From contig NZ_AYKH01000009.1 of the NCBI RefSeq assembly GCF_003788635.1, positions 1 through 64,000 on the forward strand: DNA of 64,000 bases, given 5' to 3'. The notes under the pieces are model-generated. The model saw only the letters and a list, made by a program, of their open reading frames with translations. It was not told the DNA's origin and did no database searches. Position numbers and translations under genes: made by a program. Positions 1 to 64,000 of this stretch are shown here, in pieces; within the stretch, counting starts at the first letter, position 1, and every line of letters begins with the position of its first letter. The stretch comes from Salinisphaera orenii subsp. orenii MK-B5. Its GTDB lineage: Bacteria > Pseudomonadota > Gammaproteobacteria > Nevskiales > Salinisphaeraceae.

Positions 1-1067
1 CCGTAGCTCAGCCCGCCCGAGCGCCGATATACCGGGCAGGTGTTCATGCAGGCGCCACAACGAATGCATTTGAGCGACGACCAGAAGCGCTCCTGTCCCA
101 GCCGTTTGGAGCGGCCGTTGTCGACCAGCACGATATGCATTTCGCCGCCTTGCTTGGGCGCACGGAAATGCGAGGTGTACTGGGTGATCGGCGAGCCGAG
201 CGCGGATCTAGAAAGCAGGCGGATGAATACGCCCATGTCCTCGACCCGCGGCACGAGCTTTTCGATGCCGATCGAGGCTACGTGCAGGTTCGGCACGTTG
301 GCGGATAGATCCGCATTGCCTTCGTTGGTACAGACCACGAAGCCGCCGGTTTCGGCGACCGCGAAGTTCGCACCCGTCATGCCCGCATCGGCGTCCAGAA
401 TGAGCGGGCGGGTGGCATCGCGCTGTGCGCCGGCCAGATAGTGGGCGTCGTCGTTGTCGGGATCGGAGCCGAGCTGTTCGGCGAACAGGCGGGCGACGTC
501 CGAGCGCATCTTGTGTACGGGCGGGACCACGATATGGCTCGGGTCCTCGCCGTCGAGCTGCTGGATACGCTCGCCGAGATCGGTTTCCACGATGTCGATG
601 CCGATGCTGTCCATGTAATGGCGAAAGCCGCACTCTTCCATGAGCATGGACTTGGCCTTGATCACGCTCTTGACGCCGTGCTCTTTGAAGATCTCGTGGA
701 CGATACGGTTGTGCTCGGCGCCGTCGGCGGCCCAGTGCACGTGGATGCCGTTGGCCTTGGCGTTGGCCTCGAACTGCTCCAGATAGGTGTCGAGGTTGGT
801 AAGCGTGTGTGTCTTGATCTGGCTGGCCAGCTCGCGCAGTTCCTCCCATTCCTCGATCGTATGGGCCTGCTTGTCGCGCTTGGTGCGCATGGCCCAGACG
901 CGTGTGTCGTGGGACTTGGCATGCTCCGGTGCATTCAAAAACTGCTTGGCCGAACGGGCGTGATCCACACGCTTGCCGTCGGCGGCCTTGGCCGGGCGTG
1001 GTTGGGCTTCGCGGGTGGCGGTTTTGCTCTGGATGGTCGCGGCTGGATCGGGCTGGTTCGTGCTCAT
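1..1067 (-). CDS. lutB: LutB-type iron-sulfur lactate utilisation protein (partial, C-terminus off window)
   Basis: LutB is the [4Fe-4S] subunit of the cytoplasmic LutABC complex that oxidises L-lactate to pyruvate. The frame runs from an ATG at 1067 to the left edge without a stop, so about 355 residues are present and the C-terminus is missing. Its last visible part holds a ferredoxin-type cluster, CIRCGACMNTCP, followed by VYRRSGGLSYG, as in LutB/YkgF. The middle (HVHWAADGAEHN, AETGGFVVCTNEGN) also fits the family. The ATG overlaps the lutA stop as ATGA, so the two are translationally coupled. LutC is expected just outside the window. Confidence 0.9.
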   Translation of the reverse strand, partial: MSTNQPDPAATIQSKTATREAQPRPAKAADGKRVDHARSAKQFLNAPEHAKSHDTRVWAMRTKRDKQAHTIEEWEELRELASQIKTHTLTNLDTYLEQFEANAKANGIHVHWAADGAEHNRIVHEIFKEHGVKSVIKAKSMLMEECGFRHYMDSIGIDIVETDLGERIQQLDGEDPSHIVVPPVHKMRSDVARLFAEQLGSDPDNDDAHYLAGAQRDATRPLILDADAGMTGANFAVAETGGFVVCTNEGNADLSANVPNLHVASIGIEKLVPRVEDMGVFIRLLSRSALGSPITQYTSHFRAPKQGGEMHIVLVDNGRSKRLGQERFWSSLKCIRCGACMNTCPVYRRSGGLSY

Positions 1068-1807
1068 TGGCTCGCCCCGTTGAGAATCTCGGCGATGTGC
1101 TTGAACTGGATCGGCGCGCCGATGCGCGCGGCACAGCCGGACTGGTGCATCAGGCACGACGAATCGGCGGAGACGATGTATTCGGCGCCGTTGCGGCCAT
1201 GATCGGCGATCTTGTCCTGTCCCATCTGTGTAGACACTTCAGGCTCGGTCACGGAAAACGTGCCACCGAAACCGCAGCATTCATCCGGCCGGTCGATCGC
1301 TACCAGCTCGATACCGGCGACTTTCTCCAGCAGCGCGCGCGGCTTGGAGAAGTATTCGCCGTGCAGCTCGCTCGGCTTGCCGTGGCCGAGGTTGCGCAGC
1401 GTGTTGCAGGAATCGTGATAGCCCACGCGGTGCGGAAAGTTCGCCCAGGGAAAAGCCTCGACCTGGAGCTCATCGTGCAGGAACTCGACCAGTTCCAGCG
1501 TGTTCTCGCGTACATGCTTGACCTCCGCCGTTTGTTCGATGGCGGTTAGGTTGTCGCGTACCTGGTGCACGCAGGAGCCCGACGGCGCCACGATGCGATC
1601 GTATTTCGCGAAGTTCTTCACGAACAGTGCTTCGGTTGCGCGCGCTTCGTCATGACAACCGGAATTGACCATCGGCTGGCCACAACAGGTCTGGTCGAAG
1701 GGGTAGTCCACGTCGCAGCCGAAGCGCTCGAGCAGTTCCAGCGTGGCGATGCCCACGTCGGGATAGAAGGCGTCGATGAAACAGGGCACGAACAGTCCGA
1801 TTCGCAT
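1064..1807 (-). CDS. lutA: LutA-type (Fe-S)-binding lactate utilisation protein
   Basis: This 247-residue protein is the cysteine-rich LutA subunit of the lactate oxidation complex. It carries two CCG domains typical of the family: TCCGQP at residues 40-45 and ECCGFGG at 176-182, with further cysteines at 9, 51 and 80. The length is usual for LutA (about 240). It is the upstream gene of the visible lut operon and overlaps lutB by four bases. No regulator lies next to it; 1808-2069 holds no recognisable gene. Confidence 0.93.
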   Translation of the reverse strand: MRIGLFVPCFIDAFYPDVGIATLELLERFGCDVDYPFDQTCCGQPMVNSGCHDEARATEALFVKNFAKYDRIVAPSGSCVHQVRDNLTAIEQTAEVKHVRENTLELVEFLHDELQVEAFPWANFPHRVGYHDSCNTLRNLGHGKPSELHGEYFSKPRALLEKVAGIELVAIDRPDECCGFGGTFSVTEPEVSTQMGQDKIADHGRNGAEYIVSADSSCLMHQSGCAARIGAPIQFKHIAEILNGASQ

Positions 1808-2069
1808 GGGGTCTCCGGCGATCCGTCACGGGGCCGCAACGCGCGTCGCGGCGGCGTTCTGGCCGCCAGTGTAACGCGCGCATGACCGTGCCACGGCCCG
1901 CACGGCGCGGCCGGGCCTGAAAGAATCGCCATGGGGCCCGGTCGACGGGCGACGTCGCCCGTATGGCCTGTCGCCTGCTCGAGGGCGCGAGACGACGCGC
2001 CGGCAGCGCGCAGCGCCGGCCTGCACGCCATGCCGGCCGGCGGGACGATCCGCTGTCGGCCCGGTGGCC

Positions 2070-2849
2070 CTAGTCGGGCTTCGGCCCGAGAATCTCCTCG
2101 CGCAGCTCGCCGCGGGGTACCCCCTGCTTGACCTGCACCTCGCCCGCGCTGTCGTGGTAGAAGATGCCCGGCGTGCCCCGCACGCCCACGCGCGACATCA
2201 GCTGATTGTTGGCGGCGACCTGTTCGCGGCGCTCCTCCGGGATATCTTCCATGGGCTCGATGCCGCCGCTGCGATAGTTGTTTTCGTGCGCGCGCATCGC
2301 CTCTTCCGGATCGTCCGCGGCGAGCAGCGCGGCGGCCTTGCCTTCGCTGGTGGGCTTGAGGATGCCCACCGGGATGTGGCGCAGCTGCACCGCGCCGGCC
2401 TCCACCCAGGGCCGGGCCGCCTCGTAGAACTTGTGGCAGTAGGGGCAGTTGGGGTCGGTGAAGACATACAGCGTGCGCGGGGCGTCGTCGTCGCCGTCGC
2501 CGATCCAGTGCGCCTGTTCCAGCTCGGCCCAGGCGTCGGCACGGCTCGGCGTCTTCACCAGTGCGTCCAGTTTCGGCTTGGAGACGTTCTCGCCGTCGGC
2601 GTCGAGCATGGTGCCGACGATCACGTGCTCGCCGTCCGGTGTCAGGTAGAGCGCCACCGGCCGGTCGCCGGCACGGGCGGCGAAGCCCTGCATGCCGCCG
2701 GGCGCGTCGAACTGCCCGACGATGGTCACGCCCTTGTCCTCGATGCTGCGGATCGGCGCCGGCCAGGGCTGGGCCTGCGCCAATGCGCCGAACGCGCCAA
2801 GGGCGAGGCCCAGCAGGCAGGCGGTGGCGATGCGGACGGTGCGCGACAT
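2070..2849 (-). CDS. dsbG: Periplasmic thiol:disulfide interchange protein, DsbC/DsbG family
   Basis: A 259-residue secreted thioredoxin-fold protein. An N-terminal signal peptide (residues 1-26, ending ALAQA) precedes a dimerisation-type domain and a thioredoxin domain with active site CPYC at 135-138 and the cis-proline motif RGTPG near 224-228. E. coli DsbG has CPYC whereas DsbC has CGYC, so DsbG is the closer guess. Such proteins isomerise disulfides or reduce sulfenylated cysteines in the periplasm. The ATG at 2849 is preceded by AGGAG, which decides it over longer in-frame starts. It is divergent from the acyl-CoA ligase, with a 161 bp gap. Confidence 0.85.
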   Translation of the reverse strand: MSRTVRIATACLLGLALGAFGALAQAQPWPAPIRSIEDKGVTIVGQFDAPGGMQGFAARAGDRPVALYLTPDGEHVIVGTMLDADGENVSKPKLDALVKTPSRADAWAELEQAHWIGDGDDDAPRTLYVFTDPNCPYCHKFYEAARPWVEAGAVQLRHIPVGILKPTSEGKAAALLAADDPEEAMRAHENNYRSGGIEPMEDIPEERREQVAANNQLMSRVGVRGTPGIFYHDSAGEVQVKQGVPRGELREEILGPKPD

Positions 2850-3010
2850 GGAGGGCTCCTGAATGCGATGGCCGGCTGAGCGGTCGAGGCGCCAGTCTAA
2901 AACACGCGCCCGGCCCGGGTCGTTCCACGGCGCTCGGCCGATGCCGGCACCGGGGCGCGGCGTTGTGGCACGATTCGTTGCGAGGAGACACCACCACCGC
3001 CGAAGCCGCC

Positions 3011-4645
3011 ATGACCGCCGACAATCCGTTCGAGAGCCTGCCCCGCAACGCCGCCAATCACGCGGCCCTGTCGCCGACGAGCTTTCTGGCCTGGTCGGGC
3101 GGCGTCTACCCCGACCGCGTCGCATTGGTGCACGGCACGCTGCGCCGGACCTGGGGCGAGACCTATCGCCGCTGCCGCCAGCTGGCCGACGCGCTGACCC
3201 GTCGCGGCATCGGCAAGAGCGACGTGGTCGCGATCATGGCGCCCAATATTCCCGCCACCTACGAGATGCATTTCGCCCCCGCGATGGCCGGCGCGGTGCT
3301 CAACGCGCTGAATGTGCGCCTGGACGCGGACACGCTCGCCTTCATGCTCGATTTCGGCGGCGCGAAGATGGTGATGGTCGACCGCCAGTTCGCGCCCGTG
3401 ATGGCCGAGGCGATCGCCAAGCTCGATACGCCGCCCGTGGTGGTGGATATCGACGACCCGGAATACGACGGCGACGAGGCGCCGATCGGCGAGATCGAAT
3501 ACGAGGCGCTGGTGGCCGAGGGCGATCCGGCCTTCGACTGGCAGCTGCCCGAGGACGAGTGGAACGCGATCTCGCTGAACTTCACCTCCGGCACCACCGG
3601 CAACCCCAAGGGCGTGGTCTATCACCACCGCGGCGCTTATCTGAACGCCATGACCAACGCCATGGCCTGGGACATGCCCACCCACGCGGTGTATCTGTGG
3701 ACGCTGCCGATGTTCCACTGCAACGGCTGGTGCTTTCCCTGGACGATCGCGGCCAAGGCCGGCACCAACGTCTGTCTGCGCCAGGTCGCCGCGGAACCCA
3801 TCATCGACGCCATGGCGCGTCACCGCGTGAGCCATTACTGCGGCGCGCCCATCGTGCATTCCATGCTCGTCAATGCCGACGCGGACCAGCTCGCGCGCAT
3901 CGAGCAGACCGTCCACGGCCTGGTCGCCGGGGCCGCGCCGCCGGCGGCCATGATCGAGGGCATGGAGGGCATCGGCTTCTCGCTGACCCACGTTTACGGC
4001 CTGACCGAGACCTACGGCCCGGCCGCGCTCTGCGCCAAGCACGACGACTGGGCGACGCTGTCGCTGGAAGCGCGGGTGGAGAAGAACGCCCGCCAGGGCG
4101 TGCGCTACCCGACCCAGGCCGCGCTCACGGTCGTCGACCGCGAGACCGGCGCCGAAGTCCCGCACGACGGCGAGACGCTGGGCGAGCTGGTGTTCGCCGG
4201 CAACATCGTCATGAAGGGCTATCTGAAGAACCCGGAGGCCACCGCCGAAGCCTTCGAGGGCGGCTGGTATCACACCGGCGATCTGGGCGTGGTCGAGGCC
4301 GACGGCTATATCCGCATCGCCGACCGGGCCAAGGACGTGATCATCTCCGGCGGCGAGAACATCTCCTCGCTGGAGGTGGAGAGCGTGCTCTCCCGCCACC
4401 CCGCGATCGCCGCCTCCGCGGTCGTCGCCCGGCCCGACGACAAATGGGGCGAGACGCCCTGCGCCTTCATCCAGCTGCGCGAGGGCGAGACCGCGACCGA
4501 GGACGAGATCATCGCCTACTGCCGCGAGCGCATGGCCCATTTCAAGTGCCCGCGGACCGTCGTCTTCGGGCCGCTGCCGACGACCTCCACCGGCAAGGTC
4601 CAGAAGTACGAGCTGCGCACGAGCGCCGCCGAACTGGGCGCCTGA
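3011..4645 (+). CDS. AMP-dependent acyl-CoA synthetase (medium-chain / DmdB-like)
   Basis: A 544-residue ANL-superfamily ligase that activates a carboxylic acid to an acyl-adenylate and then a CoA thioester in the cytoplasm. The P-loop-like motif TSGTTGNPKG lies at residues 192-201, YGLTETYGP follows mid-protein, and YHTGDLG with DRAKDVIISGGENIS marks the hinge to the C-terminal domain. The catalytic lysine sits in TSTGKVQKYELR near the end. The FGAP-like region and overall pattern resemble plant AAE and bacterial 3-methylmercaptopropionyl-CoA or medium-chain fatty acid ligases; the substrate cannot be read from sequence. The ATG at 3011 gives the family length, so a longer frame open from 2561 is not needed. 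Confidence 0.88.
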   Translation: MTADNPFESLPRNAANHAALSPTSFLAWSGGVYPDRVALVHGTLRRTWGETYRRCRQLADALTRRGIGKSDVVAIMAPNIPATYEMHFAPAMAGAVLNALNVRLDADTLAFMLDFGGAKMVMVDRQFAPVMAEAIAKLDTPPVVVDIDDPEYDGDEAPIGEIEYEALVAEGDPAFDWQLPEDEWNAISLNFTSGTTGNPKGVVYHHRGAYLNAMTNAMAWDMPTHAVYLWTLPMFHCNGWCFPWTIAAKAGTNVCLRQVAAEPIIDAMARHRVSHYCGAPIVHSMLVNADADQLARIEQTVHGLVAGAAPPAAMIEGMEGIGFSLTHVYGLTETYGPAALCAKHDDWATLSLEARVEKNARQGVRYPTQAALTVVDRETGAEVPHDGETLGELVFAGNIVMKGYLKNPEATAEAFEGGWYHTGDLGVVEADGYIRIADRAKDVIISGGENISSLEVESVLSRHPAIAASAVVARPDDKWGETPCAFIQLREGETATEDEIIAYCRERMAHFKCPRTVVFGPLPTTSTGKVQKYELRTSAAELGA

Positions 4646-4794
4646 TCCGGGCCGGACGGCCCGACGGCGGGGTGTACGCCGATCCCGTCGCGGGCGTTCG
4701 CCCGGCCTCGGGCCGTGACCCGGACCGGGCGGCCGGGCGCGCCAATCGGCGCTGCGCGGCCCGGCCCGAAGACCGCCCTCGCGACGGCCGAAGC

Positions 4795-4854
4795 GGGCAG
4801 CCCCTGCCGGCAGCGCAAGCTCTCGGGCAGCCCCTGCCGGCAGCGCAAGCTCTC
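4795..4854. repeat. Two perfect tandem copies of a 30 bp GC-rich unit
   Basis: The unit beginning GGGCAGCCCCTGCCGGCAGC is repeated exactly at 4795-4824 and 4825-4854, and a degenerate third start (GGGCGGCCGG) follows at 4855. It lies in the 305 bp gap 4646-4950 between the convergent acyl-CoA ligase and SDR genes. The GGCAGCCCCTGCC core is itself palindromic, so each copy could form a hairpin. No convincing gene or T-tract terminator is visible in the gap. Confidence 0.85.
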
Positions 4855-4950
4855 GGGCGGCCGGTGCCCGCTGCGTCGGCGGCCGCGATTCCCGGCCGTT
4901 GCCCCGCTCCCGCCGCTGCGGGGCCAAGCGCCGGCGCAGCAGGAACGGTT

Positions 4951-5700
4951 TCAGACGCCGCCGTCGACGTCCAGGAAGGCGCCCGTGGTGAACTGGGCCT
5001 CGGTGAGATACAGGATCGCTTCGGCGATGTCCTCGGGCTGGCCGACGCGGCCGAGCGGAATGGCCGCTTTCGCCTGTTCGGGCTTGTCCGGCAGGCCGCC
5101 GCTGGCGTGGATCTCGGTGTCCACGACGCCGGGGCGCACGGCGTTCACGCGGATGCCCTGGCCGGCCGTTTCCTGGGCCAGGCCTTCGGTGAGGGTGTCG
5201 ATCGCGCCCTTGGAAGCGCCGTAGTCGACGTAGGTGCCCGCGCCGCCGCCGCCCCCGGCGTGGCTGGCCGCCGAGGAGACGTTGACGATGGCGCCGCCGG
5301 CACCGCCGCGCTCGTTGCTCATGCGCCGCACGGCCTCGCGGGCGCAGACGAAGGGGCCGACCACGTTCACGCTCATCATGCGGGCGATGCGATCGGCGCT
5401 CATGTCGGCGACCTGGGACGGCTGATCGACGATGCCGGCGTTGTTCACCAGCGCGGTGACGCGCCCGAGCCGATCGTCGACCGTCTCGAAAAGCTGGACC
5501 ACCTCGGATTCGACGGCCATGTCCGCCTGCACCGCGATGGCCGTGCCGCCGTCGGCCTCGATCGCCGAGACCACGCCCTCGGCGGCCTCGCGATTGCCGC
5601 GATAGTTCACGGCCACCGCGTAGCCGTGCTTGGCCGCCATCAGGCAGGTCGCGGCGCCGATGCCGCGGCTGCCGCCGGTCACGATCATGATCTTGTCCAT
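4951..5700 (-). CDS. Short-chain dehydrogenase/reductase (FabG-like)
   Basis: A 249-residue classical SDR. The nucleotide-binding motif TGGSRGIG is at residues 8-15, NNAG at 86-89, the catalytic serine around 142-143 and YGASK (Tyr160, Lys164) in the active site; NAVRPG follows. The enzyme is expected to reduce or oxidise a carbonyl/alcohol with NAD(P)(H) in the cytoplasm; the substrate is unknown. The start at 5700 is supported by AGGAG just upstream. It is convergent with the acyl-CoA ligase and not clearly in an operon. A glycine-rich loop (GGGGGAGTY, about 149-157) before the active-site tyrosine is longer than usual. Confidence 0.9.
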   Translation of the reverse strand: MDKIMIVTGGSRGIGAATCLMAAKHGYAVAVNYRGNREAAEGVVSAIEADGGTAIAVQADMAVESEVVQLFETVDDRLGRVTALVNNAGIVDQPSQVADMSADRIARMMSVNVVGPFVCAREAVRRMSNERGGAGGAIVNVSSAASHAGGGGGAGTYVDYGASKGAIDTLTEGLAQETAGQGIRVNAVRPGVVDTEIHASGGLPDKPEQAKAAIPLGRVGQPEDIAEAILYLTEAQFTTGAFLDVDGGV

Positions 5701-6332
5701 GGAGGACTCCTTCGCTCGAATTTGAAACCGCCCCAAGCCTAGACAATCGGACCGCCTGCGCGCCAGCGCGGCGGTTGTTGGGCGGGCCGGCGGCTCGCGA
5801 CGCGATACCGAGTACAGGCGCTGGGCTCCGCTCGGCCGTCGACGAGCGGCTTTCGTCGTTGACGAGACGGCGGCGGTCATACCCGGGCCGGCCGTGGTGC
5901 GTCGCGTCGTATCGCCAGGTGTCGCCGCGCCGCGCGTCGGCGTGCCACTGGCGGGCGTTGTGGCGAGTCGCGTCCACGGGCGCCGCCGCGGCGCCTGCCT
6001 CGTCGGGTGCAAGCCCGCCGCCCACGCTTCGATCGGGCTTCGTTCGGTCAGCCTCGGCGCCGCGGCGGTGGTCGCCCCTGCTTTGTCGACCAGGGCGTTT
6101 GCCTGGAGTGGGCGCACGCCTGGATCGTCGCCGAAAAGCGTGTCGGGCGCGGGTGCGAGGTGCCGATCGTGGCGCTGTCTCCTGGTACGGCGCCGTCCGG
6201 CGTGGTGCTGATGTTCGGTTTCGGCGGGCCCGGCGCCCTCCGTTTTTGCGAGCGCGCCTTGCGGTGTGTTGGTGCCGGTCCGGGGGCGGGATCGTCTGCG
6301 GTCCGACCCGTGGCGTCGGCCGGTGTCGGTGT
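5701..6332. other. Intergenic region without a convincing gene
   Basis: These 632 bases lie between the SDR start and the end of the TauE-type permease. Several frames stay open because the DNA is very GC-rich, but none has a good ribosome site, hydrophobic pattern or family motif. I see no tRNA, repeat or terminator. The SDR promoter must lie in the first 100 bases. Confidence 0.5.
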
Positions 6333-7184
6333 CTAGACGCGCAGGAACATCAGCGCCGTCATCGCCAGCCCGATCACCACGATGCCGGCGCGGTGCCAGG
6401 CCGGGGCGATGCGATAGCCGAAGGAGGCCCCCAGCCAGCCGCCGATCATGGCGCCGGCGGCCATGAGCAGGGCGAGCGACCAGTGGATCAGGCCGAAGGC
6501 GGCGTAGGTGGCCACTGAGATGGTGGTCAGCGTGCCGGACATGACCGCCTTCATCGCCACCGACGTCAGCAGGCGATTCTGGCCGAGCAGGGCCAACAGC
6601 GCGATCACGATGATGCCGACGCCGCCGTTGAAGTAGCCGCCGTAGCTGCAGGCCAGATACAGCGCGATCGCAGCCACCGGCGTGCTCGCCTCGCGCTGCT
6701 GCAGGGCGGTCTTGATCGAGGGGCCGGCGGCGAATATCAGGGTGGCGACCAGCATCAGCCACGGCACCAGGGCTTCGAAGGCCGCATCGCCGGTCGCGAG
6801 CAACAGCAGCGCGCCGCTGACCCCGCCGGCCGCGGCGATCGCCACCATCGCCGGCAGGCTGAGCGCCGCCGGCGGGGCGATGTCGCGCCGGAAGCGCGCC
6901 ACGGTGGTCAGATAGCCCGGCAGCACCGCCGCGGCGCTGGTGGCGTTGGCCGCCGTCGGCGGCAGGCCGTGGAACAGCAGCGCCGGCAGCGTGATGAAGC
7001 TGCCGCCCCCGGCCAGCGCGTTGATGGCGCCGGCGGCCAGTGCGGCGATGAACAACAGGACCAGTTCCAAGGCGGGCGAGGCGTCGAAGGCAGGCAGGCG
7101 ACTGATGATACCCGCTCGGGCCGGCGGCGGGCGGCGCGCAGAATGCAGCGCGCCATACCTGCCCACCGGGCACGATCTCCTCAC
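6333..7184 (-). CDS. TSUP family membrane permease (TauE/SafE, DUF81)
   Basis: A roughly 245-283 residue inner-membrane protein with about eight hydrophobic segments and the family's opening motif AGAINALAGGGSF, plus GGYFNGGVGI in the second half. Family members export sulfite, sulfoacetate or related organosulfur anions; this substrate is not known. The start is uncertain: GTG at 7184 or 7166 would add a 20-38 residue charged tail, while TTG at 7070 gives the usual compact N-terminus just before the first helix. None has a strong ribosome site. It stands alone between two gene-poor gaps. Confidence 0.83.
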   Translation of the reverse strand: MRRSCPVGRYGALHSARRPPPARAGIISRLPAFDASPALELVLLFIAALAAGAINALAGGGSFITLPALLFHGLPPTAANATSAAAVLPGYLTTVARFRRDIAPPAALSLPAMVAIAAAGGVSGALLLLATGDAAFEALVPWLMLVATLIFAAGPSIKTALQQREASTPVAAIALYLACSYGGYFNGGVGIIVIALLALLGQNRLLTSVAMKAVMSGTLTTISVATYAAFGLIHWSLALLMAAGAMIGGWLGASFGYRIAPAWHRAGIVVIGLAMTALMFLRV

Positions 7185-7481
7185 GGCCGCACGGCGCGGC
7201 GAGGGCGCGTGGCCGACGGCGCGCGGGAAGAGCGGCCCCGCTCGGCCGTGGTCCGGCGCGTTGCGGTCACGCCGGTCGCCCCGGTCCGCGTGTGTTCCGG
7301 CCCGGTTCGCCGGGCGCTGGTTCGCCCGGCGCCGGATCGGCTCGGTGTCAGCCTATGGGGCAGCGCAGATAAGCGGACGACGAAACGGGCGATCAGCCAT
7401 GGGTTCGGGTGACGGTATGACCCCGCCTGCGAGCCCGGCCTGCTCGGCCCGCCTTCGCCTGCCCCGGCCGTCGCCGAGCGG

Positions 7482-8036
7482 TTATCTCAGCTCGCTGCCC
7501 TTGGTCATGCGCGCGATCAGCGGCTCCTTCCAGGCATAGGTGTGCACGAACGCCATCGCGATATGCCCGGCGATGAGCGCGAACAGCGTCCAGCCGAGAA
7601 AGCCGTGCCATTCGCCGCCGAGGTTGGTCATCCACTCGATCTCGGTCTCCATGCCGGAAAAGATCTGCACGCCGAGTGCGGAGAACGGACGGGTGGAACC
7701 GTAGGCGCGGATGATCGCGATCACCGGCACGGCGATCAGCAGCAGATACATCGCCACGTGGCCTAGCGCGGCGATCCGGTGCAGCCCGCCGGCGTGCGAC
7801 GGCCGGCGCGACAGGTTGATCAGGCCCCAGACGCCGCGCAGTGCGGTGAGAGACAGCACCAGTACGCCGATCGAATAGTGGAAACCGAAGAAGAAATCGG
7901 TGATGGCCGCCTCGTCCAGCAGATAGTGCAGCGCGGCGGAGGTCACCTGCCAGAGCAGCAGGGCGAACATGGCCCAGTGGAAGAATCGGCTGACGAGCCC
8001 GTAGCCGTATTCGTGGTCCATCAAGCGCGTATCCAT
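7482..8036 (-). CDS. Cytochrome b561 (diheme membrane protein)
   Basis: A 184-residue, four-helix inner-membrane protein of the bacterial cytochrome b561 / Ni-Fe hydrogenase b-type family. Candidate heme-ligand histidines lie in the helices: H20, H53, H86/H93, H144 and H158. Members pass electrons between quinol and periplasmic or membrane acceptors; E. coli CybB is a superoxide:ubiquinone oxidoreductase. The start at 8036 has AAGGAAGG at ideal spacing. No partner electron carrier adjoins it. The 297 bp gap on its 3' side (7185-7481) shows nothing recognisable. Confidence 0.87.
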   Translation of the reverse strand: MDTRLMDHEYGYGLVSRFFHWAMFALLLWQVTSAALHYLLDEAAITDFFFGFHYSIGVLVLSLTALRGVWGLINLSRRPSHAGGLHRIAALGHVAMYLLLIAVPVIAIIRAYGSTRPFSALGVQIFSGMETEIEWMTNLGGEWHGFLGWTLFALIAGHIAMAFVHTYAWKEPLIARMTKGSELR

Positions 8037-8195
8037 TGGTTTTCCTTCCTTGCGGGCCGGACCGCACGCCGAAGGGCGCGCACCCGGCAGCCGTTATCCC
8101 GTGCCGCTTCGAACCGTGGCCCGGATCGGGTGCGCCACGCAAGTGCGGCGTGTGCAACGTCGCGTCGCGAAATCAGCAACATGTCGGCGACCAGT

Positions 8196-8834
8196 CTAGC
8201 CGCTGTCGCGTGCTTGCGTGGGCGTGAAACGGCTGACCTCCAGACCGCTGCCCACCGGTAGCAGTACGCTCGTGACGCCGGCCCGAGCGCGCACGGCCTC
8301 GCCGTAGCGCTGCACGCTGTCGCCGCCGGGGCGCAGCATGTTGTCGGCAACGATGATCGCCCCCGGCGCGAGCTTCGGGTGGAACGCCTCGAGACAGGGC
8401 ACATAGAGGTCCTTCCAGAGATCCAGCAGCACGAAGTCGATCGGCTCGGCCAGCGCGCCGATCATTTCGACCGCGTCGCCCACGTGGAAGTCGATGTACC
8501 CGTTCAGTCCGGCCTTCGTTGCCATATCCCGCGCATGGGCGGCCTTGTGGGCGTGCACCTCCATGGTGGTGACGTGCCCGCCGGCCGCACGTGCCGCCTC
8601 GCCGAGCCAGATCGTCGAATAACCGTAGGCGGTGCCCAGTTCGAGAATATGCGGCGCCGTGAGACTGCGCGCGAGCACGTTGATCAGGCGGCCGGTCTCC
8701 GGCCCGACGGCGAGCAGGCGGCGGTCGCGGTCGGTGTGTCGGTTGCGGGCCGCCGCGGGGTCGTCGCGCTGCGCGCGCTCTGCGTCCCGCAGTGTGTCGT
8801 AGTGTGCGAGTACGTTGTCGATGCGTTCGTCCAT
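8196..8834 (-). CDS. Class I SAM-dependent O-methyltransferase (caffeoyl-CoA OMT-like)
   Basis: A 212-residue methyltransferase. The SAM-binding motif I reads LELGTAYGYSTIWL at residues 64-77, a metal-binding-type aspartate lies in DFVLLDLWK, and VADNMLRPGG matches motif regions of the cation-dependent O-methyltransferase family (YrrM, CCoAOMT). Substrate unknown; often a catechol. The ATG at 8834 follows a GGAG. It sits 65 bp behind the siderophore-uptake ATPase on the same strand and may be co-transcribed with that operon, which could link it to catechol chemistry; that is inference. Confidence 0.85.
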   Translation of the reverse strand: MDERIDNVLAHYDTLRDAERAQRDDPAAARNRHTDRDRRLLAVGPETGRLINVLARSLTAPHILELGTAYGYSTIWLGEAARAAGGHVTTMEVHAHKAAHARDMATKAGLNGYIDFHVGDAVEMIGALAEPIDFVLLDLWKDLYVPCLEAFHPKLAPGAIIVADNMLRPGGDSVQRYGEAVRARAGVTSVLLPVGSGLEVSRFTPTQARDSG

Positions 8835-8899
8835 GCAGTCTCCGGTGGGAATGAAATGAGATGCGGCGCCCGGCATTCCGGTGTGCGTTGTGTGGCGGA

Positions 8900-9745
8900 T
8901 CAGGTGTCGGCCGACGCGGACTTGGGCGCCCGCGCGCGGCGTACGTTGGTGAGCATCGGTGCGCCGGTGCCGGGGTCGGTGAGCAGCGTGCAGTCGACGC
9001 CGTAGAGCTCGTGCACCAGCGCGCGCGTCACGACCTCGCTCGGCGCGCCGGCGGCGACGATCTCGCCGGCGCGCATCGCCACCAGATAATCGGCATAGCG
9101 GCAGGCGTTGCCCAGATCGTGCAGCACCATGACGATTGTCTTGCCGGCGGCCGCGAGATCGCGCACGAGCTCGAAGACTTCGATGGCGTGCCCCAGATCG
9201 AGGGCGGTCGTGGGCTCGTCTAGCAAAAGCAACGACGTCTGCTGGGCGATGGCCATGGCGATCCAGGCGCGCTGGCGCTGGCCGCCGGACATGGCGTCGA
9301 GGGGCCGGTCGGACAGTGCTTCGAGATCGGCGGCGGCGAGCGCGGCCTTGACCACGCGGGCATCCTCGGCGGACCACTGGCGCAGCCAGCCCTGATGCGG
9401 CTGGCGGCCGAAGCGGATCAGCTCGGCGGCCGTCAGGCCCTCCGGTGCGGTCACGCTCTGCGGCAGCAGGGCGAGCGCGCGGGCCAGTTCGCGTGCGCCG
9501 AAATCGCGGATGTCCCGGTCGTCGAGCGTCACGCGGCCGGCCTCGGGAGCGTGCAGGCGTGCCAGCCCGGCCAGCAGCGTCGACTTGCCGCAACCGTTCG
9601 GGCCGACAATGGCCGTCACCCGGCCGCGCGGCAGGGCCAGGTCCAGATCGCGGATGACGGGTACGCGGCCGTGGGCCAGCGTGAGGCCGTGGGCGCGGAG
9701 TGGGCTGGGCGTGTCGGCCGGCGGGCCGTAGGCCAGGTGGTTCAT
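8900..9745 (-). CDS. Iron-siderophore ABC transporter ATP-binding protein (FepC/FecE type)
   Basis: A 281-residue ABC ATPase. Walker A GPNGCGKST is at 48-56, the Q-loop at LLPQ, the signature MSGGQRQR at 152-159 and Walker B LLLLDEP at 172-178, with the switch histidine in VLHDLGNA. The sequence type is that of FecE/FepC, which energise import of ferric siderophores, heme or B12 across the inner membrane. Its ATG overlaps the stop of the preceding permease frame as ATGA. The encoded protein is complete even though that permease gene is frameshifted. Confidence 0.92.
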   Translation of the reverse strand: MNHLAYGPPADTPSPLRAHGLTLAHGRVPVIRDLDLALPRGRVTAIVGPNGCGKSTLLAGLARLHAPEAGRVTLDDRDIRDFGARELARALALLPQSVTAPEGLTAAELIRFGRQPHQGWLRQWSAEDARVVKAALAAADLEALSDRPLDAMSGGQRQRAWIAMAIAQQTSLLLLDEPTTALDLGHAIEVFELVRDLAAAGKTIVMVLHDLGNACRYADYLVAMRAGEIVAAGAPSEVVTRALVHELYGVDCTLLTDPGTGAPMLTNVRRARAPKSASADT

Positions 9746-10840
9746 GCGCCGATCCTGTGGCCAGGGCGCAGCAGTATCCAGAGCAGAAACGGCGCGCCGA
9801 CCACGCTGGTGATCAGGCCGGCGGGGATCTCGATCGGCGCCAGCACGCGGCGGCCGACGAGATCGGCGACCACCATGATCAGCGCGCCGGCGAGCGCGGC
9901 GCCGAACAGCGGCACGCCGAGGCGCGACGACAGATGGCGCGCGATCTCCGGGCCCATGAGGGCGATCAGGCCGACCGGCCCGGCCACCGCCACCGCGAGC
10001 GCGCTGAGCAGCACGGCAAGCGCGAGCGCATGCAGGCGGCACCGGCCGACGCGAATGCCCAGCCCGCGGGCTACGGCGTCCGAGAAACGCACGGCGGCGA
10101 GCGCGCGCCAGCAGGCCCGCGCCGACCAGTGCCGCCGGCAGGCCCACGGCGAGCAGTTCGACCGCGAGCGGGTTGGCGGCGTTCAGGCTGCCGACGGTCC
10201 AGGGGTAGGCCGTGTTGGCGTTGTCGATGGGCGCGCGGGCCAGCATCAGCTGGGTGCCGGCGCCAAAGGCCGCGCCGACGCCGATGCCCGCCACGATAAA
10301 GCGATAGCCGCGGGTGCCCACGCCGCCGGCCAGGCCGAAGGTGATCGCTGTGGCCGTGGCCGCCCCGGCCAGCGCCATGGCCGGCGGCGCGAGGCCGAAC
10401 CCCGTGCCGACGACCGAGGCCACCGCGAACGCCGTGGCGCCGTTGTCGATGCCGATGATGCCGGGTGTGGCGAGCCGATTGCGGGCCAGTGTCTGCATCA
10501 GACAGCCGGCGAGGGCGAAGGCGGCACCCGAGAGCAGGCCGGCGGCCAGCCGGGTCAGGCGCAGTTCCCGAATCACGAACACGGTCATGGCGTCGCCGTG
10601 ACCGAACAGGCCGCGCAGCGCGGCCGTCGCGCCGATCGAGGCGCTGCCCAGACACAGCGACGCCAGGCTGGCGGCCAGCAGCAGTCCGGTCAGCACCAGA
10701 TTGGCCGCGGTGGCGCGCTTGTCGACCAGGATCGACCAGCGTCCGTCGTGCCCGCGCGCGGCGATACGCCACATCGCTGGCGGCGGCGCCACGGGCGACG
10801 CGGCGGCGCGGGCCCGCGTGGTCGTCTCGAGCGCGCTCAC
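9742..10840 (-). pseudogene. FecCD-type siderophore permease, second subunit, interrupted by a frameshift
   Basis: The gene starts at a GTG (10840) that overlaps the stop of the first permease. It encodes typical FecCD helices (MTVFVIRELRLTRLAAGLL, then FALAGCLMQTLARN and GIIGIDNGATAF) up to VGAGLLARA. The reading frame then changes: the C-terminal half (VRFSDAVARGLGIRV and GPVGLIALMGPEIARH) is in another frame ending at 9742. The switch lies in a GCGCGCGC run at about 10099-10110; one base fewer or two more would restore LLAR-(A)LAAVRFSDAV. Reassembled length is about 366 residues. Either a true lesion disables the transporter, or the run was misread in sequencing. Confidence 0.85.
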
Positions 10841-11880
10841 AGGCCGGGCAGCCGTCGCAGCCGGACCACGGCCACCAGCACCGGCGCGCCGACGAGTGCG
10901 GTCAGTACGCCGAGCGGCAGCTCCGAGGGCCGCACCAGCAGCCGCGAGGCGATATCCGCGCCCACCGTCAGCAGGGCGCCGATCGGCAGACACAGCCCCA
11001 GCGTGCGGCGGATGTCCGGGCCGGCGAGCAGGCGCGCGGCGAACGGCGCCACCAGGCCGACGAAGGCGATGGGCCCCGCGATGGCGGTCGCCGAGCCCAC
11101 CAGAAGCGCGACCGCGACGATCACGAGCAGGCGCACGGTCCGCGGCCGGTGACCGAGCCCGGTCGCCACCCGCTCGCCGAGCGCGAGTGCGGCCAGCGGC
11201 CGGGCGATCACGACCACGATCGCCAGTGCCACGCCCAGGCCGGGGAGCAGCGCCATGATGTCGGCGGGCCGGCGCCCGGCGAGGCTGCCCACGACCCAGA
11301 ACCGGATCTCGTCGGCGGTGCGCTCGTCGAAGAGCAGGATCATCGAGGTCAGCGATCCCAGCAGCCCCGAGAGTACCGCACCGGCGAGCACGAGGCGGAC
11401 CGGATCATCGCCGACCCCGCGCACGCGCGAGGCCGCGAGCACGGCGACGCAGCCGGCCAGGGCGCCGAGCTGGGCCACCGGCACGCGCAGGGTCGCGGCA
11501 CTCGCGCCCAGGGCGATGGCGATCGCCACCGCCAGCGCGCTGCCGGCGCTCACGCCCAGCAGGCCCGGCTCGGCCAGCGGATTGCGCGTGACCGCCTGCA
11601 ACAGCGCGCCGGCCGCGCCGAGCGCGGCGCCCACGAGCACGCCGATGAGCGTGCGCGGCGCGCGCAGCGACTCGACCACGAAACGGGCCCGGGCGTCGTC
11701 GGGCCCGGCGTCGAGCCCGGCGATCCAGGCCAGCAGGCCGCGCAGCGACGCCCCGGGGCCTGTCGATCCGGCGCCGAACAGCAGGCTCGCCACGCAGGCG
11801 GCGGCCAGCCCGGCAGACAGCAGCGCCAACCACAGGCGTGGCCGGTTCCGGGGCACCGATACGAGCGGCAGGCCGGTCAA
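10837..11880 (-). CDS. Iron-siderophore ABC transporter permease (FecCD family)
   Basis: A 347-residue inner-membrane permease with about nine to ten helices. Family motifs include RAPRTLIGVLVGAALGAAG, GALLQAVTRNPLAEPGLLGVSAGSA, and the cytoplasmic ATPase-contact region GPIAFVGLVAPFAARL. It would form the channel with the second, frameshifted permease. The apparent start is TTG at 11880, overlapping the binding-protein stop as TTGA; a GTG at 11856 is an alternative. Both flanking overlaps indicate tight translational coupling within the operon. Confidence 0.92.
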   Translation of the reverse strand: MTGLPLVSVPRNRPRLWLALLSAGLAAACVASLLFGAGSTGPGASLRGLLAWIAGLDAGPDDARARFVVESLRAPRTLIGVLVGAALGAAGALLQAVTRNPLAEPGLLGVSAGSALAVAIAIALGASAATLRVPVAQLGALAGCVAVLAASRVRGVGDDPVRLVLAGAVLSGLLGSLTSMILLFDERTADEIRFWVVGSLAGRRPADIMALLPGLGVALAIVVVIARPLAALALGERVATGLGHRPRTVRLLVIVAVALLVGSATAIAGPIAFVGLVAPFAARLLAGPDIRRTLGLCLPIGALLTVGADIASRLLVRPSELPLGVLTALVGAPVLVAVVRLRRLPGL

Positions 11881-12803
11881 GGCTGACGATCGAGATCCAG
11901 CGCCGCGGCGATGTCGTCGAGAATCGCGTTGGCGGCGATCGGGCCGGAGGCGCTGGTCCAGAGCTGGCCGTCCACGGCCACCACGCGATCACGCTGGACC
12001 ACGTCCAGACGCTCGAAGCCGGGCGAGGACCGGGCCTGGGCCAGTGCGTTCTCGCCGTCGGCGTTGAGCGTGGCGAGGAACAGCCAGTCGCTGTCGATGC
12101 GATCCAGGTTCTCGAGGCTCAGCGGGTCGCTGTGCGGGCGCCCCTCGGCGACGACGCCGGCGTCGTTGACGGTGAAGCCCGCAGCCGCGAGCACGCGGCT
12201 GGCGAAGATGATGTCGGCCATGACCAGCGGCCCCTGAGGCATCCAGCGCGCTAGCGTCGCTTCGGCGGCCTCCGGCACCTGCGTGGCGATTGCCGCGGTG
12301 CGCGTGTCGAAGTTGTTGATCAGCGCTTCGGCGCGATCGGTTGCGTTCAGGGCGCGAGCGTAGAGGCGGGTGTGCGCCTGCCAGGCGTCGGGGGCGAAGT
12401 TCGAGCCCTTCGGTACCACCGTGGGCGCGATGTTCGACAGCAGTCGATACTGGGACTCGGGCAGCGTCGCGGCGGCGAGGATGACGTCGGGCCGTTGCGC
12501 GACCACCGCCTCGATATGGGTCTCGCGCGCGGTGCCGACGATGGCGATGTCGTCCACGCGACCGTCCATGTAGCGGGCCACGCCGTCGCCGCCCCGGGTG
12601 GCGACGGCGGCGACCGGTGTCGTGCCGAGCGCGACCGCGGCATCGAGTGCGCCTTCGTGGAGTGTGACCACGCGCTCGGGGGTGCCGTCGATCTCGATCG
12701 TGCCGTAGCGGGTGTCCAGCATGCGCGCGGCGCCCGGCAGGCTGACGGCGAGCAGAGCCGTCAGCGCCAGGCAGAGGCCGGTCTTGCGAATGGTGATGAG
12801 CAT
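11877..12803 (-). CDS. Periplasmic iron-siderophore binding protein (FecB/FhuD type)
   Basis: A 308-residue secreted binding protein. An N-terminal signal peptide (about residues 1-26) is followed by the two-lobed helical-backbone fold: GTPERVVTLHEGALDAAVALG near 40-60, then RPDVILAAATLPESQYRLLSNIAPTV, typical of the TroA/FhuD class. It would deliver ferric siderophore from the outer-membrane receptor to the permeases. It follows the receptor gene by 94 bp and overlaps the first permease. No lipobox is seen, so it is probably a soluble periplasmic protein. Confidence 0.9.
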   Translation of the reverse strand: MLITIRKTGLCLALTALLAVSLPGAARMLDTRYGTIEIDGTPERVVTLHEGALDAAVALGTTPVAAVATRGGDGVARYMDGRVDDIAIVGTARETHIEAVVAQRPDVILAAATLPESQYRLLSNIAPTVVPKGSNFAPDAWQAHTRLYARALNATDRAEALINNFDTRTAAIATQVPEAAEATLARWMPQGPLVMADIIFASRVLAAAGFTVNDAGVVAEGRPHSDPLSLENLDRIDSDWLFLATLNADGENALAQARSSPGFERLDVVQRDRVVAVDGQLWTSASGPIAANAILDDIAAALDLDRQP

Positions 12804-12897
12804 GCGTTCGGGTCTTCCGGTAAGCGGCGCGGGCGTCTCGCGCCCGCGCAGAATTGATGAAGGGCCGCCACGCTACGGCGGCGGCTGTGTCGCGGCG

Positions 12898-14859
<1,962 letters not shown>

Positions 14860-14882
14860 GTGTCCCCCTTTTGCGTTTATTA

Positions 14883-14907
14883 AATACGAATCAATATCAT
14901 TTGTATT
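14883..14907. promoter_or_regulatory. Fur-box-like operator upstream of the siderophore receptor
   Basis: An inverted repeat AATACGAAT-N7-ATTTGTATT (8 of 9 positions symmetric) with the AT-rich centre CAATATC lies 23 bp upstream of the receptor ATG, in one of the few AT-rich spots of the window. On the minus strand it contains ATGATATTGATTC, which resembles the Fur 7-1-7 core (TGATAAT and its mirror). The site is in the divergent region shared with the LysR gene, so iron-loaded Fur could repress both directions. The match is visual only. Confidence 0.55.
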
Positions 14908-15005
14908 GTGGTATAAATGCCGTTGCGCCGGCGGCAACGTGTCATCCCGATTGCTGCAACATCAGGGGCGCCGGAGGCAGTGCCGAGCGAGGGAGAAGGC
15001 GAGCG

Positions 15006-15932
15006 ATGCATCATCTGGACGATCTCGCGGTGTTCGTGGCCGTGGTCGAAAACGCCAGTCTCACGGCCAGCGCCCGCGATATGGCGCTGTCGAAATCCAC
15101 GCTCAGCCGGCGGCTGGGCCGTCTGGAAACACAGGTGGGCCAGCCGCTGCTCGAACGCCGCTCCAACCGTCTGGTACCGACCGAGGCGGGCGAGACCTTC
15201 GCCGGCTACTGCCGGCACATGCTCGATCTCAGTCGCGAGAGCCGGCACGCGCTGGACAATCTGCGCGAACGGGTCAGCGGCCAGCTGACCGTCCACGCGC
15301 ATCCGCTGTTCATGCGTGGCTGGTTCACGCATCGGGTCGAGGCGTTTCTGGAGCGCTTTCCCGAAATGGAGCTGACGCTGGCGACGCTCACCCAGCCGCC
15401 CACGGCCGAGTCGGACATCGCCATCTGTCTCTGGCCGGGCGCGCTCGAGGACTGCGGGCTGCGCACCGAAACCGTGGGCCGGCTCACCCGCGGCATCTAC
15501 GCGCATCCCGATTATCTGGCCGAGCGCGGTACCCCGTTGCACCCGCGCGATCTGGCCGCACATGATTGGGTGGACATGCTGGGGGCCCTGCGTGACGGGC
15601 TGACGCTGCGGCGTGCGGACGGCTCGGCCCATCGGCTGGCGCCGCTGCGCTCGCGCTCGCGCGCCGACCAGGATGTGCTCCAGGCCGATGCCATCGTGCG
15701 CGGGCGCGGGCTGGGCGTTCTTCCGGACTGGATGGTCGCCCGGCGCCTGCGCGCGCATCCCGGTACGCTCGTGTCCTGTCTTCAGGACTGGACGTTGCCC
15801 GCCGTGCCGATCACGCTGGCCTGCCCGCACGGTCGTCTGCCGCGCAAGACGCTGTGTCTGCTCGATCATCTGCGCGCGGCCATCCCGCCGGACTGGCGTC
15901 GGGCCGGTGACGCGCCGCCCCGACCGACCTGA
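15006..15932 (+). CDS. LysR family transcriptional regulator
   Basis: A 308-residue LysR protein. The N-terminal winged helix-turn-helix (HHLDDLAVFVAVVENASLTA, then KSTLSRRLGRLETQVGQPLL) covers residues 2-60; the C-terminal part is the periplasmic-binding-like effector domain. The best match in style is the GcvA/DsdC-like subgroup that represses or activates a divergent neighbour. The ATG at 15006 is preceded by GGGAGAAGG. It is divergent from the siderophore receptor, sharing 146 bp, and 77 bp upstream of glutamate dehydrogenase, so its target could be either; the effector is unknown. Confidence 0.9.
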   Translation: MHHLDDLAVFVAVVENASLTASARDMALSKSTLSRRLGRLETQVGQPLLERRSNRLVPTEAGETFAGYCRHMLDLSRESRHALDNLRERVSGQLTVHAHPLFMRGWFTHRVEAFLERFPEMELTLATLTQPPTAESDIAICLWPGALEDCGLRTETVGRLTRGIYAHPDYLAERGTPLHPRDLAAHDWVDMLGALRDGLTLRRADGSAHRLAPLRSRSRADQDVLQADAIVRGRGLGVLPDWMVARRLRAHPGTLVSCLQDWTLPAVPITLACPHGRLPRKTLCLLDHLRAAIPPDWRRAGDAPPRPT

Positions 15933-16009
15933 AACATCCGCCGGCCCCTTGATTCGGCGTGTTTCCGCGGTCAGGTAGAAGATATTGCTCAACGCCTGGA
16001 CGATCGATC

Positions 16010-17296
16010 ATGCCCAGTCTCTTCGATGGCGCCGGCGCGCGTATCAGCGCCGCGCTCGAACACGTCGACATCTCCGAGGACACCGCCCAGCGTCTGGCCC
16101 AGCCGGACACCGCGCTCAAGGTGTCGGTGCCGCTGCGCCGCGACGACGGCACGCTGACGCTATACCCCGGCTACCGCGTGCGCTATGACGACACCCTCGG
16201 CCCGGCCAAGGGCGGCATCCGCTTTCATCCGGACGTGGGTGCGGACGAGGTCGCCACGCTCGCGTTCTGGATGACCATCAAGTGCGCGGTGCTTGGCCTG
16301 CCCTTCGGGGGCGGCAAGGGTGGCGTCGCGGTCGACCCGAAGGGGCTCTCGCCCGCCGAGCTCGAGCGCCTGTCGCGGGCCTGGGTGGACAAGGTCGCCG
16401 ACTTCATCGGCCCGAACACGGACATCCCGGCCCCGGACGTGAACACGAATCCGCGGGTCATGGGCTGGATGATGGATCAGTACCGGATCATCAACCGCGG
16501 CGAGGTGCGCGAGGTCATCACCGGCAAGCCGGTCGAGATGGGCGGCTCGGCCGGCCGCGCGACCGCCACCGGCGACGGGGCCTTCCATACGCTCACCACG
16601 ATGATGCAGCGCTGGGACCGGCAGGCCGAGGGCACGACGGTCGCCGTGCAGGGCTTCGGCAACGCCGGCGCGCGTTTCGCCCGGCGCTGTGCCGAGGCCG
16701 GTTACACCGTGGTTGCGGTCAGCGATTCCAGCGGCGCCATCCACGATCCGAACGGCCTCGACATCGACGCCGTGATCGCGCATAAGGAGGCGCACCGGTC
16801 GGTCGCCTCCGGCTACAGCGAAGGCGATGTCGGCGGCGCCGGCCGCGGCGAGACCCTCGGCAACGACGAGCTGATCGAGCTGGATGTGGATATCCTCGCC
16901 CCGGCCGCGCTGGAGAACGTCGTCACCGCCGACAACGCGGACCGCGTGCGCGCCGGCACGATCGTCGAGATCGCCAACGGCCCGGTCGCCAGCGAGGCCG
17001 ACGCGACCCTCGCGGCCAACGGCGTGGCCGTGCTGCCCGACATCCTGGCCAACGCCGGCGGCGTGACCGTGAGCTATTTCGAGTGGGTCCAGAACCGCCA
17101 GGCCTGGTACTGGGACGCGTCGACCGTGGCCGAGCGGCTCGAGCAGCGCATGGTCGATGCCACGAAACGCGTTGCCGACCGCGCCGAGTCGCTGGAGATA
17201 GACCACCGCACCGCGGCCTACGTCATCGCCCTCGAAAAGCTCGACGCCGCCGCCCGCGCCCGCGGTACGAGCAGCTTCTTCCGCGACGGCGGCTGA
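16010..17296 (+). CDS. gdhA: Glu/Leu/Phe/Val dehydrogenase (glutamate dehydrogenase type)
   Basis: A 428-residue hexameric-type glutamate dehydrogenase that interconverts glutamate and 2-oxoglutarate plus ammonia with NAD(P)(H). KGGIRFHPDV is at 67-76, the catalytic lysine in PFGGGKGGV (Lys103), and the catalytic aspartate in NTDIPAPDV (Asp143). The Rossmann motif GFGNAG is at 215-220. The C-terminal ILANAGGVTVSYFEWVQN is diagnostic. A longer in-frame start exists at 15959 but the ATG at 16010 gives the family N-terminus. No associated regulator except the upstream LysR gene. Confidence 0.93.
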   Translation: MPSLFDGAGARISAALEHVDISEDTAQRLAQPDTALKVSVPLRRDDGTLTLYPGYRVRYDDTLGPAKGGIRFHPDVGADEVATLAFWMTIKCAVLGLPFGGGKGGVAVDPKGLSPAELERLSRAWVDKVADFIGPNTDIPAPDVNTNPRVMGWMMDQYRIINRGEVREVITGKPVEMGGSAGRATATGDGAFHTLTTMMQRWDRQAEGTTVAVQGFGNAGARFARRCAEAGYTVVAVSDSSGAIHDPNGLDIDAVIAHKEAHRSVASGYSEGDVGGAGRGETLGNDELIELDVDILAPAALENVVTADNADRVRAGTIVEIANGPVASEADATLAANGVAVLPDILANAGGVTVSYFEWVQNRQAWYWDASTVAERLEQRMVDATKRVADRAESLEIDHRTAAYVIALEKLDAAARARGTSSFFRDGG

Positions 17297-17802
17297 ACAC
17301 AGGTTCCGATCGCGGGTTCGCGAAGCGGCGCCGCGGCCCGCGTTGCTGCGGCAGGCTCGATGCGTCTGGGCCGTAAGCAGCGGGCGCCGCCCGTTTGTCG
17401 GCGCACGATTGGCGCGCGCCTGGCCTGCCGCGCGACGGTTGTTGCTTCGGTGTGTCCGGCACGGGGTGATCGCGCGATCGTGGTGCAGTAACGGCATCCC
17501 AAATTACGCGGGGCGCCCCGGCGGCTGATCGAGGGCTTTTCGGTGCCATTCCGTCAAACGACTGACGAATCGAATAAAAAATGGCGTGCTCTCAGGCTTG
17601 AGACCACTCGGGTTCGCGTCGTGCTCGTGGCCGCTCGCGTCCGCGCACTTGACTTGTGCAGTGCGACGGTGGATTACTCGATGCTGTCGGTGAAATCGTG
17701 TTTCGTTTTACGCCGACCGGGAGCGGATACCAACCGAAAATAATCGCGCCGGAGCGAGACGGTCGCCACGAGGCCGCGGCAACGGTGCGCAGGAGGGGAA
17801 GG
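17297..17802. other. 506 bp intergenic region, leader of the following lipoprotein gene
   Basis: No gene is supported here. The first 250 bases are GC-rich; from about 17560 the sequence becomes AT-richer (GAATAAAAAATGG, AAAATAATCGCG), which suits a promoter region for the hydrolase at 17803. A strong ribosome site AGGAGGGGAAGG ends the gap. I could not assign a clear -35/-10 pair, and no terminator for gdhA is evident. Confidence 0.5.
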
Positions 17803-19218
17803 ATGATCGATCTACGCTGGACTCAGGTCCTGGCGCTCGCCTGTGCGAGTGCGCTGGTGGCGGGGTGCTCGAGCGACGACGGCGATGACGTGGCCGTCGA
17901 CGACACGGACAACGCCGAAACCGTCAGGCTGCAGGACGACCGCAGTTTTTCCGTCGATGAGTCGACGCTACCGTTCGAGGCGCTGGACGGCGTCGAGACC
18001 GACCGCTGGTGGGGTGTTCTGGACGGCGCGGGCTACCGTGTCGAGGTGCCCGCCGAGGGCAACTGGAACGGCATGCTCGTCATGTATGCGCATGGTTATC
18101 GCGGCGAGGGCGAACAGCTCACGGTGGGTAATGCGCCGCTGCGCAGCTACTACATCAGTCAGGGCTATGCTTGGGCCGCCTCGAGCTACAGCAAGAACTA
18201 CTACGACGTGCGTGTCGGCGTGGAGGATACGAACGCCTTGGCCAACGCGATCACCGATATCGCCGCCGAGAACGGGCGTACGCTCATGGCGCCGAGCAAG
18301 ATCTATATCACCGGCGATTCGATGGGCGGCCACGTCACCGCCGCCGCCATCGAAGCCGAGACCCTGGCCAACGCCAACCACAAGACGAGCTATGCCGGCG
18401 CCGTGCCGCGCTGTGGCGTGGTCGGAGGTACCGCCGAGTTCGATTACCTGGGCAACGTCACCTTTGCGGCCCAGCATGCCGCGGATCTCGGACCGAACAG
18501 CTATCCGGCCGAGTTCGACCAGTCGGCGATCGATGCGGTGCTCTGGGAGACACCTCCGAGCTTCGAACAGCAGGGCGTGCCCACCGAGGCCGGCCTGCGG
18601 TTGGAGAACATCGTCCGCACGCTCAGCGGGGGCGACCGGCCGGCGTTCGAGCAGGGTTTCCGAGGCGGCTACTACAACGTCGTGATGGGTACCGGGGGGC
18701 GTGACGGCACGGTCAACGGCATCCTGGCGCGCAACAGCTTCGGCAACCCGGAGGTGCACTACAACTACGACGGCGACCCCGACGCGGTCAGCGATGACGA
18801 GAGCCTGTTCAATCAGAGCATGCTGCGGGTGAACGCGAACCCGGATGCCAATCCCCCGCAGCCCGACGGTCTGCGCTGGATTCCGAAGATCAACGGCGAG
18901 TTCAGCGTGCCGGTGGTGACGCTGCACAACACCGGCGATCTGTACGTGCCCTTCCTGCACGAACAGCTCTACCGGGAGCGCGCCCAGGCCAACGGCAACG
19001 AGGATCTGCTGGTTCAGCGCGCGATACGGGCCTCGCCGCACTGCGACTGGGAGCCGGCGGAACTCGTCGAGGCCTTCAACGCCATGATCGCCTGGGAGCA
19101 GAACGGCCAGAAGCCGGCCGGCGACTCGGTCTCACGTGACGCGATCGACGACGAGAACTACGGCTGCCAGTTCACCCGTGAGCAGCGGGCCGGCATCCCC
19201 GCCTGTCCGGCGTCCTGA
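17803..19218 (+). CDS. Alpha/beta-hydrolase lipoprotein
   Basis: A 471-residue exported lipoprotein. The signal peptide ends in the lipobox LVAGC with the lipidated cysteine at residue 22, followed by an acidic linker (SSDDGDDVAVDDTD). The nucleophile elbow is GDSMGG (Ser173); the other triad members are likely Asp379 (HNTGDLYVPF) and His413 (SPHCDW). This is an esterase, amidase or depolymerase type fold; the substrate is unknown. Three cysteines near the C-terminus (positions 414, 461 and 469) could form a disulfide. The start at 17803 is fixed by AGGAGGGGAAGG. Single-gene unit ending in a clear terminator. Confidence 0.85.
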   Translation: MIDLRWTQVLALACASALVAGCSSDDGDDVAVDDTDNAETVRLQDDRSFSVDESTLPFEALDGVETDRWWGVLDGAGYRVEVPAEGNWNGMLVMYAHGYRGEGEQLTVGNAPLRSYYISQGYAWAASSYSKNYYDVRVGVEDTNALANAITDIAAENGRTLMAPSKIYITGDSMGGHVTAAAIEAETLANANHKTSYAGAVPRCGVVGGTAEFDYLGNVTFAAQHAADLGPNSYPAEFDQSAIDAVLWETPPSFEQQGVPTEAGLRLENIVRTLSGGDRPAFEQGFRGGYYNVVMGTGGRDGTVNGILARNSFGNPEVHYNYDGDPDAVSDDESLFNQSMLRVNANPDANPPQPDGLRWIPKINGEFSVPVVTLHNTGDLYVPFLHEQLYRERAQANGNEDLLVQRAIRASPHCDWEPAELVEAFNAMIAWEQNGQKPAGDSVSRDAIDDENYGCQFTREQRAGIPACPAS

Positions 19219-19238
19219 TCGGGGCCGGCGCCCGTCGA

Positions 19239-19267
19239 GGGCTGGGGCATGCGCTCCAGCCCTTTTT
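19239..19267 (+). terminator. Rho-independent terminator of the hydrolase lipoprotein gene
   Basis: A GGGCTGG/CCAGCCC stem (19239-19245 and 19256-19262), extendable by three pairs in the loop, is followed at once by TTTTT. It lies 20 bp after the stop codon. Confidence 0.88.
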
Positions 19268-19388
19268 CATGCCCGCAGGCGGTAGCAGTTGCGCCGGGTA
19301 TCACCGCGCCCGCCTTCCGAGTCCCGTGCAGGCGCCGCAATGCCGGAGTGCGTCTCCGCGCTTGGGCCATGGACGCGGGCCTCGGGGG

Positions 19389-20375
19389 TCAGTGGCCGTT
19401 CTTGCGGTCCGCGCGCGCTGACTGGATCAGACTGGCGACGGTGGTGACCACCAGAATGCCGATGATGACCGACAGCGAGAACCAGATCGGGATCTCCGGT
19501 ACCGCGTGCACCGGCTCGCCGCCGTTGATGAAGGGCAGTTCGTTGCCGTGCAGCGCCTCCACGATGAGCTTCGCGCCGATGAAGCCGAGCACCAGCGCCA
19601 GACCCTTGCTGAGATAGATCAGCCGGTCGAGCAGGCCGCCGAGCAGAAAGTAGAGCTGGATCAGGCCGAGCAGGGCGAAGGCGTTGGCCGTGAACACGAT
19701 ATAGGGCTCCTTGGTGAGCCCGTAGATCGCCGGGATCGAGTCCAGCGCGAACAGGATGTCGGTGGCGCCGATGGCGATCATCACGATCAGCATGGGCGTG
19801 ATCATGCGCTTTCCATTTTCGACGACGGTCATCTTCGCGCCGTTGTATTCGTCGGTCGCCGGCAGATACTTCTGCGCCAGCCGCACCATGATGTTGGGCT
19901 CGAATGCTTCGTCCTCGTCGTGGCTGGACGTCGCCAGGCTGTAGGCGGTGTAGAGCAGGAACAGGCCGAAGATGTAGAACACCCAGGAGAAATGCTCGAT
20001 GGCGGCCGCGCCGAGGGCGATGAAGATGGTGCGCAGGATGAGCGCGATCACCACGCCGATCAGCAGCACCTTCTGCTGGTAGGCCTTGGGCACGGCGAAG
20101 GCCGACATGATGATGACGAACACGAACAGATTGTCGACCGACAGGCTCTTCTCGGTGACATAGCCGGCCAAATACTCGACCCCGTGCTGCTGGCCCCAGA
20201 CGTACCAGAGCCCGGCGCCGAACAGCAGCGCGAGCACCACGTAGAACACCGACCAGCCGCCGGCCTCCCGCAGGCTCGGCTCGTGCGGCTTGCGCACGTG
20301 GGCGACGAAATCGAAGATCAGCAGGGCGATGATGCCCGCAATGGTGGTAGCCCAGACCCAGACCGGCACATGCAT
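19389..20375 (-). CDS. TerC family integral membrane protein (Alx-like)
   Basis: A 328-residue inner-membrane protein with about eight to nine helices and the family's intramembrane acidic motifs: EKSLSVDNLFVFVIIMSAF in the first half and ATDILFALDSIPA in the second. Members such as Alx and MeeY/MeeF are implicated in manganese efflux. The start at 20375 is chosen by family length; a longer frame upstream is unlikely. I looked for the yybP-ykoY manganese riboswitch seen before many alx genes and could not recognise it in the 235 bp upstream. Convergent with the lipoprotein hydrolase. Confidence 0.92.
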   Translation of the reverse strand: MHVPVWVWATTIAGIIALLIFDFVAHVRKPHEPSLREAGGWSVFYVVLALLFGAGLWYVWGQQHGVEYLAGYVTEKSLSVDNLFVFVIIMSAFAVPKAYQQKVLLIGVVIALILRTIFIALGAAAIEHFSWVFYIFGLFLLYTAYSLATSSHDEDEAFEPNIMVRLAQKYLPATDEYNGAKMTVVENGKRMITPMLIVMIAIGATDILFALDSIPAIYGLTKEPYIVFTANAFALLGLIQLYFLLGGLLDRLIYLSKGLALVLGFIGAKLIVEALHGNELPFINGGEPVHAVPEIPIWFSLSVIIGILVVTTVASLIQSARADRKNGH

Positions 20376-20610
20376 GTGGATTCTCGCTTTGATGATCGCG
20401 TTCGGGCCGCGGCGCGGCCGGCGCGAGCTTAACGCCGTTCGCCTCAACGCGCTGTTAAGACCGCGGCGCCTGTACTCGGTTCGGTGGCCACGCCTGCTTC
20501 GCTCACGCGGCCGGCGCGAGTTAGTCGCCGACCAGAAATCGCGAACAGTTGCGTGTTCGGCTCCCGGGTCAATAATCTTGCGGCCTGTTCAGCGACCGTA
20601 ACGCAAGCAT
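20376..20610. promoter_or_regulatory. Divergent promoter region between terC-like and transporter genes, with short repeats
   Basis: This 235 bp region serves two divergent genes. It holds a 15 bp direct repeat CGCGGCCGGCGCGAG at 20413-20427 and 20506-20520, each followed by a TTA, and an inverted repeat CTTAAC (20428-20433) / GTTAAG (20454-20459). These could be regulator sites; nothing identifies the regulator. Confidence 0.4.
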
Positions 20611-21987
20611 ATGACGCACTGGGGAGATCGCACCCGCGGCGAAGCGCCGTACTGGGGCATGGGGCCGTTCAAGCTGCGCCTGCCGTTCCTTCACTACCGC
20701 TTCGAGTGGCCCGATTATCTGCAGGGGCTGCTCATGTGTGCGGTGGATCTGGCCGCGATCCCGCTGATGACGGACCTGCTGGGCATGCCCTTCGAGGCCG
20801 CACTGGCGGTGGTCATGCTCAACGGTCTGCTCTATCTCACCCATCATCTGCTTGGCGATCCGGTGGTTCCCGGCTGGATCACGCCCGCGATCCCGCTGCT
20901 GATCGCCTATTGCGAGGGCTTTCCCGAGGGCACGGATCGGGTGCACGCGCTGATCGCCTTTCAGTTCATGCTCGGCGCGCTGTCCATTGGGCTGGGCGTG
21001 ACCGGGCTCGCCCGACAGGTGGTGCGTTTCGTGCCGCCGGCGCTCAAGGCCGGCATCATCATGGGCGCGGGCCTGGCGGCGGTGGACACCGTGTTCGCCG
21101 ACGACGGCCGGTTCTGGACCTTTCCGTTCACCATCTCGATCGCGGTCGGGCTGGCCTTTTTGCTGATCTTCTCGCAGGGGTTCAACGCTCTGAAGCAGCG
21201 CAGCGTCGTGTTCGGCCTGATCGGCAAGCTCGGGATATTCCCCATCATCGCCCTGGCGATCGTGCTCGCGCCGCTGTTCGGCGAGGCGCCGTGGCCGGAT
21301 GTGGAATGGGGCTTCTCCAAGCCCGATTTCGTCACCCTCTGGCGCGAGTACACGGTCTTCGGTGTGGGTCTGCCGCCGCTATGGTTCTTCATCCAGGCCC
21401 TGCCGATGGTGGCCGCAACCTATATCGTGCTCTTCGGCGACGTGCTCCAGTCCAAGGCGCTGCTGGACGAGGCCGAGGGGTCGCGTCCGGACGAGTCCAT
21501 CGACTACAGCCCGGACCGGGCGCACATGATCTTCGGCAGCCGCAACGCCGCGATGAGCGTGTTCGGCCCGGACGTGGCCATGTGCGGCCCGCTGTGGGCG
21601 GCGATGCACGTGGTCATCACCGAACGCTACAAGGAAGGCCGAAAGGCGATGGATTCGATCTTCGGCGGCGCGGGCTCGTTCCGCTGGGGCACCAACACCG
21701 GTCTGCTGCTGCTGCCGATCGTCTCGGTCATTCAGCCGATTCTCGGCGTGGCTCTGGCGCTGACGCTGCTCATTCAGGGCTATGTCAGCGTGCGCATCGG
21801 CATCATGGAGGCGCGCAGCCAGCGCGATCTGGGCATCGCGGGCGTGACTGCCGGGGTGCTGGTGACCCAGGGCGCGGCCTGGGCGTTCGGGGTCGGCATC
21901 GGCCTGTGCCTGCTGATCTACGGTCGGCGGTTCTTCCGGGGCGAGACCGATGAAACCTTCGTCAAGGACCGCGACGATGCGCGCTGA
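20611..21987 (+). CDS. Multi-spanning membrane transporter, NCS2/SulP-like fold (substrate unknown)
   Basis: A 458-residue protein with at least ten hydrophobic segments. VRFVPPALKAGIIMGAGLAAV resembles the PP-x-x-x-G-x-I-x-G segment of xanthine/uracil (NCS2, SLC23) permeases, and the general organisation fits the UraA/SulP fold. I do not recognise a closer family. The stretch GSRNAAMSVFGPDVAMCGPLWAA is probably a conserved internal motif. Start ATG at 20611; no strong ribosome site. It is followed 39 bp later by the LOG-family gene on the same strand. Confidence 0.7.
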   Translation: MTHWGDRTRGEAPYWGMGPFKLRLPFLHYRFEWPDYLQGLLMCAVDLAAIPLMTDLLGMPFEAALAVVMLNGLLYLTHHLLGDPVVPGWITPAIPLLIAYCEGFPEGTDRVHALIAFQFMLGALSIGLGVTGLARQVVRFVPPALKAGIIMGAGLAAVDTVFADDGRFWTFPFTISIAVGLAFLLIFSQGFNALKQRSVVFGLIGKLGIFPIIALAIVLAPLFGEAPWPDVEWGFSKPDFVTLWREYTVFGVGLPPLWFFIQALPMVAATYIVLFGDVLQSKALLDEAEGSRPDESIDYSPDRAHMIFGSRNAAMSVFGPDVAMCGPLWAAMHVVITERYKEGRKAMDSIFGGAGSFRWGTNTGLLLLPIVSVIQPILGVALALTLLIQGYVSVRIGIMEARSQRDLGIAGVTAGVLVTQGAAWAFGVGIGLCLLIYGRRFFRGETDETFVKDRDDAR

Positions 21988-22026
21988 CCGTCGCCGGCGG
22001 CGGGCCGGGGCCGGTATGCTGTTGAC

Positions 22027-22626
22027 ATGAGTCAGGCGCCCGCGCGTATCCAATCGGTCTGTGTCTACTGCGGCTCGCGCGACGGTGGGCGGCGGATCTA
22101 CCGCGAGGCTGCGGCCGGACTCGGCTGCGCGCTGGCGGCGGCGGGGCTGCGGCTGGTCTACGGCGGCGCCCGGATCGGCCTGATGGGGGCGATGGCCGAC
22201 GCCGCGCGCGCGGCCGGCGGCGAGGTGCTGGGCGTGATCCCGCAGTCGCTGCTCGACCGCGAGCTGGCCCATGACGGGCTCACCGATCTGCGCATCGTCC
22301 ACAGCATGCACGAGCGCAAGCGCCTGATGATCGACAACGCCGACGCCTTCATCGCCCTGCCCGGCGGCTTCGGCACGCTCGAGGAGCTGTTCGAGGTGCT
22401 CACCTGGCATCAGCTCGGCCACCACGACAAACCCTGCGGCCTGCTCGACATCGACGGCTTCTATGCGCCGCTGCGCGACTGCCTCGCGCACATGTGCGCC
22501 GAAGGCTTCGTCGCCGCCGCCCAGGTCGAGCGCGTGCGGGTCGCCGCCGAGCCGACGACCCTGCTCGCGCGTCTCGGTGCCGCCGAGGCCGCGCCCACCA
22601 CGACCGATGAGGCCATCCGCCCATGA
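22027..22626 (+). CDS. LOG family protein (TIGR00730, Rossmann-fold phosphoribohydrolase)
   Basis: A 199-residue cytoplasmic protein. It has the family glycine-rich loop VYGGARIGLMG (44-54), the MHERK element (94-98) and the diagnostic PGGFGTLEE at 112-120. LOG proteins hydrolyse nucleoside 5'-monophosphates, releasing the base and ribose 5-phosphate; in plants they activate cytokinins and in bacteria they may recycle nucleotides. Its stop overlaps the next start as ATGA, coupling it to the SLC13 transporter, though no functional link is known. Confidence 0.9.
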   Translation: MSQAPARIQSVCVYCGSRDGGRRIYREAAAGLGCALAAAGLRLVYGGARIGLMGAMADAARAAGGEVLGVIPQSLLDRELAHDGLTDLRIVHSMHERKRLMIDNADAFIALPGGFGTLEELFEVLTWHQLGHHDKPCGLLDIDGFYAPLRDCLAHMCAEGFVAAAQVERVRVAAEPTTLLARLGAAEAAPTTTDEAIRP

Positions 22627-24104
22627 GTTCCAGCCAGGAAAGCGTCAGCGCGAACCAGCAGAATGCCCATGCCGCCAGCCGCGCCGGACGCATCGGCCTG
22701 GCGCTGGGGCCGTTGTTCCTGATCGCGACACTGCTGCTGCCGGCGCCCACCGGTATGGACGCGCCGGCCTGGCACTGCGCCGGGCTGGCGCTGTTCATGG
22801 CCACCTGGTGGGCCACTGAGGCGATCCCGATACCGGCCACCTCGCTGCTGCCGCTCGCGCTCGGCCCGGCGATCGGCATGGGCGATTTCCAGGAGCTGGC
22901 CCACGGCTACGCCGACGACATCATCTTCCTGTTTCTCGGCGGCTTTCTGATCGGGCTGGCGATGCAGCGTTGGAACCTGCACCGGCGCATCGCCCTGACC
23001 ACGCTGCTGGCCGTCGGCACCCAGCCGAAGCGCCAGATCGCCGGCTTCATGATCGCCACCGGCTTCATCAGCATGTGGGTGTCCAACACTGCGACCTCGA
23101 TCATGATGCTGCCGATCGGCATGTCGGTGGTCAGCCTGATGGCCGACGATCCCCAGGGCGAGCAGGCGCCCGCGGTCGAGCGCTACGCTACGCGCCTGCT
23201 GCTGGCGATCGCCTATTCCGCCTCCATCGGCGGTGTCGCCACCCTCATCGGCACGCCGCCCAACGCGCTGCTGGCCGGCTATCTCTCCTCGGAGCAGGGC
23301 ATCGACATCGGCTTCGCCCAGTGGATGATGGTGGGGCTGCCGGTTTCCGTGCTCATGATGGCGGCGGCCTGGGCGTGGCTGGTGCGCGGCGGTTTCGAGC
23401 TGGACACCGGCAAGGCCGGCCGCGACATGCTCAAGGGCGAGCTGGACGAGCTCGGGCCGATGTCGAGTGCGGAAAAGCGCGTCGGCGGCATGTTCCTGCT
23501 CGCCGCCGCCCTGTGGATCAGCCGGCCGCTGCTCAACGACTACGGCCTCGACTGGCTGTCCGACGCACTCATCGCCATGGCCATCGGCGTGTCCCTGTTC
23601 GTCATTCCGGCCGGCGACGGCAAGGGCGCGCGCCTGATGAGCTGGGAGAACGAGGCGAACGTGCCCTGGGGCGTGCTGCTGCTGTTCGGCGGCGGTCTGG
23701 CACTGGCCGGCGCGATCAAGCAGACGGGGCTGGCGGAATGGATCGCCACCCAGATGGAGATCTTCGGCACGCTGCCGGCCGTCCTGCTGATCGGCGCCGT
23801 GGTGCTGGTAATCATCTCGCTGACCGAGGTCAGTTCGAACACCGCGACCGCGGCCGTGTTCATGCCGCTGCTCGGGGCTCTGGCCGGATCGGTCGGCGTC
23901 GACGTGCTGCTGCTGACGGTGCCGGCCGCGCTCGCGGCCAGCTGTGCGTTCATGATGCCGGTGGCCACGCCGCCCAACGCCATCGTGTTCGCTACCGGTC
24001 GCATGCGCATCCAGTCGATGATCCGCGCCGGCTTCGTGCTCAACGTCATCTGCGTGATCATCGCCACGCTGGTGCCCTATCTGCTGATCGGCTGGCTGTG
24101 GTAG
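22623..24104 (+). CDS. SLC13/DASS family sodium:anion symporter
   Basis: A 493-residue inner-membrane transporter with about eleven helices. The two signature SNT substrate/sodium-site motifs are MWVSNTATSIMMLP (SNT 154-156) and EVSSNTATAAVFMP (SNT 405-407), each paired with a TPPNA motif (IGTPPNALLAG, VATPPNAIVFA). Members import di- or tricarboxylates, or sulfate, with sodium; these motifs favour carboxylates. Overlaps the LOG gene by four bases and is followed at 25 bp by the exonuclease gene, so 22027-25731 may be one transcript. Confidence 0.92.
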   Translation: MSSSQESVSANQQNAHAASRAGRIGLALGPLFLIATLLLPAPTGMDAPAWHCAGLALFMATWWATEAIPIPATSLLPLALGPAIGMGDFQELAHGYADDIIFLFLGGFLIGLAMQRWNLHRRIALTTLLAVGTQPKRQIAGFMIATGFISMWVSNTATSIMMLPIGMSVVSLMADDPQGEQAPAVERYATRLLLAIAYSASIGGVATLIGTPPNALLAGYLSSEQGIDIGFAQWMMVGLPVSVLMMAAAWAWLVRGGFELDTGKAGRDMLKGELDELGPMSSAEKRVGGMFLLAAALWISRPLLNDYGLDWLSDALIAMAIGVSLFVIPAGDGKGARLMSWENEANVPWGVLLLFGGGLALAGAIKQTGLAEWIATQMEIFGTLPAVLLIGAVVLVIISLTEVSSNTATAAVFMPLLGALAGSVGVDVLLLTVPAALAASCAFMMPVATPPNAIVFATGRMRIQSMIRAGFVLNVICVIIATLVPYLLIGWLW

Positions 24105-24129
24105 CCGCCACGCGCGGCGGCGGCTGAGC

Positions 24130-24726
24130 GTGGCACGGCCCATCGGGCGCGCCGCGCCGGCGCCGGATTTCATCGCCGTCGACGTCGAGACCGCCAACGC
24201 CGATCCGGGCAGCATCTGCCAGATCGGTCTGGCGAGTTTCGCCGGCGGCGCGCTGGTCGACTGTGCGGTGTGGCGGGTCAATCCGCGCGCCCATTTCTCG
24301 CCGCACAATATCGCCATCCACGGGCTGCATGCGGCCGATGTGCGCGACGCGCCGGACTGGCCGGCGCTGCGGCCGACGATCGCGGCGCGCCTGGCCGGCC
24401 GGATCGCGGTCTCGCACACGGCCTTCGACGTCACCGCGCTGGCCCGCGCCTGTGCGGCCGATGATCTCGCGCCGATCGCCGCCCGCTGGCTGGACTCGGC
24501 CCGGGTCGCGCGGCGTGCGTTTCCGCAGTTCGCCCGCCGCGGCTGGGGGCTGGCCGGTCTGGCCGAACATCTGGGCATCGTGTTCGCGCATCACGACGCC
24601 GGCGAGGATGCGCGCGCCGCCGGCGAGGTGCTGCTGGCGGCGATCGCGGCCAGCGGTCGCGGCGTGGAGGACTGGCTGCTGGCCGCGCACCGGCCGCTGC
24701 GGGAATTCGTGGACGCCGCGCGCTGA
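24130..24726 (+). CDS. DnaQ-like 3'-5' exonuclease (DEDDh)
   Basis: A 198-residue single-domain exonuclease. The ExoI motif is FIAVDVETAN (Asp18, Glu20), ExoII lies at SHTAFDVTAL (Asp100) and ExoIII is HHDAGEDARA (His155 with Asp160), so the DEDDh set is complete. Such stand-alone domains resemble the PolC/epsilon exonuclease and may trim DNA or RNA ends. The start is GTG at 24130. It is not adjacent to replication genes; its position in a transporter run looks incidental. Confidence 0.87.
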   Translation: MARPIGRAAPAPDFIAVDVETANADPGSICQIGLASFAGGALVDCAVWRVNPRAHFSPHNIAIHGLHAADVRDAPDWPALRPTIAARLAGRIAVSHTAFDVTALARACAADDLAPIAARWLDSARVARRAFPQFARRGWGLAGLAEHLGIVFAHHDAGEDARAAGEVLLAAIAASGRGVEDWLLAAHRPLREFVDAAR

Positions 24727-24783
24727 CGCATCCGCGTACCGCCGCCGCCGGTATTGTCTCGACACGCCCGCTATCCTGAGCCC

Positions 24784-25731
24784 ATGTCCCGACTCGATCG
24801 CCTGTCCCGCCGCCTGCCGGGCCCCGACGCACTGCTGACCCCGGTGTACACGCGCCTGCGCGAGGCCATCGTCGGCGTGGTGGCCACGACCGAGGACTTC
24901 GGCATCGACTACGACGCGCCCGCGGGCGATCCGGGTCTGTTCGGGCCGGGGTCGGTGACCTGGAAGATCCACGCCGATTTTCCGGGGATGATGGCCGGCG
25001 GCATCGCCGCGCTCATGCTGCAGACGCTGCATCCGCGCGCGCTGGCCGGCGTGGTCGACCACTCCAACTTCCGCGACGACGCGCTCGGGCGCCTGCGCCG
25101 CACGACCATGTTCGTGGCTGCGACCACCTATGCGCCGACCGCGGACGCCCGTCGCATCATCGAGATGGTCGATCGCATCCACGACCGCGTGCGCGGCACC
25201 ACCGATGCCGGCGAACCGTACTCCGCCCACGATCCGGACCTGCTCACCTGGGTGCACTGCACCGAGATGGCCAGTTTTCTGGCCGGCTACCGGCGGTATC
25301 GCCGGCCGGATCTGAGGCGCGCGGCCCAGGACGCCTACTTCGACGAGACGCGGCGCATCGCCGAGGCGCTGGGTGCGACCGACGTGCCGGCATCGAAGGC
25401 GCAGATGGACGAGTACTTCGCGGCGATGCAGCCGGCGTTGCGCTTCGACCATCGCTCGCGCGAGACCCTGGCCGTGCTCGAATCCATGGCGCTGCCGATC
25501 CCGGTGGCCGGCGTCTCCCGCCGCATGTTCCTCGGCGCGGGGGCGGCGCTGCTGCCGCCCTGGGCGCGGACCCTGATCCAACGCACCTCGCGCCAGCGTC
25601 TGGTCGATCGTGCCTCGGCGGAAAGCCTGCACCGCATCGGCCCGCTCATCCGCGCGGCGATGTCGGAGGGCGTGGCCGTGCGCTCGGCCCGGCGCGCCGG
25701 GGCCGAGCGAGACTGTCTGCGCTTCGAGTGA
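24784..25731 (+). CDS. DUF2236 / MpaB-type oxygenase family protein
   Basis: A 315-residue helical protein. FGPGSVTWKIH at about 53-63 and MLQTLHPRALAGVVDHS (His83) match the DUF2236 family, which includes rubber oxygenase Lcp and fungal MpaB; these use a b-type heme or act as membrane oxygenases. His83 and His158 (VHCTEMASF) are candidate ligands. A hydrophobic stretch ALPIPVAGVSRRMFLGAGAA near the C-terminus is amphipathic rather than a clear helix. ATG at 24784 is preferred to an upstream TTG at 24754. Substrate unknown. Confidence 0.82.
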   Translation: MSRLDRLSRRLPGPDALLTPVYTRLREAIVGVVATTEDFGIDYDAPAGDPGLFGPGSVTWKIHADFPGMMAGGIAALMLQTLHPRALAGVVDHSNFRDDALGRLRRTTMFVAATTYAPTADARRIIEMVDRIHDRVRGTTDAGEPYSAHDPDLLTWVHCTEMASFLAGYRRYRRPDLRRAAQDAYFDETRRIAEALGATDVPASKAQMDEYFAAMQPALRFDHRSRETLAVLESMALPIPVAGVSRRMFLGAGAALLPPWARTLIQRTSRQRLVDRASAESLHRIGPLIRAAMSEGVAVRSARRAGAERDCLRFE

Positions 25732-25904
25732 TGGGCGGGGCGGCAACCCGTGCGCGCGACGCGCGCTGTGGGCTCGGGCCGCCGGTACGCATGCGCTGAT
25801 TCTCGCCCGATAGGCCCAGGGCGCGCGGGTCCGGCCCGGCCACCGCCTGCCGTCGAGGCGGTATGCCGGGCCGACTCGAACGCCGCGCCGGCCCTGGGCG
25901 CCGG

Positions 25905-26951
25905 TTACTGTGCCGGTAGCCGCGGCGGCGGCCCGAGAAAGGGCGCCGGATCGACCGGGCCGCCGCTCAGATAGATGCCGAAGTGCAGGTGCGGCGGGGT
26001 GGTGCGGGCGTTGCCGGTGTTGCCCACGGTGCCGAGCACGTCGCCTGCGGCGACCGAGTCGCCGGACTCGACCTCGAATGCATCGAGGTGGGCGTAGTAG
26101 TAGCGGGCGCCGCCGATACCGAGCATGCCCGACGACAGCCAGACGTGATTGCCGCCGATGCCTTCGGTGCCGGTGCGCACCCGGCCGTCGGCCACCGCGC
26201 GCACCGGCGTGCCCCGGGCGGCGAAGATGTCCACGCCGTGATGGTCGCGGGTGCCGCCGTCGCGGGGCGCGTCGAAGCCGCTGCCGATGTCCGGCTCGGC
26301 CGCGCCTTCCACCGGAAACGCCAGCGAGCCGCCGGTGGCCGCGGCCAGCGTGAACGCCACGTCGGCCGCCAGTTCCGGCTGCAGCACGACACGGTAGTCG
26401 CCGTCGACCTCGGCCATGATCCGGCGACGCGTGCCGTCGGTCGGCACCGAGGCCACGGTCGACCAGTCCGCGTCGCCGTCGCTGCGGTGTTCGACGCTGG
26501 CATAGAGCCGGTCGCGGCCGTCGTCGGTGCGGGTCACGCGGAGCGCGAGCTGCCGGCCGCGTTCCAGCGTGGTCCGGAAGACGCGCGCCTCGATGGTGTC
26601 GGGGGCGAAGCGGTGCGTGTCGCGGTAGCGCTCGCCCAGCACGATCGGGTCCGCGCCGGCGCGCTCGACCGCTGATGTCCAGCGCCGTCCCAGCGCGCTG
26701 TCGTCCAGCCCGGCGAGCCACAGCCGCCAGGCGTAGATCCGGCGCGGGGCGATGTTCAGCCCGTCGAACACGGCCGAGCGGCCGCTGGCCGCGGCGTCCC
26801 GGCGCAGCTCAGGCCGGCTGGCCAGCAGCGCGATCAGGGCGGCGAGCAGCAGTAACAGCAGCCACGGCCGCAGGGGCGACCTCGAACGGTCGCGGTCATC
26901 GGCCCGGAACCGGGTCCGGGCCGGGGTGTCTGTGTCCTTGGATGCGTTCAT
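25905..26951 (-). CDS. M23 family metallopeptidase, membrane-anchored
   Basis: A 348-residue envelope peptidase. One N-terminal membrane helix (residues 29-44, poly-Leu) anchors an unidentified periplasmic domain, followed by a C-terminal LytM domain. Zinc ligands are intact: H-x3-D in DHHGVDIFA (His237, Asp241) and HLHFG (His321, His323). It should cleave peptidoglycan cross-bridges, or regulate such cleavage. ATG at 26951 is chosen over an upstream in-frame GTG. It is transcribed alone and divergently from the amidase, with a 161 bp gap. Confidence 0.9.
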   Translation of the reverse strand: MNASKDTDTPARTRFRADDRDRSRSPLRPWLLLLLLAALIALLASRPELRRDAAASGRSAVFDGLNIAPRRIYAWRLWLAGLDDSALGRRWTSAVERAGADPIVLGERYRDTHRFAPDTIEARVFRTTLERGRQLALRVTRTDDGRDRLYASVEHRSDGDADWSTVASVPTDGTRRRIMAEVDGDYRVVLQPELAADVAFTLAAATGGSLAFPVEGAAEPDIGSGFDAPRDGGTRDHHGVDIFAARGTPVRAVADGRVRTGTEGIGGNHVWLSSGMLGIGGARYYYAHLDAFEVESGDSVAAGDVLGTVGNTGNARTTPPHLHFGIYLSGGPVDPAPFLGPPPRLPAQ

Positions 26952-27112
26952 GGTCGCGCCCGCGAATGATACCCGCATTACGCCGCGGTCCCCGACCTGG
27001 ATGTGGGCCGTGCGGGGCGCTCGTCGTTGGGTAGTTTTCCGGATTGGTCGACGGCGACGGCCCGGTTAGCCTCCGCACGCCGAACACCGATGCCGAACGA
27101 ACAAGGGGACTC

Positions 27113-28534
27113 ATGAGCGGCAACGATACGGATCTTGGAACCCTGGACGCCGGCCGGCTTGCGGAACTGTTCCGCAGCGGCGACGCCTCGCCGCTGGAGG
27201 CGACCCGCGCCGCGCTCGATCGCATCGAGCGCTTCAACGACAAGGTCAACGCCTACGTCTACGTCGACCGCGAGGGGGCGGAGGACGCCGCCCGCGCCTC
27301 GGCCCGCCGCTGGGGCCAGGGCCAGCCGCTGTCGCCGATCGACGGCGTGCCGGTGTCGATGAAGGATCTCACCGAGGTGGCGGGCATGCCCGCGCGCGAG
27401 GGCTCCCTGACCACGTCGGAGGCGCTGTGCGACGCCGACGCGCCGCCAGCGGCCAGGCTGCGCGAAGCCGGCGCGGTGATGCTGGGCAAGACCAACACGC
27501 CCGAGTTCGGCTGGAAGGCGGTCACCGACAACCGTGTGTTCGGTGCGACCTGCAATCCCTGGGACACGCGGCTGACGCCCGGCGGCTCCTCCGGCGGCGC
27601 CGCCGCGGCGGCCGCGCTCAACATGGGAGTGCTCCACCAGGGCGGTGACTCCGGCGGCTCGATCCGCATCCCCGCCGGCTTCACCGGCGTGTTCGGCTTC
27701 AAGCCGACCTTCGGCTGGACGCCGCAGTGGCCGCCGGCCAAGATGCCCACGCTGTCGCACATCGGCCCGCTCACGCGCAGCGTTCCCGACGCGGCGCGAA
27801 TGCTCAACGTCATCGGCCGCTACGACTATCGCGATCCCTACGCCACGCGCGGTCAGCCCGACGACTGGGGCGTCGACCTGGAGTGCGATCTGCGGGGCCT
27901 GCGCATCGCCTATTCCCCGGATCTCGGCTATGCCGATGTCGATGAACAGATCGCCGCCCGCGTGCGCGAGGCGGCGGACAAGCTCGAGGAACTGGGCGCG
28001 GAGATCGTCGAGATCCATCCCGGCTTCGAGACCCCGATCGATATCTTTCGGCGGCTGTGGTTCACGGCCTCGCTCGAGGTCTGGTCGCAGTGCGACCAGA
28101 CCGGGCGCCAGGAGCTGGACCCGGGGCTGGTGGCCAACGCCCGCCACGCCGAGAACTGGTCGGCCCTGGATCTGTTCCGCGGCTATGCCGATCGCGCCCG
28201 CCTGACCCAGCGTCTCGAGCACTTCAATCAGGACTATCATCTGCTGATGACGCCCACGGTTCCGCTCGAGCCGTTCGAGGTCAATCACGAGGTGCCGCCG
28301 GGCAGCGATATGCGCGACTGGGAGGAATGGGCCCCGTTCTCCTATCCGTTCAATCTCAGCCAGCAGCCCGCGGCATCCGTGCCCTGCGGATTCACCGACC
28401 AGGGACTGCCGGTCGGCTTTCAGCTCGCCGGCGGCAAGTTCGACGACGTCCGGGTGCTGCGGGCCTGTCATGCCTACATGTCGGCGCATCCGCCGCGTTT
28501 CCCGGCGGTCCCGGATCCGGCCGAGTACGGCTGA
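27113..28534 (+). CDS. Amidase signature family amidohydrolase
   Basis: A 473-residue amidase. The Ser-cisSer-Lys triad is complete: Lys84 (PVSMKDL), Ser159 in TPGGSSGG and nucleophile Ser183 in GGDSGGSIRIPAG. The family hydrolyses diverse amides (acetamidase, 6-aminohexanoate cyclic dimer hydrolase, AtzF relatives); the substrate cannot be inferred. ATG at 27113 has AAGGGG upstream. It looks monocistronic. It is not GatA, since no gatB or gatC is nearby and the C-terminal half differs. Confidence 0.9.
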   Translation: MSGNDTDLGTLDAGRLAELFRSGDASPLEATRAALDRIERFNDKVNAYVYVDREGAEDAARASARRWGQGQPLSPIDGVPVSMKDLTEVAGMPAREGSLTTSEALCDADAPPAARLREAGAVMLGKTNTPEFGWKAVTDNRVFGATCNPWDTRLTPGGSSGGAAAAAALNMGVLHQGGDSGGSIRIPAGFTGVFGFKPTFGWTPQWPPAKMPTLSHIGPLTRSVPDAARMLNVIGRYDYRDPYATRGQPDDWGVDLECDLRGLRIAYSPDLGYADVDEQIAARVREAADKLEELGAEIVEIHPGFETPIDIFRRLWFTASLEVWSQCDQTGRQELDPGLVANARHAENWSALDLFRGYADRARLTQRLEHFNQDYHLLMTPTVPLEPFEVNHEVPPGSDMRDWEEWAPFSYPFNLSQQPAASVPCGFTDQGLPVGFQLAGGKFDDVRVLRACHAYMSAHPPRFPAVPDPAEYG

Positions 28535-28683
28535 ATTGATCGGGGCCATATCGTCGTCTTTCGATCTGCGTACGCCATGTCGATGAGGCGTTCGTCGGAC
28601 CGGCCGCCCGTCGCGCGTATGCGCCGCCGCCGCGATACGGGGCAGGACCCGGTCGCGGCGACCCGCTTCGGGGGAGCGCTCGC

Positions 28684-29391
28684 TTGAGACAGAAACCGGG
28701 CATACCGTCCGACGATGCGGCGAATGCCATGAACCGCGCGATCGCCGGGCTGGCCGCGGGCGGCGCCCCGGACGATGACGAGCCCGGCCAGCGAATGCGC
28801 CGCGAGGCGACGGGCCGGATCGCGAGCTATGACCCGGTGGACGGCTGCGGCGAGATCGTCGACGCCTCGGGCCGCTACGATTCCTTTGGGCCGCTCGCCT
28901 GGCGCGATCGCGAATCACCCCGCGTGGGCGCCGAGGTGCGTTTTCGCCGGCTGGGCGGTGTGGTGACCGACGTCTCCAGTTCGCGCGCGGCCGGCCCCGC
29001 GCCGGTCGAATCCCCAAGGCGCGGACGTGTCTCCAGCGGCCGCCCGCGCAACGGCTACGGTTTCGCCGCGGCCGTGTCGCTGGGCGCTTCGATCGTGCTG
29101 GCGAATCTGGGCACTGCGGGCATGCGTTTCGACCTCCCGGAAGCCGGCGTGCTGCTGCTGGCGGCCCTGAGCGCGGTCCTGTTCCATCGCGGCGCGCGGC
29201 GGGGCTATGTGCGCGCGGCCTGCATCGGTCTGGGCCTCCTGCTGATCGGCACTTACGTGGAGATCTTCGCCAGCCTGCGGGCACTGGCGATGCAGCCCAT
29301 GGCGGGCCCGGTCGGGCCGCCGGACTGGGCGCTGCTGCTGCCGCCGATCGCCGGCGTGGTGCTGGCGCATGCGGCGTTCCGGCGCCGCTGA
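28684..29391 (+). CDS. Hypothetical protein: cold-shock-like domain fused to a membrane domain
   Basis: A 235-residue protein of unknown function starting at TTG (28684) behind GGGGGAG. Residues 40-90 (TGRIASYDPVDGCGEIVDASG ... VGAEVRFRRLGGV) follow the layout of a cold-shock/S1-like beta-barrel, although the aromatic RNP residues are largely missing. After a basic linker come three to four hydrophobic segments (about 125-230). The design resembles CspA-DUF1294 proteins, in which a CSD is joined to a small membrane domain. I cannot name a function. Confidence 0.6.
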   Translation: MRQKPGIPSDDAANAMNRAIAGLAAGGAPDDDEPGQRMRREATGRIASYDPVDGCGEIVDASGRYDSFGPLAWRDRESPRVGAEVRFRRLGGVVTDVSSSRAAGPAPVESPRRGRVSSGRPRNGYGFAAAVSLGASIVLANLGTAGMRFDLPEAGVLLLAALSAVLFHRGARRGYVRAACIGLGLLLIGTYVEIFASLRALAMQPMAGPVGPPDWALLLPPIAGVVLAHAAFRRR

Positions 29392-29710
29392 CGTCGGTCG
29401 TGCCGCCGCTGCTCCCGGCGCTGGAACGGCTCCGAGTCTGTTCTTCCGGCTCCGGCGCCGGCGCGGATCGCGGACGCTCGCCCGCAGGCCCTGCGCCGGC
29501 GGTGTGTTCGGCGGCATGCGGGGCGGTCGCCCGGTGCCCGACTGTCGCGGCGTGGCCTCTCGTGGCAAGCTGTCGCTGTCATGTGCAGCAGTACCCGCGT
29601 AATCGTCCGGCGCCCACGGCGCCTGCCCGGCGGGCCGGCGACCGCTGGCGGGCGTCGTAATCGCGTATGATGCGGCGCGTCATGTTCCGGATCTATGCGG
29701 TGGACAGGCG
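29392..29710. other. 319 bp intergenic region, nothing recognised
   Basis: GC-rich with short inverted segments such as CCGGCGCCGG but no T-tract terminator, RNA gene or repeat that I can support. The last 60 bases should contain the promoter of the hydrolase-mlaA pair. Confidence 0.4.
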
Positions 29711-31006
29711 ATGATGCGAATGCGTGCGGGGTTGCTCTTCCTGTGGCTGGTGCTGTGCGCCCCCGCAGCGCTGGCGCAGGCCCAGGCCGAAGGCGGCGCT
29801 GCCGCCGGCTATCCCATCACCGACGGTCTGGCTGCCACGGTCGTCGGTACCCCGGCCGATCTCAAAGCCGAGCTGCCCGCCGATCTGGATTTCGCGGTGC
29901 GTACGCTCGAGCCGCTGGTCGAGCGTGAGACGCCGGCATCGCTGCGCTATGCGCGGCCGCTGCAGTATCTGCTGGTCACGCAGGACGAGCCGGCGCCGCT
30001 GGCGTTCGTGATCGCCGGTACCGGCGCGAGCGCGCTGTCCAGCAAGTGCGTGCTGCTCTCGCGCGCATTGCACGAGGTGGGCTACAGCGTCGCCTGCCTG
30101 CCATCGCCCACCAGCGTTCCGTTCATGCTCGGGGCCGCGGAGCACCCGGTGCCCGGCCGCATGTCGGCGGACGTCGAGGAGCTTTACCGGCTGATGGGCG
30201 CGGTGCGCGACGATCTGCCGGAGACGACCGAGGTCACCGGCTATGCCTTGACGGGCTGGAGCCTGGGCGCGACCGAGGCCGCCTTCGTGGCGGCGCACGA
30301 CGCCAAGGTCGGCACCTTCGATTTCTCGCGTGTGCTGCTGCTCAATCCGGCGGTCAGCGTCTGGGATTCGGTCCGGCGCATGGATGCGCTGCTGGAACGC
30401 AATCTGGACGGCGGCATCGACGGCATCCCCGCGTTCGTGGCGCGCGGTCTCGGCGGGCTCAGGCGGATCTATTCCAGCGGCGACAGCCTGCGCTTCAATG
30501 AGGACTTCCTCTATCGCGCCTATACCAGCCAGTCGCCCGACCGGGCCGACATCGCCGCGATCGTGGGCCTGGCCTTCCGGCTGGCGCTGGCGAACATGTC
30601 GTTCGCCGCCGACGTGCTCACCCAGTCCGACGTGATCGTGCCGCGCAACGTCGAGCTCGGCCCCTACGACTCGATGGATCCCTATATCAAGCGTTCGTTC
30701 CGGATGTCGTTCACCGACTACATCGACGAGCTGCTGCTGCCGTACTGGAACCGCGACGGCCGCGATCTCTCGCGGCGCCGGCTGATCGCCGAGGCCGACC
30801 TGCGCCATATCGAGGATTTTCTCGCGCGGCACGAGGACATCGCCGTGTTCGCCAACGCCGACGATCCGATTCTGGGCGACGGCGACGTGTCGTTCCTGCG
30901 CTCGACCTTCGGTTCGCGCGCGCGGATCCGGCCGCACGGCGGTCATCTGGGCAATCTCGGCTATCGCGACACCATCGCCGCCCTACAGGACTTCTTCTCG
31001 CCATGA
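29711..31006 (+). CDS. Secreted alpha/beta-hydrolase coupled to MlaA
   Basis: A 431-residue protein with a signal peptide (residues 1-25, LWLVLCAPAALAQA). The nucleophile elbow is GWSLG (Ser184); the acid is probably Asp384/385 (ANADDP) and the base His412 (GGHLG), so a lipase/esterase-type triad is plausible. Its stop overlaps the mlaA start as ATGA, so both are made from one message. MlaA removes phospholipids from the outer leaflet of the outer membrane. A periplasmic acyl hydrolase in the same unit may process those lipids; that is inference from context. No closer family recognised. Confidence 0.82.
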   Translation: MMRMRAGLLFLWLVLCAPAALAQAQAEGGAAAGYPITDGLAATVVGTPADLKAELPADLDFAVRTLEPLVERETPASLRYARPLQYLLVTQDEPAPLAFVIAGTGASALSSKCVLLSRALHEVGYSVACLPSPTSVPFMLGAAEHPVPGRMSADVEELYRLMGAVRDDLPETTEVTGYALTGWSLGATEAAFVAAHDAKVGTFDFSRVLLLNPAVSVWDSVRRMDALLERNLDGGIDGIPAFVARGLGGLRRIYSSGDSLRFNEDFLYRAYTSQSPDRADIAAIVGLAFRLALANMSFAADVLTQSDVIVPRNVELGPYDSMDPYIKRSFRMSFTDYIDELLLPYWNRDGRDLSRRRLIAEADLRHIEDFLARHEDIAVFANADDPILGDGDVSFLRSTFGSRARIRPHGGHLGNLGYRDTIAALQDFFSP

Positions 31007-31779
31007 ACGGCCCTGCACGCCCCATCCGCCGATTTGCCGCCCAGCAGCGACTGCTGTGGGCGACGCTCGTCTGCCTGACCCTGGGCGCCTGTGCGAGCAC
31101 GCCACCGCCGCGGACCATTGACGCGGACACGCCGGACCGGGTGCCGGTGGTCGAGACCACCGCCAACCCGCTGGCGATCTCGGACCCCTTCGAGGGCTTC
31201 AACCGGCGCGTGTATCGCTTCAACGCGCTCGCCGACCGCTATGTCCTGATGCCGGCGGTCCAGGTCTATCGCACGATCACGCCGGGCTTCGCGCGCACGG
31301 GGGTGCAGAACTTCTTCTCCAATCTGGGCGAGATCAACACCTTCGCCAACAGTGTCCTGCAGGCCAAGCCCGAAAGCTCCGCGGTGACGCTGTCGCGGTT
31401 CGTGATCAACTCGACGGTCGGCCTGGGCGGGCTGTTCGACCCGGCCGGCGCCATCGGCCTGGAACAGCGCGACGAGGATCTGGGCCAGACGCTGGGCTAT
31501 TACGGCGTGGGCGCCGGGCCGTACCTGGTGCTGCCGTTCTTCGGGCCGTCGTCGCTGCGTGACAGCATCGGCCTGGCCGGCGATCAGGGGCTGTTCTACG
31601 CCATCGACCCGCTACAGCTCGACGAGCATCCGTGGGCGCGCCTGCCGTATTGGACCCTGTACGTGATCAATACGCGCGACACCGTCAATTTCCGCTACTA
31701 CCAGACCGGATCGCCGTTCGAGTACACCCTCGTGCGGCTGGTCTACATGAACTATCGCGCCCTGCAGGTGGAACAGTGA
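31003..31779 (+). CDS. mlaA: MlaA/VacJ outer-membrane phospholipid-removal lipoprotein
   Basis: A 258-residue lipoprotein with lipobox LTLGAC (Cys30). Family landmarks are DPFEGFNRRVYRFN near 60, FFSNLGEINTFANSVLQ, RFVINSTVGLGGLFDPA and GPYLVLPFFGPSSLRDSIG. MlaA forms a donut in the inner leaflet of the outer membrane with OmpC/F porins and hands mislocalised phospholipids to MlaC. The inner-membrane Mla transporter is not in this window. It is translationally coupled to the preceding hydrolase, and repeat copy A lies 24 bp downstream. Confidence 0.95.
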   Translation: MNGPARPIRRFAAQQRLLWATLVCLTLGACASTPPPRTIDADTPDRVPVVETTANPLAISDPFEGFNRRVYRFNALADRYVLMPAVQVYRTITPGFARTGVQNFFSNLGEINTFANSVLQAKPESSAVTLSRFVINSTVGLGGLFDPAGAIGLEQRDEDLGQTLGYYGVGAGPYLVLPFFGPSSLRDSIGLAGDQGLFYAIDPLQLDEHPWARLPYWTLYVINTRDTVNFRYYQTGSPFEYTLVRLVYMNYRALQVEQ

Positions 31780-31803
31780 GTCGGGCGTCGCGCGCCGCGG
31801 CCG

Positions 31804-32058
31804 GGGCCTGCTAACGCTTCTTGCGAGCGCCGCATTGGAGATCGCAGATCGTGTGCGGCAAGACGCGAGTCGCCGATCGGGGCGCGCCACGGACCAGGCC
31901 GGCAACGCCGCAGTGGCCCATGGTCGTTTGTTCATGGGCGGTCCGGCCTTCGGGCCAGGCGCTGTCGTGCGGCAACCCGGCGTCCTGGCACGCTTGCGAG
32001 GACGACCGCACGACGCCTCGTCTCGCCGCAAGACAGCGCTTGGCGCGGACTGGGCGCC
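31804..32058 (-). repeat. MITE-like dispersed element, copy A
   Basis: An approximately 255 bp element in reverse orientation relative to copy D. Its left end GGCCTGCTAACGCTTCTTGC matches the family inverted end; the right end abuts the corA stop (TAG at 32060-32058) and is shortened by about 15 bases before GCGCCAAGCGCT. Conserved core words, read on the minus strand, are GCCCATGAA, CCATGGGC, CTGCGGCGTTG, CGATCGGCGACTCGCG and CACACGATCTGCG. It fills the gap between the convergent mlaA and corA genes and carries no plausible reading frame. Confidence 0.8.
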
Positions 32059-33014
32059 TAGAGCCAGTTCTTGTACTTGAAGTAGGCGTAGGGCGCGATG
32101 CCGGCCAGCACCATCGCCACCAGCGCGATCGGATAGCCGTAGGTGAGCGCCAGTTCCGGCATGTGCTGGAAGTTCATGCCGTAGATGCTGGCGATCAGCG
32201 TCGGCGGCAGAAACACCACGGCCGCGATCGAGAAGATCTTGATGATCTGGTTCTGTTCGATGTTGATGAAGCCCTGGGTGGAATCCATCAGGAAGTTGAT
32301 CTTGTCGAACAGGAACGCGATGTGGCTCATCAGCGTGTCCAGGTCGTGCAGGATCTCGCGGGCGGTGTCGCGCACCGGCGAACGGGCCGGCAGATGCCGT
32401 AGCAGAAACGAGATCGAGCGCTGCGTGTCCATCAGGCACAGGCGGATCTTGCCGTTGGAGTCCTCCAGCTTGGCGAGCCGATCGATCGCGTCCTCGAGGT
32501 CCGCCTCTTCGTCCTCGAGCACCAGGTGACTGACCTGCTCGAGCTTGAAGTGGATGTCCTCGACCGTATCGGCGAGATTCTCCACCTTCTGCTCGAAGAT
32601 CGTGGCCAGCAGGGCGGCGGGCGAGTCGGCCTCGACCTGGTGACGCCGGGCGCGCATGCGCAGCAGCCGGAAGTCGGCGAGATCGCCCTCGCGGAAGGTG
32701 ATCAGGCGTTCGGGCTGCAGGATGAAGGCCACGGTGTCGGTGTCGTGGCGGCCTTCGCTCTGGGACAGGAACAGCGAGTGCACGTGGATGCCGTCGACGT
32801 CCACGAAAAACCGGGCGGAGGCCTCGATCTCCTCGACGACATGGCTTTCCGGCAGTTCGTCGGCCAGGAACCGGCCGAGACTCTCGCGTTCCTCGGCGGT
32901 CGGGTCCTGGGCGTCGATCCAGCTCGCCGCGGCGAGGTCCGCGCCCCGGTCGTCGGGCGCGGGGGCGCTGCGTTCGACGATGGTCTGGCCGACGATTTCA
33001 AAGGTGCGAAGCAT
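32058..33014 (-). CDS. corA: CorA family divalent metal ion channel
   Basis: A 318-residue CorA protein: a long cytoplasmic alpha/beta funnel domain, a stalk helix (around 200-265) and two C-terminal membrane helices. The signature YGMNF lies at 278-282 with the loop HMPE, as in MPEL-type CorA. It forms a pentameric magnesium (also cobalt, nickel) channel in the inner membrane. Its TAG stop is directly joined to the end of repeat copy A. ATG at 33014; 48 bp separate it from the end of glxK on the same strand. Confidence 0.94.
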   Translation of the reverse strand: MLRTFEIVGQTIVERSAPAPDDRGADLAAASWIDAQDPTAEERESLGRFLADELPESHVVEEIEASARFFVDVDGIHVHSLFLSQSEGRHDTDTVAFILQPERLITFREGDLADFRLLRMRARRHQVEADSPAALLATIFEQKVENLADTVEDIHFKLEQVSHLVLEDEEADLEDAIDRLAKLEDSNGKIRLCLMDTQRSISFLLRHLPARSPVRDTAREILHDLDTLMSHIAFLFDKINFLMDSTQGFINIEQNQIIKIFSIAAVVFLPPTLIASIYGMNFQHMPELALTYGYPIALVAMVLAGIAPYAYFKYKNWL

Positions 33015-33062
33015 GGGTCTCGATGGTGATGGAATGCCCGTGGCGTGCCCGTGCGCTGCGCC

Positions 33063-34199
33063 TCAGCCGCGGGCGCGCAGCCGGTCGATATCGTGGCCGA
33101 TCTGGGCGGCGACCGTGCGTATCCAGTACAGGGGGTCGGCGAGTGCCGCCTCGGTCGAGCCGGCCCGCTCGACCAGCGTGTAACAGCCGGCGAAGGCGCC
33201 TTCGAGTGCGTCTCGGGCGTCGTCCGCAATGGCGCCGGACAGGAGCGCGGTCGGCACTGGCGCGGCCGCGCGCGCGATCGCCAGCGGCAGTTTGCCGGAC
33301 AGAGTCTGGGCATCCGAGCGGCCTTCGCCGGTGATCACGAGATCGGCGGCGGCCATCTGTCGCTTCAGCCCGGTCAGCTCGATCAGGGTGTCGGCGCCGG
33401 GCTCGAGTGTGGCGCCGAGCGCGGCCAGAGCGAAGCCCAGGCCACCGGCCGCACCGCTGCCGGGCGCATCGACATCGGCGCGTGCTCCTGTGGCCCAGGC
33501 CAGCCGGGCGAAAGCCTGCTCGACCGCGTCGATCTCGGCCGCGGTCAGGCCCTTCTGCGGGCCATAGACCCGGCTCGCCCCGGTCGCACCGAGCAGCGGA
33601 TTGTCGACGTCGCAGAGCACGCGCAGCCGGGTATCGGCCAGCCGCGGATCGATGTCGTCGAGTGACAGCGTATCGAGGGCGAGCAGGCCGGCCAGGGTCG
33701 GCGCGACGTCACGGCCGCCGGCGTCGCGCGCCCGGGCGCCGAGGGCGAGCAGCAGGCCCAGGCCGGCATCATTGCAGGCGCTGCCGCCCAGGCCGACGGC
33801 GATCTCGCGCACGCCGGCGTCCAGCGCCGCACGGATCAGCCGGCCGAGCGCGCCGCTGCCGCGGTCGACCAGTCCCGGGGCGCGGTCACTGCGCTCGATC
33901 AGGGGCAGTCCGAGCACGCGGGCGGATTCGATCGCGCCCAGCCCGGTTTCGGTCCGGTACCAGGGCGCCGTCACGCGTTCGCCGTGGATGGCCTCGACGG
34001 AGGCGTGCTGCCAGCGTCCGGGGCGCGCGGCGGCGATGCAGGCCAGCGTGCCCTCGCCGCCGTCGGCCATGGGCGCTTCGGCGATCGTCGCGTCAGGGCA
34101 GCTGTGGGTCAGGCCCGCGGCCAGCGCCGCTGCGACGTCGGCCGCCTCGGCGCTGCCCTTGTAGCTGTCCGGCGCGATGATCACGGTCGGCGATCTCAT
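33063..34199 (-). CDS. glxK: Glycerate 2-kinase (GlxK/GarK family)
   Basis: A 378-residue glycerate kinase of the bacterial GK-1 type. The N-terminal APDSYKGS (residues 9-16), ADGGEGT, GLGGSACNDAGLG and CDVDNPLLG match the family. It phosphorylates D-glycerate to 2-phosphoglycerate. In this genome it may use glycerate freed from glucosylglycerate by the phosphorylase at 46.7 kb, in addition to glyoxylate or serine metabolism; that link is inference. It is followed by corA and divergent from the FleQ-like gene with only 45 bp between start codons. Confidence 0.94.
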   Translation of the reverse strand: MRSPTVIIAPDSYKGSAEAADVAAALAAGLTHSCPDATIAEAPMADGGEGTLACIAAARPGRWQHASVEAIHGERVTAPWYRTETGLGAIESARVLGLPLIERSDRAPGLVDRGSGALGRLIRAALDAGVREIAVGLGGSACNDAGLGLLLALGARARDAGGRDVAPTLAGLLALDTLSLDDIDPRLADTRLRVLCDVDNPLLGATGASRVYGPQKGLTAAEIDAVEQAFARLAWATGARADVDAPGSGAAGGLGFALAALGATLEPGADTLIELTGLKRQMAAADLVITGEGRSDAQTLSGKLPLAIARAAAPVPTALLSGAIADDARDALEGAFAGCYTLVERAGSTEAALADPLYWIRTVAAQIGHDIDRLRARG

Positions 34200-34244
34200 G
34201 GGCGGCGCGGTCCGTGGATTTTTTCGATGCGGTGTCTGTAGGTC

Positions 34245-35651
34245 ATGTCGAGGTCGGCCGATACAGCTTTACAGGATAACGGTACGCGCGCAGACACAGG
34301 TGGCAAGCAGCCCATGGCGGCAACGGCTTCGGATCATACCGCCTCGGTGCTCGTGGTGGCCTCGGATCGTGAGGCGATCGAGTCGCTGCTGGATCATCTC
34401 GACGCCTGCGGGGTCGCCTGCGGCTTCGCGCGCCCCGGGGATCTGGCGCACGATCCGCCGTATCGGCTGACGCCCTACGATCTCGCGGTGTTCGTGGATT
34501 TCGGCAGCGAGTCCTCGATTCATAAAGGCGTCCTCGCGCTGACCTCTGAAATCCGCTGTCTCCTCGTCTCTGATACGCCGCCGGACCGGCTGGATGCGCA
34601 GGTGACCGTGCTCCATACCGACACCTCGCCGGAGACGCTGCATCGCCGGGTCCGGGCCGAGCTCGCGGCCGGCGCCCGGGCAACGGGGCTGGTGGGCGAA
34701 ACCCCGACCATGCGGACCGTCAACGAGATGATCGCCCGGATCGCGGGCACAGGCTCGACTGTGCTGCTGGTCGGCGAGTCCGGAACGGGCAAGACGCGGG
34801 CGGCCCGGGAGATACACCGCCGATCCGGGCGCTCGGGGGCGTTCGTGACGCTGGGCTGCGGCGCGATTGTGCACGCACGCCTCGAATCCGAGCTGTTCGG
34901 TGGCGACGATGACGGCGCTAAGTCTGCGTCGGGGCCCCGCGCCGGCTGTCTGGCACGGGCGGCGGGCGGCACCCTGTTTCTCGACGGCATCGACGACATG
35001 AGCCTCGATCTGCAGGTGCGGATGCTGCGCCTGCTCGAGGATCGATGTTTCCAGGCCGGCGGCAGCGCGGGCGACCGCGCCGTCGATGTGCGCATCGTCG
35101 CGGCGGCGCAGCGGGATCTGACGCAGGCGATCGAGCGAGGCGATTTTCGTGCCGACCTGTATCACCGGCTGGCGGTGTTTCCGATCCGGCTGGCTCCGCT
35201 GCGCGAGCGCCGGGCCGATATCCCGGCTCTGATGGAGGCGCTGGCGGCCCGGCTCGACGGGCCGACCGCGCGTTTTGATGCGACCGCCACCGCGCGGCTC
35301 AAGCGCCACGACTGGCCCGGTAACGTGCGCGAACTCGCCAACGTCGTCGAACGTCTGGCAATCCTGTATCCCGGCGAGCCGATCGATGCCGCGCATCTCG
35401 ACGGTCATCTGGCGTCATCGCCAGCGTGCGATCCGGCCACGGAGCAGGCTGCGACCGTGCGCCCGCCGAGCCTGCGCCTGCCCGACGAAGACCTCGATCT
35501 GCGCCTGTTCGTCGAGGACGTCGAGAGGCAGCTGATACGACAGGCCCTGGACAGTCAGAACGGCGTCGTGGCGCAGGCGGCGCGGCGGCTGGGGCTGCGC
35601 CGTACCACCCTGATCGAAAAGCTTCGCCGCTACGGCATCGCGGTCGACTGA
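34245..35651 (+). CDS. FleQ-like AAA+ enhancer-binding regulator lacking GAFTGA
   Basis: A 468-residue regulator with a receiver-like N-terminal domain (30-140) without a clear phosphoacceptor, an AAA+ domain and a C-terminal Fis-type HTH (NGVVAQAARRLGLRRTTLIE, 439-458). Walker A GESGTGKT (177-184) and arginine fingers in FRADLYHRL are present. The sigma54-contact loop GAFTGA is absent: after ESELFGG the sequence reads DDDGAKSASGPRAG. Walker B reads GGTLFLDGIDD, with Gly248 replacing the catalytic glutamate. It may therefore act without remodelling sigma54-RNA polymerase, like TyrR or FleQ in its repressor role. A second ATG at 34314 is possible. Confidence 0.85.
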   Translation: MSRSADTALQDNGTRADTGGKQPMAATASDHTASVLVVASDREAIESLLDHLDACGVACGFARPGDLAHDPPYRLTPYDLAVFVDFGSESSIHKGVLALTSEIRCLLVSDTPPDRLDAQVTVLHTDTSPETLHRRVRAELAAGARATGLVGETPTMRTVNEMIARIAGTGSTVLLVGESGTGKTRAAREIHRRSGRSGAFVTLGCGAIVHARLESELFGGDDDGAKSASGPRAGCLARAAGGTLFLDGIDDMSLDLQVRMLRLLEDRCFQAGGSAGDRAVDVRIVAAAQRDLTQAIERGDFRADLYHRLAVFPIRLAPLRERRADIPALMEALAARLDGPTARFDATATARLKRHDWPGNVRELANVVERLAILYPGEPIDAAHLDGHLASSPACDPATEQAATVRPPSLRLPDEDLDLRLFVEDVERQLIRQALDSQNGVVAQAARRLGLRRTTLIEKLRRYGIAVD

Positions 35652-35705
35652 CGCGGCGCGACACCCCGGCGCCGTGCCGGGCATCACTTGCACCCGCATC
35701 GGATG

Positions 35706-35740
35706 TGACATATAACGTCATCAAATGACGTTTTAGGTCA
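35706..35740. promoter_or_regulatory. 35 bp double palindrome in the AT-rich gap before fliA
   Basis: A perfect inverted repeat AACGTCAT-CAA-ATGACGTT (35714-35732) is nested in an outer TGAC (35706-35709) / GTCA (35737-35740) pair with exactly the same centre, 35723. It lies in the 299 bp gap 35652-35950 between the FleQ-like gene and fliA, which is the most AT-rich spot in the window (TTATTCTTTTTCAATTATTT follows at about 35773). It looks like an operator for a dimeric regulator; a weak terminator for the upstream gene is the alternative, since TTTT follows the inner stem. Confidence 0.6.
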
Positions 35741-35950
35741 CTTTTGCGCCGTGCTGGCGTGCCGCTTTGGATTATTCTTTTTCAATTATTTGAAAACGAA
35801 TGATTTTATTTTCAGGCACGGCGTTTGCGAAAGCGATTGGGAAAATGTGCGCAGCGGGCGTCAGAACAGGACTTCCAATCCGCGCTTCGCATGGCACATG
35901 GCGTCGATCATGCCCCGGCAGGTCGACATCCACGATACGGGGGATCAGTC

Positions 35951-36667
35951 ATGCAAAACGCTGCGGTGATGTATGCCGGGGTGGGGAATGTGGCACCGCT
36001 GCTCGACGACCACGCCGAGCTGGTCAAGCGGATCGCCTGGCGGTTGCACCGTCGTCTGCCGACCTGCGTTCAGATCGAGGACCTCATCCAGGCCGGGATG
36101 ATCGGCCTGCTTGAGGCGGTCGAGCGTTTCCAGTCCGACGAGGAAGCCAGCTTCGCGACCTTTGCCGGTATCCGGATTCGCGGCGCCATGCTCGACGAGA
36201 TACGGCGCGGGGACTGGGCGCCGCGGTCGCTGCATCGGGCCGCGCGCGCGCTCAAGCGGGCCCGCAGCGACATCGAGCGGCGCGACGGCCGCAGCGCGAC
36301 GAGCGCCGCCATGGCCACGGAGCTGGGCATGACGAGCGAAGAGTACCGGCGCCTCTGCGACGACATCACGCTCACGCACCTGACCAGTCTGGACGCGACG
36401 CTGGCCGATCAGCCGGCGCTCGAAGTCTCGGCCGATGCGGCGGCGATCCCGGAGCGCCTGGTCGAGCGCCAGGACCTGTGCGAGGCCATCGTGCGCGCGG
36501 CACAGGATCTGCCGGAGCGCGAGCAGTGGCTGCTCGAGCTCTACTACGAGCAGGGCTACAATCTGCGCCAGATCTCGGAACGGCTCGGCGTGTCCGAGTC
36601 CCGCGCCTGCCAGCTGCACGGGCGGGCCATCCGCAAGGTGCGCGAGCAACTCGGGGAATTCGCTTAG
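35951..36667 (+). CDS. fliA: RNA polymerase sigma factor FliA (sigma 28)
   Basis: A 238-residue sigma factor, the usual FliA length. Region 2 is visible as AELVKRIAWRLHRRLP and QIEDLIQAGMIGLLEAVERF, followed by ASFATFAGIRIRGAMLDEIR and WAPRSLHRAARALKRA; region 4 is LRQISERLGVSESRACQLHG. It directs transcription of late flagellar and chemotaxis genes, none of which are in the window. ATG at 35951 has GGGGGAT upstream. The TAG stop merges with the end of repeat copy B. No FlgM gene is adjacent. Confidence 0.93.
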   Translation: MQNAAVMYAGVGNVAPLLDDHAELVKRIAWRLHRRLPTCVQIEDLIQAGMIGLLEAVERFQSDEEASFATFAGIRIRGAMLDEIRRGDWAPRSLHRAARALKRARSDIERRDGRSATSAAMATELGMTSEEYRRLCDDITLTHLTSLDATLADQPALEVSADAAAIPERLVERQDLCEAIVRAAQDLPEREQWLLELYYEQGYNLRQISERLGVSESRACQLHGRAIRKVREQLGEFA

Positions 36668-36933
36668 GCCTGTCAATACGCCATGCGAGCCCGTGCCAAG
36701 CGCTTCCTGAAAATTGACTATGGTCGGCAAGGCAAGGCGCAGTGCGCGCCGCGCAGTTACTCTGGTCGTTACATAGGGCGCTTGGCACTACGGGTTGGGC
36801 CGCCCATGAAACAACCATGGGCGCGCTGCGGCGTTGCACGTCTGGATCGTGGTGCGCCACGATCCAGACTCGTGCTTGACCGCACACGATTTGCGGTCTT
36901 CAACGCGACGTTTGCATGAAGTGTTGGCGGGCC
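36666..36933 (+). repeat. MITE-like dispersed element, copy B
   Basis: A 268 bp element with imperfect terminal inverted repeats: left GGCCTGTCAATACGCCATGC and right end, reversed, GGCCCGCCAACACTTCATGC. The left end is fused to the fliA TAG stop. It shares long words with copy D, such as CCAAGCGCTTCCTGAA and GAAACAACCATG. At 36840-36869 it contains a perfect 13 bp hairpin (GTCTGGATCGTGG, loop TGCG, CCACGATCCAGAC). The fliA terminator lies just beyond its right end, as if the element had entered between stop codon and terminator. Confidence 0.85.
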
Positions 36934-36966
36934 GTACGAACACCGCTGTACCGGCTTCTCCGATTG

Positions 36967-36991
36967 GACCGCCTTCGGGCGGTCTTTCTTT
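36967..36991 (+). terminator. Rho-independent terminator downstream of fliA and copy B
   Basis: Stem GACCGCC (36967-36973), tetraloop TTCG, stem GGCGGTC (36978-36984), then TTTCTTTG. It is the first terminator after fliA, 300 bp from its stop, with repeat copy B in between. Confidence 0.88.
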
Positions 36992-37031
36992 GTCTGCGGT
37001 ACGCTCCGGTGTTTTGACGCTTCAGATCGCG

Positions 37032-37556
37032 ATGTACTACTTCGCCTACGGCTCCAACATGCTGACTGCGCGGCTGGCCGCGCGCGTGCCCACGGTCCGT
37101 CCGGCCGGGCGCGGCTGGCTTACCGGCCACCGGCTGCATTTTCACCTGAGCGGCAGCGACGAATCCGGCAAGTGCAACGTGCTGCACACCGGCGACGGCG
37201 CCGATATCGTCCACGGGGCGCTCTACGAGCTGGACGCCGACCGGCTCGAGCGGCTGCATGCCGCCGAGGGCCCGCCCTACGCCTTTCTCGAACTCGAGAT
37301 CGGTACGCCCGCCGGCGCGGTGCGTGCCGCCACCTATCGCGGCCGCCCGGAGTTTCTCGATGACACGCTGGTGCCCTTCGACTGGTACTGCGACTTCGTC
37401 GTCCACGGCGCCCGCGAGCACGGCCTGCCGGCGGATTACGTCGCGATGCTGGCCGCCGTCCCGAATCGGGCGGATCCCGACCCCGAACGCGCCGCACACA
37501 ACCGCGAGATCCTGCACCGACGCGCGACCAACGTACGGCCGATGGCCGGCGGGTAG
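37032..37556 (+). CDS. Gamma-glutamylcyclotransferase (GGCT/AIG2-like)
   Basis: A 174-residue protein with the family opening YFAYGSNM (residues 3-10) and an internal GALYELD segment. GGCT-fold enzymes release 5-oxoproline from gamma-glutamyl dipeptides or related amines. The ATG at 37032 places YFAYGSNM at the N-terminus as in relatives, so the longer open frame upstream, which runs through the terminator and the repeat, is not coding. It appears monocistronic. The 261 bp up to 37817 show no recognisable gene. Confidence 0.87.
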   Translation: MYYFAYGSNMLTARLAARVPTVRPAGRGWLTGHRLHFHLSGSDESGKCNVLHTGDGADIVHGALYELDADRLERLHAAEGPPYAFLELEIGTPAGAVRAATYRGRPEFLDDTLVPFDWYCDFVVHGAREHGLPADYVAMLAAVPNRADPDPERAAHNREILHRRATNVRPMAGG

Positions 37557-37817
37557 CGGCCCGGCGCACGGAGGGCCCGCGCCGCGATCGGGTGACCGGC
37601 CCTGCCCGGCGGCGCTGAAAGACGCCCGTCGTATCGCTGACGTCGATCCAGCCCGATGCCTCGCCGGCTATGACCGTCGTTGGCACGCGTCCCGGTGGAC
37701 GATCCGGGCCGCATGGCAGCAGCGGACTGCCAGGCGACGGCGGCGACCGGAAGGAAAGGGAATGGCGCCGCCCGTGCCGGCGCGGCGCCTGAGGGCGAGC
37801 GCGCCCGCATTGATGTG

Positions 37818-38147
37818 CTATTGCATGCCGGCGGCACCCGGCGCGGCGCCGGCAGCCGGAGCGGCATCGGTGTTGCTCGGCACGCGTTCCCGTGCGAGCC
37901 CGCGGCCCGCGCAGGGCATCTGCGTGAGCTCCAGGCAATCGATCCGTAGTTCGAGGTCCCGGATCACCGCGGCCTGTGCGGCATCCGGTTCCGGATAGGT
38001 CACGGTCTTCGAGGCGCGGTTTTCCAGATAGCGGTTGTAATCCGCGATCGCCTCCTCCTGGGCGAGGCTGGCGCCGGCGAAGCCGAGCAGGCCCGTCAGC
38101 ATTGCCCCGCAGAGGGCATTGTCGAGCGCATGGTGAGGTGCGTGCAT
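37818..38147 (-). CDS. Small secreted protein of unknown function
   Basis: A 109-residue protein with a signal peptide (cleavage after about residue 32, FAGASLAQ) and a short mature part: EEAIADYNRYLENRASKTVT, then a helical segment containing two cysteines (RIDCLELTQMPCAG) and an Ala/Gly/Pro tail. The start ATG at 38147 follows CTGGAGAC. It is the last gene of the minus-strand run 43657-37818. I do not recognise a family. Confidence 0.65.
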   Translation of the reverse strand: MHAPHHALDNALCGAMLTGLLGFAGASLAQEEAIADYNRYLENRASKTVTYPEPDAAQAAVIRDLELRIDCLELTQMPCAGRGLARERVPSNTDAAPAAGAAPGAAGMQ

Positions 38148-38310
38148 CACAAGTCTCCAGTAGTCGGACAGACTCCGAAGCTTGGACCGCGCCGGGCCGC
38201 ACCCATCGCATCGTTTTCGACGCTTTTCGGGTGCGGCACCGCAAGTGCCGGGGGACGCGGGACATTCTCCTGGCACGCCGGACGAACGGCGGTACCGGAG
38301 TGGCCGCGGC

Positions 38311-39420
38311 TCAGTAGGCGCCGGTCAGTCGCGCGAGCGGCCCCGGCGCGGGGCGCGGCGCGGCCGTCAGCTCGCGTATATGGCGCTGTAGCGCCGTGAT
38401 CGCGGGCGCGAGCCCGTCGCTGCGATGGCGCGCGGTGGCACGGGCGTAGGCCGGCACGTTGTCCAGAAAACCGCCGAGCCGGTTCAGCGGCAGCCGGTGC
38501 AGCGACGCGCTTTCGCCGACGCCCATCGTCACCAGCGCGCGGGCGTTGAGGCGTTGCTCGACGGCGTCCTCGGGCAGGGCGAGTACCGGTTTGCCGAGAT
38601 GGATCGCCTCCGAGAGCAGCTGGTTGCCGGCGGTCGAGACCACCGCGCGCGCGGCGGCCAGATCGTCGATGAAGCCCTGCTGCGACGGCGCTTTGAAGTG
38701 GAGATTGGCGCTGCGGCCGCGATGGGCCGTGCCGTAGACGATCACCGGTTCGCCGCAGGCGCGCAGGGCGGTGTCGAGCGCCGCGGTGTACTGGTGCGCG
38801 CCCTTGTTGAGATAGACGATCAGCGCATCGCCGGTCTCCGGCCGGGCCGTGCGTACCGGCGTGCGGAGGATCGGACCCACCACCTGCACGTTCGCGCGCC
38901 GCGGCGGCGCCGGGTAGAAGCTGGACACGATCACCCGGTCCGGATCACCCATGAAGACACGGTAGCCGAGGCCGTCGCGGCGCCCTGCGATGGCGTCGCC
39001 CGGCGCGAAGTCGCAGTGGCAATAGGCCATGATGCCGACATGATCGAAGCCGATGCGCGGGATACCGTGGTGGCGCGCGAAGCGGTGGCCGTAGGTTTCC
39101 GAATCCGAGATCACCAGATTCGGTTCGAAGTCCGCCATCTGCTGCCAGACCGTGCGCGTGCGCGGGCCCGCCGCGAGCAGGTCCGCCACCCGCGGCGCGT
39201 TGCGCCAGAGCGTGCGGCGCGCGCAGATGCGCCCGTTGACGCCGTACTGATAGCCGATGACCGGGATCTCGATGCTGTCGTGGGCGCCGCGCAGCATTTC
39301 GTGGGCATCGCGGCCGGCGAACACGCGCACGGTGTGCTGGCGCTCCAGAGCGGGCAGCACGGCAGCGCTGCGCATGGCGTGGCCGCGGCCGTAGCCCATG
39401 ACGGTGTAGGCGATTCGCAT
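38311..39420 (-). CDS. MJ1255-type glycosyltransferase (GT-B, MurG-like)
   Basis: A 369-residue protein whose N-terminus MRIAYTVMGYGRGHAMRSAA matches the GxGxGHA-R loop of TIGR00661-type transferases. The C-terminal half contains VSTAGNQLLSEAIHLGKPVLALP, the nucleotide-sugar-binding region of GT-B enzymes such as MurG. Acceptor and donor are unknown. It lies 71 bp behind the chorismatase gene on the same strand, in a run with a heptosyltransferase-like gene, which suggests a role in decorating an envelope compound. Confidence 0.8.
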   Translation of the reverse strand: MRIAYTVMGYGRGHAMRSAAVLPALERQHTVRVFAGRDAHEMLRGAHDSIEIPVIGYQYGVNGRICARRTLWRNAPRVADLLAAGPRTRTVWQQMADFEPNLVISDSETYGHRFARHHGIPRIGFDHVGIMAYCHCDFAPGDAIAGRRDGLGYRVFMGDPDRVIVSSFYPAPPRRANVQVVGPILRTPVRTARPETGDALIVYLNKGAHQYTAALDTALRACGEPVIVYGTAHRGRSANLHFKAPSQQGFIDDLAAARAVVSTAGNQLLSEAIHLGKPVLALPEDAVEQRLNARALVTMGVGESASLHRLPLNRLGGFLDNVPAYARATARHRSDGLAPAITALQRHIRELTAAPRPAPGPLARLTGAY

Positions 39421-39491
39421 GGCACGGCCTCCGCGTCGGGTCTGTCGACGAGGCTAGGCGCCGGTGATGACGCGACCGTGACCGGCGTGTG

Positions 39492-40451
39492 TCAGTCCAG
39501 CGTCATCTGGGCCTCGAACTCGACCAGCAGGTCGTCCCGGCACAGCGGCGCGTGCAGCAGCACGCGCGGGATCGCCGGCAGCCGGGCGTCGAGCACCGCG
39601 ATCACCGTTTCGGCATCGGCCGGGTCGCGCAGATAGGCCTTCACGCACTGCAGATCGCCGGGCTTCATGCGCCGCCCGATGGCCGGCTCCGCGGCCTCGA
39701 TCACCGCGGCGACATTGTCCAGTGCCTCGCCGGCCTGGGCTTCGACGTCGCCGGCGTGCCGGGTGGCGTGGCCGACGATGCTCGCGGTGCCGGAGATCAG
39801 CAGAAAACGGGCCCCGGCCAGATTCGCGACGCCGGCGCGGGCGAAGGCCGGGGCCCGGATGCCGTAGTCCCGCGGATAGCGATAGGCGCTGACCTGGCGC
39901 GGGTTCTCGATCGGCCGGACGCTGTCGCGCCCGAGCAGCGCGTGCATGCGCAGGCCGTGGCGGTGGCCGGCGACCAGCGTGGCCGGGGGCAGCGGCTCGA
40001 TCGCGCCCCCGGGGGCGTCGAGCGCCTCGGCGCGTCCCCGGCAGAAGCGCTGGTAGCGCTGGTCGTCGCCCGCGCCGGCGGTGGGCTCGGACAGCCAGTG
40101 CCAGATGCGCTGCACGCGGGGCAGATCGAGCGCGCGCTGGAGTGCGATCAGCTCCCGGTAGGCGGTCTCGCCGGCCCGCTGTATCGCCGCCGGATCGGCG
40201 GCATCGTCGTCGATGTGGCAGGCGGCGAAGGCGATGTCGGGGCCGCGTCGATACGACCAGCCCGCCATCGTGCCGGTCTCGACCGGGCCGTCATCCGGGC
40301 ACTGCCAGCGTTCGGTCTCGAAATCGCCCGCGATCACCGGCAGCGGGCAGCAGAACACGTCGGCGTCGGGCGCGAAGGCCACGCGGGCGAGCGTCGCGTC
40401 GTCAGCGTCGGCGTCGGCGCGCCAGCGCAGGCCGGTCGGAGCGTCGGGCAT
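39492..40451 (-). CDS. Chorismatase, FkbO/Hyg5/XanB2 family
   Basis: A 319-residue protein with the RidA-like two-domain fold of chorismatases. Family segments include FLISGTASIVGHATRHAGDVEAQ and the N-terminal half with RIWHWLSEPTAG. Members hydrolyse chorismate to 3-hydroxybenzoate, 4-hydroxybenzoate or dihydroxycyclohexadienoate; XanB2 of Xanthomonas supplies 3- and 4-hydroxybenzoate for xanthomonadin pigment and ubiquinone. Which product is made here cannot be read by eye. Its place between two glycosyltransferases resembles pigment or aryl-polyene loci, but no ketosynthases are present. ATG at 40451 is chosen; a longer frame runs into the upstream gene. Confidence 0.78.
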   Translation of the reverse strand: MPDAPTGLRWRADADADDATLARVAFAPDADVFCCPLPVIAGDFETERWQCPDDGPVETGTMAGWSYRRGPDIAFAACHIDDDAADPAAIQRAGETAYRELIALQRALDLPRVQRIWHWLSEPTAGAGDDQRYQRFCRGRAEALDAPGGAIEPLPPATLVAGHRHGLRMHALLGRDSVRPIENPRQVSAYRYPRDYGIRAPAFARAGVANLAGARFLLISGTASIVGHATRHAGDVEAQAGEALDNVAAVIEAAEPAIGRRMKPGDLQCVKAYLRDPADAETVIAVLDARLPAIPRVLLHAPLCRDDLLVEFEAQMTLD

Positions 40452-40521
40452 GCGGGTCAAACGGGCGGATGGCGACGAGCAGTCTAGCCGGCACGCGCGC
40501 ACCGGGCCAGCGCCGGCCGCC

Positions 40522-41682
40522 TCAAGCCACGCCCGATGCCTGCTCCGCGGCCAGCACCCGGGCGGCGGCACGCGCGGCCTCGGCGCCGGTGAACGTCTCG
40601 CCGGCGACGCTGGTGCAGCCCTGACCGAGGGGCGCGTAGGCTTCGGGACGGGTCGCCCGGAACAGCCCGACGACCGGTACGCCGGCGGCCGCGGCCAGGT
40701 GCATGGGGCCGCTGTCGGCGGCCGTGAAGACCGACAGTCGGGACAGCAGCGCGGCGAGCACGTCCAGCTCGGCCACGGCCACGCTGGCGGTGTCGGCGGT
40801 CGGCTCCGCCCCGGGCGGGCGGATTTCGAGCAGGGTGGCCGCGGGCGCGAGGTGATGCATCTGCTCGCACCAGTCCCGCCACCAGGCCGCGGGCAGCGCC
40901 TTGCGACCGGTCGCCCGGGTGAAGAACCCGATCACCGGGCCGCGGGTCGGACCCGGTCCGAGTGCCTCGACCCAGTGGGCGCGGGCGGCCGTCTGCGCGC
41001 GATTGTCGGGAAACACCGCCAGCGTGTCGAAGGTCTTGAAATCCAGCTCGTCGACGCTGTCGGTCAGCAGCGCGACCGCCTGCTCGGCCTGATGTCGGCT
41101 GTTCGCCCGGCCGGCGGCGTGGGTCAGGCGCAGCCACTGGCTGTTCGAGGCGAAGCCCATGCGCTGGCGGGCCCCGGACAGGGCCACGGCGGTGCGGTTG
41201 CTCGAGGAGTTGCCGGTGGGGTCGATGGCGAGGTCGTAGCGTTCCCGGCGCAGGCGCCGGATCAGACCGATCAGCGCGCCGAGGCCGCGCGGCTGCACCC
41301 ACACGCGGCCGATGCCGGGCAGGCTTTCGAGCAGCGGTTTCTGGCGCGGATCGCGGATCAGGACGTCAATCGAGGCCGTGGGCAGGCTGGCGGCCAGTGT
41401 GCGCAGCATCGGCGTCAGGAACAGGATGTTGCCGAGGCGCTTGTTCAGGCGCACCACCAGCACGCGCCGGGTGTCGGCGGCCAGCGGCGCGCGCACCGGC
41501 CGGGCCGTGCCCATGAATCGGGTGAGCCAGCGGTTGAGGCGCTCGCGATTGGCGCGGCGCAGGCGCTTGACCAGCGCGCGCCAGCCGTGGGCGTTGACGG
41601 CGGAATGCGAATCCTGGGCCACGAAGGAATGCAGGTCGAAATCTCTGCGGCGAGCGTGGCGTACAACGGCTGCGGCGCGCAT
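40522..41682 (-). CDS. Glycosyltransferase family 9 (heptosyltransferase-like)
   Basis: A 386-residue GT9 protein. After a roughly 65-residue basic N-terminal extension comes VLVVRLNKRLGNILFLTPMLRTL, the typical opening of ADP-heptose:LPS heptosyltransferases. DLAIDPTGNSSSNRTAVALSGA and the C-terminal AADSGPMHLAAAAGVPVVGLF (donor site) confirm the family. It probably adds a sugar to LPS core or another envelope glycolipid. It starts 22 bp after the histidine kinase gene and is probably co-transcribed with it. Confidence 0.87.
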   Translation of the reverse strand: MRAAAVVRHARRRDFDLHSFVAQDSHSAVNAHGWRALVKRLRRANRERLNRWLTRFMGTARPVRAPLAADTRRVLVVRLNKRLGNILFLTPMLRTLAASLPTASIDVLIRDPRQKPLLESLPGIGRVWVQPRGLGALIGLIRRLRRERYDLAIDPTGNSSSNRTAVALSGARQRMGFASNSQWLRLTHAAGRANSRHQAEQAVALLTDSVDELDFKTFDTLAVFPDNRAQTAARAHWVEALGPGPTRGPVIGFFTRATGRKALPAAWWRDWCEQMHHLAPAATLLEIRPPGAEPTADTASVAVAELDVLAALLSRLSVFTAADSGPMHLAAAAGVPVVGLFRATRPEAYAPLGQGCTSVAGETFTGAEAARAAARVLAAEQASGVA

Positions 41683-41703
41683 GAGTGACGCGTAAAGAAC
41701 GCG

Positions 41704-42987
41704 TTAAGGGCCGGCCAGCCGGAGCTCGATTCGGGTGCCTTCCTCGGGGCGGCTGGCCAGGCGGATGCGCCAGCCGTAGCGGTCGGCGACGCGCTTGACC
41801 AGATACAGCCCCAGCCCGAGGCCCGCGCTCGGCCCCGCGCGATAGCCCCGTTCGAAGGCGCGCCGGATCTGTTCAGTCTGCATTCCCTCGCCGTCGTCGG
41901 CCACGGTCAGCAGGCCGTGGGCCAGGGTGATGCGAATGGTGCCGCCGCCGTGGCGCAGCGCATTGCGCAGCAGATTGCCCACCACGATCACCAGCGCGAT
42001 GCGCGGCGCGCTGACGGTGCAGGGATCCAGGGCGGGTACCGAGACGCCGGCGGGCCCCAGCATCGGCCGGTAGGCGTCGATGACCTCGCGAACGACGTGG
42101 TCGGCGCGGCAGGTGGTTTGTGCACCGTCGGCTTCCTGCGGCTCGTCGCGCGCGAGAAACAGCAGCGCCTCGATCAGTTCGGCCATCTGCCGGGCGGCCC
42201 GGTCGATGCGCGTCAGCGGCGGGCTGCCGGCCACGCGCTCGTCCTGCTGGAGGACTTCGATCGCACCCTGGATCACGGCCAGCGGCGTGCGCAGTTCGTG
42301 GCTGGCGTCCGCGGTGAAGCTGCGCTCGCGCTCGACGAAACCGTCCAGCCGGTTCATGAAGCGGTCGAAGGCGTGGGCGATCAGGCCGACCTCGTAGCCG
42401 TCGAAGCGCCGGGCCAGCGGCTCGGTGCCGGTGCCCGGCTCGAGGTCGCCGAGGTGGTCGGCCAGTGCGTTGATGGGCTTGAGGCTGATCCGGGCGATCC
42501 AGATGCCCAGCGGCACCGCCAGCGCCAGCACGATGAGCGCGAAGGCGATCAGCACGATCTTGAACAGCCGCTGGCGATCCTCGATCGCGGTGATGTCGTA
42601 GGCCAGAAACGCGCGCTTGCCTTCGACGACCGTGGTGGCCACGCGATAGGTGCGATCGGAGAACGTCAGGTTGAGCCCGCGCTGATGCGCCGGCAGTCCG
42701 CGCAGCGGCCGGGGCAGAGTGTCGCGCGCATCGGGCTCGACCACGAAGGCGCGAATGGTCGCCGAGTTCGGCAGCGCGGCCTCGCCCTCGCGCGGGTACT
42801 CGGCCTCGAGCTCGTCGAGTTCGTGCGAGACGATGCCGTTGAGCAGGTCGGTCTCCAGCCGCTCGTTGATCGCGAACAGGGCCACCGCCATGAGCGTCGA
42901 CACCACCGCGACGAACAGGGCGAGCGCGGCGGTGACGCGGAACTGAAGGCTGCCCCCGAGACGCCTCAGCCGGGAGTCAGGCCGCAT
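41704..42987 (-). CDS. Sensor histidine kinase
   Basis: A 427-residue inner-membrane kinase: helix 1 (residues 16-40), a periplasmic sensor of about 100 residues, helix 2 (143-166), HAMP, the H-box FTADASHELRTPLAV (His230), the N-box NLLRNALRHGGG, and the G1/G2 boxes VADDGEGM and GLGLGLYLVKRV. It should phosphorylate the response regulator encoded just upstream, with which it overlaps by 11 bases. The signal is unknown. The sensor domain has no recognisable motif and contains many acidic residues (HELDELEAEYPREGE). Confidence 0.92.
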   Translation of the reverse strand: MRPDSRLRRLGGSLQFRVTAALALFVAVVSTLMAVALFAINERLETDLLNGIVSHELDELEAEYPREGEAALPNSATIRAFVVEPDARDTLPRPLRGLPAHQRGLNLTFSDRTYRVATTVVEGKRAFLAYDITAIEDRQRLFKIVLIAFALIVLALAVPLGIWIARISLKPINALADHLGDLEPGTGTEPLARRFDGYEVGLIAHAFDRFMNRLDGFVERERSFTADASHELRTPLAVIQGAIEVLQQDERVAGSPPLTRIDRAARQMAELIEALLFLARDEPQEADGAQTTCRADHVVREVIDAYRPMLGPAGVSVPALDPCTVSAPRIALVIVVGNLLRNALRHGGGTIRITLAHGLLTVADDGEGMQTEQIRRAFERGYRAGPSAGLGLGLYLVKRVADRYGWRIRLASRPEEGTRIELRLAGP

Positions 42988-43657
42988 CCGGATCGACGAG
43001 TCGATAGCCCATGGTCGGCACCGTGTGGAGCAGCGCGCTGGCGAAGGGCTTGTCGATGGCCGCGCGCAGGGCGTGGATGTGCGTGCGCAGCGCCTCGGAG
43101 TCCGGCGGGTGGTCGCCCCAGATCGCGGCTTCCAGTTCGGCGCGGCGCACGAGCTTGGGCGAGGCGCGCATCAGGGTCTCCAGCAGCCGCAGTGCGGTGG
43201 GCGTCAGGCCGATGTGCTGGCCGGCGCGCTCGGCCTGCCAGGTGTCCAGATCCAGCGTGAGGTCGCCCACCTGCAGCAAATGCTGGCTGCGCCGCGGGCC
43301 GCGGTTGCCCAGCGCAGTCAGGCGGGCCTCGAGTTCCAGCAGGGAGAAGGGCTTGATCAGGTAGTCGTCGGCGCCGGAGGAAAATCCTGCCAGCTTGTCC
43401 TCGAGCGTGTCGCGGGCGGTGAGCATCAGGATTGGCGTCTGTTTGTCGGCCTCCTCGCGCAGGCGCGCGCACAGCGCGAAGCCGTCGATGCCCGGCAGCA
43501 TCAGGTCGAGCACGATGGCGTCGAATTCGTGGACCACCGCCAGATGCAGCCCGGTGACGCCGTCGGTGGCGCTGTCCATGACGTGCCCGCGTGCCGACAG
43601 GAACTCCATGATGTTGGCGGCGAGATCCTCGTTGTCCTCGATGACGAGTATGCGCAT
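42977..43657 (-). CDS. OmpR/PhoB family response regulator
   Basis: A 226-residue regulator. The receiver domain has the acidic pair near residues 7-8, phosphoacceptor Asp51 (IVLDLMLPG), and Lys102 in LIKPF; the C-terminal winged helix includes LTPTALRLLETLMR and RTHIHALRAAIDKPF. It is the first gene of a co-directional run: regulator, kinase, GT9, chorismatase, GT-B and small secreted protein. That layout suggests the system controls the envelope or pigment genes that follow, though this is inferred from position. Confidence 0.93.
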   Translation of the reverse strand: MRILVIEDNEDLAANIMEFLSARGHVMDSATDGVTGLHLAVVHEFDAIVLDLMLPGIDGFALCARLREEADKQTPILMLTARDTLEDKLAGFSSGADDYLIKPFSLLELEARLTALGNRGPRRSQHLLQVGDLTLDLDTWQAERAGQHIGLTPTALRLLETLMRASPKLVRRAELEAAIWGDHPPDSEALRTHIHALRAAIDKPFASALLHTVPTMGYRLVDPDAA

Positions 43658-43749
43658 TGCAGCGGGCGGCGAGCGGGTGCTGGCGCCATCTTAATCAATT
43701 CGCGTGCGGCACGTGACCGGCGCGGGCGCCGCTGGTCTACACTGCGGTC

Positions 43750-44610
43750 ATGACCCGACACGGCACGCGCGGCGCACCGATGACGCAGGCGACCCCGCGC
43801 GGGGTGGTGTTCACCGACCTCGACGCCACGCTGCTCGACCACCACGACTACGGCTGGGCGCCCGCCGCCCCCGCGCTGGCGGCGCTGGCGGCACGTGCGG
43901 TGCCCGTGTGCCTGGTCACGAGCAAGACCCGGGCCGAGGTCGCGGCCCTGCGCCGGGCCCTGGACAACGCGCATCCCTTCGCGGTCGAGAACGGCGGTGC
44001 GGTGGCCGTGCCCCGCGGCTACTTCGAGGGCGCGCCCGTGGACGCCGACACCCCCTGCGACTGCATCACTCTCGGGGCGCCCTACGCCGAACTGCGGGCG
44101 CTGGCGGTCGCGCTGCGCGCCGAGCGCGGCTATCGCTTCACCGGGTTCGGCGACATGGACACCGGCGAGGTCGTCGCGGCGACCGGGCTGGACGAGGCCG
44201 CGGCCGCCGCCGCGCGCCAGCGGGAGGCCTCGGAGCCGCTGCTCTGGCGCGACAGCGAGGCCGCACTGGCCGATTTCACCACCCGCGTGGCCGCCGCGGG
44301 TTTCACCACTCGCACCGGTGGCCGCTTCGTGCATATGCTCGGTCGGGCCGGCAAGGGCGACGCGCTGGCCTGGCTGCGGGCGCGCTTTGCCGCCCGGCAG
44401 GGCCCGATTCTTGCTATCGCACTGGGCGACAGTGCCAATGATGCCGACATGCTCGCCGCGGCCGATATCGGCTATTGGGTCGCGCGGCCGGACGGCAGCT
44501 ATCACGCCCCGGCCGGCGGCGCCATCCGGCACGCGCCGGGGGTTGGTCCGGACGGCTGGGCCGCGGCGATCCGCGCGCTGATCGACAACGACGAACTCCA
44601 GGAGCGCTGA
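43750..44610 (+). CDS. gpgP: Mannosyl/glucosyl-3-phosphoglycerate phosphatase (HAD-IIB)
   Basis: A 286-residue HAD phosphatase of the MPGP family. The catalytic motif is FTDLDATLLD (Asp23 nucleophile, Asp25), SKTRAEV is motif II, and ALGDSANDADMLAAAD is the metal-binding motif IV. It removes the phosphate from glucosyl-3-phosphoglycerate (or the mannosyl analogue) to give the compatible solute. It is one base upstream of gpgS, so the two form an operon. The neighbour's family favours the glucosyl substrate. Starts at 43750 and 43780 are both possible. Confidence 0.88.
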   Translation: MTRHGTRGAPMTQATPRGVVFTDLDATLLDHHDYGWAPAAPALAALAARAVPVCLVTSKTRAEVAALRRALDNAHPFAVENGGAVAVPRGYFEGAPVDADTPCDCITLGAPYAELRALAVALRAERGYRFTGFGDMDTGEVVAATGLDEAAAAAARQREASEPLLWRDSEAALADFTTRVAAAGFTTRTGGRFVHMLGRAGKGDALAWLRARFAARQGPILAIALGDSANDADMLAAADIGYWVARPDGSYHAPAGGAIRHAPGVGPDGWAAAIRALIDNDELQER

Positions 44611-44611
44611 C

Positions 44612-45844
44612 ATGGCCGATTTTCACCAGAACGGCATCATCACCACGCTGCACCGGCTCGGCGAGCGCCCCATCGACGCGCTCGAGGCCGAACTGCGGCG
44701 CTTCGGCCGGCGTCGGCCCATGTCGCTGGTGCTGCCGTGTCTGTATTCCGAGCTGGAGGGCGACGCGCTGCCGGCGATCGTCGATCAGCTGTCCCGCGTC
44801 GACTATCTGGCCGAGATCATCATCGGCCTGGACGCCGCCGACGCCGACCAGTTCGCCCACGCCCACGCCTTCTTCCAGCGCCTCGGCCAGCCGCACCGCG
44901 TACTCTGGAACGACGGCCCGCGCCTGAGCGCGCTCTACGACCGGCTCGACGCCGAGTCGCTGGCGCCGGAGCGCCCGGGCAAGGGCGCCAACGTCTGGAA
45001 CTGCATGGGCTATTTCCTGGCCTCGGGCACCGGGCGCGTGCTGGCCATGCACGACTGCGACATCCGCACCTACGACCGCGATCTGCTCGCGCGCCTGTTC
45101 TATCCGATGGTGCATCCGAACTTCACCTACAAGTTCGCCAAGGGCTATTACGCGCGGGTCGCCGGCGGCGAGATCAACGGCCGCGTCGTGCGGCTGTTCA
45201 CCACGCCGCTGCTGCGGGCGCTGATGACGGTGGTCGGCGACCTGGATTATCTGCGCTACATGGACAGTTTCCGCTACCCGCTGTCGGGCGAGTGCGCGAT
45301 GACCGCCTCGGTGGCCGAATCCATCCGCATTCCCAGCGACTGGGGGCTGGAGGTGGGGATCCTGGCGGAAGTGCACCGCAACTACACGCCCAACGCCATC
45401 TGCCAGGTCGACATCGCCGACGCCTACGACCACAAGCACCAGCCGGTCTCGGACCACGAGGCCGACAACGGCCTGGCCAAGATGAGCACCGACATCGCCA
45501 AGGCGCTGTATCGCAAGCTGGCCACCTACGGTGTGGTCCTCACGCCCGAGACCATCCGCACGATCAAGGCCGTCTATCTGCGCAACGCGCTGGACAGCGT
45601 CGAGCGGTTCTATTTCGATGCCCAGATCAACGGCCTGGACTACGACCGCCACAAGGAGGAGAAGACCGTGGAGGTCTTCGTCGAGGCGATCATCCGGGCC
45701 GGCGAACAGTATCTGGCCAATCCGATGGAAGTGCCGTTCATGCCGACATGGAACCGCGTGCGCGCCGCGCTGCCGGAGTTTCTGAGCGACTTTCACGAAG
45801 CGGTCGAGGCCGACCACGCCGATGCGGTCCGGGCCGCGCGCTAG
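44612..45844 (+). CDS. gpgS: Glucosyl-3-phosphoglycerate synthase (GT81)
   Basis: A 410-residue GT-A glycosyltransferase. Family marks are LPCLYSELEGDALP, GKGANVWNCMGY and the metal-binding HDCDIRTYD (Asp148, Asp150); MDSFRYPLSGECAMT and WGLEVGILAEVHRN are typical of GpgS. It transfers glucose from a nucleotide-glucose to 3-phosphoglycerate, the first step of glucosylglycerate synthesis, an osmolyte used under salt stress and nitrogen limitation. The TAG stop is fused to the end of repeat copy C. Confidence 0.92.
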   Translation: MADFHQNGIITTLHRLGERPIDALEAELRRFGRRRPMSLVLPCLYSELEGDALPAIVDQLSRVDYLAEIIIGLDAADADQFAHAHAFFQRLGQPHRVLWNDGPRLSALYDRLDAESLAPERPGKGANVWNCMGYFLASGTGRVLAMHDCDIRTYDRDLLARLFYPMVHPNFTYKFAKGYYARVAGGEINGRVVRLFTTPLLRALMTVVGDLDYLRYMDSFRYPLSGECAMTASVAESIRIPSDWGLEVGILAEVHRNYTPNAICQVDIADAYDHKHQPVSDHEADNGLAKMSTDIAKALYRKLATYGVVLTPETIRTIKAVYLRNALDSVERFYFDAQINGLDYDRHKEEKTVEVFVEAIIRAGEQYLANPMEVPFMPTWNRVRAALPEFLSDFHEAVEADHADAVRAAR

Positions 45845-46133
45845 GGTCTGCCGACACGTCGTACGCACGCCGCGCCGGCCGCCGCATATCGGCTCCTGGA
45901 GGGCGCGGCCCGCCGATCTCGGCGCGCCACGATCGAGACGCGCCACGCCGCAGGCCGCCGACGATGCGTCGTTCGCGGCCGGCCCGTCGGGTCAAGCGTT
46001 CCCTTGCATCAACAGGATGCGACAATCGCGCCCCGTCGCACGCGGGCGCAGCATGGCCGCGTGGTTCGCGCGCCGCCTCGTCTTGCCGCAGAACGGCGCT
46101 CGGCGCGGGCTCGCACGACGTGACGACAGAGCC
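45843..46133 (-). repeat. MITE-like dispersed element, copy C
   Basis: A roughly 290 bp element in reverse orientation and the most diverged of the four. Left end GGTCTGCCGACACGTCGTAC and right end, reversed, GGCTCTGTCGTCACGTCGTG both match the family ends. Core words read on the minus strand include CTGCGGCGTGGCG, CGATCGTGGCGCGCC and TGCGGCAAGACGAGGCG, the last shared with copies A and D. The left end begins inside the gpgS TAG stop. It separates gpgS from the ivy gene, and no gene of its own is supported. Confidence 0.75.
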
Positions 46134-46163
46134 GACTCCATTCCCGCCGAAGAAGACGATGCC

Positions 46164-46607
46164 ATGAACCGCACTCGATTGATCCGCGCCGCCGCGCTGC
46201 TGGCGCTTGTGTCGACGGCCGCCGGCGCCACGGCGGCCGAGGGTGACGAGTCACTCTATCCGAGCGAACTCAGACAGCAGCGGCCGGCGGTCGCCGCGCA
46301 GTATCAGGCGATGATCGAGCCGGTCGCGGACGAGCACGGCTGGGTCGAGGACGGCGGTACCGAGACGCCGATCAGCCGAATCACGCTCGACGGCAGCGAA
46401 TACGTGGTCCTGTCGGGCTGCAAGCCGCACGATTGCTCTGCCGAAAGTCTCGTCACCCTCCTGCGGCCGGGCGGCGACGCGGCCGTCGGCGCGCTGGCCG
46501 TCAATCGGGGTGACGCCGGCTTCGGCCCGAAACGCTCGACGCTGACCTGGCTCGGCGAGCCCGACCGGGCAGAGCGGCGCTTCATTGCGGCCTATCTGTT
46601 CCGCTAG
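46164..46607 (+). CDS. ivy: Ivy family lysozyme inhibitor
   Basis: A 147-residue secreted protein with a signal peptide to about residue 25 (AAGATAAE). It contains the hallmark loop CKPHDC at 86-91, which in E. coli Ivy forms a disulfide-closed loop whose histidine enters the lysozyme active site. It protects peptidoglycan against c-type lysozyme or controls endogenous lytic transglycosylases. Start ATG at 46164 behind a purine-rich GAAGAAGAC. Repeat copy C ends 30 bp upstream, so the element sits in or next to its promoter. Convergent with the GH13 gene. Confidence 0.85.
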   Translation: MNRTRLIRAAALLALVSTAAGATAAEGDESLYPSELRQQRPAVAAQYQAMIEPVADEHGWVEDGGTETPISRITLDGSEYVVLSGCKPHDCSAESLVTLLRPGGDAAVGALAVNRGDAGFGPKRSTLTWLGEPDRAERRFIAAYLFR

Positions 46608-46652
46608 CGGATGCCGGCGGCGCGGGGCGCATGCGGCCTCTGATCGCGGGCG

Positions 46653-48368
46653 TCAGTCGCTGATCCAGGCCACCTCGTAGGGATCGAGGCGGATCGCGCG
46701 GCTGGAGCCGCTGATCTCGGTGGCCGCGGTGACGTTGCGGCGCACCCGCGCCTCCGGCAGGACGTGGACCGGTAGCTGGACCGGACGGTCGGTGACGTTG
46801 TGCACCGCCAGCAGGGTCTGGTCGCCGCGCCGGCGCTGGAGCGCGAACAGCGACGGGCCCAGGTCGACGACCTGCTGCGCGGCTTCGGGATGAAAGGCCG
46901 GCTGGCGCGCGCGGATGGCCAGCAGTCGCTTGAGCCGCGCGAACACCCGGGCGTGCGCGCCGTCGGCGCCGAGCTTGTACTCCAGCTCGCCCATGTCCCA
47001 GCGGCGTCGGTTGATCGAACGGTAGCGCCCGCTGTGCTCCACGCCGGCGCGGTCGTTGTGGGTGGCGGTCAGGCTGTGGAAATACAGCGCCGGGATGCCG
47101 GCCAGCGCCATCGAGATCGCCTGGCTGCAGATGAAGCGGTCCATATGTGCGTTGCTGTCGTGTTCCTCCGGCGCCGCGAGCAGGTCGTAGTAGGCGATGT
47201 TGAGCTCGTAGGGCTGGTGCGAGCCGTCGGCGACCGCGCGCGTGGAGACGAAGCCGCCGCGTTCGCGGGTCGCGTCGACGAGCGTGGTGATGGCCTCGGC
47301 GTCGAGGATGCCTTCCACCGCGCGCAGGCCCACGCCGTCGTGGCTGGCGGTGAAGTTCAGGAAATGACAGCCCTCGGGCAGCGCTGGCAGCGTCTTCGCC
47401 CACGCCGTGAGCGCGCTCGCTTCGCCGGTGAGCAGGGCGTGCGAGGCCAGCGGCGGCAGCGCGAACTGATAGGCCACATGCGCCTCGTCGCCGTCGACGA
47501 GATAGGAGATGTTCTCCGCATGCGGGACGTTGGTCTCGGTGATCAGCTGCACGCCCGGCGCGTAGTGGTCGAGCAGGGCGCGCAGGAACTTGACCAGGCG
47601 ATGCGTCTGCGGCAGGTGGATGCAGGGCGTGCCGAGTTCCTTCCAGAGAAAGGCCACCGCATCCAGGCGCAGCAGCCGGGCGCCCCGGGCCACGTACTCG
47701 AAGATGATGTCGATGAATTCGTCGAGCACCCTCGGGTTGGAGAAATTCAGGTCGATCTGATCCTCCGAGAAGGTCGCCCAGAGATGCCGCGTGCCGCGGG
47801 CGGTGGCGACTTCGGCCAGCAGCGGCGTGCTGCGCGGGCGCACCACCGCGCGCAGGTCGGTCTTCGGATCCACCTCGATGAAATAGTCGCGGCCGGGATC
47901 GGTGTCGCCCAGGTAGTTGGCGAACCACTGGCCCTTGCGGGAGGCGTGGTTGAGCACCAGATCGAACATCAGCGGGTGATCCGCGGCCAGGGCGCTGACG
48001 TCGTCCCAGTCGCCGAGTTCGGGATGGACGGCGCGATAGTCCATGACCGAGAAGCCGTCGTCCGAACTCTCGGGAAAGAACGGCAGGATGTGGATCGCCG
48101 AGATTGCGTCGGCCAGATGCGCGGCCATGAACGCGCGCAGCGTGGCCAGCGGCGATTCCCCCGGACGCTGCACGATGTCGGCATAGGTGATGAGCACGTT
48201 GAAGGCGGCGTCGATCGACGTCTCGCTGGCGATCGGCAGGCCGTGACGCACCGCGGCGGCGGCCGCGGCATCGACGCATTCGGCCGCCGCGCGCTCGCCG
48301 TAGAGCGGGCTCAGCCAGTCCTGGAGGTCGTCGCGGCTCGGCGCCGCGGTTTCATTCGCATCGAGCAT
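46653..48368 (-). CDS. GH13_18 sucrose-phosphorylase-like enzyme, probable glucosylglycerate phosphorylase
   Basis: A 571-residue retaining glycoside phosphorylase of GH13 subfamily 18. The nucleophile is in RLLRLDAVAF (Asp236), the acid/base in LITETNVPH (Glu278) and the stabiliser in NFTASHDGVG (Asp344). The subfamily includes sucrose, sucrose-6-phosphate, glucosylglycerol and glucosylglycerate phosphorylases. Being encoded next to gpgP-gpgS favours glucosylglycerate, which would yield glucose 1-phosphate plus glycerate. ATG at 48368 gives the usual length; a longer frame upstream is not needed. Divergent from mnmG. Confidence 0.85.
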   Translation of the reverse strand: MLDANETAAPSRDDLQDWLSPLYGERAAAECVDAAAAAAVRHGLPIASETSIDAAFNVLITYADIVQRPGESPLATLRAFMAAHLADAISAIHILPFFPESSDDGFSVMDYRAVHPELGDWDDVSALAADHPLMFDLVLNHASRKGQWFANYLGDTDPGRDYFIEVDPKTDLRAVVRPRSTPLLAEVATARGTRHLWATFSEDQIDLNFSNPRVLDEFIDIIFEYVARGARLLRLDAVAFLWKELGTPCIHLPQTHRLVKFLRALLDHYAPGVQLITETNVPHAENISYLVDGDEAHVAYQFALPPLASHALLTGEASALTAWAKTLPALPEGCHFLNFTASHDGVGLRAVEGILDAEAITTLVDATRERGGFVSTRAVADGSHQPYELNIAYYDLLAAPEEHDSNAHMDRFICSQAISMALAGIPALYFHSLTATHNDRAGVEHSGRYRSINRRRWDMGELEYKLGADGAHARVFARLKRLLAIRARQPAFHPEAAQQVVDLGPSLFALQRRRGDQTLLAVHNVTDRPVQLPVHVLPEARVRRNVTAATEISGSSRAIRLDPYEVAWISD

Positions 48369-48476
48369 GCGCCATGTGATCCAAGAGTTGTGCCAGCAGC
48401 CATTATGACGGCCGTCGTGCGGCCTCACGACCGTGGGCGCAGGTCTGCGGCCGCACGTCGCCGCTCCGGGCCCTTG

Positions 48477-48499
48477 ACGGTGCATCGCGGATGCACCGT
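48477..48499. promoter_or_regulatory. Perfect 9 bp inverted repeat in the GH13/mnmG divergent region
   Basis: ACGGTGCAT-CGCGG-ATGCACCGT is a perfect palindrome with a 5 base spacer in the 266 bp divergent gap. It lies 109 bp upstream of the phosphorylase ATG and 136 bp upstream of mnmG. It lacks a T-tract, so an operator is more likely than a terminator. The regulator is unknown. Confidence 0.5.
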
Positions 48500-48540
48500 T
48501 CGCGCGCACGCCGGCTGACAGGCGCGCCCGGCCGGGGCCG

Positions 48541-48570
48541 TTAGGGTCGCCGCGGGCTGGGCGTTATACT
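48541..48570 (+). promoter_or_regulatory. Candidate sigma70 promoter of mnmG
   Basis: A TTAGGG (48541-48546) and TATACT (48565-48570) pair with an 18 base spacer lies 65 bp upstream of the mnmG ATG. The -10 is a good match, the -35 poor. Confidence 0.4.
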
Positions 48571-48634
48571 GTGCGGTCGACTCCAGCCATCGCGCCGGTC
48601 GCGGACCGCGGCCCGGCAGGACGACAACGCCCGC

Positions 48635-50548
48635 ATGAGCAGCCAGACCCATTTCGACGTCATCGTCGTCGGCGGCGGCCACGCCGGCACCGAGGCCGCG
48701 ACCGCGGCCGCCCGGGCCGGCGCGCGCACGCTGCTGCTGACCGACAACATCGAGACCATCGGCCAGATGTCCTGCAACCCGGCCATCGGCGGCATCGGCA
48801 AGGGCCATCTCGTGCGCGAGATCGACGCCCTCGGCGGCGTCATGGGTCGTGCGGCCGATCGCGGCGGGATCCAGTTTCGCCGGCTCAACGCGCGCAAGGG
48901 CCCGGCCGTGCGCGCCACCCGCGCCCAGGCCGACCGCGCGCTCTACAAGGCGGCGGTGCGGTCGATGGTCGAGAACCAGCCGAACCTGCATCTGTTCCAG
49001 CAGTCGGTGGCCGATCTGGTCGTCGACGATCATCGCGTGACCGGCGTGCAGACCGCCATGGGCCTCACGTTCCACGCGCCCGCCGTGGTGCTCACGGTCG
49101 GTACCTTCCTTGGCGGCACCATCCATGTCGGCCACAAGCGCTTCGGCGGCGGTCGCGCCGGGGATGCGCCCTCGAACGCGCTCGCCGAGCGCCTGCGCGC
49201 GCTCGATCTGCCGGTGGGCCGGCTCAAGACCGGCACGCCGCCGCGCATCGACGCCAAGACCATCGACTATGCGCAGCTCGCCGAACAGCCGGGTGACGAC
49301 CCGGCGCCGGTGTTCTCGTTCATGGGCCGGCGCGCCGAGCATCCGCGCCAGGTGAGCTGTCATATCACCTACACCAACGCGCGTACCCACGCGATCATCC
49401 GCGACAACATCGGCGAGTCGGCGATGTACTCGGGCCGGATCGACTCGGTCGGGCCGCGCTACTGCCCGTCGATCGAGGACAAGGTGGTGCGCTTCGCCGA
49501 CAAGGATTCGCACCAGATCTTCATCGAGCCGGAAGGCCTGGAGGCGGCCGAGGTCTATCCGAACGGGATTTCCACCAGCCTGTCGTTCGAGACCCAGCTC
49601 GCCGTGGTGCGCTCGATCGCCGGCTTCGAGAACGCGCATATCACCCGCCCCGGCTATGCGATCGAGTACGACTATTTCGACCCGCGCGCGCTGCGGCCCA
49701 CGCTGGAAACCAAGGCGCTGGCCGGGCTGTACTTCGCCGGCCAGATCAACGGCACCACCGGCTACGAGGAAGCCGCGGCCCAGGGCCTGCTGGCCGGCAT
49801 CAACGCCGCGCGTGCCGTCGCCGGCAAGAATGGCTGGTCGCCGGCGCGTCACGAGGCCTATCTCGGCGTGCTGGTCGACGATCTGGTCACGCGCGGCACG
49901 CTCGAGCCCTATCGCATGTTCACATCCCGGGCCGAACACCGTCTGCTGCTGCGCGAGGACAACGCCGACGCGCGCCTCACGCCGATCGGGCGCGAACTGG
50001 GGCTGGTCGATGACGCCCGCTGGGCGGCCTTCGAGGCCGGGCGTGACGCCGTGGCGGCCGAGCAGGCGCGCCTGGCCGCGATCACGGTCAAGCCGGCGGA
50101 TCTGGGCGCCGACGGCGGCGCGGCGTGGCTGGGCGGCGCGCTCAAGCAGGCCACGGCCGCCGCCGATCTGCTCAAGCGCCCGGGCGTGGATCATGCCCAC
50201 GTGGCTGCGATCGCGTCGGTGGGCGCGCCGGTGCTCGATCATCTCGACGCCGAAGCGGCCGAGGCCGTGTGCGAACAGGTCGAGATCCAGGCCAGGTACG
50301 CGGGTTACATCGATCGCCAGAACGCGGAGATCGACAAGACCCGCGCGCACGAGGCGACGGAGTTGCCCGCCGATCTTGACTACGCGGCCGTGTCCGGGCT
50401 GTCGAACGAGTTGCAGGGCAAGCTCGAGGCCGTGCGCCCGGCCACGCTCGGCCAGGCGGCGCGTATTCCGGGCATGACCCCGGCGGCGGTCTCGCTGCTG
50501 CTGGTGCATCTGAAAAAGACCGGCGCGGCCCTGGCCAAGAGCGCCTAG
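48635..50548 (+). CDS. mnmG: tRNA uridine-5-carboxymethylaminomethyl(34) synthesis enzyme MnmG
   Basis: A 637-residue FAD protein (GidA). The dinucleotide-binding [12 protein letters not shown] is at 10-21, followed by the family signature [23 protein letters not shown] and [12 protein letters not shown]. With MnmE it modifies the wobble uridine of several tRNAs. The C-terminal MnmE-binding domain ([36 protein letters not shown]) is complete. In many gammaproteobacteria it is followed by rsmG and parAB; here it is followed by opp genes, so the usual gidAB linkage is broken. Confidence 0.97.
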
Positions 50549-50614
50549 CGGCAGAGCGCGCGCGGCATGTCGTGTAGTCTGGCCGCTGGCCTGCAACCCC
50601 GTTTGGATCGCCCG

Positions 50615-52258
50615 ATGCGCGCTGTTCCGCTTTTCTGCTGGCTGGTGGTGACGTCCCTGCTCCTGGCTGCCTGCGGCGGCGGCGGGGAGGACGAACGGTC
50701 GAGTTTCCCGGTGGAGATCAGTCCCGAGGTCCGCGATGACGGCACCACGGTCTTCCGGCGCGGCAACGGCGCCGAGCCGGGGACGCTGGACCCGCATCAG
50801 GCGCGCGGCGTGCCGGCGGCCAACATCCTGCGTGATCTCTACGAAGGGCTGGTCTCGATCTCGCCGACGGGCGAGGTGGAGCCGGGCAACGCCGCCGACT
50901 GGACGATCAGCGACGACAAGCTGACCTACATCTTCGAGCTGCGGGCCGACGCCCGCTGGTCCAACGGCGAGCCGGTCACCGCGCAGGACTATGTCTACGG
51001 GTTGCGCCGGGCGGTGGATCCGGCCACGGCCTCGCCCTACGCCCAGCTGCACACGCCGATCGAGCACGCCGCGGCGATAATCGACGGTGACCGGCCGCCG
51101 GACAGCCTCGGCGTGCGTGCCGTCGACGACCATCGGCTGGAGATCACGCTCGCCGAGCCCACGCCGTACTTCCTTGGCACGCTGGCCCATCCGAGCAGCT
51201 TTCCGGTCTATGCCCCGGCGGTGGAGGCGCACGGCGACGCCTTCACCCAGCCGGGCAACGCGGTGACCAACGGCGCCTACACCATGGACGCGTGGCGGGT
51301 GAACTCGCGGATCAGCCTGGTCCGCAACGACGCCTACTGGGACGACGCCGACACCGCGATCGATCGCGTCGAGTACTACCCGATCGTGGACGCCAATTCC
51401 GAGCTGTCGCGCTATCAGGCCGGCGAGCTCGACTGGGCGTCGATGATCCCGCCGTCGCGGCTGGACGCCGCCCGGGAGCACATACCCGACCAGTTGCAGA
51501 TCGAGCCCACTCTGGGCGTGTACTACTACGGGCTGAACGTGCGGCGGGCGCCCTTCAAGGACGCGCCCGAGTTGCGCCAGGCCCTGTCGATGGCCATCGA
51601 CCGCGAGGTCATCGTCGACAAGATCACCCGTGGCGGCGAGATCCCGGCCTACGGCTGGATCCCGCCGGCGGTCGACGGCTACGAAGGCGCGCGCTTCGAA
51701 TGGGCCGATCTGCCGGCGGACGAACGCGAGGCGCGGGCCCGGGCACTCTACCGCGAGGCCGGCTATTCCGAGGACGAGCCGCTGCAGGTGGAGATCCGCT
51801 ACAACAGCAACGAAGCCAACAAAAAGATCGCCTCGGTGATTCAGGCGATGTGGCGGAGCGTGCTCGGCGCGGAAGTCGAACTGCGCAACGAGGAATGGAA
51901 GGTGTTTCTGGACGCGGTCCGCAGCGGCCGCGACACCGAGGCCTACCGGCTGGCCTGGATCGGCGACTACGACGACCCCAACACCTTTTTCGAACTGATG
52001 AATTCCGATTTCGGCCTGAACGGCACCGGCTACGCCAGCGATGCCTACGATCGGCTGCAGGAGAAACAGGCGCACATGCCCGACGGCGCCGAGCGCGACG
52101 AGGTCATGCATGCCGCCGAGGCGCGGCTGCTCGCCGACAGCCCGGTGATCCCGATCTATTTCTATACCAGCAAGTATCTGGTCAAGCCCTATGTGACCGG
52201 CTTCGAGGGCAATCCGCTGGATATCTACTACAGCAAGGATCTGGCGATCGAACCGTGA
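50615..52258 (+). CDS. oppA: Oligopeptide ABC transporter substrate-binding lipoprotein
   Basis: A 547-residue SBP_bac_5 protein with lipobox LLLAAC (Cys20). TLDPHQARGVPAANILRDLYEGL near 65-85 and YIFELRADARWSNGEPVTAQDYVY are the family signatures; NDAYWDD and YGLNVRRAPFKD follow. It binds peptides, as in OppA/MppA, and may recycle murein peptides. Unlike E. coli OppA it is a lipoprotein. It is first in the opp operon, with oppB starting 20 bp downstream. Confidence 0.92.
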   Translation: MRAVPLFCWLVVTSLLLAACGGGGEDERSSFPVEISPEVRDDGTTVFRRGNGAEPGTLDPHQARGVPAANILRDLYEGLVSISPTGEVEPGNAADWTISDDKLTYIFELRADARWSNGEPVTAQDYVYGLRRAVDPATASPYAQLHTPIEHAAAIIDGDRPPDSLGVRAVDDHRLEITLAEPTPYFLGTLAHPSSFPVYAPAVEAHGDAFTQPGNAVTNGAYTMDAWRVNSRISLVRNDAYWDDADTAIDRVEYYPIVDANSELSRYQAGELDWASMIPPSRLDAAREHIPDQLQIEPTLGVYYYGLNVRRAPFKDAPELRQALSMAIDREVIVDKITRGGEIPAYGWIPPAVDGYEGARFEWADLPADEREARARALYREAGYSEDEPLQVEIRYNSNEANKKIASVIQAMWRSVLGAEVELRNEEWKVFLDAVRSGRDTEAYRLAWIGDYDDPNTFFELMNSDFGLNGTGYASDAYDRLQEKQAHMPDGAERDEVMHAAEARLLADSPVIPIYFYTSKYLVKPYVTGFEGNPLDIYYSKDLAIEP

Positions 52259-52277
52259 TGCGGCAGGGACTGCGCTG

Positions 52278-53195
52278 ATGCTCGGCTATACGCTGCGCCG
52301 GCTCGCCGGCGCCGTGCCCACCCTGTTCATCCTGCTCACGCTGGCGTTCGTGATGATGCGCGCCGCGCCCGGCGGGCCGTTCGACGGCGATCGTGAGCTG
52401 CCGCCGCAGGTGCGCGCGAATCTGGAGGCGAAGTACCATCTCGACGAGTCGTTGTATGTCCAGTACGGGCGCTATCTCTGGGACGTCGCCCGCTTCGATT
52501 TCGGCCCCTCGTTCCAGTATCGCGACGTCAGCGTGAACGATCTGATCGCCTCCGGGTTCCCGGTTTCGGCCACCCTCGGGGCGGCGTCGCTGGCCTTCGC
52601 GCTGATCCTCGGCGTGCCCCTGGGCATGGCCGCGGCCCTGCGCCAGAACGGCGCGGTCGACTACACCGCGATGACCGCGGCGATGCTCGGCATCTCCATC
52701 CCCAACTTCGTGCTCGCGCCGCTGATGATCCTCGTGTTCGCGGTCTACAACGACTGGCTGCCGGCCGGCGGGCTCGGCGGCTGGCAGCACTACGTCATGC
52801 CGGTGATCGCACTGGGCACGGCGATGATGGCCTATGTGGCCCGGCTCGCGCGGGCATCGATGATCGAGGTCATGCGCTCGAACCACGTGCGCACCGCCCG
52901 CGCCAAGGGGCTGTCGGCGGCGCGGGTGGTCTGGGTGCACGCGCTGCCGGCCGCCCTGACGCCGATCGTGTCGTTCCTCGGCCCGGCCGCGGCCGGCATC
53001 ATCACCGGTTCCGTGGTCATTGAGACGATCTTCGGCATTCCGGGGCTGGGGCAGTTCTTCGTCTCCGGGGCGCTCAACCGCGACTACACGCTGGTGATGG
53101 GCGTGGTGCTGTTCTACGGCATCCTCATCGTCGGCTTCAATCTGCTGGTCGATCTGCTCTACGGCTGGCTCGACCCGCGGGTCGCCTACCGATGA
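52278..53195 (+). CDS. oppB: Oligopeptide ABC transporter permease OppB
   Basis: A 305-residue permease with six helices. The opening GYTLRRLAGAVPTLFILLTLAFVMMR, GPSFQYRDVSVNDLIASGFPVSATLG and the EAA-type loop RTARAKGLSAARVVWVHALP are typical of the DppB/OppB family. It forms the channel with OppC. It overlaps oppC by four bases (ATGA). Confidence 0.95.
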   Translation: MLGYTLRRLAGAVPTLFILLTLAFVMMRAAPGGPFDGDRELPPQVRANLEAKYHLDESLYVQYGRYLWDVARFDFGPSFQYRDVSVNDLIASGFPVSATLGAASLAFALILGVPLGMAAALRQNGAVDYTAMTAAMLGISIPNFVLAPLMILVFAVYNDWLPAGGLGGWQHYVMPVIALGTAMMAYVARLARASMIEVMRSNHVRTARAKGLSAARVVWVHALPAALTPIVSFLGPAAAGIITGSVVIETIFGIPGLGQFFVSGALNRDYTLVMGVVLFYGILIVGFNLLVDLLYGWLDPRVAYR

Positions 53196-54076
53196 ACGCC
53201 CGCGCCGAGACGCTCGAGCGGGCCGTGCGCGGGCGCAGTCTCTGGCGCGATGCGCTGGTGCGGCTGCGGGCCAATCGCGCTGCGATCGCCTCGCTGGCGG
53301 TGCTGGGCGTGATCGTGGCCGCCTGCGTGGCCGGGCCGTGGTTCTCGCCGCACGACCATTTCACCCAGGACTACGGCGCGATCTGGGTCGAGCCCGGCCT
53401 GACCGACGCCCACTGGTTCGGCACCGATAGCCTGGGCCGCGATCTGTTCGTGCGCGCGCTCGAGGGCGGGCGCATGTCCTTGCTGATCGGGCTGGTGGCG
53501 ACGCTGGTGAGTCTGGTCATCGGCGTGGTCTACGGCGCCACTGCCGGCTATCTCGGCGGCCGGGTGGACGGGGTGATGATGCGCATCGTCGACATCCTCT
53601 ACGCCATGCCGTTCCTGTTCTTCGTGATCCTGCTGATGGTGTTCTTCGGCCGCAACATCCTGCTCATCTTCGTTGCGATCGGCGCGATCAACTGGCTGGA
53701 CATGGCGCGCATCGTCCGCGGCCAGACGCTGGCGCTCAAGGGCCAGCCCTTCATCGAGGCCGCGCGCATGGCCGGGGCGCCGGCGCCCGCGATCATCGCC
53801 CGCCACATCGTGCCCAACCTGCTCGGCGTGGTGGCGGTCTACATCACCCTCACGATCCCGCAGGTGATCCTGTTCGAGTCGTTTTTGAGCTTTCTGGGCC
53901 TGGGCGTGGCCGAGCCGGCCACCTCCTGGGGCGCGCTGATCAAGGACGGCGCCGACGAGATGGGCCGGGCGCCGTGGCTGCTGGTGGTGCCGGCGGTGCT
54001 GCTGGCGGCGACGCTGTTCTGCTTCAACTTCATCGGCGACGGGCTGCGCGACGCGCTCGATCCGAAAGACCGCTGA
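53192..54076 (+). CDS. oppC: Oligopeptide ABC transporter permease OppC
   Basis: A 294-residue permease with the OppC/DppC layout: N-terminal helix after LWRDALVRLRANRAAIASL, HWFGTDSLGRDLFVRALEGGR, and the EAA loop FIEAARMAGAPAPAIIARHI. Partner of OppB. oppD starts 20 bp downstream. Confidence 0.95.
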   Translation: MNARAETLERAVRGRSLWRDALVRLRANRAAIASLAVLGVIVAACVAGPWFSPHDHFTQDYGAIWVEPGLTDAHWFGTDSLGRDLFVRALEGGRMSLLIGLVATLVSLVIGVVYGATAGYLGGRVDGVMMRIVDILYAMPFLFFVILLMVFFGRNILLIFVAIGAINWLDMARIVRGQTLALKGQPFIEAARMAGAPAPAIIARHIVPNLLGVVAVYITLTIPQVILFESFLSFLGLGVAEPATSWGALIKDGADEMGRAPWLLVVPAVLLAATLFCFNFIGDGLRDALDPKDR

Positions 54077-54096
54077 GCCGCGGTTAGACTGGCGCC

Positions 54097-54905
<809 letters not shown>

Positions 54906-54909
<4 letters not shown>

Positions 54910-56357
54910 CCGGGATCTCGGCCGAGTTCGTCGACGCCCTGCAGTTCTGGGCCACGGTCATCATCGTGGTCGGCAGCGCCCTGGCGGCGGCGATCCACGC
55001 CCTGCTCACCCGCGAGACGCCCAGCGGCGCCTTCGGCTGGATCGGCGTCTCGCTACTGTTTCCGCCGGTCGGGCCGCTGCTCTACTACATGTTCGGCATC
55101 AACCGCGTGCGCATCCGGGCGCGGCGGCTGGATCGCGCCTCGCGGCACGGTCTCGGCGCGCACCAGCCGGGCGCCAACGCGCCGCTGCGCGACTACAGCG
55201 CCTTTCTGGACCCGCGTCGCTACGGCCTGGCCGCGGCCGGCGACCGGCTTTCGGCCTGGCCGATCGTGCCCGGCAACGACGTCGCCGTGCTGCACAACGG
55301 CGAGGCCGCCTATCCGCCCATGCTCGAGGCCATCGAACGGGCGACGCGCTTCGTCTACATGACCACCTACATCCTCGAGACCAACACCGTGGGCCGGCGT
55401 TTCATCACGGCGCTGGGACGGGCCGCGGCCCGCGGCGTGGATGTGCGGGTGCTCATCGACGGCGTCGGCGAATACTACGCCTGGCCCGGCCGTCGCGCGG
55501 TGGCCCTGCTGCGCCGCGAAGGCGTGCAGGCCGCGCGTTTCCTGCCGCCGCGCCTGATCCCGCCGTCGCTGCAGCTCAACCTGCGCAACCACCGCAAGAT
55601 TCTGGTCACCGACGCCGGCTTGGCGTTCACCGGCGGCATGAACATCGGCGACCGGCACATGGTCACCGAGACCGGCGGCACCGCCGACCTGCAGTTCCGG
55701 CTGGCCGGCCCGGTCGTGCGCCAGATCGAGGCCGTGTTCCTCTCCGACTGGGCGTTCGCCACCGGGCGCCAGAGCGGGGTGAGCCGGCGCCGCATCGCCG
55801 CCAACGGGAGCGCCGCCTGCCGTACGGTCGAGAACGGGCCGACGCGCGACACCGAGCGTCTGGCCACGCTGCTGGCCACCGCGGTGACCAGCGCCCGCGA
55901 GCGGGTGCTGATCATGACGCCGTACTTCCTGCCCGGCCCGGCGCTGATCGGCGCCCTGCAGGCCGCGGCCCTGCGCGGCCTGGACGTGTCGATCGTGCTG
56001 CCCGAGCGCAACAACCTGCCGTTCGTGGCCTGGGCCGCGCGCCACGGGCTCGGCGAGCTGCTAGCCCGCGGCGTGCGCATCTATCATCGGCCGCCGCCGT
56101 TCGCGCACACCAAGCTGTTCGTGGTCGACGACGACTACGCGCTGGTCGGCTCGCCCAATCTCGATCCGCGCAGCCTGCGCCTGAACTTCGAGCTGGCGGT
56201 CGAGATCTTCGATACGGCCGCGGTGGCGCGGCTGGCCGAACACCTGCGCGACACGCGCGCGGACAGCCGTCGCTATACCCTGGCCGATCTGAGACGCCGT
56301 CGCTGGCCGGCCCGGCTGCGCGACTCCTTCTTCTGGCTGTTCTCGCCCTATCTCTAG
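54906..56357 (+). CDS. clsA: Cardiolipin synthase A (two PLD/HKD domains)
   Basis: A 483-residue membrane enzyme starting at GTG in the oppD stop. Two N-terminal helices (about 10-32 and 44-64) precede two phospholipase D motifs: HRKILVTD (His229, Lys231, Asp236) and HTKLFVVD (His401, Lys403, Asp408), the latter followed by GSPNLDPRSLRLNFE. It joins two phosphatidylglycerols to make cardiolipin. Translational coupling to oppD is odd for a lipid enzyme and suggests a rearranged operon. Its TAG stop is fused to repeat copy D. Confidence 0.93.
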
Positions 56358-56651
56358 GGGCTGTCAACACTTCATGTGAGCCGGCGCCAAGCGCTTCCTG
56401 AAGATCGACTATAGGCGGCAGGACGAGGCGCCGTGCGCGCCGCGGAGTCACTCGGCGCCGGCGTGCGACAGCGCTGGATTGCCGTATCCCGGTCGTTTCA
56501 TGGGGCGCTCGTCTTCGGGGTCGGCCGCCCGTGAAACAACCATGCGTGCGCTGCGGCGTTGTCAGTCTGGATCGTGGCGCGCCACGATCGGCGACCCGCG
56601 CACGAGATGCGGTCTCAAACGCGGCGCTCTTATGAAGCGCTGACAGGCCTT
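56356..56651 (+). repeat. MITE-like dispersed element, copy D (reference copy)
   Basis: A 295 bp element with the best-preserved ends: left GGGGCTGTCAACACTTCATG and right, reversed, AGGCCTGTCAGCGCTTCATA, agreeing in 15 of 20 positions and continuing with GAGC in both. The outer flanks are TA on both sides, suggesting a TA target duplication. Both ends coincide with stop codons: TAG of clsA on the left and TAA of the convergent endonuclease-like gene on the right. Core words shared with copy B are CCAAGCGCTTCCTGAA, CGCCCGTGAAACAACCATG (one mismatch) and GTCTGGATCGTGG. Confidence 0.88.
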
Positions 56652-57486
56652 AGCCGGCCGGGCGGTCGGCCGCTGGCGCCGGCCGCGCCGCGCCCGGGAA
56701 CGCCGCAGCCAGCCGCGGCGGCAGGGCGATGCGCATGTGCACCGGCCGGTGGTCCGAGAGCACGGCGTCGATCACGCCGGCGTCCACGACCTCGAGGCCG
56801 GGCGAGGTCAGGATATGGTCGATGCCCCGGCGCGGCCGCCAGCTCGGGAATGTCGGCAGGTTCGCCTCGTGGACGCGCAGGCCGCTGCGCGCCAGGACCG
56901 GATCGGCGATCAGGGCCGCGGCGCTGCAGTTGGTGTCGCCCATGACCAGGACCGGGTCGTGGCCGTCCACCAGCTCGCAGATTGCCGCCAGCTGCTGGGC
57001 CCGGCTGCCGGCGCCCAGGGCCAGATGGGTGATGACCACGGTCAGCGCATTGCCCGGCTCGCCGAAGCGCGCGAGCAGGGCGCCGCGCCCCGGCAGCCGC
57101 CCCGGCAGCTTGTGTTCGCTGACCTCGAAGGGCTGGAAGCGGCTGATCAGCCCGAGACCGTGCTGGGCGACGCGGCCGAGGTCGCGATTGACCTGCACCC
57201 GCCAGTAGCCGAAGCCGGCCTGCTCGGCGAGCTGCTCGATCTGATTGCGATAGCCGCTGCGGCGGCTGCCGGCGTCGATCTCCTGCAGGCCGATGATGTC
57301 GTGGCCGACGAGCAGCTCGCCGATACGCTCGAGATTGTCGCGCACCTGCTGGCTGGGCAGCACATGCCGCCAGCCGCGGGTCACGTATTCGCGATAGCGC
57401 CGGGTGCCCACGCCGACCTGCATGTTGAAACTGAGAACGGACAGACGGCTCGGAGCGTCAGCGGGCGGCATCGCGCGGGGCGGCAT
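56650..57486 (-). CDS. Endonuclease/exonuclease/phosphatase (EEP) family protein
   Basis: A 278-residue metal-dependent hydrolase of the exonuclease III / DNase I / sphingomyelinase fold. Motifs are SVLSFNMQVG, GLQEID, GDTNCSAAAL, GIDHILTS and the catalytic SDHRPVHM. No signal peptide is evident, so a cytoplasmic nuclease or phosphodiesterase is possible; some relatives adjoin clsA genes in other bacteria, hinting at lipid metabolism. It is inverted inside the opp region. Its TAA stop touches repeat copy D. Start 57486, or 57471 at a second ATG. Confidence 0.87.
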   Translation of the reverse strand: MPPRAMPPADAPSRLSVLSFNMQVGVGTRRYREYVTRGWRHVLPSQQVRDNLERIGELLVGHDIIGLQEIDAGSRRSGYRNQIEQLAEQAGFGYWRVQVNRDLGRVAQHGLGLISRFQPFEVSEHKLPGRLPGRGALLARFGEPGNALTVVITHLALGAGSRAQQLAAICELVDGHDPVLVMGDTNCSAAALIADPVLARSGLRVHEANLPTFPSWRPRRGIDHILTSPGLEVVDAGVIDAVLSDHRPVHMRIALPPRLAAAFPGAARPAPAADRPAG

Positions 57487-57554
57487 CGTTGGGCGAATCC
57501 ACGACCGCAGCGTACCATCGGGTTCGGTTTCACGCCCCGGGGTATGGGCCAGGC

Positions 57555-58562
57555 ATGAACGATCCGCTGCTGCGCGTCCGCGATCTCAAGGTGCATTTCC
57601 CGCTCGCGCCCGCCTGGCCCTGGCAGACCGCCGGGGCCCTGCGTGCGGTCGACGGCGTCGACCTCGATCTCGACAGTGGCCGCACCCTCGGCCTGGTGGG
57701 CGAGTCCGGCTGCGGCAAATCCACGCTGGCGCGCGCGCTGACCGGGCTGGCGCCGGTCAGCGCGGGGCGCATCGAACTCGACGGCCGTGCGCTCGGCGGC
57801 GAGCGCGCGGCCGCCGCGCGCCGGCTGCGCCGCGACGTGCAGATGATCTTCCAGGATCCGCTGGCCAGCCTCGATCCGCGCATGACCGTGGGCCAGATCG
57901 TGGCCGAGCCGCTGCGCCATCTTCGGCGCGAGTGGTCCCGCGCCGAGCGCGGCCGCCGGGTGCGAGCCATGCTCGAGGAGGTCGGCCTGTCCGCGCATCA
58001 CATCAACCGCTATCCGCACGAATTCTCCGGCGGCCAGTGCCAGCGCATCGGCATCGCCCGGGCGCTGGTGGTGGAGCCGCGGGTGCTGATCTGCGACGAG
58101 CCGGTCTCGGCGCTGGACGTGTCCATCCAGGCGCGGATCCTGGAGCTGCTCGCGCGGCTGCGCGATCGCTTCGGCATCGCGCTGCTGTTCATCGCCCACG
58201 ACCTGGCGGTGGTGCGTCAGATCAGCGATGCGGTGGCGGTGATGTATCTCGGCCGGCTGGTCGAGCGGGGGCCGGCGGCCACGCTGTTCGACGCCCCGGC
58301 GCACCCTTACACGCGGGCGCTGGCCTCCGCGGTCCCGCGCCCCGATCCGGCGGGCGAGCGCAGCCGGCGGCGCATCCGGCTGCACGGGGAATTGCCCTCG
58401 CCCGCCGATCCGCCCTCGGGCTGCGTGTTCCGCACCCGCTGTCCCTGGGCCCAGGCCGACTGCGCCAGCCAGGTGCCGCGGCTGCGCGAGCACGGCCCGG
58501 ATCGCCGGGTGGCCTGTCATCACGCCGAGGCGATCGCCGCCGGCGAGATCGTCGCGGCCTGA
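57555..58562 (+). CDS. oppF: Oligopeptide ABC transporter ATPase OppF, separated from oppABCD
   Basis: A 335-residue ABC ATPase: Walker A GESGCGKSTL, IFQDPLASLDPRMTV, signature FSGGQCQRIGIARAL and Walker B LICDEPVSALDVS. The full C-terminal oligopeptide/dipeptide region is present, with cysteines in GCVFRTRCPWAQADC and a final C in RVACHH. ATG at 57555; an upstream in-frame extension is not conserved. It would pair with OppD. It lies 2.6 kb from oppD beyond clsA, repeat D and an inverted gene, so it needs its own promoter, likely in the 68 bp divergent gap with the EEP gene. Confidence 0.94.
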   Translation: MNDPLLRVRDLKVHFPLAPAWPWQTAGALRAVDGVDLDLDSGRTLGLVGESGCGKSTLARALTGLAPVSAGRIELDGRALGGERAAAARRLRRDVQMIFQDPLASLDPRMTVGQIVAEPLRHLRREWSRAERGRRVRAMLEEVGLSAHHINRYPHEFSGGQCQRIGIARALVVEPRVLICDEPVSALDVSIQARILELLARLRDRFGIALLFIAHDLAVVRQISDAVAVMYLGRLVERGPAATLFDAPAHPYTRALASAVPRPDPAGERSRRRIRLHGELPSPADPPSGCVFRTRCPWAQADCASQVPRLREHGPDRRVACHHAEAIAAGEIVAA

Positions 58563-58568
58563 CCGGCC

Positions 58569-59774
58569 ATGCGCGCATTCGCTCTGCGGCTGCTGGTGCT
58601 GGCCGTCGTGCTCGCCGGGCTGGCGGCGCTGGCGGTCACGCTCTGGCACGGCGCGCTCGATCGCTACGCCGGAGCCTGGCGCCACGCCCCGGAGGACGCG
58701 GCCTGGGTGTTGTCGGATCGGGCGCGGTCGCTGGTGGACGCCGCCTTCGCCGACGCCGACGGCCGTCCGGTGCGCGATGGGCGGGCGGCCGCCGGCATCG
58801 GCTTCGCCGCGCGCGAGGCGGACGCGCTGGGCGGCGGCCGGCATCCGCTGGCCTGGCTGTCCGACCGGGTCCGGGCCCATGCGGCAGGCGTGGACGGCGA
58901 CGCCGACGCGCCGCAGGCCGAGTATGCGGCCCGTCTGATGCGTCAGATCGCGGCCATGCCGGGCGATTATCGCGCCCGGGTCTTCGCCCGCGACGCGGTG
59001 TTCGCCGCCGACGGCCGCGCCGAGCCCGAACGCAGCCTCAACGTGATCGCCAACACCCGGGCCCGGGATCTGGCCGCGCAGGCGCCGGCGCAGCTGGGCG
59101 CCGCGGTGTCGGTACACCCCTATCGTGCGGACGCGGTCGACGCGATCGTCGGCTGGGCCGAAGCGGGGATCACGCATCTCGGCTGGTGGCCGGTCGCCCA
59201 GGGCATCGATCTGGACGATCCGCGCGTGGCCGAGGCCTATGCGGCGATGGCCGAGCACGGCATGACCCTGCACCTGCCGGTGGGCGCGCGGACGGCCGAA
59301 AACGGGGCCAGCGGCTGGGTCGACCCGTCGGCGCTGCGCGCGCCGCTGGAAGCCGGGGTGCGGGTCGTGGCCACGCTCGGCGGCGCCCACGGCGAGGACG
59401 GCCAGCGCCTCATGCCGGGCCTATTCGCGCTGCTGCGCGAGCCCGCCGGGCGGGACGCGCTCGCCGTCGACCTGGCCGGCGTGCTGTCCGCCGATCGGCT
59501 CGACGATGTCCTGCGCCCGCTGCTGCAACACCCCCAGTTCTTCGGGCGACTTCGCTACGCCAGTGATTATCCGCAGTCGGCGATCGCCGCGACCATCCGG
59601 CTGTCGGCGCTGGTGGACGGCGGTTTTCTCGATCCCGCGCTCGTCGCGCCGCTGCGCGAGCTATACGACGTCAATCCGCTGCTGTTCGTGTTCGTCACCC
59701 TGCGCCAGGTTCGGTTGCCCGCCACCGAACTGCGGCTGCCGGAGGGCGTGTTCTTCGGTGAGCCGGTCTCGTGA
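58569..59774 (+). CDS. Amidohydrolase-like membrane-anchored protein with degenerate metal site
   Basis: A 401-residue protein starting 6 bp after oppF. An N-terminal helix (residues 5-25) anchors what looks like an amidohydrolase-2 TIM barrel (ITHLGWWPVAQGIDLDD, MTLHLPVGAR, RLRYASDYPQSAIA). Relatives carry a metal-binding HxH after the DADG-x-V-RD stretch at strand 1, but here the sequence reads VRDGRAAAGIGF with no histidine pair. The SDYP-type aspartate near the end is kept. It may be catalytically inactive or non-metallic. The assignment is tentative. Confidence 0.6.
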   Translation: MRAFALRLLVLAVVLAGLAALAVTLWHGALDRYAGAWRHAPEDAAWVLSDRARSLVDAAFADADGRPVRDGRAAAGIGFAAREADALGGGRHPLAWLSDRVRAHAAGVDGDADAPQAEYAARLMRQIAAMPGDYRARVFARDAVFAADGRAEPERSLNVIANTRARDLAAQAPAQLGAAVSVHPYRADAVDAIVGWAEAGITHLGWWPVAQGIDLDDPRVAEAYAAMAEHGMTLHLPVGARTAENGASGWVDPSALRAPLEAGVRVVATLGGAHGEDGQRLMPGLFALLREPAGRDALAVDLAGVLSADRLDDVLRPLLQHPQFFGRLRYASDYPQSAIAATIRLSALVDGGFLDPALVAPLRELYDVNPLLFVFVTLRQVRLPATELRLPEGVFFGEPVS

Positions 59775-60054
59775 GGGCCGACCGCTCGGGATAGGCGGAT
59801 GCACCGCGGCGCAGCGGCCGGCAACACGAACGGACGACGCGTCGGGCTGGCGTGATGCCGGCGACGGGTAGCCGCCACGCGCCGGCCCGGCCACGAGCAC
59901 GGTACTGCGGCTCGGGCGGCGTGCCGCGAGCGCCGCGGCGTCTCGGTGGCGGCGCGTTGCACCGGGATGGCTCGGCCGGGCGGGACATCGTGTCCTGGAA
60001 GCGATCGACGCTTCCGGGCCGGGATCGGCTGACCGAGTGCGGCGCCCCGGACAC

Positions 60055-60082
60055 AAAAAAGCCGCCCCGGAGGACGGCTTCT
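60055..60082 (-). terminator. Rho-independent terminator of the RRM protein gene
   Basis: On the minus strand a GC-rich stem (AAGCCG pairing with CGGCTT, extended by GG/CC after one mismatch) is followed by six T's at 60060-60055. It lies 22 bp after the stop. The rest of the gap back to 59775 shows nothing recognised. Confidence 0.85.
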
Positions 60083-60103
60083 CTGCACGAGCCGTGCGGC
60101 GCT

Positions 60104-60376
60104 CTAGAAGCGGCGCGGGCCGCGCGGACGATCGTCACGCGGGCGCGCTTCGTTCACGCGCAGGGTGCGACCGCCGAGGTCCTTGTCGTTCATCCCCTCG
60201 ATCGCCTGCTTGGCGGCGTTGTCATCGGGCATTTCCACGAAGCCGAAACCGCGCGAGCGGCCGGTTTCGCGATCCATGATCACCTTGGCGGAGGAGACCT
60301 CACCGAAGGCTTCGAACGCGCTGCGGAGTTCGTCGTCGTCGGTGGCCCAGGCCAGGTTGCCTACGTAAATATTCAT
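60104..60376 (-). CDS. RNA recognition motif (RRM) RNA-binding protein
   Basis: A 90-residue single-RRM protein. RNP2 is IYVGNL (3-8) and RNP1 is RGFGFVEM (42-49), with a basic RPRDDRPRGPRRF tail. Small bacterial RRM proteins (Rbp family) are often cold-induced and bind RNA, perhaps as chaperones. A strong terminator follows. The 5' region 60377-60559 is AT-richer than its surroundings and should hold the promoter. Confidence 0.95.
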   Translation of the reverse strand: MNIYVGNLAWATDDDELRSAFEAFGEVSSAKVIMDRETGRSRGFGFVEMPDDNAAKQAIEGMNDKDLGGRTLRVNEARPRDDRPRGPRRF

Positions 60377-60519
60377 CTCAACTTGATCCTAGCGATGCCG
60401 TGTCATTGCTGTTTCAGAACCGTCCGGACTCGTCAATGACACCAAACTAAGACCAACGGAGAACGGCCGCGCCGTACGCTTTCGCAGTTTACATAAGTTT
60501 GTGCGGCCGACAAGAGCGC

Positions 60520-60548
60520 GCCGATGAATTTAGTTTGAAATTATCGGC
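60520..60548. promoter_or_regulatory. Imperfect stem-loop between the RRM and M48 genes
   Basis: GCCGAT (60520-60525) pairs with ATCGGC (60543-60548), with further AT and GU pairs inside and a small loop. It lies 12 bp beyond the M48 stop, so it may be a weak terminator of that gene, or part of the RRM upstream region. No long T-tract. Confidence 0.4.
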
Positions 60549-60559
60549 CCCGAAATGTG

Positions 60560-61339
60560 CTAGCCGCAGTCGGGGTGATTCGGCGCCTGTCGGTAGAGTT
60601 GCATGGCCTCGTCCATATGGCTCGACAGGTTGTTGATCCGGCTGTCGTTGGAGGGATGGGTGGACAGGAATTCGGCCTGACCGCCACCGCCGCTGGCCTC
60701 GGCCATGTTCTGCCACAGGTCCACCGACTGGCGCGGGTCGAAGCCGGCACGCGCCATGAGCTCCAGGCCCACGGTGTCGGCTTCGCTCTCCTGGGTGCGC
60801 GAGAACGGCAGCAGAATGCCGACCTGGGCGCCGAGGCCGAGGGCCGACATGATCGCCTGGCTGCCGGCACCACCGGAGCCGCCGAGAAACGCCGAGACCA
60901 CCTGCAGCCCGCCTTGGGTGGCGAACTGTTGGGAGACGCGTTCGTTGCCGTGATCGGCTATCACGTGCGCGACCTCGTGCCCGATCACGGCGGCGAGCTG
61001 GTCGTCGGTCTCGGCGACATCGAGCAGGCCGGAATAGACGCCGATCTTGCCGCCGGGCAGGGCGAAGGCGTTGACCTGGTCGTCCTCGAAGACCGTGACC
61101 TCCCACTGGCCCTCGGGATTGCTGGCCGAGATGATGGCGTCGGCCACGCATTTCACGTAGCGGTTCTCGGCCGTGCTGGTCTCGATCGGCTCCTCCTGCT
61201 TCATCTGCTGGTAGCTCTGGATGCCCATCTGGGCGATCTCGTCGCCGGAAAACAGCTTGAGCTGGCGCCGTCCGGTCGGCGAGGTCGCGCAGGCCACGAG
61301 CAGGGACAGCAGGACGGACACGATGATGATGCGGCGCAT
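60560..61339 (-). CDS. M48 family zinc metalloprotease lipoprotein (LoiP/BepA-like)
   Basis: A 259-residue lipoprotein with lipobox LLVAC (Cys17). The zinc site is HEVAH (His121, Glu122, His125), with the third ligand in the ESEAD motif at 184-188. LPGGKIGVYSGLL and STHPSNDSRINNL are family signatures. It should cleave misfolded outer-membrane or lipoproteins at the periplasmic face. The length and single domain fit LoiP/YcaL rather than BepA, which has TPR repeats. ATG at 61339; the longer open frame upstream is discarded because of the lipobox position. Confidence 0.93.
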   Translation of the reverse strand: MRRIIIVSVLLSLLVACATSPTGRRQLKLFSGDEIAQMGIQSYQQMKQEEPIETSTAENRYVKCVADAIISASNPEGQWEVTVFEDDQVNAFALPGGKIGVYSGLLDVAETDDQLAAVIGHEVAHVIADHGNERVSQQFATQGGLQVVSAFLGGSGGAGSQAIMSALGLGAQVGILLPFSRTQESEADTVGLELMARAGFDPRQSVDLWQNMAEASGGGGQAEFLSTHPSNDSRINNLSSHMDEAMQLYRQAPNHPDCG

Positions 61340-61490
61340 GATGTTGTCTCTCGAACGCGTTTGAAAGGCCGGCGATGCCGGCGTTCGGTCGTCGGGCGGC
61401 TCGCGCGGAACCATTCATCGATGGTAACGCGCCCGGCTTGCGCGTGAATGAACACGAACGCGCCGCCGGCCTTTGTTTACAATCGCGGCC

Positions 61491-63650
61491 ATGGACGACG
61501 TATCTACGATTCTGGACCCGCTCAACGAAGCCCAGCGCGAGGCGGTCGGCGCGCCGCCGGGCCACATGCGTGTGCTGGCCGGTGCCGGCTCCGGCAAGAC
61601 GCGCGTGCTCATTCATCGTATCGCCTGGCTGATCGCGGTGGAAGGCGTCTCGCCGCAGTCGATCCTGGCGGTGACCTTCACCAACAAGGCCGCCGGCGAA
61701 ATGCGGGCGCGCCTGGAACCGATGATCCGGGTGCCGGCGCGGGCGATGTGGGTGGGGACCTTCCACGGCATCGCCCATCGTCTGCTGCGGCTGCACTATC
61801 GCGAGGCGAAGCTGCCGCAGGCCTTCCAGATCATCGACGCGGACGACCAGCAGCGTCTGGTCCGGCGCACGCTCAAGAGCCTGGAGATGGACGAGCAGCG
61901 CTGGCCGGTCCGCCAGATGGCCGGGTTCATCAACAGCTGCAAGGAGGCCGCCGAGCGCCCGCGCGATCTGGCCGACACCGGCGATTACGCCCGCGCCCAG
62001 ATGATCCGGCTCTACCAGGCCTACGAGAACGCGCGCGAAGCCGCCGGGCTGGTCGATTTCCCCGAGCTGCTGCTGCGTGCCTACGAGACCTGCCGCGACG
62101 ACGCCGCACTGCTGGCGCATTACCGTCGGCGCTTCTCGCACGTGCTGGTCGACGAGTTCCAGGACACCAACGCCCTGCAGTACGCCTGGATCCGACTGCT
62201 GGCCGGGGACGCCGGGCGCGTGTTCATCGTCGGCGACGACGACCAGTCGATCTATTCCTGGCGCGGCGCGCGGGTGGACAACATCCTGCGCTTCGAGACC
62301 GATTTCAAGGACACGCACACGGTCCGCCTGGAGCAGAACTATCGCTCCACGGGCAGCATTCTGTCGGCCGCCAACGGCTTGATCCGCAACAACCTCTCGC
62401 GGCTCGGCAAGGATCTGTGGACCGCGGGCGTCGACGGCGAGCCGATCGACGTCTACGCCGCCTTCAACGAATACGACGAAGCCCAGCACGTGATCACCCG
62501 CATCCAGAACTGGCTGGCGGATGGCGGCACGCGCTCGGACATCGCGATCCTGTATCGCTCCAACGCCCAGTCGCGGGTGCTCGAGGAGCGCCTGATCGCC
62601 GCCGAGGTGCCGTATCGCATCTACGGCGGGCAGAAGTTCTTCGAGCGCGCCGAGATCAAGGATGCGCTGGCCTACATGCGCCTGCTGCAGTCCAGGGCCG
62701 ACGACGCGGCCTTCGAGCGCGTGGTCAACACGCCCACGCGTGGCATCGGCGCGACCACGCTGGACCGCATCCGCGGCCATGCCCGCGCCGGGGCGATGAG
62801 TCTCTGGCAGGCGGCGGCCGACCTGGCCGAGAACGGGCTGTCGGCGCGCGCCGCCAAGTCGGTCAACGCTTTCATCGCGCTGATCGACGAACTCGACGCC
62901 GAGGCCGAGGGCATGAGCCTGCACGAGCTCGCCGAGAAGGTGATCGCGGCGACCGATCTCAAGGCGCATCACGGCAAGGGCGGCGACGAGAAGGCCGAAG
63001 GCCGCAAGGAGAACCTCGACGAGCTGATCTCGGCGGCGCGCGCCTACACGCCGGACGACGACGAGACCATGGACGAGATCACCCAGTTTCTGGCCTATGC
63101 CTCGCTGGAGGCCGGCGAGGCCCAGGCCGGGGCGTGGGACGACTCGGTGCAGCTGATGACGATGCACGCGGCCAAGGGGCTGGAGTTTCCGCTGGTGTTC
63201 ATGGTCGGTCTGGAGGAGGGGCTGTTCCCGCACCAGCGCTCGATCGAGGACGAGGCCGGGCTCGAGGAGGAGCGCCGCCTGGCCTATGTCGGCATGACCC
63301 GGGCCATGGAGCGGCTGCATCTGTCGCACGCCGAGGTGCGGCGGCTGCACGGCAGCGAGAACCTGTGCGCGCCCTCGCGTTTTCTGCGCGAGATCCCGGC
63401 GGAATATCTGCGCGAGGTCCGGCCCCGCACCGGCGTGAGCCAGCCGGTGTTCCGGCCCGGCGCCCTCGGCCGCGCCGAGCAGAGTGCGGCCGGCCTGTCG
63501 CTCGGCCAGCGGGTGGGTCATCGCAAGTTCGGCGAGGGCACGGTGCTCGCCTTCGAGGGCGATGGCGCGCGGGCGCGCATCCAGGTCAACTTCGACGAGG
63601 CCGGCAGCAAGTGGCTGATCGCCGGCTACGCCAAGCTCGATCCGCTGTAG
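61491..63650 (+). CDS. uvrD: DNA helicase II, UvrD/Rep family
   Basis: A 719-residue SF1A helicase, the length of E. coli UvrD (720). Motif I GAGSGKT is at 31-37, Ia TFTNKAAGEM, II VDEFQDTN, III DDDQSIYSWRGA, IV EQNYRST, V TMHAAKGLEF and VI YVGMTRAMERL. The C-terminal tudor-like domain (VGHRKFGEGTVLAFEGDG) that binds RNA polymerase or UvrB is intact. It unwinds 3'-5' in mismatch and excision repair. A TACAAT -10-like hexamer lies only 7 bp before the ATG, so a near-leaderless message is possible. Confidence 0.97.
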   Translation: MDDVSTILDPLNEAQREAVGAPPGHMRVLAGAGSGKTRVLIHRIAWLIAVEGVSPQSILAVTFTNKAAGEMRARLEPMIRVPARAMWVGTFHGIAHRLLRLHYREAKLPQAFQIIDADDQQRLVRRTLKSLEMDEQRWPVRQMAGFINSCKEAAERPRDLADTGDYARAQMIRLYQAYENAREAAGLVDFPELLLRAYETCRDDAALLAHYRRRFSHVLVDEFQDTNALQYAWIRLLAGDAGRVFIVGDDDQSIYSWRGARVDNILRFETDFKDTHTVRLEQNYRSTGSILSAANGLIRNNLSRLGKDLWTAGVDGEPIDVYAAFNEYDEAQHVITRIQNWLADGGTRSDIAILYRSNAQSRVLEERLIAAEVPYRIYGGQKFFERAEIKDALAYMRLLQSRADDAAFERVVNTPTRGIGATTLDRIRGHARAGAMSLWQAAADLAENGLSARAAKSVNAFIALIDELDAEAEGMSLHELAEKVIAATDLKAHHGKGGDEKAEGRKENLDELISAARAYTPDDDETMDEITQFLAYASLEAGEAQAGAWDDSVQLMTMHAAKGLEFPLVFMVGLEEGLFPHQRSIEDEAGLEEERRLAYVGMTRAMERLHLSHAEVRRLHGSENLCAPSRFLREIPAEYLREVRPRTGVSQPVFRPGALGRAEQSAAGLSLGQRVGHRKFGEGTVLAFEGDGARARIQVNFDEAGSKWLIAGYAKLDPL

Positions 63651-63733
63651 TCACCCGCGGCGGCGGGCGGGGCCGGTCTGTGGTTGAATGATCGGAAGCC
63701 GGCGGCGGTCGGCGTATCGGTCAAGGGGGAGAC

Positions 63734-64000
63734 ATGGCAGGCGTATCGATCGCGCCGCGACTGCTGCTAGTCGGCGCGGTGCTGGGCTGGCTCGGCCCGG
63801 TCGGGGCCCGCGAGGCGGAGACTGCGCCGCGACCGCTGCCGATCGCGGATCAGTCGCCGACGGCGGCAGTCCACGGCCTGCCGCGTGCCACCGGCTACAC
63901 AGTGGTTGCATCCGGCGAATGGCGTGCCGGACTGCGTCTCGACTACACCAGCCACTACACCGAACAGTCCGCACCGGCCGAGACCCTGCTGTTCGACGGC
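63734..64000 (+). CDS. DUF3187-like secreted/outer-membrane protein (partial, N-terminus)
   Basis: The first 89 residues are inside the window. The ATG at 63734 follows AAGGGGGAG. A signal peptide (about 1-25, ending VGAREA) is followed by HGLPRATGYTVV and EWRAGLRLDYTSHYTEQS, which resemble the start of DUF3187 proteins, predicted outer-membrane barrels of unknown function. The rest of the gene runs off the right edge. Confidence 0.65.
   Translation, partial: MAGVSIAPRLLLVGAVLGWLGPVGAREAETAPRPLPIADQSPTAAVHGLPRATGYTVVASGEWRAGLRLDYTSHYTEQSAPAETLLFDG

Follow-up and report, generated by a model that had tools for sequence, protein, structure and literature searches.

Described glucosylglycerate phosphorylases (GGaPs; EC 2.4.1.352) include those of Escherichia coli (YcjM), Meiothermus silvanus, and Spirochaeta thermophila; of these, YcjM was the one used in our sequence comparison. 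Excerpts of a review (PMC7178133) give two marks of GGaPs, a (T/S)ETN sequence at the tip of beta strand 5 and a conserved Glu replacing Gln in loop A. The association of GGaP with synthesis genes is already known: a review describes GGaP genes as "frequently accompanied" by gpgS, gpgP, or genes for glycerate kinase. According to PMC7178133, the exact metabolic function of GGaP is still unconfirmed by experiment. The gene of YcjM, annotated as a glucosylglycerate phosphorylase, stands among transporter and kojibiose phosphorylase genes in a run that lacks gpgS. In clusters of the Marinobacter/Alteromonas type (GLYK-gpgP-gpgS-GGaP), the pathway genes stand side by side and GGaP follows gpgS in the same direction. 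Loci with a GGaP convergent to gpgS-gpgP occur in Halomonadaceae (Halomonas, Kushneria, Salinicola), and the gpgS-GGaP spacing in the convergent loci varies from <500 bp to >2 kb.

We analyzed a stretch of 64,000 nucleotides (the window) from the genome of Salinisphaera, a salt-loving bacterium. The features of interest are as follows.

33063-34199, minus strand: glycerate kinase, PF02595 family (PF02595 and TIGR00045)
41704-42987, minus strand: sensor histidine kinase, paired with the next gene in one two-component system (HisKA and HATPase_c pass their cut-offs, HAMP falls just short)
42977-43657, minus strand: OmpR-type response regulator (PF00072 and PF00486)
43780-44610, plus strand: gpgP, predicted glucosyl-3-phosphoglycerate phosphatase, HAD-IIB, MPGP family (TIGR01486, PDB matches; probable start from the L032 comparison)
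44612-45844, plus strand: gpgS, predicted glucosyl-3-phosphoglycerate synthase (NF040724 match, weak match to solved GpgS structures)
about 46164-46607, plus strand: Ivy-family (inhibitor of vertebrate lysozyme) gene (PF08816)
46653-48368, minus strand: GH13_18 glucosylglycerate phosphorylase, GGaP, by its sequence marks (TETN, loop A Glu, catalytic residues, YcjM similarity)

The earlier note had placed gpgP, gpgS, and a neighboring GH13_18 phosphorylase at one locus, and the open reading frames and family matches agree with this. The gpgS gene starts one base behind gpgP. The GGaP gene is convergent to this pair, on the opposite strand and with its own upstream region; the locus is therefore not one operon, and a shared operon of synthesis and breakdown genes is ruled out by the opposite strands. 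The rapid adjustment of osmolyte levels suggested in the earlier note thus draws no support from a common operon. Unlike the gene of YcjM, the window GGaP adjoins gpgS/gpgP. The locus holds the same pathway genes as the Marinobacter/Alteromonas-type cluster, but its GGaP is convergent rather than codirectional, the genome has no match to the GLYK-type kinase, and a PF02595 kinase lies ~9.6 kb from gpgP. The Halomonadaceae loci share both the pathway genes and the convergent layout, whereas their covered DNA, which is short beyond gpgP in some of them, contains no close match to the two-component system of the window. The pairing of genes for osmolyte synthesis and phosphorolysis is real, widespread, and previously described in other bacteria; a new detail is a GGaP outside the gpgPS operon and convergent to it, with an Ivy gene in between.

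By its sequence marks, the GH13_18 enzyme is a glucosylglycerate phosphorylase. It carries TETN at residues 277-280 in the acid/base segment and Tyr387-Glu388 in loop A (within ..GSHQPYELN), and both marks, like the catalytic residues and full-length similarity, are shared with YcjM (40% identity over 566 columns). Asp236, Glu278, and Asp344 are invariant in all ten aligned GGaP-type sequences, YcjM included, and we take them to be the GH13 catalytic nucleophile, acid/base, and transition-state aspartate. TETN and the loop A Glu are both present in 80 of 80 named relatives (the best 80 of 566). PE[IV]H and VGAIYQ stand instead in five glucosylglycerol-type GH13_18 paralogues of the same order (L025-L029), with Gln in the loop A Glu column of the same alignment. 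VGAIYQ, the loop A mark of glucosylglycerol phosphorylases in the review excerpts (PMC7178133), is absent from the loop A of the window enzyme, as is the sucrose phosphorylase motif N[LV]D[ILV]YQ. The sucrose phosphorylase model TIGR03852 reaches 190 of the 334.4 bits that its cut-off demands. An acceptor site like those of sucrose or glucosylglycerol phosphorylases, which the earlier note had named as the finding that would speak against it, was thus looked for and is absent, and on the acceptor marks we reject the sucrose, sucrose 6-phosphate, and glucosylglycerol phosphorylase identities.

Bifunctional, sucrose-active enzymes do occur in GH13_18 according to excerpts of PMC11009771, and the window enzyme might, like Xylanimonas XpGP, be a glucosylglycerate phosphorylase that also handles sucrose. 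We consider this very unlikely, since both marks of strict GGaPs are in place and the enzyme shares its full-length identity with YcjM, which is reported in the review excerpts to be unable to phosphorolyse sucrose (PMC7178133).

The synthesis genes themselves allow a different reading, in which gpgS and gpgP yield mannosylglycerate or supply a glycolipid or polysaccharide pathway rather than a free osmolyte. In its favor, GpgP matches models that bear the name mannosyl-3-phosphoglycerate phosphatase, and mycobacterial GpgS serves polysaccharide synthesis. GpgP scores 223.9 bits (cut-off 164.75) against the HAD MPGP family TIGR01486, and its PDB matches are three chains named (putative) mannosyl-3-phosphoglycerate phosphatase (1xvi, 3ztw, and 1wzc). 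The window synthase, however, resembles GpgS proteins. It matches GpgS_Meth NF040724 over nearly its full length (residues 3-403; 358.5 bits, E 4.1e-107, below the cut-off of 700) and solved GpgS structures weakly (best E 1.7e-8), with its DCD aligned with their DSD; no Pfam family matched it at E 0.001. The adjoining phosphorylase is of the glucosylglycerate type, and among the relatives a BCCT transporter gene (PF02028) adjoins the cluster of L046, and one of similar sequence adjoins that of L047. We therefore give little credence to a product other than a free glucosylglycerate osmolyte. The gpgP gene stands as the earlier note had it, but its start does not. The reading frame as called spans 43750-44610 on the plus strand with an in-frame ATG at 43750; in G012, a close relative (locus L032), the counterpart of this ATG lies 29 bases before the inner ATG and out of frame, so the start is probably 43780.

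Gene linkage was surveyed in the 80 named loci (the best 80 of 566 relatives) and counted within the flanking DNA covered. Both gpgS and gpgP are near GGaP in 42 loci (21 codirectional, 19 convergent, and 2 divergent). The gpgS-GGaP gap is <500 bp in all 21 codirectional loci, 11 of which have a GLYK-type kinase. The pair is absent from the covered flanks in the other 38, of which 24 have at least 5 kb on each side; the GGaP marks thus do not require nearby synthesis genes. The GGaP sequences from the order's other families branch elsewhere in the tree. The GGaP-gpgS-gpgP linkage recurs far beyond the genus, in distant genera, which argues against a sucrose, sucrose 6-phosphate, or glucosylglycerol phosphorylase standing beside gpgPS by chance. 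For such a chance neighbor speak the best PDB sequence matches, which are named glucosylglycerol or sucrose phosphorylase, with none named glucosylglycerate phosphorylase among the best 60 of 116; this may reflect only what has been solved. All the loop A motifs given in the review excerpts for other specificities (N[LV]D[ILV]YQ, GFDVHQ, KxxYYQ, and VGAIYQ) are absent while TETN and Glu are present (PMC7178133), and we regard a chance neighbor as most improbable. A myxobacterial-type GH13_18 enzyme of unknown substrate is hardly credible: its loop A GEXRPYE is close to the ..GSHQPYE of the window, but YcjM, a strict GGaP according to the review excerpts, also has PYE (PMC7178133), and the myxobacterial enzymes carry AETD rather than TETN at the acid/base site.

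The preferred reading is that a halophile here very probably carries a standard locus for the osmolyte glucosylglycerate, judged from the protein families, the phosphorylase's substrate marks, the conservation of gene linkage, and a genome in which no PF22422 hydrolase was matched. Against it count the GpgS score below the equivalog cut-off, the missing Pfam match of that protein, the 38 loci with no gpgS-gpgP pair nearby, and the separate place in the tree of GGaPs from other families of the order. GpgS would use a sugar nucleotide to glucosylate 3-phosphoglycerate, and the product would become glucosylglycerate once GpgP has taken off its phosphate. As the need for the solute ends, the GH13_18 enzyme would split it with phosphate to D-glycerate and glucose 1-phosphate, and the PF02595 kinase, the likely partner for the released glycerate, would return it to glycolysis, probably as 2-phosphoglycerate. 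The enzyme activities, the direction of flux in the cell, and regulation by the adjacent two-component system are what we infer here. A nearby glycerate 2-kinase had been proposed earlier. Its family assignment holds (PF02595, 354.6 bits against a cut-off of 23.3; TIGR00045, 321.6 against 168.45), as does the linkage, with the kinase on the same contig and strand as GGaP, 6.9-12.5 kb away, in 10 of 13 other genomes of the genus. Equivalog models named glycerate 2-kinase (NF007668, 230.2 bits; cut-off 686) and glycerate 3-kinase both match below their cut-offs, so the "2-kinase" label comes from the family. In some relatives the kinase next to gpgP/gpgS is instead a glycerate 3-kinase of the GLYK type; the L050 kinase matches solved D-glycerate 3-kinases, and 12 of the 80 named loci also carry a kinase related to those of L046 and L050. 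Since the window genome has a single gpgS, a single GGaP match, and no match to a PF22422 (MGH1-like) hydrolase or to the GLYK-type kinase, it is a simple test case for the role of GGaP by gene removal. The locus offers a well supported halophile case linking osmolyte synthesis to phosphorolytic breakdown.

The two-component system is divergent from gpgP and, among the loci examined, occurs only in the genus Salinisphaera. Its response regulator adjoins gpgP in 11 of 13 other loci of the genus, the other two being cut by contig ends, and the histidine kinase is conserved beside it. No match beside gpgP was found in L045-L051, nor in the sister genus or the relatives examined. The OmpR-type regulator is a possible regulator of gpgP; that a dedicated OmpR-type system, kept across Salinisphaera, controls glucosylglycerate synthesis is a tentative and rather doubtful proposal. 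If true, genes for sensing, synthesis, and phosphorolytic recycling would lie together at one locus. A ATCTTAAT-like stretch is present in some, not all, of the 12 regulator-gpgP intergenic regions compared, and their alignment has no fully conserved column beyond the start codon; we therefore claim no shared operator. Between 43400 and 48800, no promoter-like site (mean of 0.3 in shuffles) and two terminator-like sites (mean of 1.6) were found, and the window has no Rfam match and no tRNA. The Ivy gene (PF08816, 63.4 bits against a cut-off of 21) is probably unrelated to the glucosylglycerate pathway; in 8 of the 13 other loci of the genus, it likewise separates gpgS from GGaP.

The earlier note read this locus as gpgS and gpgP synthesis genes beside a phosphorylase that could act on glucosylglycerate. 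That reading is correct overall, and the locus is of a known kind. The relevant genes are listed below with their predicted products, the first four from open reading frames and family models.

43780-44610 (alternative start 43750), + strand, gpgP, glucosyl-3-phosphoglycerate phosphatase
44612-45844, + strand, gpgS, glucosyl-3-phosphoglycerate synthase
46653-48368, - strand (opposite to gpgP and gpgS), GH13_18 glucosylglycerate phosphorylase (GGaP)
33063-34199, - strand (same as GGaP), glycerate kinase, PF02595
46164-46607, + strand, Ivy-family lysozyme inhibitor gene (PF08816), between gpgS and GGaP
41704-43657, - strand, response regulator and histidine kinase, divergent from gpgP
39492-40487, - strand, chorismatase-like protein (PF21168, FkbO/Hyg5-like N-terminal)

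One base separates gpgP from gpgS. For gpgP, a start at 43780 is likelier than one at 43750, since in G012, a genome of the same genus, the earlier ATG does not share the gpgP reading frame. The GGaP of G012 is 100% identical (rounded) to the window's over 571 residues, as is that of Salinisphaera halophila YIM 95161 (L054; rounded, residues 1-571). The Ivy-family gene, absent from the earlier note, lies between gpgS and GGaP in 8 of the 13 other loci of the genus; in L036 this interval holds a gene for a GGDEF diguanylate cyclase. The chorismatase-like protein is also matched near the locus in several members of the genus.

The acceptor site of the phosphorylase carries the marks of a glucosylglycerate enzyme. 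PMC7178133 lists two such marks of GGaP: (T/S)ETN at strand 5, and in loop A a Glu in place of the Gln found in most other clades. In the window enzyme, residues 277-280 read TETN and the loop A residue is Glu388 (..GSHQPYELN). YcjM of E. coli, annotated as a glucosylglycerate phosphorylase, has TETN and ..GTRSPYEIN, and the two proteins are 40% identical over 566 columns. We aligned 111 rows, namely 31 proteins and 80 relatives that are the best 80 of 566 matches listed, a non-random sample in which at least three rows (L054-L056) duplicate others of the alignment. TETN and YE occur in all of these 80. The relatives were scanned with the patterns NF[TLI]ASHDG and [DN]EAHx[AVI]Y[QN]F, which both lie elsewhere in the protein, so TETN and the loop A Glu were not directly selected. 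The remaining 31 rows comprise 24 with both marks, among them the window protein and YcjM; one with TETN whose sequence breaks off at a contig end short of loop A; five GH13_18 paralogues carrying PE[IV]H and VGAIYQ; and L030, a different protein.

The proposed linkage of the phosphorylase with gpgS and gpgP holds in the window and in many relatives. GGaP-type matches turned up in 23 relatives, and 20 of their loci were compared: gpgS stands beside GGaP in every one (incomplete in L033) and gpgP is present in 18, L033 being cut and L049 having no match. GGaP is convergent to gpgS in all 13 other genus members and in the sister genus (L045); in L046-L051, six loci of other families, the two genes run in the same direction with gpgS ahead. 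Since Halomonadaceae loci share the convergent arrangement, it is not special to Salinisphaera. Within the flanking DNA compared for the best 80 of 566 matches, 42 loci have gpgP together with a gpgS match of at least 100 bits (21 codirectional, 19 convergent, and 2 divergent). The pair is absent from the compared flanks of the other 38, of which 24 have at least 5 kb on each side.

The PF02595 glycerate kinase, a single copy in the window's genome, lies 12.5 kb from GGaP. It is on the contig and strand of GGaP in 10 of the 13 other genus genomes, 6.9-12.5 kb apart, and on a different contig in the remaining three; genus-wide synteny alone could explain this linkage. Both E. coli glycerate kinases form 2-phosphoglycerate and the Arabidopsis enzyme forms 3-phosphoglycerate (PMC4378991). 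For the window kinase we infer 2-phosphoglycerate, and go no further because its match to the equivalog model is below the cut-off. P-loop kinase genes of another type adjoin gpgP or gpgS in L046, L047, L049 (by eye), and L050, and a kinase akin to those of L046 and L050 stands beside gpgP in 12 of the best 80 of 566 matches. The L050 protein, the one compared with the PDB, matches solved D-glycerate 3-kinases (7xpc and 6ckg). No kinase of this type was found in the window's genome.

In a quick-search tree with 108 rows, with SH-aLRT as its only support measure and the five GH13_18 paralogues as root, a long branch separates all GGaP-type rows from the paralogues. Comparison of L016-L023 with the window's GGaP in this tree shows the Salinisphaeraceae enzymes in their own clade, apart from those of other families of the order, which share a clade with Marinobacter and Alteromonas. 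Separate acquisition in Salinisphaeraceae and in these families is possible. The search found no GGaP-type match in five other genomes from this order (G039, G023, G025, G035, and G036; L025-L029), where the GH13_18 enzyme is of the glucosylglycerol type (VGAIYQ), so related genera may differ in their glucosyl osmolyte. The window's genome has three ectoine-synthase family matches above cut-off (contigs C6, C12, and C44), so the cell probably has several osmolytes, glucosylglycerate among them. The MGH1-like glycoside hydrolase family PF22422, which we take to include glucosylglycerate hydrolases, has no match in the window's genome; of nine further genomes of the genus that were searched, two have weak matches.

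The idea of the earlier note is already published in general form, because PMC7178133 reports that glycerate kinase, gpgS, or gpgP genes frequently accompany GGaP genes, and PMC11009771 repeats the association with glucosylglycerate metabolism genes. The former review adds that GGaP might regulate intracellular levels, which it calls unconfirmed. The open-licence literature searched gave no mention of Salinisphaera together with glucosylglycerate.

The pairing of gpgP with a two-component system is the only part of the locus that might be new, and we do not claim that it is unpublished. In the literature covered on glucosylglycerate genes and such regulatory systems, which includes PMC10873239, PMC2874817 predicts a cyanobacterial osmoregulation network with gpgS, gpgP, and two-component systems; the passages covered put no such system beside gpgP. 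Among the loci examined, the adjacency is found in this genus only. A regulator match adjoins gpgP in 11 of the 13 other genus loci. The exceptions are L033, whose contig stops inside gpgS, and L043 of G013, whose contig ends before the regulator with a transposase-like ORF (57-1154, by eye) directly beside gpgP; the regulator gene of G013 is on another contig. No regulator match stands next to gpgP in L045 or the six loci of other families. Among the best 80 of 566 matches, close relatives of the two-component system (85-99%) occur solely in L054-L056, duplicates of genus loci, but some loci have little DNA past gpgP and absence from them is tentative. L096 and L103, with no gpgS in the compared flanks, have a 34-36% regulator match and a kinase match, and L109 has a short match. 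No conserved operator could be demonstrated in the regulator-gpgP intergenic regions compared. That the adjacent system controls the glucosylglycerate genes is a guess. On the far side of GGaP, L045 has a regulator-like gene (4423-5109) that is only weakly related to the regulator in the window. Another contig of the window's genome encodes a second close regulator (60% identity).
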